A stretch of DNA of 64,000 nt from Steinernema hermaphroditum (Eukaryota; Nematoda; Chromadorea; Rhabditida; Steinernematidae). The translations under genes were made by a program, and so were the position numbers. This document shows positions 1 through 64,000 of the stretch, piece after piece (the stretch's first letter is position 1; the number at the start of each line of letters is the position of its first letter). The stretch is from positions 17,174,001-17,238,000 of the forward strand of contig CM059621.1 in NCBI GenBank assembly GCA_030435675.1, given 5' to 3'. Below the pieces are notes generated by a model, which saw nothing but the letters and a program-made list of their open reading frames with translations, ran no database searches and was not told where the DNA came from.

Positions 1-480
1 TAGACACAAAACATCAAGACTGAACTGTCTGAAAAAAAACGATGCCTAGTCAAGTGCCATTGATTAAATCTGGCAAGGGCTATCAGCCAACCAAAGTGGA
101 TAATTAGACTAACCTAGACGTCCACAATAAGGCCGCTCTACGAATACTCAATAAAACCATCTCAAGAAGCAAGAAGGAAGACCGAAATTCAAAGGGTGTC
201 CACAAAGTCGGGTTTTCGAAAACGGAGCGAAAACGGAGTTTTTCGTTTCGAGACCACTCATAAATCTGAAACACTTTTCCTTATCTGGAAGATCTTCTGC
301 CGATCTTCCTCAGAATCCGCTTCGATGCTCACATGCTGCTTTCTTCGCAGAGATTTTTCGGATTCGCGCTCCCGACAACAAGATTTATCTCTTCCACGAC
401 GGTTCTCTGGAAGAGAGACAGGAAAAGCGGCAAAAAGTAAGTTTCTCGAGTGATTTCCTCCGACAATTGTTCCATTGTGC

Positions 481-3085
481 AGATTGAAATCGAAATCCTC
501 AGATGGAAAGGTGAACTTCCCGGAGAAGTTCGAGCGGCGCATGAAGTCATGGCCAGCGCTTCTGGCGAAGGAGATCGATGCATGTGGAGCGAGGTGAGTT
601 GACTTTCGTGGGGCAAGGGTGCACAATTGAGATTTTGAGAAAATGGTCGTTCTAAGCGACAGTGTAGGCTTAGTCCCTGAGGCGTGCTGTTTCATTCTGT
701 TTTTTTGCGAACTGTCTTTGTGTGCTGCACCTTGTTTCTGTTGCTTCTGTTGATTACTGTAGTCGTTGTTGAACCATTTTAACTTCAGAAGTGCAGCCAA
801 GAACTCAGAAATAAGCGAACTCTCCACCATCCAAGTGCACGGCTGCGAACTCCAGAAATGTTCGTTCCACGCAATCGATGGGAAGATCCTTGAATTCAGC
901 GCTGGAAGCGCTCCGTTGCCGGTGAGAATGGTTCGGAGAGGCGTGCCACTCACATTGCGCGGAAATAATCAACGAGCCGGAGTCGAATGCATCTTCTGGG
1001 ATCACGATGGCGACGATCTGTTCCGAGTAACGCCATTGAAGGCGTTTTGACATCTTATGAACGATGTTGTAGGTGAAAGCACGAGATCTTAAATTGGATT
1101 TGAGCGATATGATCGGACTGAAGTTCACTTTGGAAATGTCGAACGAATTTGGCGCTTTGAATTCCTTGGCTGAGTTCCTGGCGATCCGACATAAGTGGCA
1201 GCGATTTCCAGGGTATCATTTGCTACAACATGCCTATCGAGCGCTGCCAATGCCCATGGAAGTCGCAGGTACAGTAGATGGGCGTAGATATTTAGTTTTC
1301 ATGCTTATTTTCAGATAGAAAGCTCAACTTCGTCCAAAAGCTGAACATCGAACAAGAAAAAGCCGTTTGCGCCGCCCTCAACAGACGTCGCCCGCTCGTT
1401 TCAATCCAAGGGCCTCCAGGTACAGGAAAGACCTATGTCGTCACTGAGATTATCCTGCAAGCTCTCAGAAGTGGCCAAAAAGTAGACCAGCTTTCTCACA
1501 GCAAACCTTTATGAATACGGTACTTATTCAGATTCTCGTGTGTGCGCCATCAAATCAAGCGGTGGACAACGTTCTTATGCGTGTCAATGAGCGCGTGAAG
1601 GCTTGTCGCCTCGATTCTGACTCGAACGTTTCCCTCACGGAGTACATGAAGTCCCACGAAAACTACGAAGATCTGTCGTTTGTCTACGATCAGTTGGTAT
1701 AAGGTTCACCATTTTCGGATATGCTCTATGCTCAGGATTTCAGAACAGCGCCATGGCGGATGGCGAAGACAAGACAATAGACCATCTGTCGCAGAAGGCG
1801 TTTGACATGCGGAGCAAAATCAAACAGTCAATATTCTCTTCGAAAAGTGTCATATTCTGTACCGTTTCCAGTAGCTCCGTGAGAGGACTCAAGAAGCTAG
1901 GATTTCAGCCAGACATCGTACTGCTCGACGAAGCCGGTCAGGCGATGGAATGTGCTACTTGGTTACCGTTGCTCCAAGGATCTCGTGGAATTCTTGTTGG
2001 AGATCATCGCCAGCTCAGCGCCGTTGTCACTTCAGATGAGTGAGTGTTTGCAATGTCTAGGCTTTTCAGCAGAGATGCCAACTGAGTCTGAGCTCCGATT
2101 GCGAAATCAACCCGGGTCGACATCTCTGCTTTTCAGTCTGCGTTTGTCTCTCAGAGATTCCTGAGTTTGTCTAATTTGTTTCACAGACAGATTCGTACAG
2201 ACATAAGAGCCACACAGATACGGGGAAGCTGACACCTTTTACAGTATCTTCCTTTCAGGGCTGCACGCGGCGGTCTCGGCCAATCACTCATGGACTCTAT
2301 GAGCTCCGAATTCGGTCAACTTACCAATTTTATGCTAACGATCCAATACCGTATGAATGACAAGATTTGCAAGTGGTCGAACGATGAATTCTACGACTCT
2401 CGGATACGTTCCGACCCCTCTACGGCTGATGTCACATTGGCGGACATCTCGCGGATTCCAAGCGATCACATCTTCAACAACCCTTTAATTATGGTGGACA
2501 CCGAGTTGGCAGAAGACGGCATCTTCACGGAACACCGATATGCTTCCTCTTATCGGAACCATGGTCGGTTTCCTCGCAGTCCCACCTAATGGAATTTCGC
2601 TTGTTTAGGAGAGGCGCAAATTGTTGCTAAATATGTGAAATATCTTCTGCACTCTGGAGTCGCGCCGGAGCAGATTGGAGTCATTTCGCCGTACAGTGCT
2701 CAAGTGGATCTTTTGAAGAAGGAAATCGTGCATCCTAAAGTGGCGACTAGTTCCGTGGACGCCTTTCAAGGACAACAAAAAGAGGTCATTGTGATGTCTT
2801 TGGTTAGAAATAATGACAGAGGTTCGCCTCCATTCTCCATTCGGATATTAATCTAGGCTCTTCTTAGGGAACCTGGGTTTTTTATGTGACGACCGAAGGA
2901 TGAACGTCGCAGTGACACGTGCCCGAAGGCAGTTTGTCATCGTTTCCAATAGCCGAATGATGGCGGAGCATAAGCCTATAAAAAATCTCCGTCGGGTCAT
3001 TGAAGAACATGGAAGAATTATGCAACCATCGGTTTTTACAGAAGCCAAGGATAGCACCAGATCTATCAGAGAGAAAGTTGCATAA
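481..3085 (+). CDS. SMUBP-2/IGHMBP2-like superfamily 1 helicase
   Basis: Multi-exon gene for a UPF1-like SF1 ATP-dependent RNA/DNA helicase. Exons I can place are roughly 789-1051, 1073-1268, 1315-1481, 1532-1696, 1736-2039, 2259-2563, 2609-2821 and 2868-3085, joined by short GT-AG introns (one is 219 nt). Motifs appear in order: Walker A GPPGTGKT (motif I), CAPSNQAVDN (Ia), DEAGQ (II), GDHRQL (III), QYRM (IV), DAFQGQQKEV (V) and NVAVTRARR (VI). The order and spacing match human IGHMBP2 across the helicase core. The protein stops soon after motif VI, so the R3H and AN1 zinc-finger tail of vertebrate IGHMBP2 is absent. The 5' end is unresolved: an open stretch near 481-594 may be an upstream exon, but it does not align with the known N-terminus. 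Core call is firm; the start is not. Confidence 0.8.
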
Positions 3086-3101
3086 ATTTATTAGGCATAA
3101 C

Positions 3102-3344
3102 GCTGGTACAGGACATTAATGCTTGCTGGAATATTCTTTGCTCTCTTTGATACCGGGCGTGATGGTCGGGCTCCCATCTCGCGGAGCACATTTCTCTGCG
3201 TTTTTCAGTGAACTGGAAAACCTGCACGAGGCCAAGCGACGGAGCGTCCGACTGGGAGATCGTTGATTGATTTACCACGATTCCCTTAGGGTCGATGATG
3301 AAGAGGCCAGTGAAAACAAACATAAGTGGCGTTTTGGAAATCAC
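3102..3344 (-). pseudogene. Peroxiredoxin C-terminal fragment
   Basis: A minus-strand open stretch encodes GLFIIDPKG, then LVQVFQFTEKRREMC and a tail. This matches the C-terminal third of typical 2-Cys peroxiredoxins, including the resolving-Cys region (canonical GEVCPAGW; here RREMCSARW). The N-terminal thioredoxin-fold half, with the peroxidatic VCPTE cysteine, is not found upstream within the next few hundred bases. What lies upstream instead is a segment (about 3350-3403) that matches the region upstream of the STAR gene at 29.46-29.52 kb in the same relative orientation. The piece overlaps or abuts the 3' end of the helicase tail-to-tail. Most likely a dead fragment moved with a foreign 5' flank; an expressed mini-protein without peroxidase activity cannot be excluded. 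Confidence 0.6.
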
Positions 3345-3456
3345 GTGACTCGTTGCTTCAACGCCTTTTTATCTCTTCGACGCTGTCTAAAGTCTAGACG
3401 GACTGTAAGTGCTGCAGAGTCCGCTCTGCGACCAGCTTCACTCTGAGCTGCTGGTC

Positions 3457-4396
3457 ATGTCGAATCGGTCGTCTTCGGTGCGAACCGCGGTTGCTCCCAA
3501 ATCTGGTTCGTTGTCGCCATCTTTGGATCTGTAATTGAATGGTTTAGCGCCTTCAGAGCAGAAGACTACGGCGAATGTCAAAACGGCCACCGAAAAGTGT
3601 CAGAAGAACGACTCGAACATCGACCCGGACATCGCGTAAGTCTTCTTTCCAAATTTCCCCGCAACGTTTCCCTTTTCAGGCGCCTGAAGATTCCCAAGGC
3701 AGCGATCAAGGAGCTGCAGGCCCTCGTCAACGCTCCGCGGCAGCCAGTAATCGACCGCGGGAATACGGCGCCGCGCGACCGTCTCTTCGCTTCGCTTCTC
3801 GTCATGACTACGGTGGCATTCGTGGCAGTGCCGCTCTCCCTGTGTGGTCCTTCGTATCCCACTGTCGTTGGCGCACTTTCCGCGTGCCTTGCTTGGTTCT
3901 TCTGTGTGTGGTACCAAGTTCACGGCCGCGGCCTCAGCCGGCGCCGCATCGCTCTCTTCAACGAGCGCAACTTCCTCGACACCTATCAGATCTTCAACCG
4001 CGAGTTCGGACACCTCTTCCAGCCGGAGCCGAACACTCCAGGCGGTTGCTGCGGCCCAGCGCCTCCCGTCTCCGAGAGTCCTGTGCTCACCATCGGCAAG
4101 GAACTCATCGAGGAGCAGCAGAGCGGCCAGTTCCAAGATGTGAGTCTCCATATTCGCGTTTTTCTAGCTCACTGAGCACTTTTCAGGCGGTCATGCAGCA
4201 CTACGGAGGAATGTACTCGAACGTGAAGCGCATGCAAGCGGAGTTGGCACTTCTGGATCGTACGAAGCACGCAAATTCCAGCGACCCCAACGCGAAGCTG
4301 GAACCAGCCGACATCCCTCTGCCCGGAGCCAGTCCACTCCCGAAGAAAGAAGGCGAAAAGACAACGAAGGAGGAAGAGGTCACAAAACACGCTTGA
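3457..4396 (+). CDS. Two-TM membrane protein, family not recognised (left copy)
   Basis: Four exons: ATG at 3457 (MSNRSSSVRTAVAPKS), an exon from about 3554, the main exon beginning RLKIPKAAIKEL near 3680, and a last exon starting AVMQHYGGMYSNVK near 4188. Phases join cleanly through short introns. The protein is about 240 residues, with two hydrophobic segments (LFASLLVMTTVAFVAVPLSL and a second starting YPTVVGALSACLAWFF) separated by only a short loop. It continues in a hydrophilic tail with a Gly-Cys-Cys-Gly-Pro stretch and ends in a Lys/Glu-rich region. No known domain was recognised. A near-identical inverted copy lies at 25540-26479, including the first exon and its immediate upstream bases; conservation of coding frame in both copies supports a real gene. 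Confidence 0.7.
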
Positions 4397-5165
4397 TTTT
4401 TATCGAAAGCGCGATAAATATCGAAGTTTGTACGCTGAAAACGCCTAAAAACTGAATGACCGTTTTCCCCTAGCGCGGTTTTCGCTTTCAGTGATCGATG
4501 AGAACGCATACAAATAGTCAGAAAGAGAAAACCATCGAAAATCGTGAAAAACCAAAAGGGCATCAAGAGAGAGCCGTGATTTTACGCCAGCGAAATGGCG
4601 GACAAATTCTTCGACTCAGGACCGTTCACCGTTTCCTACAAAATTTCAGCCGAATCGGACAATTGTTTGAAAGGCGCACTTGGCCCTCGGCGACAAAGAT
4701 CTCTGTGCAAACACGGGCGGATTTCTGAAACCACAATTCCAATGTGACGCTTTATTGTTAGCAACAAAGTCGCCATGAACGATCGTAGTCGTCGTTTTCC
4801 AATCGTGTTTCTATGTTGAAGTTGTGCGAAACACGCTTTGATGATCTGTGCTGCGCATTCGGGAGCGCATACCGGATATTTATTGACACGCACTTCCTGT
4901 CGCAAACAGCGAAATTGACCTTTCAGAACTAGGAAACTACGAATGAATTTCATAATAGTAGTTACAGAAACCTGCGCATTGTGTTGCGGTTCCTCAATTG
5001 ATGCACTATCCAATTGCACAACGTTGCGTAACACATTGCGCAACGATTCACAACGGTTTTGATTGTAGAGATCGTCTCCTGAAAACCGGCCGTTATCTGT
5101 GGGGCGGACGGAACGGGAGGCGCCGTTTTAGCAGGGGGCAAACGCGGATCGGGAAGAAGTCGGCG
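4397..5165. other. Intergenic stretch, inverted copy of 24.9-25.5 kb
   Basis: No gene supported here. Parts of this spacer (for example 4540-4640) match the reverse complement of the right arm around 25300-25400, so it belongs to the same inverted duplication as the flanking genes. Confidence 0.6.
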
Positions 5166-7351
5166 ATGTTCGGAGTTATTGCGTTACTGTCATCGATTGC
5201 GGCCGTCTTCTGTGTGGACGATGATTTATTGATTCGTCAGTTGAGGTAGGCTGAGGGGACACCTCTCTAAAAGTACGAAGTCGGGGCTTGGTGGTGGAGA
5301 CAGCACCATCGGTTCAATGGTGACGGTTGGAAAGAGCGGTCCATTCCAGCCTGGGCGCCGTCCACGGACGCATTCTGCACACACCAAACGAAGTGGCTGG
5401 ATATGCCTTCCAAGGAATCCCCTATGCCGAGCCGCCAATCGGCGACCTTCGCTTCATGGCTCCACAGCCGAAAAGCCGTTGGGATGGAGTCCTGGAAACC
5501 AAAGCCTATCACAAGGACTGCATGTGGAATTCCAGGTTGGGTTCAGCTTTGATTCAGCTGAATCAAAGATGACCGTTAAGTGCGAGCCCCGTTCCGTTTC
5601 CCCATTATCTACCGTCGGAAGATTGTCTTTACCTCAACGTTTTCTCATCAGAAAAGTGCCTAAAAGAGGGAAACTGCTCAGTCGTCTTCTATGTTCATGG
5701 CGGAGGCTGGCGATCCCAAGGTCCGAGTTTTTATGGAGCTGAGACATTGGTAGGTCCAGGACAAGTCTTGTCTTCCTGAACTCCTTTCAGATCGAAAATT
5801 TCGCTAATAGAAATGTCGTGATGGTGAACTTCGCCTATAGATTGGGATTCCTGGGACTTATCAACCTCGCCCCGGAGATACAAGCGTTGTCGACAGTGCA
5901 AAATCTCGCTCTACATGGCATGAACCAGGGCAAGGCTGGATGAATCTATCTCGTTTTAGATCAGCTGACAGCCCTAAAGTTCGTCAAGAAGGAGATTAGT
6001 GTATTTGGGGGAGACCCGAATAGAATCACTTTGATGGGACACAGCAGTGGAGGCGACAACGCCTACGCCCTCTATCTCTCTCCACAGACCTCCGATTTGA
6101 TAAGTCAAGTCATCATCATGTCAGCTCCCGATGTAGAGCAGGAACTGGTGAAAGGTGGGCCAAGAAACGATGACCTTGTTGCTCGGAATTCGAACGATAC
6201 CTTTTTCAGACCAGAACACGAAAGCCAGCCGAAAAGTCGCAGAGCTGGCCGGATGCGCCACAGAGAAGACGGACTATTCGAGGGTGGATTCCGTTGAAGA
6301 CGTACTCAAATGCATGAGAGCCATGCCCGCCGAGGAACTCTTGGATCTGCAGGGAGAGGCCGAAGTAGCTGGCCTTGAATTCTCCAAGGAGGCGCTGGAT
6401 CAAGGAGGCCCGGATCCGGTATACACTCTGCTTTCATCTGTAGACCACGTGCAGCACCTCCAGATCTTTCCCCATCCAACGGCTGATCTCATCGAGAAGA
6501 AGCGCCCTCTTCCTATGCTCACCGGAACGACAAGTAAAGAATTCAACGGCGCTGATTTCGGAATGGTCTCAAATGGATCCATTCATAAGGACAGAATTCT
6601 GGCTTTCTGTCGTTCGAAAATTGACTTAAGAGAAGCCCAAAACATTGAAGAACGAGTTGGGCGGTGTACGGTTCGATATAGTGACCGTAAGCGCCGATCG
6701 AATACCGTATCATCTTCATCTTCAACCTTCAGCTGCCGTTGCTGTGGAGATCTTCAACGACTTCTTCACCACCTGTGCCTACAATGTCGCCAACTCGAGC
6801 TTCGAAGCAGGCGCTCCGGCCTACCTTTACCAGTTCGAGTACTCGGACATCGGAGGCGCCTACTACGTCAGGGCGAACCACTCGATTCCCAAAGATAGAG
6901 AGCCTTTCCATGGCCAAGAACTGGTCACATTCCTGCACCCCTAAAGGGAAGTAGCATGTCTGATTTAGGCCTACCTCCTGGGAATTTTCCGAGGAACGTT
7001 CACGCCCAAAGACGTCCAAATCCAGAAGCAGTGGAGCGAGCTTTTCGTGAATTTCATCAACACTGCGAATCCAGGATTTGGCTTCGAACTTTTCCACCCT
7101 GGAAGGGGCAACTACCTAGCCATCAACTTCGATTCAGATGGCAAAATGGCCGCGAAAGTGACCGAAGGGTTCCACTCTGAAGCTGTGAACTTCTGGAATG
7201 GACTCAGAGGGTAAGTGTCCCAATAGACTCCTTTTACTAGAAATTCAGAAAAACGGGGATCGATGGAGATGGTACAAACAGTGTGTTTGCAGGAAATCGC
7301 CTCGTATGGATTCTGGGCCTGACGATATTCTCGATGTGTGTACTTCTATAA
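5166..7351 (+). CDS. Carboxylesterase / cholinesterase-like alpha/beta hydrolase (left copy)
   Basis: Type-B carboxylesterase of the alpha/beta-hydrolase fold, likely secreted or membrane-anchored. It starts with a signal peptide (MFGVIALLSSIAAVFC), followed by exons carrying FQGIPYAEPPIGDLRF, SEDCLYLNVF, the oxyanion motif HGGGW, FGGDPNRITLMGHSSGG (nucleophile Ser in GHSSG), the acid region TGTTSKEF and the His region PFHGQEL. The full triad is present. One intron near 5938 appears to start with GC (GCAAGG) rather than GT. An apparent TAA near 6941 lies within a 45-nt intron and is not a nonsense mutation. The final exon gives a hydrophobic C-terminus (LVWILGLTIFSMCVLL), suggesting a GPI signal or TM anchor. 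The right-arm copy at 22422-24923 lacks this tail. Confidence 0.8.
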
Positions 7352-7534
7352 GTTGTGACAGTTAGAAGAAGCATCCGCTACCGAAAAGATATTTAAAAAC
7401 ACTAAAGACAATCGGACTCGTGTCAAAACACAAATGCGCAAATGGAAACCTTAATCGAATTATGTTGAAAACGGGTCACTCCATAAATATCTTCTTCTAT
7501 AGCCACGTCGATTGACGCGTTATTGAGTATAAAC
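7352..7534. other. Short spacer past the duplication edge
   Basis: Homology to the right arm stops near 7257, inside the last exon of the esterase. Nothing coding was recognised between the stop codon and the repeat that begins near 7535. Confidence 0.4.
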
Positions 7535-8290
7535 GCGGAATTAGTCTGCGGGCCACAGTTGCCTCGAGAGACGGCGCCGAAGACATATCATGGACAAATT
7601 ATTCGACCAATGTTGGCGGGGGGCATTTCGTATAAAGCGGCAGAAGAGAGATCGGAAAGGGGCTAATATGACAAAGGAAATTTTTGGTCGAAATCTTTGA
7701 TTTCCTGAGCGGTGAATGTCCTCTTAACTGTGAGCTATCCACACATGGAACTATACTAACTGACGTAATGTTGACCCGATTAGGAATGACCAGTATGTCC
7801 ATGGAACTGTTCCCTCATGAGTCGCGAGCAGCGTTGTTCAGGTACCCGACCCGAAAACCCAATCGTTTTATACACAGTAACAACAAGAAGCAGCTACATA
7901 AAGACTAGACGACAAGCTCTTCTCTTCTGGCAAGCTCACAAGCTTCTTGACATCTCTGCAAAAAGAACCCAAGCAAGAGTGGAGAGACGATAGCTGGAAA
8001 ACGCTGAGGACGGAAACATGGTAAAACCAAGTTAGAATAATCGCGCCACACCAACGGTTGGACATTATGGGAACCGTTTGATGTAAATAAACGATACGGA
8101 ATAAAATTGTATTGATTTTGCAAGCGGTAAGCACTACGAAAGCCAGGACATTATAACATGTTACATCAATTAAACTATGAATTGCGCAGGTGTTCATCAA
8201 AGGGAGACAGATTCATGACTATTGTAAGAGCTTCACTTTTTAATGGGCAGATTCTTCCTGTATTTGCAGATCATGGGCACCAGGGATGTA
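7535..8290. repeat. Dispersed repeat ending in a lectin 3' fragment
   Basis: The left part (about 7535-7920) recurs at 15776-16195. The right part (about 7880-8290) recurs at 18540-18950, where it is the 3' flank of the minus-strand lectin gene. The last ~50 bases (8243-8290) read on the minus strand as the end of a lectin (ICKYRKNLPIKK then stop). This is therefore a copy of a lectin gene 3' flank joined to another repeat, not a gene. Confidence 0.65.
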
Positions 8291-8712
8291 CGGAAGTAAA
8301 ATTTCTGATTTCGGAAGTCGGAAGTCTGGAATCGGAAGTGCCAATGCCAAAAACCCCGGAATTCCGGACCTGCGGAAGTCGGAATCGGAATTCCTCACAT
8401 TCCTGGCTGCCAGACTCCTCCCTCCTTCGATCTCTTCAGCTGGCGGTAGAAGACTGACGGGCAGTGAGCCAAGCTCGCGCGCCGCGAGCGGGGGAGCGCG
8501 GGGCGAGGCCCCGACAATATCTCGATAGAATTTGAATTTCGCCCGCTCGCTCTATCAGGAACACTTCCAGAAAAGAAACCTCAGTTTTGACACAACAATT
8601 TAACGAGTTACACGTTAATTGCATTGAATACTACATGAAGCCGGATTAAATACATGGCTGTTAAACTGAATCACTCATTTTCTACTTGGTGGATACATGT
8701 TTCATGACTTAA

Positions 8713-8825
8713 AGGGACCGGTCATGGAGGAAAAAAGTTTTTTAAAAAATCTGAAAAATTCTGTGACCATGTTTTCGAGGATGCTGAACACGATGATGAC
8801 TGGCGATTCTTGGTTCGATTCTTAA
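8713..8825. mobile_element. Solo end of a TTAA-flanked foldback element
   Basis: Begins directly after TTAA at 8709-8712 with AGGGACCGGTCATGG and continues with ~100 nt similar to the long terminal inverted repeat of the complete element at 14843-15539. No matching opposite end was found nearby, so it looks like a broken copy. Confidence 0.55.
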
Positions 8826-8840
8826 TTTAGTCCTGCTCAG

Positions 8841-9065
8841 CTAGATTGCCTGAAAAACTGCCTGTCTGTTTTGATTTTTATTCGGTAATATAAATCGTGT
8901 AAATCGTGTGGCTGCGCTTTTGTCAGGAATCGGCGTAGCTACGAGATATTTAGAGAAGTGGTCAATCATAACCGCAATGTAGAGGTTTCCGTTCCTGCTA
9001 GGTCCTATTTTCAGTAAGTCTATACAAACAAGTTCCATGGCTTTGCTGGAAACGATTGGCTCGAG
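8841..9065 (-). pseudogene. Retrotransposon integrase-core fragment
   Basis: Minus-strand reading gives PIVSSKAMELVCIDLLKIGP, then NLYIAVMIDHFSKYLVATPIPDKSA. This matches the start of the rve integrase core of Ty3/gypsy-like elements (HID..GP; VDHFSKW; PIPDKSA), with the first catalytic Asp in CIDLL. The frame ends soon afterwards, the remaining DDE residues are missing, and the mariner-like MITE lies just upstream. A dead fragment. Confidence 0.7.
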
Positions 9066-9269
9066 TGGTTCGTGGTTTGGTTTTGTGGTTGTGTTTTCGC
9101 TGCGTCGTGCGTTTTCTCTATGGGTGGTCCAACTTCGAAGGCCAGATTGGCATATGCCTCGATGCTACCGTAATACCCCAGGGGTTTTTCACATCCTCCC
9201 AATCAGTTGTATGCTTGGTGCGCTACTTTGGAATGGACACATGTATATGTAGGCCGGCATCTCGAAGTA

Positions 9270-9588
9270 CAGGGTGTTCAGAAAGTTCTGCGACGCATCT
9301 AAATGTTGGATTTTAGCAATTTCATGCAGATCTCTGGGAACTTTAAACGATGTATTCATATTTTCCAATCCTTTTTACCCCTTATTCACTGTATGAACTG
9401 CGCAATTACATTTTGGAGAAGAGGGCTTGAGGGGCCGGTGGCTACTTCGGATGATATCCACGCTATATGCGTACAGTTGTGCGCGCTGAATAACGTAGTA
9501 CAGTTTGTTTTCCGACAAAATCATCGCTGTTCCATCATGTTCCAAAAATCATCGCATTTTTGTGTTGCAGAACTTTCTGAACACCCCG
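9270..9588. mobile_element. Tc1/mariner-type MITE
   Basis: A 319-bp element with near-perfect ~21-bp terminal inverted repeats: AGGGTGTTCAGAAAGTTC on the left, the reverse complement on the right at 9568-9588. It is flanked on both sides by TA (9268-9269 and 9589-9590), the target duplication of the Tc1/mariner superfamily. No transposase frame inside. A 27-bp piece of its interior (CATCTAAATGTTGGATTTTA) recurs at about 11158-11184. Confidence 0.8.
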
Positions 9589-9599
9589 TAGTAGGCGGC

Positions 9600-10175
9600 T
9601 TCGGCCGAGGCTCCAGCTTACCTAGGAGCTATGTGTCCTCTTTGGCGACGTTCCGGTTGAAACGGTGGATCTGGCGGATCTCCTCCGAGCGGGGCTCCTA
9701 CTCCTCGGGGTACATCCGCAGTCAGTCGACGATCGCCTCGAGGGCTTCGGCATTGGCAGAGAGCCTCCTCGGGAAACGTGCTCGATATGCAGAAGAGGGA
9801 CTTCCAAAAGACGATCACCTCCTCGGGAAGCGCGTCCTCCTTGGTGACCAGGTCGCTCATCATCCTCTTCTGGAAGTCTCTCTTCTGCATATCGAACACC
9901 TTTTTGTCCGATGAGGTCAACTTCACGGGCCATCGTTGATTATTGTTGGAACCACTGAGCTTTCCATGATAACGGCTGGTTTTGGTGACACATACACCGT
10001 AGTTCATTAGAACGCATCGGATGACGCAAGGGGGTGGCCACGAACGCAACGCAGCGAACAGAGAACGCACGACGCAAGACGAACGACGCTGCCGCACGAC
10101 GCAGCATTCGTGGCCGTAGCAGGCGGCATTCAAAGCATTGAAGAGAAAACTGTGCGATGACGTGACGCTCACATT
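9600..10175. other. Repeat-derived region with a short inverted repeat
   Basis: No gene recognised. It contains a ~33-bp inverted repeat (about 9778-9812 against 9868-9902; core GATATGCAGAAGAG) and a low-complexity stretch of ACGACGCA-type units near 10031-10110 that is shared with 11220-11275. Probably retroelement debris. Confidence 0.4.
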
Positions 10176-10179
10176 CCCG

Positions 10180-11160
10180 GACTACCGGACTACAAAGCCG
10201 CGGAATCGGACGAGAAGCGTAGGTTCGTAATCATGACAGATGCTAGTACGGACGGATTGGAAGGAGTCTTCTGTCACCCAGACGAGAAACACCATCTCCG
10301 CCCGATCCACTTCGTCTCTCGCCAATGCTTCGAGGCAGAACGAAAGTACTCGGACACAGATTTAAAAACCTTGGCTATCTATTTCGCTATTTCGAAGCGT
10401 GAACAGTCTCAGACGCGTCACACACGATAACCGTGCTCACAGACCACAAGCCTCTCGAGGGCATGTTCCGCAAAGGCAGTTCAGACAATAAGAGGACAAA
10501 TCGGATCTTAGCGGAATTGATCCCTCACTACAGACTCGAGATCAGTGATCCTAAACGAGTCCGAAATCAAAACGAGTCCGAGTCCGGAAAACGAGTCCGG
10601 ATCAAAACGAGTCCGAGTCCGAGTCCGAAAAACGAGTCCGGACTCGTTTTGGACTCGTTAGGATCACTGCTCGAGATCAAGTATCTCGAAGGCAAGATGA
10701 GCGTTATCGCAGACGCACTGTCACGTGCTATATGCAAAGCGAGCGCATCCGCTCCAGACACAGTCCATGCATTGCAGTACACAGAAGAGGAATGGAAGGA
10801 AGCGCGAAGACCCTCAATTAGAGTGACTTCGGTCGTCTCTCTGTCCAGGAGACAACAGTGCAGCGATGGCGGATTCCCTGGCAGAAACCAAGCCGTTTTG
10901 TACAGACGAGGGGATCCTCTATTACGTGGACGACAAGGTAAAGCGGTATAAAGTCGTACCCGCCAAGTTCCGGAAGGCAATTTTAAGAGACATTCACGCT
11001 GGACCTCTCGGTGTTCACGCATCTGCTCCCAAACTCTATGAGTTATTATCGAGGGAATACTACTGGTCAAACTCTAGGTCAGATTGCGAGAAGGTTTGCA
11101 AGGAATGCGAGTTCTACGGACTGAACAGAACTGCGAGAAAAACCACACACATCTACGACG
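10180..11160 (+). pseudogene. Ty3/gypsy-like pol remnant: RNase H and integrase zinc-binding region
   Basis: Plus-strand frames carry an RNase H-like segment (MTDASTDGLEGVF, then PIHFVSRQCFEAERKYSDTD), LTDHKPLEGMF, and YLEGKMSVIADALSR. The H..H..C..C integrase head follows (GPLGVHASAPKLYELL, then CEKVCKEC). These are the expected parts and order for Ty3/gypsy pol. The frame is interrupted between the TDAS and TDHK segments and again near 10860. A MITE sits in frame within the RNase H part at 10543-10669. No complete element or LTR was identified. Confidence 0.75.
10543..10669. mobile_element. hAT-type MITE inserted in the RNase H region
   Basis: A 127-bp element with CAGTGATCCTAA termini in inverted orientation (right end TTAGGATCACTG), flanked by the 8-bp direct duplication CTCGAGAT at 10535-10542 and 10670-10677. 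CAGTG ends plus an 8-bp duplication are typical of hAT elements. The inside is made of ACGAGTCCG-like subrepeats. Removing the element and one duplication restores the retroelement peptide Y-R-L-E-I-K-Y-L-E-G. Confidence 0.85.
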
Positions 11161-11163
11161 CAT

Positions 11164-11967
11164 CTAAATGTTGGATTTTAGCGTCGAGGTCGACGCGTTT
11201 TTTCGCCGGCCATTCGTTCGTGGCCACCCCACGACGCAGGACGCACGACGCACGACGCAGCATTCGTGGCCGTAGCATGAATCTGCTTCCATGCGGATCT
11301 GCCAGTATCCTGGATGAAGATCAAATGTGCTAGAAAAACGTCTATTGTGAAATGATGACAACAAGTTGTCGATATGCGGCGTTGGGTAAACGTCTTTGAC
11401 AGTGACCACATTCAGTTTAGCGATAATTCACACACATTCGGATCGAACCATCTTTCTTTCGTACGAGAACGAGTGGGCTGGCCCAGGGGGAGTGTGATTT
11501 TCGGATAATACCTTGCCGAAAATACTGCTGTACCATCTCCATCACTTTCTCATCGGGTACGGGATTTACCGTGCTTTTCCCTTGATCGACGCGCTCGACT
11601 CAGTGTCAATCTTGTGCGTGATGAGATCTGTTTGCGCTAGTTCGTTATCGCCGATTGCGAAGCTGTCCGCGAATTCAGTGACGAGTTCCGATACTGCGGT
11701 CCAGAGGTTGTCGTTCATTCCTGCGGAGGCTCCTTGGACTTGCTGGAGCAGTTCGTTGATGCGTTCCTGGGGCGCGAGGTCGACTGGTGATCCTTCTGCC
11801 ATGGTGAACGGCATGCCACTTGCGTCTTCTCCGCTGTTGATGACACTGACGTTGTGCTGTGTCACCAGAAGTGTTGTCTTTGGCGCCGCCATCGGAGCCT
11901 GCACTTTCGGCCCTCTCGTCTCCCCGCGCGCCCAGTTCGTCGATGGACCTTCGTCTGTCAACGACAA
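11164..11967 (-). pseudogene. Ty3/gypsy-like reverse transcriptase N-terminal remnant
   Basis: On the minus strand: DLITHKIDTESSASI near 11600, then RQGIIRKSHSPWASPLVLV, RKKDGSIRMCVNYR, and VVTVKDVYPTPHIDNLLSS followed by STFDLHPGYWQIRM. These are the consecutive N-terminal RT motifs of Ty3/gypsy elements. A one-base shift follows the NYR motif, and the YxDD catalytic box is not reached before the break near 11164. The orientation is opposite to the RNase H/integrase piece next to it, so the locus is rearranged. Confidence 0.75.
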
Positions 11968-13267
11968 GCTGACCAGTCATTATATGGACAGTAGGCGGTA
12001 TGCAGAGGATCAATTGGGCGTACCATCCTTATTCCTTGAACCTTTCGCTTATGGGCTTTCAAACCATCGTCACCCAAAAATATCACAACAAAATGCATTC
12101 TCCTCTCGCTGTCCTGACAGAGATCGGAACATATCTGTAAACCTTTTCGCTTCTTGCTGTGGTCCTTAACATTGACTCATAAGGCATATCGAAAAAAACT
12201 GAAGCTTACCTGCTCTACTTGCTGTAGACTTTGACAACAAAGACTCAAACCGCTGAGTCGACGGTTTAACTCGGTTTCCGCAAGGTTGTCGATCGACGTT
12301 GGGTCCTGCACGCAAATGCGTTGCAGGACCGTTACAATTGACGATTGAAAAATGAATTGGGATTTTGCACATTTTTGGCGATTTTGGTTTTGGTGATTTT
12401 TTTTTGGCGATTCTGACCGTAAACCGTAATGTACAGTTTGCTTATGGTATTAATTGAGTGATGGACGGTAACCCTTCAGCTACGTAAATCTTTGGGACCC
12501 ACCTACCGAATGAACCTACAGTGCGACGCATAATGATAGACCCACCCAATTTTGTTTTTTTCAAAAGCTGTGGAAGAAAGCCGACAGTACCATCAGAAAG
12601 AGCACTCAAAACTACAGTGTCACACGCAAATTGCCCACTGCTTGTCGAGTATTTTTTTATCGAAAAAAAATATACATAGGAATTTGATCCGGAGTTACCG
12701 ACTCATAATGATAGGTCCACTCGTTGTGTAATGCAGTTTTTCGCGTATGCGTTTCGCGACCTCGTTTCGAGTCTTAAAAAGGTGAGCCGAATGATCGCTG
12801 GGAACGCAAATGAAAGGATTCTCGATTCCATAGTGAAGCAATTTTGTTTGTAGTGTGTTTTTTCGAATCGCTTCGGTTTGGTTCAAATTCCAACCCTAGT
12901 AGTTTTCGATGTGGATGTCATTCAAAGTGGACCCGCTGTCAGATGGTACAAGGAAGCCGATAAATTGTCTCGATTCTGAGAATCTTAGGCGCCACCCAAT
13001 TGTTAGCCTTGTTATTTGTATCGCTACTATATGGATTGAGCACAATGCGAAACGTAGTCGCATATTCATCAATTTCGTCCTTAATGGCCCATAAGTAGTT
13101 ATGTTCCCGCGTGACGGGCTGAGACATATCCCAAAGAAGATGCACCTCCGGTTGCTTGGCAATTATGCGTGCCCTTTCCAAGTCATCTCCAGCCTGATGG
13201 CTTTTCTATCCTAGTAGCCGTTGCGAGCGACCTGCCAAAGCGGTCGTCTGGCACTCTTCTTCTCGTC
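11968..13267. other. Non-coding, repeat-like stretch
   Basis: No gene supported. A hairpin-like palindrome lies at about 12301-12333 (GGTCCTGCACGC with GCGTTGCAGGACC). A pair of direct repeats around CATAATGATAG lies near 12530 and 12705, probably marking an old DNA transposon. Confidence 0.35.
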
Positions 13268-14341
13268 ATGCGTCTACGTAGCCTTCTTTTGTTGTTTCAT
13301 CTGGGACTACTCCACGCTGGACTAAATGAATGGACACCGAGTACGGAGGTACCACATTCTCCACATTCTCGTAATGCTTTGTGAGTTTTAGCCTACGTTG
13401 ATTCCTTTGGGAGCTGATACCAACTTCAACGGCACTGTAACTGGTAAACTAACTGATGTGGAAGATTGCGAACAATGCTTCGATCAACTGAATTACATTC
13501 CATATCTTGCCATAGCGTTTAGCTATAACAAAACTGCTAAGACGTGCCAGTACTATAGCAAGATCTACGCTCTGATGCGCTCTCCCGGTGTAGACACGTT
13601 TCTGATACAAAAGATGAACTGTCCTGCCAAGGAAGATATCTTGGACGACGTGAAGGAGCTCTTCAACAAACTTGGTAATTGGTACTATGATGGACTTGAC
13701 AGTTTCAGTCGTTACAGTGACCTGTCCGCCAAAATGGGCGCTGCGCGAGGACGAAAAGAGTGACGTTTACTGCTACCAACTTATAGAAAGTTTACCATCA
13801 GATATCCGATTCGAAAATCAGAATGTCAGTTACATAATGGGAATAACGTCCCCGATCTATTCGCTACAGGATGTCAAAGTTTTGCGCCCTTGGCCAGACC
13901 AGCCTCCATTTCGAGCAAGGAAGAAGAAGATTTCATAAGTGGGACTCTCATCACGCAGTACTTGCATAAAACTTGCATTAAGAGGAGACTTACTTTAAGA
14001 AATACCGCTCAGCAACACCTGTGATGACCGGCTTGAGAATTGGAACGAACTCTTCAAAATCGAGCATTATATACTGGGCCTGGAGCGACGGTTCGAAGGC
14101 AAATTACTCGAAATTGGACGCCGACCAACTCACAAAGCATTGTTCGGACCAGAACAGGTGCAGTCATGGAGGACTCGGATATTACGAGGAAGGTAAAGTG
14201 GATTCAAATTACGTCGTTTGATGTAGTTTAGAGGATCGGCTTGCCTGGATCGGCGTACCTGATAATATGCTCGCGAACCTTCTCTGCAAGTACAAAAGAA
14301 CCTTGGCTGTCAGAGAGCCGAAAAAGGACGGCAAAGACTGA
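13268..14341 (+). CDS. C-type lectin-like secreted protein (left gene)
   Basis: Signal peptide (MRLRSLLLLFHLGLLHAGL), then an exon starting PTLIPLGADTN with a Cys-containing module (DCEQCFDQL, KTCQYYSKI, VDTFLIQKMNCP) resembling the PAN/CW-type domain found N-terminal to lectin domains in nematodes. The lectin part follows: VTVTCPPKWALRED, VYCYQL, GLRIGTNSSKS, YWAWSDGSKANYS, and a last exon DRLAWIGVPDNMLANLLCKY ending REPKKDGKD. An apparent frameshift at 13675 is best read as a 34-nt GT-AG intron. The WxxA..C part of the domain is poorly defined and the exon near 13790-14010 is uncertain. The paralogue at 18903-20420 supports the structure. Confidence 0.7.
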
Positions 14342-14842
14342 CTGGATTCCTGCGATATGCTCGGCCGTTCCGGTATTCTTTTATTGTAGAGTGCTTGAGA
14401 GACTTGTCCCAGTGCAACATAAACAAAGCCTCAAATTGTAGTGGTAAATAAAATGCAAACGTATGTGGTAAATGTTCTTTAGAGGGCCAGGGACATGACA
14501 TGGCATGAGCACCCAGTTTTTGCCGTCGAACATGATGGTAAAATGGCTACAGTAGACGGCTAGATGAAGTCCGGCTAGACAAGTAGTCCGATCTGTCACA
14601 AGGTATCTGTCACAAGTAAACAGCAATGGTAAGAGAAGCGGCTACAATCCAAGAAAGGTTATCATCTACAATACATACGGAAGCGGGTATGGAAGCGCAT
14701 ATGTTTAACAATTCTAGTATATCCCAGCTCCCGGTAGAAGAATTGTAGCTCGAAAGTCTGCAAGCCCACAGTGAAACGGATTTCACCGTCGTCTTCACCA
14801 TCAAAAACCGGGTAGGAGTTGTGCAACTCTCAGAATGATTAA
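14342..14842. other. Lectin 3' flank
   Basis: Non-coding. The first ~150 bases match the reverse complement of 22240-22420, where they follow the chimeric esterase tail. The remainder holds nothing recognisable up to the TTAA at 14839-14842. Confidence 0.45.
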
Positions 14843-15539
14843 AGGGACCCGGTCATGGATAAAAAAAGTTTTATAAATCGTCTGAAAATTTTTGTCCCTC
14901 TGTTTTCGGGGTCGCTGAGCACGGTGGTGAAGTCGGTTTCCCAAAAAACCCAGTAGTTTTCAAGAAACGGACCTTAGGATTCAGAATGTGTTTTACCGTT
15001 GGTCCCGACACGATCTATCCGGCGCGGCACGAGTTGCGCAATATTTTCGTTCTTTTTGGCCGAAATAGGTGACGACCAGCTCCGCGCTTGGGAACATTTT
15101 GCTCAGCAGCTTCTGGCGAGTCGAATGAGCCCAGGCGCGCCTAGATTGGATAAGTGCGTAGAAAACGCGGGAACTACGGTCGTGTCCGTCATGCAAGTCG
15201 TTTCGGGACCGACACACCGAGAATTGGACAGCAAAACTGTGTGGATCCTAAGGTCCGTTTCTTGAAAACTACTGGGAATTTTGAGAAACTGATTTCAGCA
15301 TGATGTTGGGCAGCCTTTAAAACAAGGGGCTGAAATGTTTTCGGAACGAATCGCGAACTCTGCCTTGCGCTTGAAGGCAAAGTTTGCACGACGTTTTTTG
15401 TCTATTTTTTGCTATTTCTCAGAAACTATCATGTTTTCCGAGAAACCGACTTCACAATCGTGTTCAGCAACCCCGAAAACAGGGGTGTACAAATTTTCAG
15501 AAGATTTGAAGAAGTTTTTTTATCCATGACCGGGTCCCT
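14843..15539. mobile_element. TTAA-flanked foldback element
   Basis: A 697-bp element bounded by TTAA on both sides (14839-14842 and 15540-15543). Its ends are long, imperfect inverted repeats of ~140 nt beginning AGGGACCCGGTCATGG. A second, inner inverted pair (about 14950-14983 with 15244-15276, core AAGAAACGGACCTTAGG) makes the structure nested. There is no transposase frame. A TTAA target is typical of piggyBac-type elements, but the family assignment is tentative. Related partial ends occur at 8713 and 33687, each also next to TTAA. Confidence 0.75.
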
Positions 15540-15775
15540 TTAAAGAATGTTTTATTTCATCATGACCCTGTTCCTTCAAGCTGACTGAGGTGGGTACGAT
15601 ACCGCCTCGTTCGCAATCGTTGTTCCGAGGCGAGCGAAGAAGAAGAGATAACAGCCGATTCGCATAGCGAAGTCGGACTACACTGGCGGCTGAAACCGGA
15701 TGGTTGCTTGGGGAGATGGACAAACGACAGCCATCAAGGGATAAAATGTCAAATTTGCGGACGACTTAGTTTGAC

Positions 15776-16195
15776 GAATTAGTCTGCAGGCCACAGTTGC
15801 CTCGAGAGACGGCGGCGAAGACATATCATGGACAAATTATTCGACCAATGTTGGCGAGGGACATTTCGTATAAATCGGCAGAAGAAAGATCGGAAAGGGG
15901 CTAATATGACAAGGGAAATTCCTAGTTGAAATCGTTGATTTCCTGAGCGGTGCATATTCTCTTAACTGTGAGCTATCAACACTTTGAAATATACTAATAC
16001 TACTCAGGTGAACATTACGTTCATCTGAATAGGGATGACCAGTGTGTCCATGGGACTGTTTCCTCATGAGTCACGAGCAGAGTTGTTCGGGTACCTGAGC
16101 CGAAAACCCGAACTCGAAAATTTAGAACACTGAAATAACAATCGTTGAAGCAGCTTCATAAAAGCTAGACGACAAGCTCTTCTTCTCTGCCGTTC
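15776..16195. repeat. Second copy of the 7.5-kb dispersed repeat
   Basis: Matches about 7535-7930 in the same orientation, from GAATTAGTCTGC to GACGACAAGCTCTTC. The 3' lectin-flank part of the first copy is missing here. Confidence 0.6.
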
Positions 16196-16518
16196 ATCAG
16201 ATCACTACCATCTGACAATGGTTGACCATCATCCAGGACGTCCATGTCCTCCAAGTCCGACGGTGGCGGACAAAAAACATGGTGAATCTGAGAAGGAATG
16301 GAGGAGAGACAGAGTTCAAGTAAGTTCAGACAGACCAGCATCGTCTGTTGTCGCGCAGGTCCTCACATCTGAAGAACGTCATCATCACTCATCTCGTGAT
16401 CGTGCGGCAGATCAGGGAAGGCTTTTGGCTTTTGTTCTATCCAATCGAATCAGCATGTGGTCCTTTATGTGACGAAATGAGAACTGTTTGAGTTGTGTGG
16501 CGTTACGTTTCTTTAGTT

Positions 16519-16663
16519 AAGTGGTCAAATTAAGGAGCGTCAGGGTCAAATTCCAAGGGGGGGCCCGCCGGGGTGGGCTTCGCAGTGGTCGTGGTGGGCT
16601 CCGCGGTGGTCGTGGTGGGCTCCGCGGTGGTCGTGGGGGGCTCCGCGGTGGTCGTAGTTTCTA
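16519..16663 (-). repeat. 21-bp tandem repeat encoding a Thr-rich heptapeptide
   Basis: Four copies of a 21-bp unit (GTGGGCTCCGCGGTGGTCGTG on plus). On the minus strand they encode repeats of TTTTAEP, followed by TTTTAKPTPAGPPLEF and an in-frame stop near 16519. A TTATTAG acceptor-like site lies just upstream on the minus strand. Such Thr/Pro linkers are common in secreted nematode lectins and mucins. No gene could be built around it, so it may be a stray exon. Confidence 0.45.
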
Positions 16664-16838
16664 ATAACGGAGGTATAAAAACAACTATTCCGGTTTAGTG
16701 TTTACCTTTAGTCGTCACGCCAGGATTTTTAACTATTGGGGTGCAACCATACACGATGACGAGAAGAAGGAAGAAGAAGAAGATGCTGATCTTCATTGGG
16801 GCGCATGCAGAAGATGCTCGAGTGCCTCCTTGAAGGCG

Positions 16839-17615
16839 TTATATACTTCTTGTCCGCATATCAGTGTAAACCGCTGTCTTTGTCGACTCAATCACGATAT
16901 CAGTTCGCACCAAGTCAAGCCCTCTTCTTTGTCTTCTTTCTGTGTCATATTCCGTTCTGCAACGAAGTTACAACTGGGGCACAAACTCGACTTTTCTCAG
17001 CAACTTTCTGTCAAGAGTCAGACGGCGCGTCACGGATTTCCCCGTGGAGATTCACGTATATCAGTGATATTGCGGAGTGTAGTGTGTTCCGCAACTATGA
17101 CCAGGCCTTAAAAAAGTTTACCCAACCCATCCACGAGGCGAAGTGAGGATCGCTCCGAGGGATGTGCGGAAATAAAATTTTGCAAGACAAAAACGGAATA
17201 TAGGAATGTTTGAGTGAAGAGACAACAGCTTCTCCACTGTTTCATCGAACAGACGTGTCCTAAGTTCACTAAGGCCAGAACTCATGGCCAGAAAGGATCG
17301 CACGCGGGCCTCAGTGGAATAGCGAAGTATTCCTCAACTTCCTGGAAATGCAACACATTTGATGAATCTTGTGTTTCTCTCTCGGAGAATTGTTTCTAGA
17401 AGCTATATATTTTTTGTCCGAAGATCAATGTAAACCGCTGTCTTTGTCGACTCAATCACGATATCAGTTCGCACCAAGTCAAGCCCTCTTCTTTGTCTTC
17501 TTTCCGTGTCATATTCTGTTCTGCAACGATGTTACAACTGGGGCACAAACTCGACTTTTCTCAACGACTTTCTGTCGAGAGTAAGGCGGCGCGTCGCGTA
17601 TTTCCCTGTGGTGAT
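16839..17615. repeat. Pair of ~215-bp direct repeats
   Basis: About 16839-17052 and 17404-17615 are closely similar in the same orientation (shared core CACGATATCAGTTCGCACC). No coding potential or terminal repeats were recognised. Confidence 0.6.
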
Positions 17616-18094
17616 AGAGCGGAGTGTACACCGACGGTTTTGTGTGATGTCTATCAATTGGAACCAGATCAACTAGATGATCTATGATCAGATCTAGCGT
17701 GTTCACCCGCAGAAGAATAGATGTTTCTAGTGACGAGAATTGTCGTTTTGAATGAATGAATCAAAACCTAGGATCCAAAATTCATCTCTATCTTGACATT
17801 CTTGCAAAAAAAAAACCACCAAATCCATGGTGCGACAGCAAAACACGGCCTGTCAAAATAAGAGAAGTCGAGACACAAAAGCGTCTGCGCTTTCGTGGCA
17901 GGCAAGTCGAGTCTATGCCCCAGCGGTCTCGGGTGCGTCAAAACTGGATTGCCCTCTTAATAGTGCATCACACACACACGGAGGCATTCTATTCCACAGA
18001 CGTAGAGGCCGATTGGGCGCTCATTGAGGGAGGGGGCGTGGCTCCCCGCGAGTATTATATACTCTCGTTTTGTAGGGGGGTTTCCCTTTCATCA

Positions 18095-18508
18095 CCTCAG
18101 TAAGCATTCATTTATGAAAAATTATGAATATCGTTATTTTAGACGATTATATAAAACATGAAAAGATAAATTTGACCATCGTCGGCTTGAGACTGGGCGT
18201 CAAAGAGTCCGATGCAGACAAGATCCATTGGGGCTGGTCAGATGGATCGAAATGTAGTTATCACAATATATCGACGCAGAATCTTAGAGAGCACTGTACT
18301 GACAATCGACGGTGCAGTCATGGAACATTGCTCAACATGAAAGGTAAACTTGTGATTTGTGGCACGCTTCACTATATGTATAGGATGGGGCGGAATCAGC
18401 CAAGCGGTCCATGAGCAGCATTCAGCACCCATGATTTGCAAATATAGGAAGAATCTGCCCACCAAAAAGTGAAGCACTTACAGGAATCATGAATCTGTCT
18501 CGCTTCTT
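18095..18508 (+). pseudogene. Lectin 3' exons, inverted partial copy
   Basis: Encodes the last part of a C-type lectin: KINLTIVGLRLGVKESDADK, HWGWSDGSKCSYHN, then a 40-nt intron and the final exon ending ICKYRKNLPTKK with a stop near 18467. It mirrors 18868-19277, which belongs to the complete minus-strand lectin gene. There is no signal peptide or N-terminal domain upstream. The two arms are ~410 bp and form an inverted repeat with a ~360-bp spacer. Confidence 0.65.
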
Positions 18509-18902
18509 GTTGTTACTGTTGTGTTGTTTCTCTGGGGACGCAAGGCTTCAACAACGCAACAACAAGAAGCAGCTACATAAAGACTAGACGACAAGCTCTT
18601 CTCTTCTGACAAGCTCACAAGCTTCTTGACATCTCTGCAAAAAGAACCCAAGCAAGAGTGGAGAGACGATAGCTGGAAAACGCTGAGGACGGAAACATGG
18701 TAAAACCAAGTTAGAATAATCGCGCCACACCAACGGTTGGACATTATGGGAACCGTTTGATGTAAATAAACGATACGGAATAAAATTGTATTGATTTTGC
18801 AAGCGGTAAGCACTACGAAAGCATGACATGTGCCATCAATTAAACTATGCACTGCACAAATGTTCATCGAAGAGAGACAGATTCATGATTACTGTAAGTG
18901 CT

Positions 18903-20420
18903 TCACTTTTTGGTGGGCAGATTCTTCCTATATTTGCAAATCATGGGTGCTGAATGTTGCTCATGGACCGCTTGGCTGATTCCGCCCCATCCTATACATA
19001 TAGTGAAGCGTGCCACAAATCACAAGTTTACCTTTCATGTTGAGCAATGTTCCATGACTGCACCGTCGATCGTCAGTACAGTGCTCTCTAAGATTCTGCA
19101 TCGATATATTGTGATAACTACATTTCGATCCATCTGACCAGCCCCAATGGATCTTGTCTGCATCGGACTCTTTGACGCCCAGTCTCAAGCCGACGATGGC
19201 CAAATTTATCTTTTCATGTTTTATATAATCGTCTAAAATAACGATATTCATAATTTTTCATAAATGAACGCTTACTGAGGAACGCATCCTCTTCCAAGCC
19301 GCAAATCGATGCCGGGGTCGCCATAGGAGCCACCTCTTGGCATCCGCTATTGAAGAAGTTTGCAAGAGTGCGCTGTTTTTCGTCCTGAAATTTAATGGTC
19401 CGAACAGGCCCTGTCTCGAAGACCTTTGTCGGTCTTCAATCTGGAGTTCGGGGCGGGGCTATACAAGCCTCGAATCTCGAGGGCTTTTTTTGATCTCGAG
19501 CCTCGGAAAATACTCAAGACTTTCGAGACTTTTGGGTCCTAACAAGACACGCAAATCGTTTGGATAAGGACTATTGTAGGGCTTTTGCAGACTCGTTTTG
19601 AGTGCACTCTCGGCAAGATGCCTTCCATTTTGATGTCAAACAAAACAAGAGCGATGCGTGTAAGAATGTGCACTAGGTTTGTCGAATACTTAAAAAAAAT
19701 CTTTGAATAATTCGTGTTTTTTCTTCGGTTCGGCAAAACGTCATATTAGCGCGAATTTTCCTTAGCTTCCCTTAACGATAAGGGTGCTAATTGGGAAAAA
19801 AGTCTCGTATCACATAGCCATGACCCGGGACCCTCGGACCCCTTTTTCCACCATCACGGCCTTACCCGGATGATCATGTAGCAGTAGACGTTGCCGTTTT
19901 CATGCCGTCGCTCCTCCCACTCTGGCGGACAGGTGACTGTAATGACTGAACTACAACATCCACATTTGTTATTACCAAGTTGGTTGAAGAGCGCCTTCAC
20001 ATCGTCTCGTATGTCCTTCTTTTCCGGACAGTTCATCTTCTGTATCAGAAACGTGTCCACGCCTTCTGCCGGCAGCAGATGATGGATCTCCTTGTAGGAC
20101 GTACATGTTTTCTTAGACTTGTCAAAGCTGAACGCTATGGGAGGGTTCGATGCCTTCCCCTCGAAAAACACCCAGTAGCGCTTGTACCAATGTTCCCGAA
20201 ACCCCTCAAAGCAATCCATCGGATCTTCCACGCCCTCTAGCGTATTATCCTTTTCGCCAATGACAGTGGACTTAGCAGCTAATGGAATTAGAACTGGCTA
20301 AAATAAAAGAATATGGTCAATTGCCAAGGGTTATGGTACCGCTTCGCTTTCTGTCCACGAGGAGGCGTCGACGAAGAAAAGTGTAAGAAGGAAGAGGGGA
20401 GAAGGACAACCAGGTTTCAT
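18903..20420 (-). CDS. C-type lectin-like secreted protein (right gene)
   Basis: Exon 1 starts at 20420 with a signal peptide (MKPGCPSPLFLLTLFFVDA). Exon 2 begins PVLIPLAAKSTVIGE and carries the same Cys module as the left gene (DPMDCFEGF, KTCTSYKEI, VDTFLIQKMNCP). A 30-nt intron-like segment precedes VITVTCPPEWEERR, and the exon ends VYCYMIIR. The lectin continues after a gap with IVGLRLGVKESDADK, HWGWSDGSKCSYHN and the last exon, ending ICKYRKNLPTKK with a stop at 18903-18905. The region 19.28-19.86 kb between exons holds repeat-like sequence, and the central lectin segment is not seen, so function is uncertain. Paralogue of 13268-14341. Confidence 0.65.
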
Positions 20421-22239
20421 GGTGAGCGCAAGGAATATTGCCAAGGCTAGCGGTCTGATGTGGCCACTAAAATGGTATAGAGGATGATTGAGAGGACGAA
20501 GGGCTACACTTCTTAGCAACCGCAAAAGTGCAAGCCATTAGCAGTTTCCTAGGAGTGGATATCCAAGAAAAGGACATGTGAATGGGGTCTATCCGATAGC
20601 CTTCCTGTTTTGGCCAGAAATGGATCTGTATTATCCGAAAATTCGGGTAACACTTGAGATTGGAGTTTGAAGAAACGCTGTATTCCTTTAAACAACGACA
20701 AGCATTTATTCAGTTCCTAAGAACCGGACTACACGTTTGAAACAGGTATGCCATGCCGTACTACTACAGTGACGACACAGATCTCTGCATCGCTCTTACG
20801 TAATCGCATACATAAAATCATTAAAAACGCCCACTAGAATCGACTGCCCGAATATGTCGAGGTCGATTTATATCGACTCAAGACATTCCTTCAATTCTAG
20901 GTTAGGAGACTTCGTTATTCTCTTCTTCTCTGAACTTAGTATTTATTTTAGATCTTCATACATACAGGATCTGGCCCATTCCACATCGGATCCACTTGAA
21001 ACCGGCGGTAAAAGGTGGCTTCACCGCGCCCCAAGAGAGGAAGTCAAGAAGCATGAAGAGGGTATGCTGCGCCAGAAGGCGATCCAACCCTCGGAGTTCG
21101 AGATCGACGATCAAAGTCCGAGGCTCGGACTCACCCTTAGCATCATCCTTCGTGTTCATCTCGCGGCCCGCGAGCTTGGCTCACTGCCCGTCAGTCTTCT
21201 CCCGCGGCTCCCACGAAGACCGGCTGCCCTCTCTCCACCTCTCTGCCTTCCCCCAGCCCCATAAAGTGTGTTACCTTAATGCCATGTGCACTAAGGGGGA
21301 CCACAGCTAAACGAAGGGGAAATACGAGTTCATGGCGTACCACAAACACGACAATATTTCAGCTATCTAGCCTCAGATTATTTGACCACATACACCCCTC
21401 CTATATGCTACTATTACACTGGTCATCCGCAATTCGCAAGGGCTACAAAATTTATGTATTAGGCTACATAACAGAACATATAATACTTATTGTATTAAAC
21501 ACCCTTTTACTATGTACCATATCCGAATATCTTTATTCTATAATTGTCTGTTCATTGAATATCCAGTCCATTTCCCTGAGCCCCCAATCATTAATATAGT
21601 CCCTACACCACCTAGTTATCCTTCTCTATTATTCTATCCTCGCTTACGCAGATAAATGTCAACATTACAATCCTGTGTGCTTATGCTGAGAGCTGGCTAG
21701 CTGGAGAATAACCTCAATAGAATTGGACTTGTGCTTCGGATCAGAGCCGTGTAGTCTCGGGTGTCGGAAGTCTCGGTATCGATTTTTCAAAGTATCAGTG
21801 TGCACGGGTCTGCCTCGGATGTGTCCAGTGCAGGAGGGGCGACTTCATTTCGTCGGTATGTGGGAGCGTGAGGACGCTCCAAGGTGTTGTTCATTTTAGC
21901 GACCATTCTTGACTAAAAACATTAAACAATATCGTTGACCCTAGTGTTGACATTACACGAGTGAGGTCATTTGGTAGCGCAACCTTTTGTGTGAATAGAG
22001 CGGGACATAACCGTAAAGTTTGTTTGCACATGAAGTGCAAATGGTTACGCAACAACAAGTCATGTCAGGTGGGGTCCATATTTTTCGGATGTGCTTATGT
22101 TGTGATATATGACAAATACAGCAATAGGTTCATTCGGTAAGTTAGACCAAACCTGCACAGCGAAATGGATTTCACCATCGTGTTGGACGTCAATACTGGG
22201 TAGGGATTCTCAAAGAGATTTGAGAAATTTTTTTCGCCA
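20421..22239. other. Non-coding region with retroelement traces
   Basis: No intact gene. Around 20990-21130, a plus-strand reading RWLHRAPREEVKKHEEGML followed by IQPSEF resembles the lead-in to a Ty3/gypsy RT, with low support. About 36 bases near 21175-21215 match the reverse complement of 8450-8490. The rest is AT-rich without recognisable features. Confidence 0.35.
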
Positions 22240-22421
22240 TGGCCCTGCTCCTCTAAGGAACATTTACCCTCTACTATTTGTGTCTTCATTTATGTTACAA
22301 TGGGACATGTCTCTCAAATACCCTGCAATAAAAGAATATCCATTTACATCCACAGTCATTGACAGGGAAACATTTAAATGTGCCCCCAACCGGAACGGTC
22401 GAGTAGATTGTAGGACTCCAG

Positions 22422-24923
22422 TCAGTCTTCGTCGTCCTTTTTCGGCTCACCGACAGCCAAAGTCCCCGTTTCTCTGAATTTCTAGTAAAAGGAGTCCACC
22501 GAAGCGCTTACCCTCTGAGTCCATTCCAGAAATGCACAGCTTCGGAGTGAAACCCTTCGGTCACTTTCGCGGCCATTTTGCCATCTGAATCGAAGTTGAT
22601 GGCTAGGTAGTTGCCCCTTTCAGGGTGGAAAGGCTCAAAGCCGAATCCTGGATTCGCAGTGTTGATGAAATTCACGAAAAGCTGGCTCCACTGCTTCTGG
22701 ATTTGGACATCTTTGGGCGTGAACGTTCCTCGGAAAATTCCCAGGAGGTAGGCCTAAATCAGACATGCTACTTCCCTTTCGGGGTGCAGGAATGTGACCA
22801 GTTCTTGGCCATGGAAAGGCTCTCGATCTTTGGGAATCGAGTGGTTCGGCTTGACGTAGTAGGCGCCCCCGATGTCCGAGTACTCGAACTGGTAAAGGTA
22901 GGCCGGAGCGCCTGCTTCGAAGCTCGAGTTGGCGACATTGTAGGCACAGGTGGTGAAGAAGTCGTTGAAAATCTCCACAGCGACGACAGCTGAAGGTTGA
23001 AGATGAAGATGATACGGTATTCGATCGGCGCCTACGGTCACTGTATCGATCCACACACCGCCTCACTCCTTCTTCTACGTTTTGGGCGTTTCTTAAGTCA
23101 ATATTCGAACGACAGAAAGCCAGAATTCTGTCCTTATGAATGGATCCATTTGAGACCATTCCGAAATCAGCACCATTGAATTCTTTACTTGTCGTTCCGG
23201 TGAGCATAGGAAGAGGGCGCTTCTTCTCGATGAGATCAGCCGTTGGATGGGGAAAGATCTGGAGGTGCTTCACGTGATCTACAGATAAAAGCAGAATGTA
23301 TACCGGATCCGGGCCCCCTTGATCCAGCGCCTCCTTGGAGAATTCAAGGCCAGCTGCTTCGGCCTCTCCCTGCAGATCCAAGAGTTCCTCGACGGGCATG
23401 GCTCTCATGCATTTGAGCACGTCTTCAACGGAATCCACCCTCGAATAGTCCGTCTTCTCAGTGGCGCATCCGGCCAGCTCTGCGACTTTTCGGCTGGCTT
23501 TCGTGTTCTGGTCTGAAAAGGTATCACAAATCGTTCGAATCATTTGTGAATGATCCATATAGCTTCAGTAATGCAGTATCTTCTGCTGCATTATCGCTAG
23601 CAATTACAGGGGGCAAAGGAGCAAAAAGAACAGAGAGAATAGGACTGGAACAGTAGATGGCAGTAGACCCCTTTTTGTTGACCGAAATGTCCAACAAATG
23701 ACAAAAACGTGTCCAAAACTAATCAAACTAAAGTAAGCAATGAATCGAAAAATCCGAATCGTATTTGGAATCACCCCCATAAAGAATTCTTTAAACTGCC
23801 TAACACTACTCGTTGGTTAGTTGGTTCCGAGTCGTGAATATAGCATAACAGAACTTTTGAGTCAGTTTTTGTTCTTTTTTTTTGTGATTTTTAATTAGAT
23901 CGAACAATAAGGTCATCGCTTCTTGGCCCACCTTTTACGAGTTCCTGTTCCACATCGGGTGCTGACATGATGATGACTTGACTTATCAAGTCGGAGGTCT
24001 GTGGAGAGAGATAGAGGGCGTAGGCGTTGTCGCCTCCACTGCTGTGGCCCATCAAAGTGATTCTATTCGGGTCTCCCCCAAACATACTAATTTCCTTCTT
24101 GACGAACTTTAGAGCTGTCAGTTGATCTAAAACGAGATCTATTCATCCACCGATTCAGCCCTGGTTCATGCCATGTAGGGCGAGATTTTGCACTGTCGAC
24201 AAGGTTTGTATCTCCGGGGCGAGGTTGATAAGTCCCAGGAATCCCAATCTATAGGCGAAGTTCACCATCACGACATTTCTATTAGCGAAATTTTCGATCT
24301 GGAGCGAGGTCAAGAAGGCAAGACTTGTCCTGGACCTACCAATGTCTCAGCTCCATAAAAACTCGGACCTTGGGATCGCCAGGCTCCGCCATGGACATAG
24401 AAGACGACTGAGCAGTTTCCCTCTTTTAGGCACTTTTCTGAGGAGAAAATATTAAGGTAAAGACAATCTTCCGATAGTTGATCGTAGGGGGCGGCAACGG
24501 GGCTCGCACTTAACGGTCATCTTTGATCCAGCTGAATCAAAGCTGAATCCAACCTGGAGTTCCACATGCAGTCCTTGTGGTAGGATTTGGTTTCCAGGAC
24601 TCCATCCCAGCGGCTTTTCGGCTGTGGAGCCATGAAGCGAAGGTCGCCGATTGGCGGCTCAGCATAGGGGATTCCTTGGAAGGCATATCCAGCCACTTCG
24701 TTTGGTGTGTGCAGAATGCGTCCGTGGACGGCGCCCAGGCTGGAATGGACCGCTCTTTCCAACCGTCACCATTGAACCGATGGTGCTGTCTCCACCACCA
24801 AGCCCCGACTTCGTACTTTTAGAGAGGTGTCTCCTCAGCCTACCTCAACTGACGAATCAATAAATCATCGTCCACACAGAAGACGGCCGCAATCGATGAC
24901 AGTAATGCAACACCGCCGAACAT
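22422..24923 (-). CDS. Carboxylesterase (right copy) with a lectin-derived tail
   Basis: Inverted copy of the 5166-7351 esterase, reading from ATG at 24923 (MFGGVALLSSIAAVFC) through FQGIPYAEPPIGDLRF, SEDCLYLNIF, HGGGW, the GHSSGG nucleophile motif, TGTTSKEF and FHGQEL. Three differences stand out. The intron after HGMNQ has GCTGAA instead of the GCAAGG donor of the left copy, which may impair splicing. The intron near 23560-23890 carries a ~320-bp insertion. After GLRG the hydrophobic C-terminal exon is replaced by ETGTLAVGEPKKDDED and a stop, which matches the last residues of the left lectin (TLAVREPKKDGKD). Coding frames are otherwise intact. Confidence 0.7.
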
Positions 24924-25539
24924 CTCCGACTTCTTCCCGACCCGTGTTTGCCCCCTGCTAAAACGGCGCCTCCCGTTCCGCCCATCCCGCGGACAACAGC
25001 CGGTTTTCTGCTGTGTTCTGCACGCATAATTCGATTAAGACCAAACTGTTGTTCGTTTTCAGAGGGCACCCAATGGGAATATCAAGTATTAGTATGCAAA
25101 ATTGAGTGTAAGAGGATCACAAAACGGAAAGGGTCACGAGAAACTGAAGGTTCTTCGAATTTTGCTGATTTGCTTTTGCTGAATATCATGAGAATGGCAA
25201 TGGCGAGGGAAACAGATTCGGAAGATTCATTGACATCCGACGCGGAGAGATCGAATCGCCATGACGAGCTATTGAATTTGTGTAAATTTGGAGATTTGTG
25301 GGAAACGGTGAACGGTCCCGGGCCGAAAAATTTGCACGCTACTTCGCTGGCGCAAAATCACGGCTCTCTCTTGATGCCCTTTTGGTTTTTAACGATTTTC
25401 GATGGTTTTCTCTTTCCAACCTTTTCCCGCGTTCTGCTGGATATCTGAAATCGAAAAGCGCGCTAGAGGGAGACGGTTATTCAGTTCTCGAGAGTTTTCA
25501 CTGCACAAACTTCGATATTTACCGTGTTTTCAACAAATA
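24924..25539. other. Spacer of the right duplication arm
   Basis: Holds no gene I can support. Parts match the reverse complement of 4400-5160. An open stretch near 25180-25330 is not related to anything recognised. Confidence 0.4.
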
Positions 25540-26479
25540 TCAAGCCTGTTTTGTGACCTCTCCCTCCTTCGTTGTCTTTTCGCCTTCTTTCTTAGGAAGT
25601 GGAGCGGCTCCCGGCAGAGGAATGTTCGCTGGCTCCAGTTTCGCGTTGGGGTCGCTCGAATTTGCGTGTTTCGTACGATCCAAGAGCGCCAACTCCGCTT
25701 GTACGCGCTTCACGTTCGAGTACATTCCTCCGTAGTGCTGCATGACCGCCTGAAAAGTGATCAGTAAGCTGGATAAACGTGGATATGGAGACTCACATCT
25801 TGGAACTGGCCGCTCTGCTGCTCCTCGATCAGTTCCTTGCCGATGGTGAGCACGGGACTCTCGGAGACGGGAGGCGCCGGGCCGCAGCAGCCGCCCGGAG
25901 TGTTCGGCTCCGGCTGGAAGAGGTGTCCGAACTCGCGGTTGAAGATCTGGTAGGTGTCGAGGAAGTTGCGCTCGTTGAAGAGGGCGATGCGGCGCCGACT
26001 GAGACCGCGACCGTGAACCTGGTACCACACACAGAAGAACCACGCAAGGCACGCGGAGAGTGCGCCAACGACAGTGGGATATGAAGGGCCACACAGGGAG
26101 AGTGGCACTGCCACAAACGCCACCGTAGTCATGACGAGAAGCGAAGCGAAGAGACGTTCGCGCGGCGCCGTATTCCCGCGGTCGATTACTGGCTGCCGCG
26201 GAGCGTTGACGAGGGCCTGTAGCTCCTTGATCGCTGCCTTGGGAATCTTCAGGCGCCTGAAAAGGGAAACGTTGCGGGGAAATCTGGAAAGAAGACTTAC
26301 GCGATGTCCGGGTCGACATTCGAATCGTTCTTCTGACACTTTTCGATGGTCGCGTTGACATTCGCCGTAATCTTCTGCCCTGAAGGTGCTAAACCGTTCC
26401 ATTACAGAACCAGAGATGGCGATAACGAACCAGATTTGGGAGCGACCGCGGTTCGCACCGAAGACGACCGATTCGACAT
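25540..26479 (-). CDS. Two-TM membrane protein, family not recognised (right copy)
   Basis: Inverted, near-identical copy of 3457-4396. The ATG is at 26479-26477, the two hydrophobic segments, Cys-Cys motif and Lys/Glu-rich tail are all conserved, and the tail ends EGEVTKQA against EEEVTKHA in the left copy. Homology extends a few dozen bases upstream of the ATG and then stops at about 26500, where the sequence of the next plus-strand locus begins. The copy looks intact. Confidence 0.7.
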
Positions 26480-26604
26480 GACCAGCTGCTCAGAGTGAGC
26501 CTTGTGGCGATCCTGCAGCAGCGACGAGACGACAACGTCGACATAAACGATGCTGCAGACAGCCGTCGGGTTATTTCAGTGAGAGTCTGTATGTTGACCG
26601 GTCG

Positions 26605-26750
26605 GGTCGGTGTCTTCGAACATAGACGGTATGAGGTTGCCACCCAGCGTCCGCCAATCAACGCCGAGATCAGAGCGCCAGAGCAGTAAGTCGTTCTACT
26701 GTTGATGCTATCAGCGTGGGGTCTCATGTTCTAGACTTGATGAAGTGTCG
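26605..26750 (+). repeat. Duplicated 5' module of the STAR gene
   Basis: Encodes RPPINAEIRAPEQ, a GT-AG intron, then LDEV. The STAR gene at 29.56 kb begins with KRPPINAEMTAPEQ, an intron, then IDEV. DNA similarity includes the bases before the exon. The frame after LDEV runs without a stop into the signal peptide of the phosphatase-receptor gene at 26811, so this could act as an upstream leader exon or be a relic. Confidence 0.6.
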
Positions 26751-26810
26751 GAAGCGAGGTGCAGTGAGACTCTTTCGAATTTCATCACTTCACTCGCACT
26801 GATTGGCCGG

Positions 26811-29162
26811 ATGCGGTTGCTTCTTGTGACCTCGCTGCTTCTGGCGCTGCGCAAAGCGAACGCACTCCACTGCGCCGAATCTGACTGGATTCATGAGTCT
26901 CGCCCAGGCAGAAATTGCTCAGGACCACCATCCTCTCTGTGTTATGTGATTTATAACGTAAGCAGCAAGACCTCTCGTTACGGTTGCGCATTAAATATGG
27001 TAAGCGTGGAAGTTTATATTGCGTGTAAGTGCATTTTACAGAATCTCCAGGACCCGGCGAATAACGTTTGCCGTGGACGGTCCGTCGATCGCTGTGAGGG
27101 ACCGATGTTTCGCGTTCATGACACCGCATCGATCTGCTGTTGCGATAGCGATTTTTGTAATGAGCCGATAAATGACACGACAGGCGACAAACGTGAGGAA
27201 GTTCTGCTTATTATGCATGAATATTGCGGCTTCTAGAACTGAAAATTTTCCTCAGAGACTCCCGTTTCAATAAGAGCGCACAGTCTCCCAGTATCAGCTT
27301 TGGGGGGATCATCATCGGCGCTATCTGTGGCGTCCTGCTTCTGGGCGTCGTGGTTATAGGCGCCGTAGCGGGTTATCGCCGTTACCAGAAGAAGAGCCCT
27401 TTAATGAAAACACCGAAAATCGTCCGGTATTTCCCTGAAACGAACCAATAGATTTGTGATTGCTCACATTTCAGTGATGAACTGGAACGATCCGCCTTAA
27501 GCTGTGAGCCGAGCACGGAGAATCGGAGCGACGAGAAGAGCCGATGCGACCCTTCCGACATGAAGCCTGTGGAAGAGAAATCTCAACGGAACGCTATTCA
27601 CATCGACTGTACCGAAGATATCGTTCCTGCGCAAATCACCGAAGATGAACAGAATGGTCTCCTAAAGTACATACTTACACTTCCCGGCGTCCAGCTAACT
27701 TTGTTTTTCAGGGCTTTGAAAAAGCAAACCACATCGAAGGGAATTCTGTTTGCTTCGAAGCGTCCGATGATCGAGAAGGTCGTCGCCTACGGGACATCCG
27801 ACGATATTACAGCTATTGGTTCTGTGCGGCAAACTAATGAAGGTGGACAAAGGGGCTATGTACTTGAAGGCTAACAGTAATTTAATTCCAGATAGACCAG
27901 CGGAGTCATTATCAAGTATTTCCTCTAATGTTGCCGATTCACTTCTGGTAAGGATGATTAGAAACGGACCTCGGCAGTTTCCTTTCACCTTCTACGAACT
28001 CACGGAGCTTTTGCACGCGGCGACGAACTGTTTTGCAAAAGAACCATCGCTTCTCGAGGTGCCTGTCCCCTGTGTCGTTTACGGTGATATTCACGGCCAG
28101 TACAGCGACCTCCACCGGTGGTTCAACCTCAACGGATGGCCCCATAAGACCAAGAGCGTCTTTCTTGGTGACTTTGTCGACCGCGGCTCACACGGCATCG
28201 AAGTCGTCGCGCTTCTGGCAGCTCTCAAGGTTGATCTCTATATGAACCTTCTGTCTAATTTAATTAGTTATGTCCTTTAAGCTAGCGTTCCCCGAACAAG
28301 TCTTCATTTGCCGAGGAAATCACGAAGAAGAGTCTCTGAATAAGGCGTATTCGTTCTACGAAGAAGTGTGCCTGCGCTTCCCGTCGTCTCCCGAAACAGG
28401 TCTGCTAAAGACAAGGAACTGAAAAATTACACAAGTAATATTAAGTGGGCAGAGATGGTCCCGTGGTCTACTCGTATTTCAAGAAGCTCTTCATGCAGAT
28501 TCCGCTCGCAGCACTTATCGGTGGGCGTATTCTCGGCATGCACGGCGGCATCAGTCCGAAGATGGAATCGGTGGATGCTATCCGCCGTATCATGCGCCCC
28601 ATCGATGATTTTGAGGTCGGTAGCCTCGCATGTGACATTGTGTGGTCGGATCCGGATACGGACGGCGATCTGGTTGGTGGATTCCGACCAAACTTGGACC
28701 GCGAGCCGCAGCACGGCATCGGCCAGCTATTCACAGCTGAAGCCGTCAAGACAATTTGTCGAAAGCTGAAGATCGACTTCATTATTCGCGGCCATCAGGT
28801 TTGCGTGTATGCAGCGGACAGTGGTAATCGTTCGTTACAGGCTCCGCTTCACGGGTATGCACTCTTCGCCGACGGCTATCTGATGACTCTCTTCTCGGCA
28901 CCCGGATACAAAGGATCAACACAAAAGGACGTGAACATGGGTGCTTGCGTTGAAATTCAAAAGGACATGACGATCACCATCAAACAGGTATGCAACAGTT
29001 CTTCCGCCCAACTAATCAAATTGGTTTCAGCTGAAAGTAAGCGAGAAATTCCGCAAGAACCGCGTTGACGACGTTGAACGGATGAAAGCGAGCAGGAAGT
29101 TAGCCCGAAGGTTGCGGGACATTGCAAAAGAGAGTAAAACAGATTCTTGTGAGAAGGTTTAA
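26811..29162 (+). CDS. Receptor-like PP1-type Ser/Thr phosphatase with Ly6/activin-receptor-like ectodomain
   Basis: Nine exons (26811-26999, 27042-27192, 27258-27426, 27475-27666, 27712-27842, 27892-28229, 28282-28399, 28455-28987, 29031-29162) sum to 1953 nt, 650 residues plus stop, with every phase matching. Order: signal peptide (MRLLLVTSLLLALRKANA); a ten-Cys three-finger-type ectodomain ending CCCDSDFCN, as in activin receptors and Ly6 proteins; a Gly/Val/Ile membrane segment at about residues 132-156 followed by YRRYQKK; a ~120-residue charged linker; then a PP1 catalytic domain. Metal and catalytic motifs are kept: GDIHGQ, GDFVDRG, RGNHE, MHGGISP, WSDPD, RGHQV and LFSAP. Two acceptors are read as CAGAG and some donors are weak, so the joins need transcript support. 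A two-gene alternative would split near 27816. Confidence 0.7.
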
Positions 29163-29562
29163 ACTGTCTAAAAGAAAGTATCGAACCCGTCCTCAATCTA
29201 TAGAACTCTTATGTAAATTTTCCGTTTATCAATCATTCGATGACACATCGATTTGTAATATCGAAACGATTTCCGTATCTTGTCGAGCCTCATCCCAGCA
29301 AACGATCGAACGCTGCGATTTCCCACAGTTCCTATCATATGGAACTTTTTATTCGGCGGGCTAGGTCTTCTCACAAATATTTGTTCTATTGTTTAGCCGG
29401 AGGGTCAGATAAGCTCGGTCTAGCGGAAAGATGGAGACCGTCTGGTAATCTGACGATAGGAGTCCGTCTAGACTTTAGACAGCGTCAAAGACATAAAAAG
29501 AGGTTGAAACAGCGACTTGCGTGATTTCTGAGAGAGGGTTAGCGCCGATCGGTCGCGTCGAT

Positions 29563-30796
29563 GCGTTCGAACGCCGTCAAGCGTCCACCAATCAACGCTG
29601 AGATGACAGCTCCGGAGCAGTGAGTCACTGGAGCGCCCTCCACAACTGATCTTTTGGTTCCAGAATCGATGAAGTGGCGCAGAAGCTCGCTGTGGTTTCT
29701 CGCGCTCCGATCTGTAGAGCAGCCCGAGGAGAGCCCGATCGCACCAAATCGATCCGAAAGAAAACGATCAAACAAAGGAAGAAGAAGGCAAGCGGAGAGC
29801 GCTTGGATGTGGAAGGAGGAGATGCTGGAGTTGATGAGCAGTTAGTTTATATTAATAGTAGCCAATTAGTTGATTCTCTTCTTTCAGAATCATGGATGAC
29901 GTAGCCGCAGTGCTTAACTGGATGTGTGACTGTGTCGCAGCGCACTACGAACTGGTCGTCCGCCCTGGAGCGTTCACCAGGAAGGAAAAAGCAGTGAGGG
30001 CACGTTCTCGTGCAGGAGAAGGCGACGCTGCAGCTGAAGATGAAGGCACTCCTAATTCCACTCTGAACGTTGCCGATGTGAAAGCACCGAGAAGGAGAGG
30101 CAGGAAGAAAAAGCCTCGTTGTGTATTGTCTGCTGGTGGAGACCAGCAGACAATACTGAATGTTGAAAAGAAGAAACCGCAGAAAGATAACAAGACGCTG
30201 CCGAAGAGAAACCCAAAGAAACGCGCTGATCTCCCGGAAACCCATGGACGACAAAGAGCGCAACAGGCGTGGAGAAATAGGTGTACAGTTTTTCCGAATA
30301 ATTCCCAAGATCATCAATTAGAAAACGTGAGTGGTCTTTGCATCAGACTTTCAATAAAACAGATCTTTAGGTAAAGATCCACAAGCGAACAATCAAGATT
30401 CCGATCCCAGAGCACCCGGATGGCTACAAGTACATTGGTCGCATCCTGGGGCCACGCGGTATCTCGATTCGCGCTATGGAGCGTGACACAGGATGCAAAA
30501 TCGCCATTCGAGGCCGTGGCTCATTGAAAGACCCTGAACAGGAAGAACTTTTACGTAATTGCAGGGGCTATAAGCACCTTAAGGAGAATCTGCACGTTCG
30601 GGTGACGACGGAAGTAGACGCCGGCTGCAGCGCCCGTCTGAAGGCCGCCGAAATGCTCATCAGGGAGCTTCTGAAGCCCGTGGACGATAACTACAAGCAG
30701 GAACAGATGCTGCAGCTCAGCATGATCAACGGAACCTATCGACCCGGATACTCGATTCTACAAGAAGTTGAGGATGATTCTGAATGGGCAGAATAG
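29563..30796 (+). CDS. STAR-family KH RNA-binding protein (GLD-1/QKI-like)
   Basis: Starts MRSNAVKRPPINAEMTAPEQ, with a second exon IDEVAQKLAVVSR and a basic stretch (IRKKTIKQRKKKA). A long third exon from MDDVAAVLNWMCDCV contains Arg/Lys-rich segments, and the KH exon follows: KIPIPEHPDGYKYIGRILGP, RGISIRAMERDTGCKIAIRG, then HLKENLHVRV and the C-terminal extension LSMINGTYRPGY. The GRILGPRG, ETGCKI-like and NGTYR motifs match the KH-QUA2 part of STAR proteins, which bind single-stranded RNA and control splicing or translation. The N-terminal half is not a clear QUA1. Stop at 30794-30796. Confidence 0.8.
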
Positions 30797-30854
30797 CGAC
30801 GTGTTGTAAAGTAAACCATTTATTTACAGACTAAGGAACGTATGTACATATTAA

Positions 30855-33397
30855 TCACACTTGTGTGTGTTTTGCCAACCTCATCCACTTCTCTGGGTCG
30901 TCCTGGTTCTTCTCGTAGTGTGCTGCATTCTTTATCACTGCTGGGTATTCTTTGACAACCTCAGAAGAACGCCCCTTACGCGTCCGGCAACAAGACATAC
31001 ATAGAGTCATCATGAACTTGTCATATGGATCCAAGCTTCTTAGGGCGATCGGAAGGAAAGACCAATCGCGGAGGAACGCCGGGAGGCACTTCGGCGCCTT
31101 ATTCTAAACATCTTGTTTTTTTTTGGAAATCTAGCCTTCTCTGACCTGTGATATATTGATAGCAGTAATGAGTGCGACGAATCCACTGACGCAACCGACT
31201 ACGGTAAGAATGATCCAATTGGGAGCGTAGGTGAGTCCCAGAAGGCCTCCAGGAATGATGAGGAAGACGGTCAGAATGACCACATGGGCGAACCAACGGT
31301 GCTGGAATGGATTGGACGTATTGTCGCCCTGGCATCAAGCTTACTTTGGCTGTGATGTTTCCCATCTGCTTTGCGACGTGAACGGGAATGTTTCTGGCAA
31401 GAGGGAGTGGATAGAATAACAACATTCCTATGATGTTCATGATCGTTTGACTGAAGGCGACTTGGAGGCATCTAGAGAAGAAGTTCAGGTATCCCCAGAG
31501 ATAAACTTACACTTGAAGTTTGTGAGGGTCAGCAGCAAACGCGGCCAGAATCCCGGCGAAGGTAACGCCAATGTTGCCCCCGACAACCAGCGGATACATC
31601 CGATCGACGGTGACTTCTCCTGTGGCCACGAGCGACTTGAGGACCGAATGGAAGATGTTGTTCGATTGGATCTACTTGGATCATTCAGATGTGGACGGAT
31701 CGCCGATCTTACCAGCATGACTACGGCGCACCCAAAACCCATAACGATGTAACCCGTAAAGTAGCCGAGCACTCCGGCCCTTTTGTGATGGAGCAGCTTC
31801 CTGGCCGCCACTGCCACAGGACCTTTCAGCAGTGACTCCATTATTTTCACCGTCCCACCCAGGCAGAGCATAAGGCAGATTATGGTGGCACCAATCACAA
31901 GCAAGGCGATCGTGGTGTCTTCCCACAGGGAATAGGCGAATATGTGGTTGTACGGACCTGAATGGGACAAGTAGGTAGGTGGAAATGCGAGAGAAACGAA
32001 CAGAAGGACATGGGTCGACCCGCTTCGTCGATGCACCGCCCGATGAAGAGGTTAGCGGAGGGAGAGTCGAAGTATTCGGAGAGGATCGTCGGTTCGTCTT
32101 CGAGCTTCAAGATTCTGTCCACCACGGGATCGGTGAGATGTTGCAGGGTCTTGATCCTGTCCATGGGTATGTACTCGATCGGTTTTGCTACCTTGGCGCT
32201 CAGCTTCTCGATCATACCTAAAGAGTGCATCGGTTGGAAGAATCTGACTCTGATTGCGAAGGTCTAGGTGCCCCAATCCACTCACCAAAAGCGACCTCCA
32301 ACGGCAGTATCACCATCACACAGCACACATTGTACACTTCGTGCAGCGTGGCGGCAGCGTAGGTCCTCCTGAACACCTTCGGGTCGCCGCCTTTGATCGC
32401 CTCGATGAAGGCACTGGTGATGTAGCCGCCCACCTCGGCGCCCATCATCGCGGGAAGTGCGATTCGTACCGTAATCACTAAACCGCTTCCTGCACATCAA
32501 AGGTCCATTTGTGGCAGATTACTGTTTCCCGAGATCATGCCGATGACGATGTTGACTACGGTAGTGCTGCTCTGCAGGAACAGCGTGGCCACCATGCCCA
32601 TGATGGCCGCGGAGGCGATGTTCACGATGAGAGGGTTGTCGCTGATGGCGTCGGCCACTCCACGGCTGGCGATCAGTTTGAACGCTTCGCCGAGAAGGTT
32701 CACCGAACAGGCGAATGCGAAGAGAATGAGGAGAATGGCGATGACTTTGAGGAGCAGTTCCAGGAGATGCACAGCTATCTCTGTTCCAGAGAGATCTGAA
32801 CGTGAATGAGTTCTAGAGGATATGGCACCAAAAGAGTATAATGGAATGAGAAAAAGGGGGTGTGGGGTTGTTTTTCAGAAGAGAGACAGAACATTCGGAT
32901 ATGGCAATCATGTTGGGGCCTCGAATGTGAATTCAATCCCAGACCATTGGACTCGGACTCGCCAAGTCTACTCGAGTCAAATCGACTAGGGTCAATCGAA
33001 TCACTTGACACTCGATCATTCGAGGAGCGACCAATTTCAGACAGCAGACAAAATAAGGACCGGGACCGGCGTCGAACCGACTCCGAGCAGTTTACGAATT
33101 GGAGTCGTTTGCAATGAGCCATACAGACAGTACGGAATCTGTGGGTTAATTGTTACTAAGCCTTCGAGACTACTCGGCCATCCATTTATTTAGTGGACTA
33201 CATTTGAAAAAAGCCGATTCTCTGAACAGCAACCTTTCCGTCCGCAGAGCTCCTTGGCCCTTAGTTTTATTCCATTATGACTCATTTTTCCATCAAATTT
33301 AATCAAAAAACCCACCTTTCCATCGGATGTACTTGTTATTTCGAACACTTCCACTTCGAATAGAGAAGTGTTGCGGATGGACATCATTGGGAATCAT
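30855..33397 (-). CDS. SLC34-type Na+/phosphate cotransporter, paralogue A
   Basis: Membrane phosphate importer of the NaPi-II family. Exon 1 (33397-33316) starts MIPNDVHPQHFSIRS and ends at a phase-1 donor. After a ~510-nt intron containing a SINE, exon 2 gives DLSGTEIAVHLLELLLK and the first repeat LFLQSSTTVVNIVIGM. Later exons hold ALPAMMGAEVGGYITSAF, the extracellular loop (MIEKLSAKVAKPIEYIPM), GPYNHIFAYSLWEDTT, the second repeat QSNNIFHSVL, NPIPVHV-like helices, and a cytoplasmic tail beginning NKAPKCLPAFLRDWSFLP and ending KHTQV. Stop at 30855-30857. The second QSSS-equivalent motif is QSNN, unlike paralogue B. Tandem with 34073-37189. Confidence 0.8.
33035..33130 (-). mobile_element. 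tRNA-derived SINE copy in SLC34-A intron 1
   Basis: The reverse strand carries TATGGCTCATTGCAAACG (A-box position) and GGTTCGACGCC (B box), with tRNA-like spacing, then a tail with TTATTTTGTCTG. Similar copies occur at 36500-36610 (minus) and 49700-49800 (plus). Confidence 0.65.
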
Positions 33398-34072
33398 GGA
33401 AAAACAGACGGGTCCCAGTGGATTACTCGTCAAAATCGCATAATTCCGAGCGGAGACGAGCACCGAAGTACGTGCGAAGTGCAGATACAGAACGGAGGTT
33501 GTTGCAAGAAGGGTCAAACGCCGAGCAAACAGAGGAAACACCGGAATGACGTGACTGAGCACACAGACGGAGTACCTCTAGTCGCACTCAAGCGGCGCTT
33601 GGAGGGTGACCATTGGTCAGTGACCGGTCAAAGGGCGCCTGAACTTAGGGTTAGTGCGGATTGGCTGAATGGGCAACGGTCCTTAAAGAGATCCGGCCAT
33701 GCATAAAAAAAGTGTTTTAGGCTGGCGGCGAGTCGGCCGGCGGCGAGTTGTCCTGCTTCGTAAAAAAAGGTGTTTTAAAGCTTTTGAAACTTAATGCTGA
33801 ATTCAGTTTCAGGGAAAAGGTTAGGACAGAGCAAAACAGCCCGGGTGGTTGCATGCAAGGCCGTGTTTTGAGTAGAATTTTCCAAAAATACCCTCAAAAC
33901 CCAAAACTTATAACTTGCACAGCCCTGGTTTCAATTGAGTGATTGATGCGATTGATTGATCGAATCGCCAATCGACTCGTCATTTTGCGGGGAAAGTTCG
34001 TTCCTTATTCTGTGTTCGAACGCTGAGTCGATTTATTTACACTTTAAAGCCCTATGTACAATCCAAAGAGAT
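33398..34072. other. Spacer between the two SLC34 genes
   Basis: No gene. At 33687-33720 a short piece of the TTAA-flanked foldback element follows TTAA at 33683-33686 (AGAGATCCGGCCATGCATAA). The remainder shows nothing recognisable. Confidence 0.4.
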
Positions 34073-37000
34073 CTAGACTTGAGTGTTCTTCGACAACCTC
34101 ATCCACCTCTCAAAGGCGTCGTCCCGAATCGCCTTCTGGTAGAAAGTAGTCGCCGACACGACCGTCGACTTGTCGTCGTCGCTCTCTTGAGGTCGTCCTT
34201 GGCAACAGGTTCTGCAGCAAGGCATGCAGGCGCCCAAACGTTCCATGTATTCATCATAGGGGTCCAGACTTCGTAGCCACGGCGGTAGGAACGTCCAGTC
34301 CCTAAGCACCGCCGGGAGATATTTGGGCGCTTTCTTCTGGAAGTCATGAATCTTTCACATTCTTGATGAACGCATTTCCAACCTGTAGAAGGTTGACAAA
34401 ACCTACAGCCACGAGGAGGCCAAGAAAGCAGCCAAGGACGGTGAACATGACCCAGCTGGGAGCGAAGGAGAGGCCAAGGAGGACGGCCGGGATGACGAGG
34501 AAAACGGACACTATGTAGACGATGGCGAACCATCGATGCTGAAGTGCAGGTATACGGTAATGGACAACTAGATGTGGAGTCTTACATTGGCTGTGATGTT
34601 TCCAAACTGCTTCGCTAAGTAGATGGGAATGTTTCTCGTGAACGGGATCGGATAGAAAAAGAGCATTCCAATGAGGTTGAATATCGTTTGGCACAAGGCG
34701 AATTGAAGCGATCTGAACAAGGGATTACGGTAGTACTTCTACAAGGCGAACCGCAAAGGTCGCTCGTTCAGTAGATGAACATGTTAAAAGGTCCCCTATC
34801 CATCCCCCTACTTACAACTGTAACTTCCTCGAATCGGCCGAGAGGGCCGCCAAAATGCCCGTGAAAGTAGTACCTATGTTTCCTCCGATAATCAGAGGAT
34901 ACATCCGATCGAGAGTCACCACTCCGATGGCAACAAGTGGATTCAGCGCTGAGCGGAAAACACTACTTGATTGGATCTAAATCTGGGTTATTTTAAATAG
35001 AAACTTCCAAGCGGCACACCAGCATGACGACGACACATCCAAAGCCCATCACAATGTAACCCGTGAAACAACTCAAAACTCCAGGACAGTCCTTGTCAAG
35101 AAGCTTCCGAACAGCTACCGCTACTCGACCTCCGAGCAGGGACATCATGAGTTTGACGGTCATCAAGAGACAGAAGATGAGACAGGCGATGGTGCCTGCG
35201 AGGACTACTATAGCGATGGTGGTGTCGGACCATGTGGAGTAGGCGAATATGTGATTGTACGGACCTGGGGTGAGCATTCAAAAGGGCACACACTGACTGG
35301 TCACTTACAAAAAGCCACGGGCCGACCGATTTGGTCGAGGCATCGATAGACGAGGGACTTTTGAGACATCTCCTGGTATCCCAGACTGGACTGACTGATA
35401 GTCTCGTCGTCTACTTTGAGGATTCGCTCGACGATCGGGTCCGTTAGGTACTGGAGGGTCTTGATCTCCGTTGTGTGACTTCCTTGAAGTGGCTTCGTCA
35501 ACTCACCACTGAGTTTTTCGATTATGCCTAAAGAGGAATGCTTAGTGAAGTTCCCACGTTCGTACAGCTTTATTTTGAGCAGCTATAGAGTACCTACCGA
35601 AGGCGACTTCCAACGGAAGAATGGTGAAAACACAGCAAACGTTGTAAACGTCGTTCATCGTGGCGGCGGCGAAAGCTCGTCGAAAGTGGTGTCGATCGCC
35701 GCTTTGGGTCAGACTGATCAGAGCGTTCATGATGGAACTTCCCATTTCGGAGCCCATCATCACGGGGATCGCGTTGTGTACCGTAATCACTAAACGTCCC
35801 TTTCACCGATGAACTGATAGCGCATGGGAATGTACAGTTTCCAGCGATCATCCCCACCATAACACTCATCAGCGTGGAGCTACTTTGCAGTATCAAAGTG
35901 ACGACCATTCCGATGATGGCGGCGGAGATCGGATTCTGGATGAGAGAGCTGTTGTTGATGACGCCGCCGATGCCACGGCCGCCGATCAGTTTGAACGCCT
36001 CGGCTAGAAGGTTCAGCGAGCAGATGAAGACGTAGAGAACGAAGAGAATGCCCACCACTTTGAGTGCGACTTCGAGGACGTGCACGGTCTTCTCGGTGGA
36101 CGTCAGATCTCAAAAAAAAGGTCGAAAATACTTGAAGGACGACATGGGCAACGAGGCATAGGCTTGGCCAGCTGGATTTAAAGAAAGATGTAAGTGGTCA
36201 GGCGTTATGTACTGTGTAAAAATTTCAAAATGCAATTTATTACACGAAAGGAGTCGAAAAGTTGAAGAAGAGAGAAATAGAAATCATCTGATTTAATTTG
36301 TATCCATAGTGGCCGCAAACCATTCGCATCAAATGCGGCCGTCATTTTTGCTAGCGAATTGGATCTGTCTGACCATTCTGACTAACAAATTTCCTGGTGA
36401 TCCTGGTCAGTTTAAGGCGATGTGTGTGGTCCAAGTTTTGCTTCCAAAAATCCACTTCAAATAGACAAACCAGCAGACAGGAAACAAAGCAGCAATTTCA
36501 GGCAGATCGGTTTCAGACAACAAACAAAATCTGAACGGAGGGCGGCATCGAACCAACCCCGACCGATTACGAATGTAGCGTGTTTGTAATGAGCCACACA
36601 GACTGTTAGGAATTACTCGGTTCATCATGTCGCTATGCCTTCAGAGGCGCGAGAGACCAGGTTACAGGTGAAATGAAAAACCGTATACTTTGAGAGATGG
36701 CTTTGTGTTTTTAGACTTCGTGCTGCCGAGCTTAACTACCTGTTGAAAGGGACTCCCTTAACAATTCGGGTCGAACATTAGCGCACCAATTGTTCTATTT
36801 TCCGTTAATGGACGGGATTTAGAAGGTCAACGGCGACATCGTCGTTAAGATGTATCGCTACCAGAAAGCTGTGAAGTGTTATGAGAATTTCTATGGGAAT
36901 GTGAGGAAGGTGCATTGGACGTCATCAGAGAGCGATTCAACTGGTCCATCTTCGTCCAAATCCATCTCAGGTGGGCATGTTTGATAGTGAAAATCACTTC

Positions 37001-37189
37001 CAAATTTTCGATTTATAATAAGAATAGCATTTTGATTATACAAGCCTTTTAACACAAATAAAAGTTATTGTATACATCGTTGAGTTTAACTTAGATCTCA
37101 CCTTTCCACTTGACGTGTTCCTCGGTTCGGAGGTTCTCGTGCGAAACACTCCATTTGTCTTGAGTTCGTGGCTGTTTACTCGACGCCAT
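34073..37189 (-). CDS. SLC34-type Na+/phosphate cotransporter, paralogue B
   Basis: Exon 1 (37189-37102) starts MASSKQPRTQDKWSVSHENL and ends in phase 1. After a ~990-nt intron with a SINE copy, exon 2 begins DLTSTEKTVHVLEVALK and contains the first repeat QSSSTLMSVMVGMIAGN. Next come AIPVMMGSEMGSSIMNALIS, ATMNDVYNVCCVFTILPLE, the extracellular loop, GPYNHIFAYSTWSDTTIA, the second repeat QSSSVFRSALNPLVAIG, and the tail beginning KAPKYLPAVLRDWTFLPP and ending SKNTQV. Both QSSS motifs that coordinate Na+ and phosphate in this family are intact. Splice positions and phases match paralogue A, so the pair arose by tandem duplication. Confidence 0.82.
36500..36610 (-). mobile_element. tRNA-derived SINE copy in SLC34-B intron 1
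   Basis: The reverse strand reads GTGTGGCTCATTACAAACAC, then an anticodon-like stem with ATTCGTAAT and the B box GGTTCGATGCC. It has the same position (intron 1) and orientation as the copy in paralogue A. Confidence 0.65.
36824..36970 (+). other. Possible isolated exon
   Basis: An open stretch between an acceptor-like GGATTTAG and a GTGGGC donor encodes MYRYQKAVKCYENFYGNVRK followed by a Ser-rich tail. It lies inside intron 1 of SLC34-B on the opposite strand. No family recognised and no partner exon found. Confidence 0.25.
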
Positions 37190-37779
37190 CGCCACATCGA
37201 ACTGAAACGGATCACATATGGGTACATATCAGGTGGTGCGCTTATTAGGGCCATTCGGCGCGATTACGGCCCGCCAACATGCATATCGCATAATTAGGTG
37301 TCGCGCGAGGTGAAGGGCACGGGAGGTGCAGTGGCGCTGGCGCGAGAGTCGAAAGTATCGGAAGCGGCGAACAAACAGAAGCGAGAGTGGACACCGCCGC
37401 GCACAAACAGAGTTCCTGCAGTGGCGGTCAAGCGCCTCCAGGCTGTATATATGCAAACAAAGTGACTGTGATCGATAGTCGGTTGGGGGACGATGACACA
37501 AACTGTCAAAATAGGCTTAGAGGCGCTATTTGTGGCACGTACGCCACAGGTGATCACCAGTTGGTCGGCGTCGAATCGAGGACAGGTTTTTGGATTCGCC
37601 TAATCCGCCACTGGAAGTGAGTGAGGCGACAAAGTGCTCAACAAACGTCAGATGGACAAATTTGGATTTAGCACCCGGAAAGTGCGAACATTCAATACAT
37701 AGATGTGTGGTGCGTGTAGTGCAGGTGGAATTGAAGTGGTGGTAGGGGAAGTCCACTTTTCAGAACATCTCGAAGTCAT
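37190..37779. other. Spacer before the homeobox palindrome
   Basis: Nothing recognisable; it is the region upstream of the SLC34-B start and outside the palindrome arm. Confidence 0.35.
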
Positions 37780-38041
37780 TCCGAATGACGAGTTTACGCT
37801 TCGAGGCGCTGAAAAGAACGTTGGCTGATCGGAGACGGGCGAGTCGCCCACGTTGTGCTCTGGGGAGCAGCAGAACTAAGGACCGACCGGTCGGGACGTT
37901 CACTTCACAAAAAGTGGGAATGGAAGGAGGCCAGAGAGATATCTCTGTCTGTTTGGATTTTGAAGAAAATGAGACATCAATTGGGTCTGTCTATGTGAGA
38001 GCTCACGATCTATGTCATCACAACTCTTTATTGAACACTTT

Positions 38042-39049
38042 TTAGGCAAGTACTTGTGGATTTTCGGGCGACGTTTCCGTATCCTTGGCCTTCTTGTGGC
38101 GGTGGCGGTTGTTCTGGAACCAACGGGTGACCTTGTTCCTAGGCAGTCCCAGCTTTTCGGCGATCTTCTGGCGCTTCTTCTGGTCGGGGCAGGCGTCTTC
38201 TTCGAAGGCTTCGTTGAGGCCCTCCAGTTGCTCTTTGGTAAAGTTGATCCTTTTCTTGGGAGCGCTCTGGGGGACGGAAGGGTTCTGATGGCGGAGGAAG
38301 CGCAGGAGATCCTCGAAGTTCAGGCCACTGAGAACTGATAGAAGTTCTTCTTCTCCGGGCGTCTGAGGATTCGGAAGACCTTCTTCTTCTCGGGCATCTG
38401 AAGGTCCTTCGCTCGATTCCTTCTCTTCCAAAGGCGCCTCAGAAACGCTCTCCTCTATCGGTGACGGTTCCCTCTTCACTTGTGAAGGCTGAGGAAAGAG
38501 TTCCCCCAAGATCTCCGAACAGGAATTGCCTTCGGGAATCAATTCCTCGGCCGTCTTCTGGAGTGAATCCGGATTCTGACTGAAAAGAAGAGTCGCCAAG
38601 ACGCGTAAATTCTCAGCATCGATTTGTTGAATCTGAGGAAGAGGATCGTAGTGAGTTTCAAGATTCAGTCCAGCGTGCTCCAAAATATCAGCTAAAGTTG
38701 AGGGAACCTCTGACATCTCGGATAGGCTAGCGTCCAGGGTAGTCTTATCGGCTTCTTTTGGGGACCCTTCGGCTCCCGACCGCCCTTCGGATTTTCTCTC
38801 CTTGTAGCGTCTGTTCTCGAACCACTTCGTGATCTGCGTCTCTGAGAGTCCCGTCTTCTCAGCGAGTTCTTTCTTCTCCTCTCCCATAATGCACCTTCTC
38901 TTGGCGAAACTCTCGTTGAGGAGGTCGAGCTGCGTCAAGGAGTAGTTCCTCTTCTTTCCTCTCTGTTTTGGGGCTTCTTCGGGAATGGAAAGGGCAGGAG
39001 CATCAGGAAACGAAAACGGAATAGTAGTTTCAATCGTAGCGGTGGCCAT
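38042..39049 (-). CDS. Intronless two-homeodomain transcription factor
   Basis: A 335-residue single-exon protein (MATATIETTIPFSFPD...). The first homeodomain, about residues 29-88, starts KKRNYSLTQLDLLNESF and ends ITKWFENRRYKERK. The second lies near the C-terminus (RINFTKEQLEGLNEAF to VTRWFQNNRHRHKKAK). Between them is an acidic, Ser/Pro-rich region with LSVLSGLNFEDLLRFL. Compared with the plus-strand neighbour it lacks a middle homeodomain. Homeodomain position 50 is Glu in the first domain, an unusual residue at this DNA-contact site. TATA-like sequence (GGATATAAGC on the minus strand) lies about 50 bases upstream. Confidence 0.85.
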   Translation of the reverse strand: MATATIETTIPFSFPDAPALSIPEEAPKQRGKKRNYSLTQLDLLNESFAKRRCIMGEEKKELAEKTGLSETQITKWFENRRYKERKSEGRSGAEGSPKEADKTTLDASLSEMSEVPSTLADILEHAGLNLETHYDPLPQIQQIDAENLRVLATLLFSQNPDSLQKTAEELIPEGNSCSEILGELFPQPSQVKREPSPIEESVSEAPLEEKESSEGPSDAREEEGLPNPQTPGEEELLSVLSGLNFEDLLRFLRHQNPSVPQSAPKKRINFTKEQLEGLNEAFEEDACPDQKKRQKIAEKLGLPRNKVTRWFQNNRHRHKKAKDTETSPENPQVLA

Positions 39050-39266
39050 TGAGAATTAACTTTTACTTTTTGTGATCAGTCAGTCACTGAGGGATGCTTA
39101 TATCCGTGAGAAGACCCGAAATGCGATGCTAAACAGAAAGAGTGTCTAACCGATGCGTCCCGAAACAGCCACGATGCTACTGTCCTTGGCATCGCATTTC
39201 GGGTTTCTCCGCATCTATAAGAACCCCTACATCTCTTCATGGTACTCACATCCAAAGAGCCGTACA
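39050..39266. promoter_or_regulatory. Shared divergent promoter at the palindrome centre
   Basis: This 217-base region separates the two start codons. Mirrored elements occur on each side: AAATGCGATGC near 39120 with GCATCGCATTTCGGG near 39190, and TATA-like boxes (TATATCC near 39100 for the minus gene, TATAAGAA near 39216 for the plus gene) at similar distances from each ATG. Confidence 0.6.
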
Positions 39267-40457
39267 ATGGTAACCGCTACCATCGACACCGCCATTCCCC
39301 TTTCGTTTTCTGATGCTCCTGCCCCTTCCATTCCTGAAGAAGCCCCAAAACAGAGAGGAAAGAAGAGGAACTACTCCTTGACGCAGCTCGACCTCCTCAA
39401 CGAGAGTTTCGCCAAGAGAAGGTGCATTATGGGAGAGGAGAAGAAAGAACTCGCTGAGAAGACGGGTCTCTCGGAGACGCAGATCACGAAGTGGTTCGAG
39501 AACAGACGCTACAAAGAGAGGAAATCCGAAGGGCCTTCGGAAGACGCTGCTTCCAAGATTCCAGAAGCGTCCACCACTCTGACTGAACTTCTTGGACTAT
39601 TGGGTGCTCAAGATAACACGGACTCTCCCCAGATTCCTCCCATCGATGCAGAGACTCTTCAAACTATGTTAACTGTTCTTTTCGGTCAGAATCCTTTCGA
39701 AACACGTTCTGAGGAGAACAGCGGACTCCAAAACGACCCTCCAGTTACTCCCCAGAGGAAGAGGTATTCGAACGAACAGCACACCATTTTGAAGGAATTT
39801 TTCGAAAAGTCGAAGTACGCTTCGTCCGAAGAGCTCTCTGATCTCTCCGAAAGGACCGGCCTCTCAAAGCAACAGGTGCAACAGTGGTTCCAGAACCAGC
39901 GGCGTCGGAGGAAGGCGAAGGTTTCTGAGGGATCCTTCCGGAAGACGACCGAGGAAGTAATTCCCGAAGGCAATTCCTGTTCGGAGATCTTGGGGGAACT
40001 CTTTCCTCAGCCTTCACAAGTGAAGAGGGAACCGTCACCGATAGAGGAGAGCGTTTCTGAGGCGCCTCTGGAAGAGAAGGAATCGAGCGAAGTACCTTCA
40101 GATGCCCGAGAAGAAGGAAGTATTCCGAATCCTCAGACGCCCGGAGAAGAAGAACTTCTTTCAGTTCTCAGTGGTATGAACTTCGAGGATCTTCTGCACT
40201 TCCTCCGCCAGCAGAACCCTTCCGTCCCCCAGAGCGCTCCCAAGAAAAGGGTCAACTTCACCAAAGAGCAACTGGAGGGCCTCAACGAGGCCTTCGAAGA
40301 AGACGCCTGCCCTGACCAGAAGAAGCGCCAGGAGATCGCCGAAAAGCTGGGACTGCCTAGGAACAAGGTCACCCGTTGGTTCCAGAACAACCGCCACCGC
40401 CACAAGAAGGCCAAGGAGACCGAAACGTCGCCCGAAAATCCACAAGTACTTGCCTAA
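39267..40457 (+). CDS. Intronless three-homeodomain transcription factor
   Basis: A 396-residue single-exon protein. I place the start at 39267 (MVTATIDTAIPLSFSD) because it aligns with the minus-strand paralogue; an in-frame ATG at 39153 lies upstream of the TATA box. There are three homeodomains: residues about 29-88 (WFENRRYKERK), about 168-230 (RKRYSNEQHTILKEFF to VQQWFQNQRRRRKAK), and near the C-terminus (RVNFTKEQLEGLNEAF to VTRWFQNNRHRHKKAK). Linkers are acidic and include KREPSPIEES. Multi-homeodomain genes are known in Caenorhabditis; orthology was not assigned. The C-terminal half and 3' flank are nearly identical to the minus-strand gene. Confidence 0.87.
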   Translation: MVTATIDTAIPLSFSDAPAPSIPEEAPKQRGKKRNYSLTQLDLLNESFAKRRCIMGEEKKELAEKTGLSETQITKWFENRRYKERKSEGPSEDAASKIPEASTTLTELLGLLGAQDNTDSPQIPPIDAETLQTMLTVLFGQNPFETRSEENSGLQNDPPVTPQRKRYSNEQHTILKEFFEKSKYASSEELSDLSERTGLSKQQVQQWFQNQRRRRKAKVSEGSFRKTTEEVIPEGNSCSEILGELFPQPSQVKREPSPIEESVSEAPLEEKESSEVPSDAREEGSIPNPQTPGEEELLSVLSGMNFEDLLHFLRQQNPSVPQSAPKKRVNFTKEQLEGLNEAFEEDACPDQKKRQEIAEKLGLPRNKVTRWFQNNRHRHKKAKETETSPENPQVLA

Positions 40458-40851
40458 AAAGTGTTCAATAAACTGTTGCGGTGACATAGATCGTAGTAGA
40501 CAGAGCCCCCCAGAGACAGACCCAACTGATGTCTCATTTTCTGCAAAATCCAAACAGACAGAGATGCCTCTTGACCTCCTCCCATTCCCACTTTTTGTGA
40601 AGTGAACGTCTCGACCGGTCGACCCTTAGTTCTGCTGCTCCCCAGAGCACAACGTGGGCGACTCGCCCGTCTCCGATCAGCCAACGTTCTTTTCAGCGCC
40701 TCGAAGCGTAAACTCGTCATTCGGAATGACTTCGAGATCTTCTGAAAACTGGACCGACTACCGGCTCACTTCGCGTGACAGTGACTTCGGGTACACTATC
40801 TATCAATGCCTTTCACTCATCTGTTTCAGCTCGACGACAATTCCTTCACGG

Positions 40852-41218
40852 ATGCCTTCCTACAGCAACTCGCACGTTCTCTGTGAAGAGATGGAACTCT
40901 CCAGCGATAATCAGTACGTTGCTGTTGTGACTAGCCTATCTAATATAACTCTAGAAGTGACAGGACCTCGGTTTGCAATCGCGAAGCGCTGCAGAAATAT
41001 CTCGACGAGCTTCATTCCGAAATGTATGTTATTCTGAGCTTAAAATTATGATTGCTGCTTTTAGGAGTGAGCACAACACCGTCGATCTAAGCGAAGTCGA
41101 AGAGAACCGAAGCGAGTATTTCTTCGACGAACTGAACGCTCCGGAGGTCGCTCCGAAGTCGACAGCTCACAGCGAATATGTGATGGATTTTAGGGGAAAT
41201 GACGACACTAATCAATAA
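40852..41218 (+). CDS. Small acidic protein, unknown
   Basis: Three short exons joined in phase: MPSYSNSHVLCEEMELSS, then SDRTSVCNREALQKYLDELH, then SEHNTVDLSEVEENRSEYFF, ending DFRGNDDTNQ at 41218. About 95 residues, acidic, with no signal peptide or domain recognised. Introns are ~40 nt with GT-AG ends. A further 5' exon is possible, since an acceptor-like TTTCAG lies at 40823-40828 just before the proposed ATG region. Confidence 0.45.
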
Positions 41219-41513
41219 AATGCACTTTTTATATGTGATTGGGGAGAAATTGAGTTTAACTTTGAAAAGAAGAGTCTTAACGAGATGAAAAGTAGAGGAA
41301 AAGTCGGCAGAAGAACAAAAACAGTCGTGCGCTTTTCATCTTTTCATCGCATTTTCGTCATTGAGACATCAGACAATCTGTCTCAGACACATTTCACTCG
41401 CTACACCACTCTGCAAAGTTCATTCGTCCATTTGCCGCGTACCGCGCAGTCGAGTCACATCGAACAGTCGTTCTACAACGCCTACTTCACCGCACTACCG
41501 CACTACCGCAACC

Positions 41514-42720
41514 ATGGCACTCCCGATGCTCGTCACCCTGTTCGCCGGTACCGCTTTCCCGCTTACCCTTACCGTCTCCGCCATTTTATTGTGCACCAAA
41601 AAGGTGGCTTCGCCGCCACCAGCACCGGTTACTATACCGACTTCTTCACCGACTCCACCTTCCTCAGCTTCTCCGCCTTCTCCACCCGCATCAGCGGGAA
41701 ATGTAAAGTCATGTAAGCTGCTATTTTTTTGCACAGTTCAATCTGCATCTTGTCTTTCCAGCTCATACTGGCTACGATAACGTTACCGTGAAAGGTTAGT
41801 CGCATCTTTCCAACGTCAAACGTTTTTCTAACTGTCTGTTCAGGAGAGACGGAAGAAGTTGCCAACAAAGAGAAGGACACTAACAGTTTCGAAATTTGCG
41901 ACAAATGTGGAAGTAAGTAATTAGATCATGGTGCAACATAAATACTATGACGCATTTAGGCAAAACCCCGAAAGGTAAAAAGAGAAATGAGAAGAAAGAA
42001 GAAGAAAAAAAGAACGAGCAAGAAAGAGAACAGAAACAAGGGGAAAACGAAGCAATGAAAAACGAGAAGAGAGACAACGACAATAAGGTTGAAGAAAAGA
42101 AGAACGAGAAAGAAGGCGACAAGAACGAAGAAGGCAAGAGGAATGAGAATGAAGAAGGCAAAGGTGCAGGTGATAACAATCCGGAAGCTAAGAAAGATGG
42201 AGAGAAGAACGCGGATAAAGACGGGTCATCGAAGAACAACAAGCAAAAAGCAAAAAGTCCGGACAAGCCGAAAGGTGTGCTTACAACAGCAGGGGTTTAA
42301 TCCACTCTAAAAAGTCTAATTTAGATATCACGATCACTCCAAATGCATTGAAATTCCCCGAGAAAGGCAGCATGATGCACATCACTATCACGAATACTAC
42401 CGATAAGCGGCTCGCAGTGAAGGTGAAATGTTCCGACAACAAACTTTTCCGCGTTGCGCCTGTATTTGGTTTCTGTTCGAAGAAGGGAACAATGATTGTT
42501 GAGGTGCTGCGAAGCAAGGGACCGCCAAAGTTGGACAAGCTAGTCATCGCCACCGTTCAGGTAAAAACTGCGTAAATTGTAATGGTTTTCTTAAACGCGG
42601 CGTTATTTCCAGTGCAACGAAGACTGTACAGATCCGAATCCACTGTTCAAAGCTAAGGACGCGAACGAGCAAACAACGAACGTTGCCTTGAATGTGGAAT
42701 GCAACACAACCAAGATCTAA
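41514..42720 (+). CDS. MSP-domain protein with N-terminal membrane segment and charged linker
   Basis: Starts MALPMLVTLFAGTAFPLTL, a hydrophobic segment (signal anchor or signal peptide), followed by a Pro/Ser-rich stretch (PTPPSSASPPSPPASAG). Two small exons follow, then a ~100-residue Lys/Glu/Asn-rich exon (KKEEEKKNEQEREQKQGE...), and an MSP (VAP-like Ig) domain: ITITPNALKFPEKGSMMHI, ITNTTDKRLAVKVKCS, then RVAPVFGFCSKKGTM. The last exon ends ALNVECNTTKI at 42720. MSP-type domains in nematodes serve sperm motility or VAP-type contacts. The hydrophobic N-terminus and extended highly charged linker are unlike the short cytoskeletal MSPs. Confidence 0.75.
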
Positions 42721-43078
42721 TATTCACATGATATCCTGTTGTAAAATACTAATATAACCATATCTTATGTATATCTGAGTGGTTCGTTTGGTTGTTTCTA
42801 TCATGCGTGTTGCTATCCCGTCGAAATTTAAGCGATATTCAAATCTGTTATGTTCGATTCCATCATAACTGAAGTTCTATGATTCCACTTACTTGATGAA
42901 GTGGAGCAAAATGAATAACGAGCAGAAGCGACAGAAAAAGAAGCGGTTATGGGCCCGTACGCGACCATATTTCGAGCTCAGAGAACAGTGACGACTGGAT
43001 GAAAACAATATGAATGAAAACGAACCATTCAAATAATTTTTTACCTTCGTATACATACAATATTTAACATGAATATGA
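42721..43078. other. Spacer
   Basis: 3' regions of two convergent genes. No feature seen. Confidence 0.4.
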
Positions 43079-44170
43079 TTATGGTTTGGCCTTGTTAAGC
43101 TTCTTGAAGACACTTTCCAGCTGGATGGCCTTTCCCATACTGCCTTGGATCTTCAGCTTTCCGGTCATGAATGCTTGAGTTGGTGAAAGCTTCCCGGTGA
43201 ACATGGGTATCAGGTCGTCGCTCATCAATTCAAACTGGACGTCGGATTCCACCGGCTTACCCTGGGCGACGGATCCTGATCCATTTTTCAGGTCAATGTA
43301 GAAGCTCTTGTTTTCGCCTTAATAAGTTTTTCACAGTTTTACAATATATACCACCGTATCTGTTACCTTTCAAGCTGAATTCATAGACAGCTCCAATACG
43401 ACCAACCAGTTCGGGAGTAATAATCTTCTGAACACCTTCTAGCATGTCGTTGATCTTCAATGCCTTGCGGCTTCTAGCATGCTTATCGTCGCCATGTCCA
43501 AGAGCTTCTTCGTATTTTACACCCGGAACAAAGAAATCAGGTCTCAAAGGTGCGCCTGTTCAGAATTCAGTTATTAGAACTAACGATAGTGATAAGACAT
43601 ACTGGGATCAATGGCATACTTGTCGAAATCAGTAACGCCCTCCTGAGTAAGGATGTCATCGTCAATCGCGAAATGTCCTGTGAACTCCCGGCTGTTTCGC
43701 GAAAGCACTACATAAGCGGCATCGGCCATAATATCCGGGGTACGGCATCGTTTAGCGCCTGCTTCTTCACCCCCAGACAGCATTTCCATCGCTGCCGTCC
43801 AAATGGCCGTTCTGGGCCACAGAGCATTTACTGCAATTCCATCGGGTCGAAGTTCCTCGTGCATTCCAAGTACACACAGTGACATGCCGTACTTCGCTAT
43901 TGTGTAGGCACCGTGACGGGCGAACCACTGAGGCTCCATCAGAAGTGGAGGACTGATGTTCAAAATGTGAGGATTCTTCGACTGCTTCAGATAGGGAATG
44001 CACTTCTGAGACCTAAAGAATATGGAAATTACTAAACATTACGGTGCTACCTTCAGCTTACATCAGAAATGTTCCGCGAGCGTTAACCTGGTTCATCAAG
44101 TCATAGCGTTTCATGGGAGTATCAAGCGTCCCAGTAAGTGAAATAGCGCTGGCGTACAACTGGCTTGTAC
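43079..44170 (-). pseudogene. HSDL2-like SDR-SCP2 protein, 5' truncated
   Basis: Order on the minus strand: YASAISLTGTLDTPMKRYDL, VNARGTFLMSQKCIPYLK, the SDR active-site region NISPPLLMEPQWF then GAYTIAKYGMSL (YxxxK present), VNALWPRTAI, a linker, and an SCP2 lipid-transfer domain (YIDLKNGSGSVAQGKP to LIPMFTGKLSPTQAF), ending LNKAKP. This is the architecture of peroxisomal hydroxysteroid dehydrogenase-like protein 2. The N-terminal Rossmann segment with TGxxxGIG and about 80 residues are not found between here and the divergent mago gene. Either the gene is broken, the missing exon lies beyond an unrecognised intron, or the assembly has lost it. Confidence 0.65.
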
Positions 44171-44575
44171 AACTGAACGCCGTGAAACGCAGGACGCCGT
44201 GGCCGTGGTCGTGGCATAAGTATGTAGCAAACTCGAAGAATCAAAGTTAGATTATGCAGAGAGAGACAAAGCCGAGCAAAACTTGCTAGTGTTTTGCTAA
44301 ACTTATGCTAGAAATGCACATAAATCTACAAGCAGGCAGCTACAGCCGAGAACAAAACTTCCGTCCCGTTTCTAGCTCTACAGTACACACGACGTCTCAG
44401 CGCCAGTGAAAAGCGGACAGAACAAGGACTAGCTCCTGGCACGATATCCCTTGTACCCTCAAGGATGGTTCGAATAGAAAAGACGTGTGTGAGTGCTTGG
44501 ATTTCATCTCTCGCGTTCCCGTGCTTATCTTTCTTGTCCAAGTCCACCTTGCAACTTTCTTCGCTTTCAGCTCCC

Positions 44576-45072
44576 ATGCAAGCGGACATCGAGAATCCAT
44601 TCTACCTGCGGTACTACGTCGGCCACCAGGGCAAGTTCGGCCACGAGTTCCTGGAGTTCGAGTTCCGTCCGGACGGCAACATGCGGTACGCCAACAACAG
44701 CAACTACAAGAACGACACGCTGATCAGAAAGGAGGCGTTCGTGTCGCGCGCCGTGATCGAGGAACTCAGGCGCATCGTGAAGGAGTCAGAGGTCATGCAG
44801 GAGGACGACGCCCGCTGGCCCGAGCCCGACCGCATTGGGCGACAGGAACTGGAGATCCTCCTCGACGACGAGCATATCTCGTTCACGACCAGGTATGCGT
44901 CGAGTGCGCCAAACGGTTCTGAAAGTGCATCTTTAGCAAGGTCGGATCTCTCGGCGAAGTGAACAAATGCGACGACCCCGAGGGCCTCCGCTCGTTCTAC
45001 TACCTTGTGCAGGACCTAAAATGTCTCGTCTTCTCACTCATCACTCTGCATTTCAAGATCAAGCCCATATAA
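44576..45072 (+). CDS. mago: Mago nashi, exon-junction-complex core subunit
   Basis: Two exons, about 147 residues, starting [20 protein letters not shown] and continuing [40 protein letters not shown], then [18 protein letters not shown] and [20 protein letters not shown]. This is full length and closely matches Mago nashi, which pairs with Y14 in the exon junction complex and works in mRNA localisation, decay and germline sex determination in nematodes. The intron (~45 nt) splits the TTSK codons. Divergent from the HSDL2-like gene. Confidence 0.95.
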
Positions 45073-45615
45073 GGAGAAGTCGGCCGTGACAAGAACCACT
45101 CGCAATCTGCTGTCGCCACTACGTTATCTGTTGAGAAAGCCTTGTATTTCGTTATTCCTGTTTGTTTGTAAACTGCATTGAATCTGCTTGTTGTGCTGCT
45201 TGTTTGGATCGCGTTGCTTCGCTGATGTTCCTTGGTCTATGTCTCGTTTTGGAGGTCTGTGAGACTTTTTTTTTGCAAAGAGAGCCGGTAGGTGAACTCA
45301 CTGGCCCAGTCTTCGTTACATAGCAACTGTGGAGCGGTCGTGCTTGCCTTGCTCTGTCTTGCTGTCAGCGGTCTTCGTCTTCGGACTACCTGTTGGATGA
45401 TGGAAAGCTGTATTGAAATATTCGTTTCTTGCGAAGACGACCGTTTTTTTTTTTTGTCCGCTTCTAGCGTTAGTGCCTCACGAGAGTAATGTTTTGCCGA
45501 GTAGTGTGCTGTGTTGCACACACTATCTTATTTATGCGCGATTTTCCAGACTTCTCGCTAGTCTTTCGTTACCTGTCATTAATCTTTGTTCTCCTTTCAG
45601 ATCTCTGTCTCCAAA
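45073..45615. other. Mago 3' region and NAP1 5' region
   Basis: No gene. An acceptor-like CTCCTTTCAG just before the NAP1 ATG (about 45591-45600) could receive a spliced leader or a 5' UTR exon. Confidence 0.35.
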
Positions 45616-46766
45616 ATGTGCGCACAAAAAGAAGAAATGATCCAGTTCTCGACGCACCTGCCGCAAACCAGCGCGAGAACGCGCCGAAATGTACGCGCAT
45701 TGAAGAAGCTCCAAATGAGCACCATCAACCTTGAAACGGAGTACTTCCGGCGCTTGCATGAACTGGACAAGGAGTTCCAGCCGCGCTTCAACAAGCTGCA
45801 GGAAGAAAGGCGCGCGATCGTCACTGGTACCAAGGAACCAGCGGACGAAGAGACCGACATCGCCTTATTGCACGGAGCCGACAAGGAAGAGCTTTCAGTG
45901 AGTGTGCCATTCCTTTGGAGTGTATTTACGTTTGTGCTGTATAGAAACTGGAGGAAGCGTGGAACAACAACAACCCGAGTAACGATGAGCGGGGAATCAC
46001 TGATTTTTGGCTGTTGGTGCTGCTCAGCTTCGAGCCAACGAGAGACATGATAGCCGATGCGGACCTGGACGTTCTGGCACATCTCAACGACATCACCTGT
46101 GACGTCGACTCAAACCCTTCCGTGCGTTCCCCTACATCATGTCACTGATCAAAGCTGTTATTTAGTCTTTCACGCTCAGCTTCCACTTCGACAAAAACGA
46201 ATACTTCACAAACAGTATCCTCGAAAAGCGCTACGTTCTGAGCGAGAACGTCGACCCGGAAGACCCTTTCAGTTACGAAGGACTCTCTATTGTCGAGTGT
46301 ACTGGGTAAGTTTCAAGTCACCTTACCACTTCTATATGGATGTCGTACATTCAGAAGTCAAATTGAATGGGAAAACGAACGAAATGTCACTAAGAAGGTC
46401 ATCAAGAAGAAGCTGCGCAACAGCCGCACCGGCAAGACGAAGATGGTGTACAAAACGGTGAAGACTGACAGCTTCTTCAACTTCTTTGAACCGCCCAATC
46501 CAGCTCTTTTTGCCGAAGATGATGTAAGCAGCCTCTTTCAGAAACGCTTTCTATATGATTTGTTTCAGGAGGCAGTGTACGAGTTCCTGATGAGCGACTT
46601 CGAGATCGGCCTGCAAATTCGCGAGCAAGTTATTCCGCGTGCCGTTCTTTACTACACTGGGGAACTTGCGGACAAGTACTCCGATGATGAGTACGACAGT
46701 GAACACTCTGAAGCGAGCTACGAGGAGGAGGAAGGGAGAAACTCTGATGGGGAAGAATCAATCTAA
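45616..46766 (+). CDS. nap-1: Nucleosome assembly protein 1 (NAP1/SET family)
   Basis: Starts MCAQKEEMIQFSTHLPQT. The first exon holds the dimerisation helix (TEYFRRLHELDKEFQPRFNK). Later exons give GITDFWLLVLLSFEPTRDMI, HLNDITCDVDSNPS, FTLSFHFDKNEYFTNSILEK, NVTKKVIKKKLRN, SFFNFFEPPNPAL and DFEIGLQIREQVIPRAVLYY, and the protein ends in an acidic tail (SDDEYDSEHSEASYEEEEG). These match the NAP1 histone H2A-H2B chaperone fold. Introns are ~40-50 nt. Stop at 46764-46766. Confidence 0.9.
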
Positions 46767-47097
46767 TATATGTCTTTAGGTGAGAATGTTTATAAAACAC
46801 TAATAAAAAAACTTTTTTTTATGTTGTTATACTTCCCTTGGATTTGTTATTCCTAGCAATACTGAAGTGTTTAGTGGAGTGTTCGTCAATTGGTAAACCA
46901 CATCGAGCGAAATTGATCAAGGTGTTCCGTTCAGTTCTTCTCGTACGCACTCCATTTCTGCAAATTCTCCTTTCAGAACATTCCACAACGGATATGAGTC
47001 TCTGTCTAGACAGTCTCTGCCGAGCGCCCATCGGGAACGACCGTCAGTTGAGTGTCGTGTATCCCAGCGATCGGTTGCTGGAGTCTTCTCGTCAACA

Positions 47098-48803
47098 ATG
47101 AATCCCCCGGGACCATCTTCCTCTGCACACGCAGACGTCTGCGCAGTGGACGCGCTCTCCATCACCGCCGCTTAAGTTTCCCTGGCCGACTCTGACGGCT
47201 CTGAGGAGGAGCGCGTGTGGAGAGAGCGGAAGGCGCGCGAGAAGAAGCGATCGCTGCCCACGCGTCCTTCCGGCTTCTGGCTGTTCGCGAATTCTCTCTT
47301 CGGCGAGTCGGTCACTCGTAAGAAGGACTACCAAGGGCTGAACCGCGTCTTCCTCACAGCCACCTTCGGGAAGCTCCGCACGAAGATGATCGAGTGCGCA
47401 CAGCCTCTGTGGAACAAGATGAGCGAGGAGGAGAAGAAAGTGAGCTCATCATCTGTTTCCTTCCATTATCGTATCTCTTCAGGTGTGGCAAAAACGGGCA
47501 CAGAGTGTGAAGTTGGTTGCAGGAACGAGCGCCGCCGAGAAGAATCGAAAGGGAAAGAAAGTGCCGAAGACACTTCCGTCGGAAGACGAGGATGAAGACT
47601 TTTTCGACGGTGAAGTCGACGAATTCGATATCGGTGCTGTGCAAGTGGAGCGCGAGACAAGTGGTCCCGCCGTTGACAGCCGATCCAAGACGAAGCGCGA
47701 TTCGGATGCGGAGAAAATTTGCCTCTGGCTGCGCTCGTTCGGTCAGAAACATTTGGCGGACGTGAAAAGGGCGCGTTTTCTGTTCGCGTCGGTGCAAACC
47801 TACGGCGACCTCGACAGGAAGGTGATCCCTGCGGAGATCGCTCTGGTCGAATTCTCTCTCCGCCACGGAATTCTCGATCTGGTGGGTCTTCTTGCAAATA
47901 GAAGTTACTTCAACTTTCATCATTGCAGTACTCTACCGTTATTGGACCCTGGGATGTTCCCAACGACGTGCTCCGTTTCCGAGCGAACTTCAACTGCAAA
48001 GAAACACACAAGATTCCTCTCGACCTCAAGACTATGTTGAAGATGGGCATTAAGTTCGCGCACAAGAAGGACGTAGGTCCGAATTTGAAAGTGCTTTCTC
48101 TGTTGCATTACTCTTCTTAGGTGATTGGTGAAATTCTCGGTCGTGTGGAGCCGCTAGTGGCTCAGAATCAAGGTCTGAAGGTCGGTCTCTACCGCGAGGG
48201 AGTCTTCGAGTTCGACGACGAGTTCGAGATCCGCTCGTCGACTCTGCGCGACGGGAAAATCAAGGCGGCTACCGTAGTACAGCATCTGAGTGGTTGGTCA
48301 GGAATGAGAAACTTCTAAGTAATGGAGACATCTAGATACAAAGCCTATTCTGCCTGGGAACGATGCCGAGCACCGCTGGATCGTGTGCCTCGACCACGAG
48401 CTCGACTGGGTTGTGCGCGCCATGGAACATCTGAAGAGCGATACGGGCCTCGAGTACGAGCACTTCCCGACGGCACCCGACCGCTTTGTCTCTGTGTCCG
48501 CCTTCGTCGACGCCTTCAAACGCCACGTTCAAGAAGACGCCAAAGCCATCGACTACGCGAATCTCTTCGCATCTTTGGGAACGCCGAAGTTCGGAGATGA
48601 AGAGGTGTGTTCCCTCTTCTCTCCCTCAACTGACAGAGTCACTTTTCTAGACTTCCACTCCCAGTGAGGCGAACAATCGACTCTTTTGTCCGTTTCACCG
48701 CAAAGTCCTGAATCCATGCTGTGCTTCGATGGCCGCGTGTCGTGCCTGCTTCGGAATTTTCTCCACTCTGAAGGACGCCTACGATTTGGACCTGATCAAT
48801 TGA
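47098..48803 (+). CDS. Maelstrom-like protein (HMG-box plus MAEL domain)
   Basis: An HMG-box-like exon (LPTRPSGFWLFANSLFGESV to MSEEEKKVWQKRA) is followed by an acidic linker (SEDEDEDFFDGEVDEF) and a MAEL-type RNase H-fold domain: VIPAEIALVEFSLRHGILD, VIGPWDVPNDVLRFRANFN, CKETHKIPLDLKT, and near the C-terminus NRLFCPFHRKVLNPCCASM. In Maelstrom a conserved Glu, His and Cys set sits at equivalent places. Maelstrom acts with piRNAs in transposon silencing in flies and mice. The start is uncertain: ATG at 47098 is in frame but a TAA near 47173 intervenes, so exon 1 must be shorter or lie elsewhere. Stop at 48801-48803. Confidence 0.65.
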
Positions 48804-49092
48804 TTCTTGCGTCGTTATTGTATTTAAACTAAATGATATCGTTCTTTTTAGTTAAACAGTATTCCTCACAGACTTGGATGAGCATCGAAAGACACGCGAT
48901 TCCGGTATAATCTCGTATTCATGCATTCCACGGCTTCAGAGTACGGTGACTCCTTGGAGCACCCTCCAGTACAAACCCTCGGGTCACGTCGTAACCGATC
49001 CCCTAATTCCCGGCTAATTCTCTCTCATTTCCTCTCGTGTTTGCCCTCCGTCGCCGCTTCTCAACTCGGCTATCGTCGCCTCGCGCGCACGG

Positions 49093-49634
49093 CTAATCGT
49101 ACTGTTTGTTGTCTTTGAAATTCTCGATTCGATGTCCACCTCTGCCGTCAGCCGTGTACGAAGTCGATGGCCACTTCAGGCGACTCGTGTTGTTCCCTTC
49201 GGAGTCGAGAGGCGCCGAAAAAGTGATTTGTCCATTCGGTCTCCACCGTCTATTTGGTATTTGCAAGAAGTTCGCCTTTTTGAGTGCATCCTTGGCTCTG
49301 TGGATTGTTGAAGAGTTCCTCCTTCTGGCAATGAAGTTCTTTTCCGCGTCCTCGTGCGGGAGATACCGTAATCTTTCAACGTTTTCAGTTGACTCGAATA
49401 CTGATAAATGAAGAGGTACCAATGCAGGTACCGTACCCCCAAAATTTGTTTTGTTTGTTTCGAATTATAATAGGCCAAGCGGGAAAATATCTCCCCTTGC
49501 GTGTCTACGTGATATTCGTCTAAAAACACGTTGTAGACGATTGCAGTGTTGGAAATCAGTGTGAAGCGGTTGCACACTGGTCGCCCTGCAAAATGATTAC
49601 CATTATCTGAAGCATCTGTCTGATAGAAAGACAC
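49093..49634 (-). other. Possible small gene, unrecognised
   Basis: Minus-strand open stretches starting TDASDNGNHFAGRPVCNRF and, after a possible 36-nt intron, ESTENVERLRYLPHEDAEKN with a tail ending FKDNKQYD near 49093. Composition looks protein-like, but splice phase does not join cleanly and no family is recognised. Confidence 0.3.
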
Positions 49635-49699
49635 CGAAAAACAAAGCTGTTAAACAAGTGAATGACCTAGCGGTGCCGATGACATAGGCTGTGAACTAC

Positions 49700-49800
49700 T
49701 ATGTTGGCAACTCTCTGTGTGGCTTATTGCGAACGCGTTTGATTTGTAATCGGTCAGGGCCGGTTCAACGCCGGCCTCAGTCCAAATTTTGAAACTGAAC
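49700..49800 (+). mobile_element. tRNA-derived SINE copy
   Basis: GTGTGGCTTATTGCGAACGC (A-box region), an anticodon-like stem around GATTTGTAATC, and the B box GGTTCAACGCC. It resembles the two copies in the SLC34 introns. The stem-loop looks most like a tRNA-Thr, but base pairing is too poor for a functional tRNA. Confidence 0.65.
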
Positions 49801-52800
49801 GCTTCTCAAATTACCGAATGCGACTGCAAGCTTTCTCGACTTCCCAACCACTTCTCGTTGCATTTGATCTTGTGGTAGGTAGACTTAGAATAGTTCCCCT
49901 ATCAGATTCCCGTTAAATCGCCACCAACCTGGACAACCCCTTCAGAACTGGAGCCTTTAGCGACTGAAACAGTAAAGTCTCATTCGATCGCAAATTTCGC
50001 TCCTTCGACCCTCGGCCTTCTTATCCTTTTGTCTTTCGATCCCGCGGCGTGCGTGTAATCCGAGCCTGAATCACGAAACGTGACATTTCCGTCCGAATCC
50101 ACTTGACTTCAGCGCTCCTCGGCGTTTCTTCTGCCTCCACCGCCTAATTTCGCTTTTTCCGTTGTTTGCTGACAGAGTCGCTTTTTGTCACCTTTTGGGC
50201 CCGGCGGCGGTCACCTGCCACCGGCGACGGTCACTTCCTGCACAAACAGAGGCCTCTTGGCCGCGGCGACTGACGCGGCTAAACGACTAAACACTTGAAG
50301 ACGCCGGTCGCGCGCCCTCTTGGCCACCCACGGCTTCCGAATGTGTGTGTGTGCGTTCGGTAATCGACACAATTTACCGCCATTGTGGGGAGATGTTTCC
50401 GTCCCGTCGAGATGACCCTCTTGGAAGGCAGGAGGAGCACTTGGAGACAGCTGCCCCAAGGTGGTTAGGATAGTCCGACTGGAGACGACTGACCTTGTGC
50501 AACCAAGGACTACAAATTAAAAAACTCTTTTGCAAGTGAAACATTACACAAAACGGCCCAAAAGAAAGATAATCCAGAAGAAAGCACTTTATGCCTTTAA
50601 GCGATATAAGCGTCCATCGATATCTCCTTAGACAGGATGGGTCAAAGAACATCTAGGCATCTAGAAAGAGCATCTAAACATGAGGTCGGTTGCCAAAACA
50701 TGGAGGTGAAAGGTAAGACATTTGGGTATGGAATAACAGAGCCGACGACGTCTTTATCGCGAAACGCATTCTACCTTGGGATCATTCCATCTCGCCGAAG
50801 TGACTAAAATTCGGTCGTAGAGTTCTGCTTCATTAGCCGGAAGAACCAATTTATTCCCCTGAAATGTCATCTTTTTTTCCGACCCGGTTTCGGAGCTGAA
50901 ATAACAGATATCCGTCTTTGACTTTTAAGTACTTGCCTGGCCACCGTTGGGAGCAATGGGAAAAGTAGGTGTCTCCTGAGTCTATCCTTTCAGTATCTTT
51001 TAAGTACCATCAAACTTTCTCAACCGCTTTACAACGATTCGTGCCACAAAAATGACTACCATTGTTTGCACTGTTTGACTAGTAGACGCCAAAGTGTCCA
51101 TCCGTGGAATTGGAATTTTTGCGCCGTTCCCTATGATCATGCTAACTTTAGTATCGGCACAAAACACTGTAGGGAATCTGTATGTAATCGGTCGGTTTGT
51201 TGCCTTTGGTACACAGACGCTGCAGCGCCTGTGATATATCGTATTATCCAGGTGCGGTAGAAGCGATTGCAGAGAACAGAGAAAACGATCGAAAGGCCAG
51301 ACTAAAAAACGAAACGAAAAACTCACCTTTAAACTCAGACTTTAACAAAGTGATTTAAATATCTTAGGCGAGTTTTTGCTGTAATTACAAGTTGGACATA
51401 AAAGTCATATTATCGAGAGACACGGAATCATATCAGTGGTGATATCCTCTATGTTGTCCTGTACATGCAACTACCGTAGTCGAACGATATCGCATGGACA
51501 GACAGCAAAAGAAAGGAGGAAAAACGCTGATCTCCAGTGGCTCTGATCATTCTGAGCGAGTTCCTATTTTGGTCCCTTCGTGTGAGCGGTCTGATCATTG
51601 CAAGCAGTGCAGTTTGTCACCGCCCCGTACTTTACATGCTTCAAAAAGGGTACTTAGACAGAAGTCTAGAAAGTCATTTCCGAAAAACGCAAACGTGAGA
51701 CCGGTCGAAAAATGAAAGAAACCGACCGATCTCACTGTTGGATGCTCGTGGAGATGACTGTCTAGATGTCCTTCTGGGCCACTCTGTAAATTCTAAGAAA
51801 ATTTAAGCTACAGCTTTTACAACGACGGAGCTCTGCACCGAGGGACTGACCGAATAGTGCTGAGTGGGCCATTTTCCAGAAGATTCCTTCAATTTTGTGG
51901 ATGTTCAGGTGCATATAGACACTAAGAACTCATCTGTTTTTCACGATTTATAGCCTCAAAAAACTTTCCTTTTCGAGTCTCTGAGGCTTCAAGTAGTAAT
52001 AAAAGGTAAAAACAATGTGAAAAATTGACTTTTACGCGATGTGCTTTTTATCTTCTGCACTTCATTCCCTCTCAGGGCGGTAGGAATTTTCTATAGCTGG
52101 AATGGTTTTAAATTTTAAGGAGTGAGCAGAATTGTGCGGGTACCCGAACCAGAAAAAGGCAAGACCCTAGAACCCCGAAGCTGGCAACTCTGCCCGGGAG
52201 CATAGCTCAGTACCCACGAAGTGTGCTTGATTCACATTTTCCGAAGACTTGTCGGATTCCCCTGGCTGTTCCATACTCATTTCTTTTGTCCTTTTCATAT
52301 AGCACTTACAGTAACCCCAAAGTCATGAAATGCAAAAGTCAAAACAATATCTGGTTGTGTGGAAAATAGTCAATCGGTGACATCGCCAGGGCCAGGCACA
52401 GATTCGTGTTTTTGTCCAGCCCCGCTGACTAATGATCGTGTAGAGGTGGAGAAATATTGCTCCGTTCAAGTGGCAAAACATTTACCCGCCGTCCCATCTA
52501 CCGTACTCACCGCCGGTCCCAACCGCAAAAAGCCGCATTCCTCTCGCGTCGACGTCACCAAGACGCTGAAAGTGAGCCGTTCGAGCCGTACCCAGGCTTT
52601 CGAGAGCGCCTCCTCCACTCCATCGATTCACGTTTTCCGCTCGTGATCGCCGCAGGACCCCAAAACGAGAGGTCTTCTCGGGGCCTCGCCGCCCTCTTGA
52701 GATTTTGTTGTTGCGCAAACACGCGGCGACGGCGACCGTCGGCGCCACTTGTCAACACAGTGACCACGAGGAGGACGACCGTCCGTCGGCTTCCCCTTCC

Positions 52801-52901
52801 CTTGGCCCTTTGTCCCTCGAGCGCGCGGTGTTACGTCGTCGATTACCGTAATCGTCTGGCCTTTCAGAGTTTCTTTCTCGTTCGATTTTCATGATTTTGT
52901 C
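49801..52901. other. Long non-coding stretch upstream of the EB gene
   Basis: About 3.1 kb with no gene I can support. It holds several TACCGTA heptamers (for example near 51473, 52500 and 52845). Probably 5' regulatory sequence of the following gene plus decayed repeats. Confidence 0.4.
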
Positions 52902-55900
52902 ATGAAACTCTTTGTGCTCATCTCTTTGGCTGCTCTTCTCATAGCCCGCTCGCAGTCAGGTTGGTTCTTGAGATTTGAACTTACACAACGCGGAAGGTGT
53001 TCTCTAAGTGCAGACATTATGTGCGATCAGACCTCTAGATGGTCGCAAGGGAATGGGAATAAAGGTGTCTAACAACATGACCCCCGGCGATTTAGCAAAA
53101 ATTTGGTACACTCATAGATCTTGGGGAGTGAAGTTGGAATAGATAGAAAAAAAATATCTGTCATATCTTGTATTAATCGTCATAATTTTGGTGCAAAAGA
53201 GGCAAAATTTCACACAAACCTTTGGATCCAATCTCTGGGCTTCACCCACAGTGGGTACCAGCAAACCGATACTTTAAAAAACCAAGACCAAGACCAAATT
53301 GAAAGTCCCGCCAAGACGAAACCGATACCAGAGCCCAACTTGTTCTTAACCGTTCTATCCTGGATACTCTTTAAAGAAGAAGCTAACGTTCCGGTCACAG
53401 AGAGGATTGGCTGATTTGAATGGAATTTACGGTGAAAGCCAAACTTGTCCATATATCCAAATAACAGCCAATGAACGACTCGGCCATCCGTTGTGCACCC
53501 AATGAAATATCGACATGTTTAGTGTTTGTTTTAAGATTATTTTGGTCGACTTATTCCTGACACATTTAATAAGGAAGCGGCCTGTTAAGAATCTAAAACA
53601 TTTAGCTGAGGGAAACACTCCAGCTTCGGTTGAACTGAAACAGCATAGCGGTAGCTTTTCATAAATTCTACACCCTTCTACACTCTAGGATGTGCAAAGG
53701 TTCTATACCATTGCTTTACCAATGATAAAAGTTAACTCCACTACCAAGGCATTACATTATTGAACAAAATGACTTGATTTCAATTGTCAATTATAGCTAA
53801 CTTAACATTTTATTTTAGTCAAACACAACGGAAACCTTTTGGTATGCGATTCAGCATTTGGTTCTCAAAGTCTAAGCCCGATCGAAGGCAGAATCTTCGG
53901 AAGGTTCTCTTGAGAGTAGCCTCTTTTTTTCGTCGATCCAAAAGTTACAAAAATTCTACCGACAGGCAGTCTAACCGGAAGACTGACGTACAAATTCCAT
54001 ACACAGGCAGACACTTTGGCATCTGTCTACTAGACAAACAGCGCAAACGATGGTAGTCATTTGTGTAGGACGATTCATTGTAAAGCGGTGGGAAACTGAC
54101 TGATTTCAGACAACCGATTTCTGCGGCATTTGTCATTTGACAGACAGTGAATTATCTGTGTTGGGGTGGATTTCTTTGTGACATCATGGCAAATCCAATG
54201 AGTTCCATAATTTTGAATAAAAAATGAATACAATATGAATACACTCCGGTCAGCTACCATGAGTCAGTGTTTGATACCCTTGAATCCCCTTCATTCTTTG
54301 CATTTCAGTATTCTTCGCGCAGCAGAACCAGCCATGCAACAAAGACCGCAATATCCTTCTTGCCGAAGACCCCACGGGAAACGCGAACGCCTTCTTGAGG
54401 TGTAACGGCGTTGGAGTCGGGTGAGCCGACCACCCTCCCTCGCCTCTCCACACAGCTCCTTCCAGGTCGATCGGCTTCTGGGAGCGCAAGTTCTGCCCCA
54501 GCAACATGCAGTTCGACTTCATCAACCAGCAATGCAAGCTCTACTCCGGCGCGACCTTCTCCAATCTCAAGACGGCCACTCAGGCGCCGGCCTCCTCGGC
54601 CAACGCCTTCAACATCGCCATTCTGAACAATAGCTGTGCCAAAGGCGAGCGCTGCATCGGGGGTACGGTATGCGACCTGGAGACGTTGAAATGTCTCTGT
54701 CCCTACGGCACCGTCGCGCAGCTGGACACCCTCAGCTGTGTGCGCAGCGACCAGAATCCGTACAGTCCGCCGGAGACGCCGAAGCCGACGCCCGCCTTTT
54801 TCGGTCCCGTCACGAACTACAAAACTGGCGCCAACTTCAACCACAACAACAACGCCTACAAGGGCGGCTTCAACCAAGGCCTCCAGCAGAGCTCCTACAA
54901 CTACATGAACACGAACGGCGGATTCCAGAAGCCGTACGTGGTTCCCGCGCCCCCAGTCTCGTCCGTCTTCTTGCCTGAGGCACAGCCTATCCAGCCCGTC
55001 AACGCTTTGGGTGAGTGTTTGGGCATGCTGGCTGATCTATAGGTGAATGGGAGGAAGCTTGGGAGGAAAGGTTCTTTTAGGGTTGACAGTCTTGTTGGGA
55101 AAAGCGGTGACCGTCTTTGAGTCTAGATCGATGACTTCTTCAATGTTCAGCCAATATCTCTTGCATGAAGTGGATAGGATTATTCAAAACAGAAATCCGG
55201 GGGCGTAGCGGTGTTCCAATTCCTTCTAGGGGCCTCATAAATCTGTATTTTAATTTCTTAAAAATTCATGGTGGAAGGCTCTCTCGGGGGTTTCCAGGTA
55301 TCGGACAAATCGATTACGTTGAGTTACCCTTGTTAAGAATTAGAGTGGTTATCGCCTATAATTAGTATGAGATTTCTGATTCTCGCATCCTCGATCCGAA
55401 CCAGGGCTGTCAAAGTCTCGAGTTTCGAGGTTTCGAGGGTTTTTTTTGGTCTCGACTCTCGAGGTTGAAAAGTCTCGTCTCGCCCAGCCCTGATCCGAAC
55501 CCAAAAAAGCGAACATGTTCGGTTTGATTCGATGGGTAGTCCTAGTGTAAGATCTCGCGATAAAGAAAAATAGGACGAATGTTTCTCAGATCTGCTATGT
55601 TCCATTTCCCAGGCAGTCTATCTTAGTGAGCCAAATCCAACGCTGGTTTCGTTGCCGTGGTGCACGTCGAGATGAAGAAGATTGGCTCTTTTAAAATGTT
55701 TTCTTTGTGTTTTTCTACAAGCCACCCTCCCTGTATGGCATGTCACCGACTCGTTCGATCGAAATAGGAAAAATCACATTTCTCTTTTTTTTTGTTTATC
55801 TATCGACTTTGGGGGCAAAAGACACAGAGCGGCACAAAACAATACGCCCAATTAAGACCTAAAAGAATCTAGTGTTATTCACATGAATGTTTCGCATCAA

Positions 55901-58900
55901 AACCGTGCCATCCCGACCACAAAATAGGAACTAGTTGTCGAAAGTCGACCGACGGTGCCACGATTTTAAGGGTTCCGATATTCCCCTTCCCCTTCCGCTC
56001 GTATGTTCTCCCCTCATTCCCGCATGTTAAGGCGAAGTGGCTCCTGGCCAGAGCTGTCGGAATGGCGAGAAGTGTGGTGGCGGCGCTGTGTGTACGTTCC
56101 CGATGCAACTCTGTCTCTGTCCGGGCGAACTCGAGGAGCATGGCGGCCAATGCGTCGTTCCCCCCGGCCATCAGCCAGCCACGACGGCGGCGCCCATTCC
56201 CGAGAAGGGTACTCCCTCCAGCACCCTCCCTCCCGACTACCGTAATCCTTTAGTCGGCATCGGCGCCCTCTGCAATCAGTTCGCCGAGTGTGACTACCAA
56301 TCGACTTGCGTCAACGGCCGCTGCCAGTGTGTGGAGCCGATGGTGGAGAGCGACGGTCGTTGTGTGCTCAAGTTGGTGCCAAAGGAAGTTGGTGAGTTGG
56401 AGAGCGCCGTCTTATACGGTAGGGAGAGCGCCGTTGCAGGACCCGGGGAGCTTTGCGACAGTGGAGAGATCTGCACGAAGGGATCCGTTTGTGACCCGAC
56501 GATTCCGGTCTGTGTGTGTCCAGAAGGAACGGATCTGATGGACGGGTACTGTGTGAAGATCGCCACCACGCAGGCGGCTACGGTACCTCCGCAACCAACG
56601 ACTTACGGTAAGGTCTTGTTAGTAAAATAGAATGGCTAAACAGGGACCAGAGACAAAGATTTGTGACCATGGTATGTCTCACACTGCCCTCAAAAGTAAT
56701 GTTCCACCAAATACTGTAAATATATGGTCTTCTGATCTACCGTACTTTCAGAGACGTTCGAAGTGGTGAACACCCAGGCGCCCTTCTTCCCACCAGCCAC
56801 CTCCGAAGAGACCTACCCGGTCCTCTTCTCCACGGCGGCGCCCACCTTCCCCCCGACGCTGCCTCCCACTCTCATCCAGACGACTCCCCCGCCGGCGACC
56901 AAGAAGCCGAACCACATGAAGCTCCAACTGGGCGGCGGAAAGCAGTCGGGCGTGGGGGTGCAGTGCCGCCTCAACACGGACTGCATGATCGGCGCCTACT
57001 GTAATGGCAACACGTCGCCGCCCACCTGTCAGTGCCTCTCCACGCACGTCAACGTCAACGGACGCTGCCAGAAAGGTAGGCAGTCACGAAGGTCCCCTCA
57101 GGTGCATGCCCGTCCCGTTCAGTGATCTATCCGGGCCAAGTCGGCTGCGAGCATGACCTCCAGTGTACGACGGCCTACGCCGGCACCAGTTGCATCGACC
57201 GCGAATGCGTTTGTCCCCAGGGATCACGGGCTATCGAGCAGACTTGCGTCTCAGGTACGGTACTGCGTGGCACCACTTTCCCTTGAATGTTGCATAACCC
57301 CCCATCAGGCATGCTTTGCTGTGTGGTGTGACGTGTTGTGGGTGAGGGAAGGAACAGATCTTGGGGGCCTAGAACAGCCTAAAGAGTGATAAAAACTGAA
57401 AGGTCTTTTGGATTTGGACGAATCTTTTGAGGAACTGAAAGGGGCTGAATACTGTACGAAGAATAGACGATCCTAATTCGATATTAATCATCTTTCCTAA
57501 CCTCCCCTTCTCCTCAACCTCCTCCCCCCGCATGAACCCCTCCCCTTTCAGACTTCGTCTACCCTGGAAGCGCATGCGTGAAGCACTGCTCCGGCGACGC
57601 CACGTGTCTCCGCGGCCGGTGCCAGTGCGTCCGCCCCCAGGTGCTCTTCCAGAAGCAGTGCATCCACAAGGAGAACATCCGCGTGCCCAAGGGTCTCAAC
57701 CACCCCTGCAGAGCAGCATCCGAGTGTCCGCCAGACCTGCTCTGTCTCAACGGAAAGTGCGACTGTCCCGAAGGCTTCGATCGCCACAACTCCCTTTGTG
57801 TGAAGGGCGCTACCGTATCCCGGAGGGTCAGACGGGCGTCGCCCATCTGCTTTCCCGAGCAGATTCACTGTGACGAGGGACGGGGACTGTGCTACGACGG
57901 GGAGTGTCGCTGTCTGGACGGATTCGTGATGGTGGAGGGACGGTGCCGGTCGAGGACTTCGAAGGTGGGAGAGAGGTGTGGCGACGGATTCGAGTGCGAT
58001 CAGGGGGCCAGATGCGTCGATGGACTGTGTATCTGCACGACAAAGGAGTGCTTGGACAAGCACTCTGTGGAGACGACCACTCCTTGTCATGTAAGTTTAT
58101 ATCTCTGTTTGTGAAAGTGGGTAAAATCAAAACTTTGTTTCATAGAAAGAGATGATCCAGGATGCAAAAAATGAAATGTGTCACATTACAGTGTCTGTCT
58201 TGTATACCAACAGAAATGGCGATATACGTACCGTGCCTATTTCAAAAGATTTAACGTATCATCTTCGAAAAGATAGACCACAGCCATCAACAAAGTAGCG
58301 ATATGCATAGAATATTATGACACCACTTCCCCTTCATATAAGGCCACTTCCAATGAACCTGTAGGGTGTCTAAAAATGTACATGTCCGATGTCAAATGTT
58401 CCTTTTGTCTACATTCTTCTACAGCAGCTTTATTCGTTACCGAAATTATTACTAATTATTAGTTTTTTTTATGTTTCAATAACCGTGAATGTTTTTGAGG
58501 GGTTTTTCCTAGTCTAGAAGGTCTAGGAATAAGAAGCATGTCTAGAAATGTGAATAAGCGCTTGGGATAGTCGTACCAATGAAGGCTCTTCATAAGAGTT
58601 ATACCTTTTAATATCTCAGATTGCTTACCTGACCCTGACCCCTATTTTTTACTGTATTTTCTTAGCATTGGGCATTCATAGGTCACCAAGTAGATTTTCC
58701 CATAAATGAGTCAAATATGGGATAATTCCAAACCTAACATCTTCCTTTACCTTCAGAACTGTGGCGGCTCCTTCGTCCCCATCAACGGCCATTGCGCCGC
58801 CGTCGATCGCTGCGAGGGAGGCTCCGTCTGCGTAGGCCAGACGTGTTCCTGTACCCAGGGCTCCGTCGAGTCCTACGGTCGTTGTCGACAGCGCCCGGGA

Positions 58901-61900
58901 GGCCGCTGCTCCGACGGCCAATCCTGCTCAGGCAACTCTGTCTGCGAACTCGGAATCTGCCGCTGTGGCGACGGGAAGGTCGTCGAAGGGCAGAAGTGCG
59001 TCTCGAGGATTGTGGCCCCCGGCAAGAGCTGTCAGTCGGGCGAGACGTGTGCCAACGGCGCCCGATGCCGCTTCGGAGTGTGTATGTGTGTGACGCCCTA
59101 CCGTATCTTCGGTGATCGGTGTGAGAAGCCGGCCAACATGATCACCACGAAGGAGACCAGCGCCACGACGCAGAAGCACCGTACCTCGACGACCACAGAA
59201 GCTCCCGTTCCCTCCGTAGTCGTCCGCGTTGGACCTGGACAAGTGTGCATCGACGGGCAGGTGTGCACGGGCGGGTCGAAGTGCTCGGGCAGTTTCTGCG
59301 TCTGCAAAGAGGACGAGATCATCATCGACGAGCACTGCGTCGGAAACGACCGACAGGCCCTCCAGGTCATTTCGAAGAAGCCGAAAGCAGCGCCCGGACA
59401 GGTCTGCTCCGAAGAGACCGTCTGCACCGGCGGTTCAGTCTGTCTGGCCAAGATCTGTGTCTGTCCCTCGGACGCCCCGAGCATGTCCGACGGTGCGTGC
59501 GGTCTCTCCGACGCTCTAGAGATCCGAAACCGGCCCGGAAAGTCCGTCTTCGCCCTCTGCACGAAGGACTCAGACTGCTCACTGTCTGGAACGACTTGTC
59601 TACGCAACGTCTGTCGCTGCAGAGAAGGCGATACATTCAACGGACATTCTTGCAAGAAGGCGCTCTACCGTACCCTTCCCGGGGGCGTCTGTGACCCGGA
59701 GAAGGGTCTCGAGTGTGTGGGAGAGGCCGTCTGCGTGCAGCACAAGTGTCTCTGTCTGCCTCCACTCGTCTTCGGCGAAATCGAGTGCTCCGCGCCCAAC
59801 TTCGTGCAGCGGGTCTCACCTGGAAGTGCCTGCGGACCCGGAAAACAGTGCTCCGGAGGCTCGACGTGCCAGGAGGGTCTCTGCAAATGCCGATCCGACG
59901 AAGTCGTCGATGTGAACAAGAAATGCGTCAAGCAGTCGTCTACCGTAACCTTCTACGCCTATCCCAGGGGACAGCCGCTCCCTCCCGGGCAGGTGACCCT
60001 CGACGAATTCTTGAAGAACTCCCCAAACGACGAGCTCTTCCAGCAGCGCATCAAAGAGGTCGAGCAGCGTCTGTCTAGACCCTATGGCGCCGTCTGCAAC
60101 GGAAACGTGTGCGTTTGCACCGCCGGCTACGTCTACCGTAACGGATACTGCGAACTGCAGACGGTGGACATCGACGAGCCGTGCTACTTGAGCGAGCAGT
60201 GCCCCGTGGGGGAGTGCGTCAACGGCGTCTGCACGTGCCCCGGTGGCAAACGGTGCTCACCGTCGAGACAGACTACCGTATCCAGCGTCGGGCCGGGGGA
60301 GGACTGCACCAGGGGCCAGCAGTGCTGCGCGAACTCCTATTGCGGGGTCCTAAGCGGAGTGTGCGAGTGCATGCATGGCAACACGAACGTGATGGGACGC
60401 TGCCAGCCGGCCACTTCTCCCTTCGGACCCCAGTGCGAGACCAGCGGGAACTGCCACAAGTTCGCCTACTGTGACAACGGCTACTGTATCTGCAAGGCGG
60501 GCTACACGTTCGCCAATGGATTCTGTCTGCCGCCGGCCGAACCTATCACGAATCGGCACGTACAGGAGCGGTTCTTGGGTGAGGAAAAGAAGGGTCCGCT
60601 CGGATTTGGACCCTTCGGGAAGTACCCCAAGAAGGAAGAGGAGGAGACGCCGAATCCGGCCGTTTTCGGGGGATTTGTCGGATTGGGCGGTCAAGGAGGT
60701 ATGGCCCAAGGACAGACTCTTATGTCGAACTTCAACGGGCCGAACGGAAGAGGTATACCAGAGCAGCAGAACACGTTTGGGCAGAACTTTAATGGACTCG
60801 GTCAAGAAACGGACAGAAGGGGTCTGCCGAAAGGCCAAAATCCGATGCCGATGAATAGGCTCCCTGGAATGGGTGCTCAAGAAGCAAATTTAGGAGGTTT
60901 ACCAGTCGATGGATTCCCTCCGAACCAGTTTAATCCTGTGCAATTCTCCGCATCTCCCACACCGACCCCTGGACAACAAAGCCAGTTCGGACCGAACGTA
61001 GGACCCTTCCCGAGCGTCTTCTCGCCCGCGAGACCCTTCCCGAGCCCTGAAGTCACTCCTCTTCCTACCCTACCTCAACAGCCTGTCCCTCCCTTCTACC
61101 TCCGCTTCAACCAACTCCCGCCCTTCGCCGCCACCCACGGCGCCAAGACCTCCGCAGATCTCTCCTTGGCCCTCCCGGGCGAATTCTGCGGCGCCGGGCG
61201 CGTCTGCATCGGCAGCTCGCGCTGCCAGGCCTCCTACTGTCGCTGCCCCGAGGGGACGTTCGTCGAAAACGATGTGTGTGTCGGTGGCGCCGAGCACCGG
61301 AGGCACAAGTCGATCCGGCGATACGCGCGGCCTCTGGAGAACTGTCAGAACTTCGAGCTCTGCACCGACCACAGCGAATGCGCCGACGTCGAGCCCATCG
61401 GCCACTTCTGCCGTTGCAAGAAGGGCTTCGTCTACTTCCGCGGCCGGTGTACGGTAGCGCGCGAGACGGTGGAGGTGGTGCGTCTCGGTGCGAAGTGTTC
61501 CGAGGCGCACATCTGCGCCGACGGCGCCGAGTGTCTCCGCGGAAAGTGCTCCTGTCCGCAGTCGTACCAGGAGCTCGCCTCCTACTGTCTCGTCCTTTCC
61601 CAGCCAGGCGAACTCTGTGGCGAAGGACAGATCTGTCGCGGAGGCTCTGTGTGCGGGGATACGGTAAGAGCCTGTATCTGCCCGTCGGGAACGGAGATGA
61701 AGCAGGGCAGCTGCGAACCGATGTTCAAAACGCAAAAGGTCCAGGCGCTTCCTGGGGAGGAGTGCAACCTGGCTACCGTATGCCTGGAGGGATCGTACTG
61801 CTCGGTGAAGGGATACTGTAGCTGCAATCAGCAATCGATGGAACTGGAAAGAAGATGCGTGCCCCTGGAGCTGATTAGACTGCCTGGAGAAGCGTGCCAA

Positions 61901-63608
61901 CTCTCGGATTCCTGCACGAAAGGCTCCTCCTGTCTAGGAGGGTACTGTACCTGTCCGATGAACCGAGTGGCCAGGATGGGCTCGTGTCTTCCGGCGCTTG
62001 CCCACGCCGAGGGATTGACAATCAAGAAGATCGACGAGGCCGACGAGTGCAAACCCAAGTGCCCCAGCCACGCCAGATGCCAGAAAAGTGTCTGCTTCTG
62101 CAATGCAGACATTCCCCCAGACGTAGACGACTGTATTCCTACGGTAGACGGCCACTGTGCCCGAAATGAAGACTGCCCCGAGAATACCGTATGCCTGCAC
62201 GGGCTGTGCGCATGCCTGAGGCCTCACATGGCGGTCGGCGACGCTTGTATCCGCGTGAAACTCCCCGGGGAGCGCTGCGACGTCGCCGTCGACCTCTGCG
62301 ACGAACTGAGCGTCTGCAGGAACGGCACCTGTCAGGGCCCGGTCAGGCCGGGATCCTCGTGTGTGGCCGGAAGAGAATGTGGCTTCGGGGCGAAATGTGT
62401 GGAGGGATATTGTGTCTGTCGGGGAAGGGCTACGGTAGATGGCTGTCTCGTGCAGGAGGAGAAGAAGACGGGCGCCGAGGGGGACAGCTGCAGCACGAGT
62501 CAGGACTGCGCCATGGAGTTGGTGTGTGTGGAAGGAGTCTGTAGCTGCATGGGAGGGTCCTGCTCGAGGAGAGTCCTCAGAGGTTGGTCAGGGAGGCACT
62601 GGAATGAAAAGCACCGCTTGCATGCACTAACACCGGCGCGTGCAGATCTAAAGGAGGGAACGTTTCAGACACCACGATGCTCACGGCGCCGCCCGGAGGC
62701 AGCTGCTCCGAGATCGAGGAGTGCTCCGGAGGATCGGTGTGCAGGGAGGGATGGTGCGTCTGTCCCGACGCCTCGATGGTGGTCCAAAGGGGCATTTGTG
62801 TCCAGTCGAAGCCTACTACGTCTAAGGTTGGTTTGAGGGTACCGTCGTTGCTTCTCTCGATTCTCTTATATCCAAAACTGAGTGATTATCCAGAGTCACT
62901 TCTGTCTGATCCTATGAAACGGTCTGCTTTCAGGCGGTGACTCCGGTCCAAATCACGGACCTCGACACCCTCTCGGCCACCTCTCCATCACCCTCCACGC
63001 CCTCCTCCTACCACCGGGGCTCCCTCTCGTCGCGCAAGGCGGCTCCCGGAACGAATTGCGGTCCCCTCGACGAATGCGTCGGCGGCGCCTCCTGTATCGA
63101 GGGCCAGTGCATCTGTCCGGCCGGCACCCACGCCTCCACTCAAAGCGGCCGTTGCGAACCCAGCGAGACGTCAGGTACCGTAATCCTCCGGTTTTCTCAT
63201 CCCCGGCCCACCCACCGTAACCCTAACCGCTTGCTTACGCTTCCGCTCTTAACCAAGCTTAACGTTTAAGTAGTGCCGCAAACTTACACTCCGAAGATCT
63301 CGACGTACAGTATCACCGAATACAGTACCCCGGCGCCGTCCATGGTGCCGGACTACGGTAATTCGATCGAAGAGGACGACTGCGCGGCCGTGGGTCTGAT
63401 CTGTCGCGGCGGGACCATCTGCGTGGACCAAACCTGTCAGTGCCCAAAAGACTTCATCCTGCACAACGACCAATGCGTCCCGCCACGACCCAAACGGCCG
63501 TTTAACAAAAGACGTGGGAAGAGCTGGTCGCCCGGTGAGTTCGCCGCTTCTCGCTGTGCGCCGCTTCTGCTTTGTGCACTTACAGTACTAAGGCTAAGCC
63601 ACTTGTAG
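52902..63608 (+). CDS. Large secreted EB-module Cys-rich protein
   Basis: Exon 1 encodes a signal peptide ([19 protein letters not shown]). After a ~1.35-kb intron come [40 protein letters not shown] (chitin-binding-like Cys spacing), then a long series of EB modules, each around 45-55 residues with the pattern PGxxC, GxxC, GSxC, GxCxC and C. Exons lie at about 56031-56607, 56752-57075, 57122-57254, 57551-58090, a very long one at 58757-62583, then 62656-62824, 62935-63173 and 63271-63535. A Gly/Gln/Pro/Phe-rich linker without Cys sits at about 60540-61130. If the last exon reads through its GTGAGT, the protein ends in a hydrophobic tail ([14 protein letters not shown]) at 63608, like a GPI signal. 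Total is roughly 2,200 residues. Likely cuticle or extracellular matrix; function unknown. Confidence 0.75.
55402..55492. mobile_element. hAT-type MITE in an EB-gene intron
   Basis: A 91-bp element with CAGGGCTG at one end and CAGCCCTG at the other, flanked by the 8-bp duplication ATCCGAAC at 55394-55401 and 55493-55500. The inside is rich in TCTCGAG/TTTCGAG units. A related sequence without clear ends lies near 19440-19530. Confidence 0.85.
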
Positions 63609-64000
63609 AACTAACTGACCTAAAGATCTAAAAAAATAACCCGAATTACAAGAAAAAGAATGGTTGAGAAATGGTTGAGAAAAGGTTGAGTGATTCTCCT
63701 TTTTAGAATGAACGCATTTACATATCGCCAAACGGTGGTATACGAGTACGATGCCAACCAAGCATTTGTCCACATGGCGCAGCAGGTAGACCATCTGCCT
63801 GCCATGTTTGGAGTTCGCAGGTTTGGATCTGCGCTCCGTCCTTCCATTTTTTTTTCAGCGAACACCTATAACACAATGTTTTTGGTCGATATTATGATAA
63901 TATTTTTGGTTGGAATGTCGGATGATAATTAGATACTCGGTCTTCTCTTCTTTAATTTTAATGAGATTCTTCCATCCACATACATGTCTGTGAAAGCGTT
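63609..64000. other. End of window, nothing supported
   Basis: An open stretch near 63690-63932 (MNAFTYRQTVVYEYDANQ) has no recognised family. It could belong to a downstream gene or a later exon. Confidence 0.3.

What the first reader, a model, noticed from the sequence alone, without database searches (positions are those of the whole stretch)
26811..29162. A transmembrane receptor-like PP1 phosphatase: activin-receptor/Ly6-type ectodomain joined to a PP1 catalytic domain
Seen: nine exons with GT-AG introns of mostly 42-65 nt join in phase to exactly 650 codons, from a signal peptide through a ten-Cys ectodomain (ending CCCDSDFCN), one membrane segment, a charged linker and a full PP1 core with all metal-binding motifs. 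Known: TGF-beta-family receptors pair this ectodomain type with a Ser/Thr kinase; PP1 enzymes are cytosolic or nuclear and have no ectodomain. Inference: this would be a receptor Ser/Thr phosphatase, the mirror image of a receptor Ser/Thr kinase. I know of no described protein with this order.
Basis: partly seen in the sequence, partly recalled or inferred. Interest (0 to 1): 0.88.

Follow-up and report, generated by a model that had tools for sequence, protein, structure and literature searches.

The report
Nematode cell-surface receptor with PP1 phosphatase
A worm gene joins an activin-receptor-like outer domain, one membrane segment and an apparently intact PP1-type phosphatase in one protein, and the same layout is predicted in several other nematodes, so worms may have a cell-surface receptor that removes phosphate groups where the classic receptors of this kind add them.

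Summary
Window 26811-29162 encodes one spliced protein: signal peptide, ten-cysteine ectodomain, one transmembrane helix, conserved juxtamembrane module, complete PP1-type catalytic domain. I find ten exons and 646 residues, not nine and 650. The genome is almost certainly Steinernema hermaphroditum; the gene is deposited as a 'hypothetical protein' (P0001). The fusion is unlikely to be a gene-model accident: of 39 nematode family members, 29 have a hydrophobic membrane-type segment 136-235 residues before the catalytic domain, and 12 (eleven genera) also have a CCCxxxxCN ectodomain. A profile of 11 ectodomains finds TGF-beta-type II receptors first among solved structures (E 3e-4); two scrambled controls find nothing. 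Five PP1 motifs are present in 34 of 39 models. A conserved strand-helix-strand module between membrane and enzyme carries an RVxF-like motif, so the enzyme may be docked in cis on its own linker (inference). Eight of ten paper searches were aimed at such a protein; none described it. Best reading: a nematode receptor-type Ser/Thr phosphatase, perhaps an off-switch for TGF-beta-type receptor kinases. Ligand, activity, localisation and transcript are untested.

The parts
26811..26864 (+). Signal peptide, MRLLLVTSLLLALRKANA (residues 1-18); cleavage before LHC is my reading of the AxA rule (recalled)
   Evidence: Sequence; 7 of the 12 ectodomain-bearing models also begin with a clearly hydrophobic stretch, the others do not
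26865..27161 (+). Ectodomain, residues 19-103, ten cysteines, ends CCCDSDFCN; split by intron 27000-27041
   Evidence: profile of 11 members matches BMPR2/ACVR2 chains
26811..26999 (+). Exon 1
27042..27192 (+). Exon 2 (P0001 uses an acceptor 9 nt later)
27237..27426 (+). Exon 3: stalk, transmembrane segment, basic stop-transfer residues
27308..27364 (+). Transmembrane core IIIGAICGVLLLGVVVIGA (residues 138-156), soon followed by GYRRYQKK
   Evidence: Hydropathy 2.91; AlphaFold2 helix 189-219 of P0001
27475..27666 (+). Exon 4: juxtamembrane linker, first part of the conserved module
   Evidence: conserved in P0002
27712..27842 (+). Exon 5: second part of the conserved module
27584..27817 (+). 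Conserved juxtamembrane module (residues 214-276, strand-helix-strand), interrupted by intron 27667-27711; no Pfam or PDB relative found
27776..27811 (+). RVxF-like motif KVVAY-GTSDDIT (residues 263-274)
   Evidence: Family pattern; docking is inferred
27892..28229 (+). Exon 6: start of the PP1 domain, GDIHGQ and GDFVDRG
27927..29051 (+). PP1 homology, residues 297-610 (Metallophos 346-554), interrupted by introns
28282..28399 (+). Exon 7: RGNHEEESLN
28446..28798 (+). Exon 8: HGG motif to RGHQ
28841..28987 (+). Exon 9: LFSAPGY
29031..29162 (+). Exon 10: basic C-terminal helix and stop
28799..28840 (+).

Best explanation
One nematode gene encodes a type I single-pass membrane protein: an outer domain related to TGF-beta-type II receptor ectodomains, one membrane helix, a conserved juxtamembrane module and a PP1-type Ser/Thr phosphatase facing the cytosol. 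Shown by sequence: the layout, its recurrence in single predicted proteins across nematodes, and the metal-binding and catalytic residues. Inferred: the juxtamembrane module docks on the RVxF-side surface of its own catalytic domain, so the protein carries its regulatory subunit built in. The ectodomain then binds a ligand or a co-receptor and places the phosphatase beside phosphorylated receptors or their substrates. My most likely specific target is a TGF-beta/activin receptor kinase complex, making it a built-in off-switch (BAMBI-like outer part, GADD34-PP1-like inner part). My odds by step: layout in one protein about 0.95, active enzyme about 0.85, receptor-type use of the ectodomain about 0.6, TGF-beta pathway target about 0.3.
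For: Gene model with nine GT-AG introns and intact frame; deposited P0001 with the same joins except the intron-1 acceptor and start. 12 of 39 nematode members have the CCCxxxxCN motif plus TM, 29 of 39 a TM-type segment 136-235 residues before GDxHGQ (P0039, which lacks that motif, measured from an estimate); net basic charge after it in 27 of those 29 (exceptions P0027 and P0038). Ectodomain profile (11 of the 12): 42 PDB sequences at E <= 10, the best 19 are activin/BMP/AMH type II receptor chains, one of them an ACVR2B-ACVR1B fusion (best E 2.9e-4, BMPR2), the other 23 uPAR, type I receptors and snake three-finger toxins; two column-scrambled controls gave 0 hits each. Catalytic domain: best PDB match PP1 (E 1.3e-57), Foldseek TM-score about 0.9 to most PP1 chains shown; PP1 residues D64, H66, D92, R96, N124, H125, Y134, H173, R246, H248, Y272 kept in 14 of 14 members compared; five motifs all present in 34 of 39 models and in 10 of the 12 with ectodomain. 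30 members form one clade, SH-aLRT 99, in a quick tree of 42 of the 87 hits. Juxtamembrane module modelled at pLDDT 88-97 in P0001. TGF-beta link: PP1 recruited through Smad7-GADD34 dephosphorylates the type I receptor, and BAMBI interferes with receptor complexes (PMC3333473, passages).
Against: No transcript, localisation or activity data; all relatives are predicted proteins. A search with residues 1-320 found, beyond P0001, only P0002 at E <= 10: the outer half of the other members is too diverged for that search, so their ectodomain homology rests on position and cysteine pattern. AlphaFold2 did not model the S. hermaphroditum ectodomain (pLDDT 33-50) and only moderately the Necator one (64-68 over residues 21-60). 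The ectodomain misses Pfam's Activin_recp cut-off. Five of the 12 deposited models do not begin with a clear hydrophobic signal (P0001, P0009, P0018, P0022, P0036). Models from Strongyloides, Parastrongyloides, Bursaphelenchus and some Aphelenchoides begin just before the TM without ectodomain. PP1's R221 aligns to non-arginine residues in 14 of 14, because of a short insertion after an arginine kept in 39 of 39. P0017 and P0018 lack RGHQ in their models. Only 3 of 35 motif-bearing members fit a strict [KR]x[VI]x[FW]; 26 of 35 fit with Y or L allowed. RVxF-groove residues are changed in strongylids (F257 to R or S, L289 to G), and the Necator module is less confident (pLDDT 48-59 for its second strand), which weakens in-cis docking there. 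The tree carries a long-branch warning. No TGF-beta interaction was tested.
Confidence: 0.6

Rival explanations
1. It is a membrane-tethered PP1 whose ectodomain does not sense anything: the TM and juxtamembrane module place the phosphatase at a membrane, and the small ectodomain serves folding, export or retention.
For: Several lineages have the TM and linker but no ectodomain in their models (Bursaphelenchus P0008, P0012; Aphelenchoides P0011, P0014; Strongyloides P0027; Parastrongyloides P0034). The ectodomain is poorly conserved: 24-36% identity of the ten others to the S. hermaphroditum one.
Against: The ten cysteines keep their order in 11 members from filarial worms to hookworms, and the profile resembles type II receptor ectodomains, which bind ligands (recalled).
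Confidence: 0.27
2. Gene-model artefact: an upstream three-finger membrane-protein gene and a downstream PP1-like gene wrongly joined.
For: Models that join PP1-like domains to unrelated domains occur in the same search (P0042, P0044). No transcript was seen. Variant poly(A)-type hexamers lie in the span (ATTAAA 26990, GATAAA 27167, AATGAA 27403 and 27836); whether any is used is untested.
Against: 12 models from eleven genera share the same order. TM, linker and PP1 are in one frame with conserved linker residues in P0002. A neighbouring pair in this genome (L006) has a stop, AATAAA and about 230 bases between the genes; here there is no such gap. AATAAA is absent from the whole span and from this gene's own 3' end (only at 30353), so its absence alone is weak.
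Confidence: 0.04
3. Receptor-like pseudophosphatase: the PP1 domain binds phosphoproteins or PP1 regulators but no longer catalyses.
For: R221-equivalent position changed by an insertion; GDIHG is GDTHG in several strongylids.
Against: The six metal ligands, H125, R96 and R246 are kept in 14 of 14 members compared (roles recalled), and an arginine just before the insertion is kept in 39 of 39.
Confidence: 0.09

Closest known systems
TGF-beta superfamily type II receptors (BMPR2, ACVR2A/B, AMHR2; nematode DAF-4 recalled)
   Same: Small cysteine-rich ectodomain ending CCCxxxxCN (BMPR2 alignment); one TM and a cytosolic Ser/Thr-modifying enzyme (recalled)
   Different: The enzyme is a PP1-type phosphatase, not a kinase; Pfam finds no kinase domain
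PP1 catalytic subunits (PPP family), including the 316-residue Haemonchus HcSTP-1
   Same: Same catalytic fold and motifs
   Different: HcSTP-1 was reported to lack signal peptide and TM (PMC6054924, passages), as PP1 does in general (recalled). Here all are fused, with a new juxtamembrane module and a short insertion near the R221 position
GADD34-PP1 recruited by Smad7 to the TGF-beta type I receptor, and the pseudoreceptor BAMBI
   Same: The proposed function: PP1 activity, or a kinase-less receptor, that damps TGF-beta receptors (PMC3333473, passages)
   Different: Those are separate proteins; here outer domain and phosphatase are one chain
Receptor-type protein tyrosine phosphatases (recalled)
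   Same: Works like: ectodomain, one TM, cytosolic phosphatase
   Different: Unrelated catalytic fold and amino-acid specificity
Membrane PP2C-type phosphatases such as bacterial PstP (recalled)
   Same: Single-pass Ser/Thr phosphatase with an outer part
   Different: PPM fold, bacterial, unrelated ectodomain

Membership tests
PPP phosphatase, PP1 branch | GDxHG, GDxVDRG, GNHE, HGG and RxHQ motifs with six metal ligands | tested here: met
   34 of 39 family models have all five motifs
PPP phosphatase, PP1 branch | Closer to PP1 than to PP2A or PP2B | tested here: met
   phmmer best PP1 E 1.3e-57, best PP2B-type 5.8e-49, best PP2A 7.8e-44 (60 of 93 sequences shown); of 315 Foldseek matches the 50 shown are PP1 entries except one PPZ chain and one unlabelled ciliary chain
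PPP phosphatase, PP1 branch | Second phosphate-binding arginine (R221, role recalled) in the usual place | tested here: inconclusive
   Aligned residue is not Arg in 14 of 14; an Arg a few residues earlier is kept in 39 of 39
PPP phosphatase, PP1 branch | Phosphatase activity | not testable with these tools
   Needs an enzyme assay
TGF-beta receptor ectodomain (Pfam Activin_recp) | Score above Pfam's curated cut-off | tested here: not met
   16.2 bits against 20.9; 3 of 11 members match at E <= 1
TGF-beta receptor ectodomain (Pfam Activin_recp) | Profile similarity to solved receptor ectodomains beyond composition | tested here: met
   BMPR2 E 2.9e-4; two scrambled controls 0 hits each
Three-finger fold | Beta-rich fold with the three-finger topology | tested here: inconclusive
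   pLDDT 33-50 in P0001, four strands at about 64-68 in P0031; topology not inspected
Receptor Ser/Thr kinase | Cytosolic kinase domain | tested here: not met
   Only Metallophos above cut-off
PP1 regulator with RVxF motif (motif recalled) | [RK]x(0,1)[VI]x[FW] docked in the PP1 groove | tested here: inconclusive
   26 of 35 motif-bearing members fit [KR]x[VIL]x[YFW], 3 of 35 the strict form; groove partly kept; no coordinates to see contacts
Ligand-regulated receptor phosphatase | Surface location, ligand, regulated activity | not testable with these tools
   Inference only

The most novel reading that the evidence does not exclude
Nematodes have a separate class of signalling receptor, a receptor-type Ser/Thr phosphatase of the PPP family, apparently single-copy here, spread over several nematode lineages and seemingly missing from Caenorhabditis. 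It uses a type II receptor-like ectodomain to bind TGF-beta-family ligands or receptors and strips phosphates from the receptor kinases or Smads, with its PP1 domain locked in cis to its own RVxF-bearing juxtamembrane regulator.
Probability: 0.28. Interest if true: 0.95.

Novelty: new variant of a known kind. Interest (0 to 1): 0.84.

Why it matters
Receptor tyrosine kinases have receptor tyrosine phosphatases as counterparts; for receptor Ser/Thr kinases I recall no such counterpart. A conserved nematode protein with this layout would fill that gap, would show PP1 working with a built-in targeting part, and would give worms a signalling receptor unlike any I know in other animals. No Caenorhabditis protein is named among the hits, which could explain why it went unnoticed; S. 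hermaphroditum could be used to test it.

Tried and rejected
Searching the ectodomain plus TM alone (168 residues) gave no hit at E <= 10 among 67 candidates, so I found no free-standing relative. Own-genome search with the N-terminal half (3 candidates scored) found only this gene and an ET-module protein (L003, 33% identity, E 5e-4). I looked for a second TM-PP1 among eight other PP1-like loci (L006-L013, of 96 matching stretches) by hydropathy on the locus + strand: L006, L007, L008, L010 and L012 show hydrophobic open stretches, L009, L011 and L013 none. Only L006 was looked at closely; its hydrophobic exon belongs to a separate upstream gene with its own stop and AATAAA. The other four were not followed, so a second unrelated TM-PP1 is not excluded. 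The weak Phostensin (PP1-binding) Pfam hit on whole P0002 (E 0.013) was dropped because none of 21 linker pieces, P0002's included, showed it. The weak C_GCAxxG_C_C hit lies over the TM and was dropped. Frame errors in my first gene model were corrected (then).

Full report
WHAT IS THERE. The window lies at C1:17174001-17238000 of a 90.6 Mb genome. Its product matches P0001, 'hypothetical protein QR680_019146 [Steinernema hermaphroditum]', at 99%, so the genome is almost certainly that nematode. Ten exons between 26811 and 29162, with nine GT-AG introns of 42-52 nt, give 646 residues and a stop. Four of the nine introns have lengths divisible by three; five of nine, if retained, bring an in-frame stop. 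The deposited P0001 starts 57 residues further upstream and uses an intron-1 acceptor 9 nt later. Its upstream extension includes a stretch that is 81% identical over 54 nt to the region upstream of the next gene, and it would bury the signal peptide, so I prefer the ATG at 26811.

ONE GENE, NOT TWO. A search with residues 1-320 found only P0001 and the S. carpocapsae protein P0002 (E 1.3e-31) at E <= 10 among 3830 candidates; the outer half of other members is too diverged for it. P0002 begins inside the TM but carries TM, linker and PP1 in one frame with linker residues conserved; whether it lost or merely lacks the ectodomain in its model is open. A search with the linker and PP1 part gave 87 proteins at E <= 1e-20, only the 7993 candidates sharing most words being scored. 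I treated the first 39 as the nematode family. By hydropathy (19 residues, mean >= 1.6) 29 of 39 have a TM-type segment 136-235 residues before GDxHGQ, and 12 of 39 have it plus CCCxxxxCN before it: S. hermaphroditum, Panagrellus, Dirofilaria, Onchocerca, Elaeophora, Brugia, Ancylostoma duodenale, A. ceylanicum, Haemonchus, Angiostrongylus, Necator and Aphelenchoides besseyi, eleven genera. A clearly hydrophobic start is seen in 7 of these 12 models (P0003, P0010, P0017, P0023, P0028, P0031, P0038); P0009, P0018, P0022 and P0036 lack one, and P0001 buries it. The 10 members without a TM call are short models of 386-487 residues. Strongyloides, Parastrongyloides, Bursaphelenchus and several Aphelenchoides models begin just before the TM and have no ectodomain. 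Models fused to unrelated domains occur lower in the list (P0042, P0044), so annotation errors happen, but the same error in eleven genera is unlikely. Variant poly(A)-type hexamers do lie within the span (26990, 27167, 27403, 27836); AATAAA does not, nor after this gene's own stop before 30353.

THE OUTER DOMAIN. 11 of the 12 ectodomains have ten cysteines in the same order, not counting cysteines of the leader; the A. besseyi one (P0038) differs and was left out of the profile. Pfam recognises Activin_recp only below its cut-off. A profile of the 11 (A3) against PDB sequences returned 42 sequences at E <= 10. The first 19 are BMPR2, ACVR2 and AMHR2 chains (one an ACVR2B-ACVR1B fusion; best E 2.9e-4); the other 23 are uPAR, ACVR1, BMPR1A and snake cytotoxin- and muscarinic-type toxins, all three-finger proteins as I recall. 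Two profiles from the same sequences with non-cysteine columns scrambled gave no hit at E <= 10. AlphaFold2 left the S. hermaphroditum ectodomain unmodelled (pLDDT 33-50) and gave four strands at 64-68 for Necator. The fold rests on sequence, not on a confident model. In this genome Activin_recp finds six places at E <= 1, three over the cut-off, this gene not among them. L016 has a CCCxxxxCN exon that I take for the type II receptor; L014 has an ectodomain-type frame followed by a TM frame and looks like a type I receptor (names recalled).

THE ENZYME. Metallophos scores 1.5e-31. The nearest solved chains are PP1 (E 1.3e-57; PP2A 7.8e-44), and Foldseek matches PP1 with target TM-scores of 0.74-0.94, mostly about 0.9, in the 50 of 315 rows shown. 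In 14 of 14 members compared, chosen from the 39, PP1 residues D64, H66, D92, R96, N124, H125, Y134, H173, R246, H248 and Y272 are kept (roles recalled). Across all 39, 34 have all five motifs; P0017, P0018 and P0019 lack RGHQ, P0037 lacks HGG and P0039 lacks GDxHGQ and GDxVDxG in their models. The residue aligned to R221 is not arginine, but an arginine kept in 39 of 39 stands just before a short insertion (NLDREPQHGIGQLF in place of NDRGVSFTF). I expect an active enzyme, with this loop as the point to test. Quick tree: 42 of 87 proteins, PP2B as outgroup; 30 nematode rows form one clade (SH-aLRT 99), with filarial worms plus ascarids, strongylids and Strongyloides as subclades; the program warns of long branches, P0038 among them. 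P0040, P0041, P0042 and P0044 fall outside.

THE PART BETWEEN. Residues 214-276 form a conserved strand-helix-strand module (pattern HxDxTDxxVxA ... LL ... PxIxKVITYxTSDDIT), modelled at pLDDT 88-97 in P0001 (residues 271-330), less well in Necator (63 for the first strand, 86-89 helix, 48-59 second strand). No Pfam family is shared by two of 21 members and no PDB match is better than E 0.27. KVVAY, RVITY and KVITF resemble the RVxF docking motif of PP1 regulators (recalled): 26 of 35 motif-bearing members fit [KR]x[VIL]x[YFW], only 3 of 35 the strict F/W form. The hydrophobic groove is kept conservatively in Steinernema, Panagrellus and the filarial members compared but not in strongylids. 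I infer that the module docks on its own PP1 core; the tools gave no coordinates to prove it.

HOW IT MOST LIKELY WORKS. Shown: layout, conservation, catalytic residues. Inferred, in falling confidence: type I topology with the enzyme inside (signal peptide; net basic flank after the TM in 27 of 29 members, P0027 and P0038 excepted); cis-docked PP1; an ectodomain that binds a ligand or co-receptor; TGF-beta receptor complexes as target. The last step leans on known biology: PP1 brought by Smad7-GADD34 dephosphorylates the type I receptor, and BAMBI interferes with receptor complexes (PMC3333473, passages read).

WHAT IS KNOWN. Ten paper searches were run in an open-licence library; eight were aimed at such a protein and two at the genome paper and at PP1 in TGF-beta signalling. 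None of the listings seen describes it; one search found no paper with four phrasings of receptor or transmembrane Ser/Thr phosphatase, and one search listed only 20 of 209. The Haemonchus genome paper counts Ser/Thr and receptor-type tyrosine phosphatases; the passages I saw name no receptor Ser/Thr phosphatase (PMC4053716, passages). The studied Haemonchus PP1, HcSTP-1, has 316 residues and no TM (PMC6054924, passages). Subscription papers and preprints were not searched, so novelty is likely, not certain.

VERDICT. The protein is a PP1-branch phosphatase with a new receptor layout recurring across nematodes. I file it as a new variant of a known kind, because activity and ligand are unknown; if it proves ligand-regulated it would be a new class of receptor.

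Noticed in passing
window 26639-26692 and 29573-29626: 54-nt direct repeat, 81% identical; the second copy lies upstream of a KH-domain ORF and can be read as RPPINAEMTAPEQ, the first falls in the upstream extension of the deposited model of this gene. Looks like a diverged duplicate of a first exon.
   Followed up: partly
window 30371-30796: Neighbouring + strand ORF with a KHDC4/BBP-like KH domain (E 2.2e-13), probably a STAR-type RNA-binding gene (recalled).
   Followed up: partly
L003 (C4:10438942-10442223): Protein frame with four ET-module stretches (Pfam E 1.9e-51) ending in a hydrophobic tail; its repeats share a CCC...CN ending with the receptor ectodomain.
   Followed up: partly
P0040, Nippostrongylus brasiliensis, 924 aa: Predicted protein with protein-kinase domains and a PP1-type phosphatase in one chain; could be a real kinase-phosphatase fusion or a joined gene model.
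   Followed up: no
P0042 (Thelazia) and P0044 (Onchocerca ochengi): PP1-like domains joined to Patched-type and sulfate-transporter-type Pfam domains (names recalled) in predicted proteins; likely joined gene models.
   Followed up: no
G000, whole genome: 96 stretches match the PP1 domain of this gene at E <= 0.001, four of them its own exons: a large PP1-like family in this nematode.
   Followed up: partly
L007, L008, L010, L012: Hydrophobic open stretches near PP1-like exons, not examined; some might be further membrane-linked PP1 genes or just neighbours.
   Followed up: no
P0014 and P0038, Aphelenchoides besseyi: One species seems to hold both a TM-only member and a divergent ectodomain-bearing member with a different cysteine pattern, suggesting duplication.
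   Followed up: no
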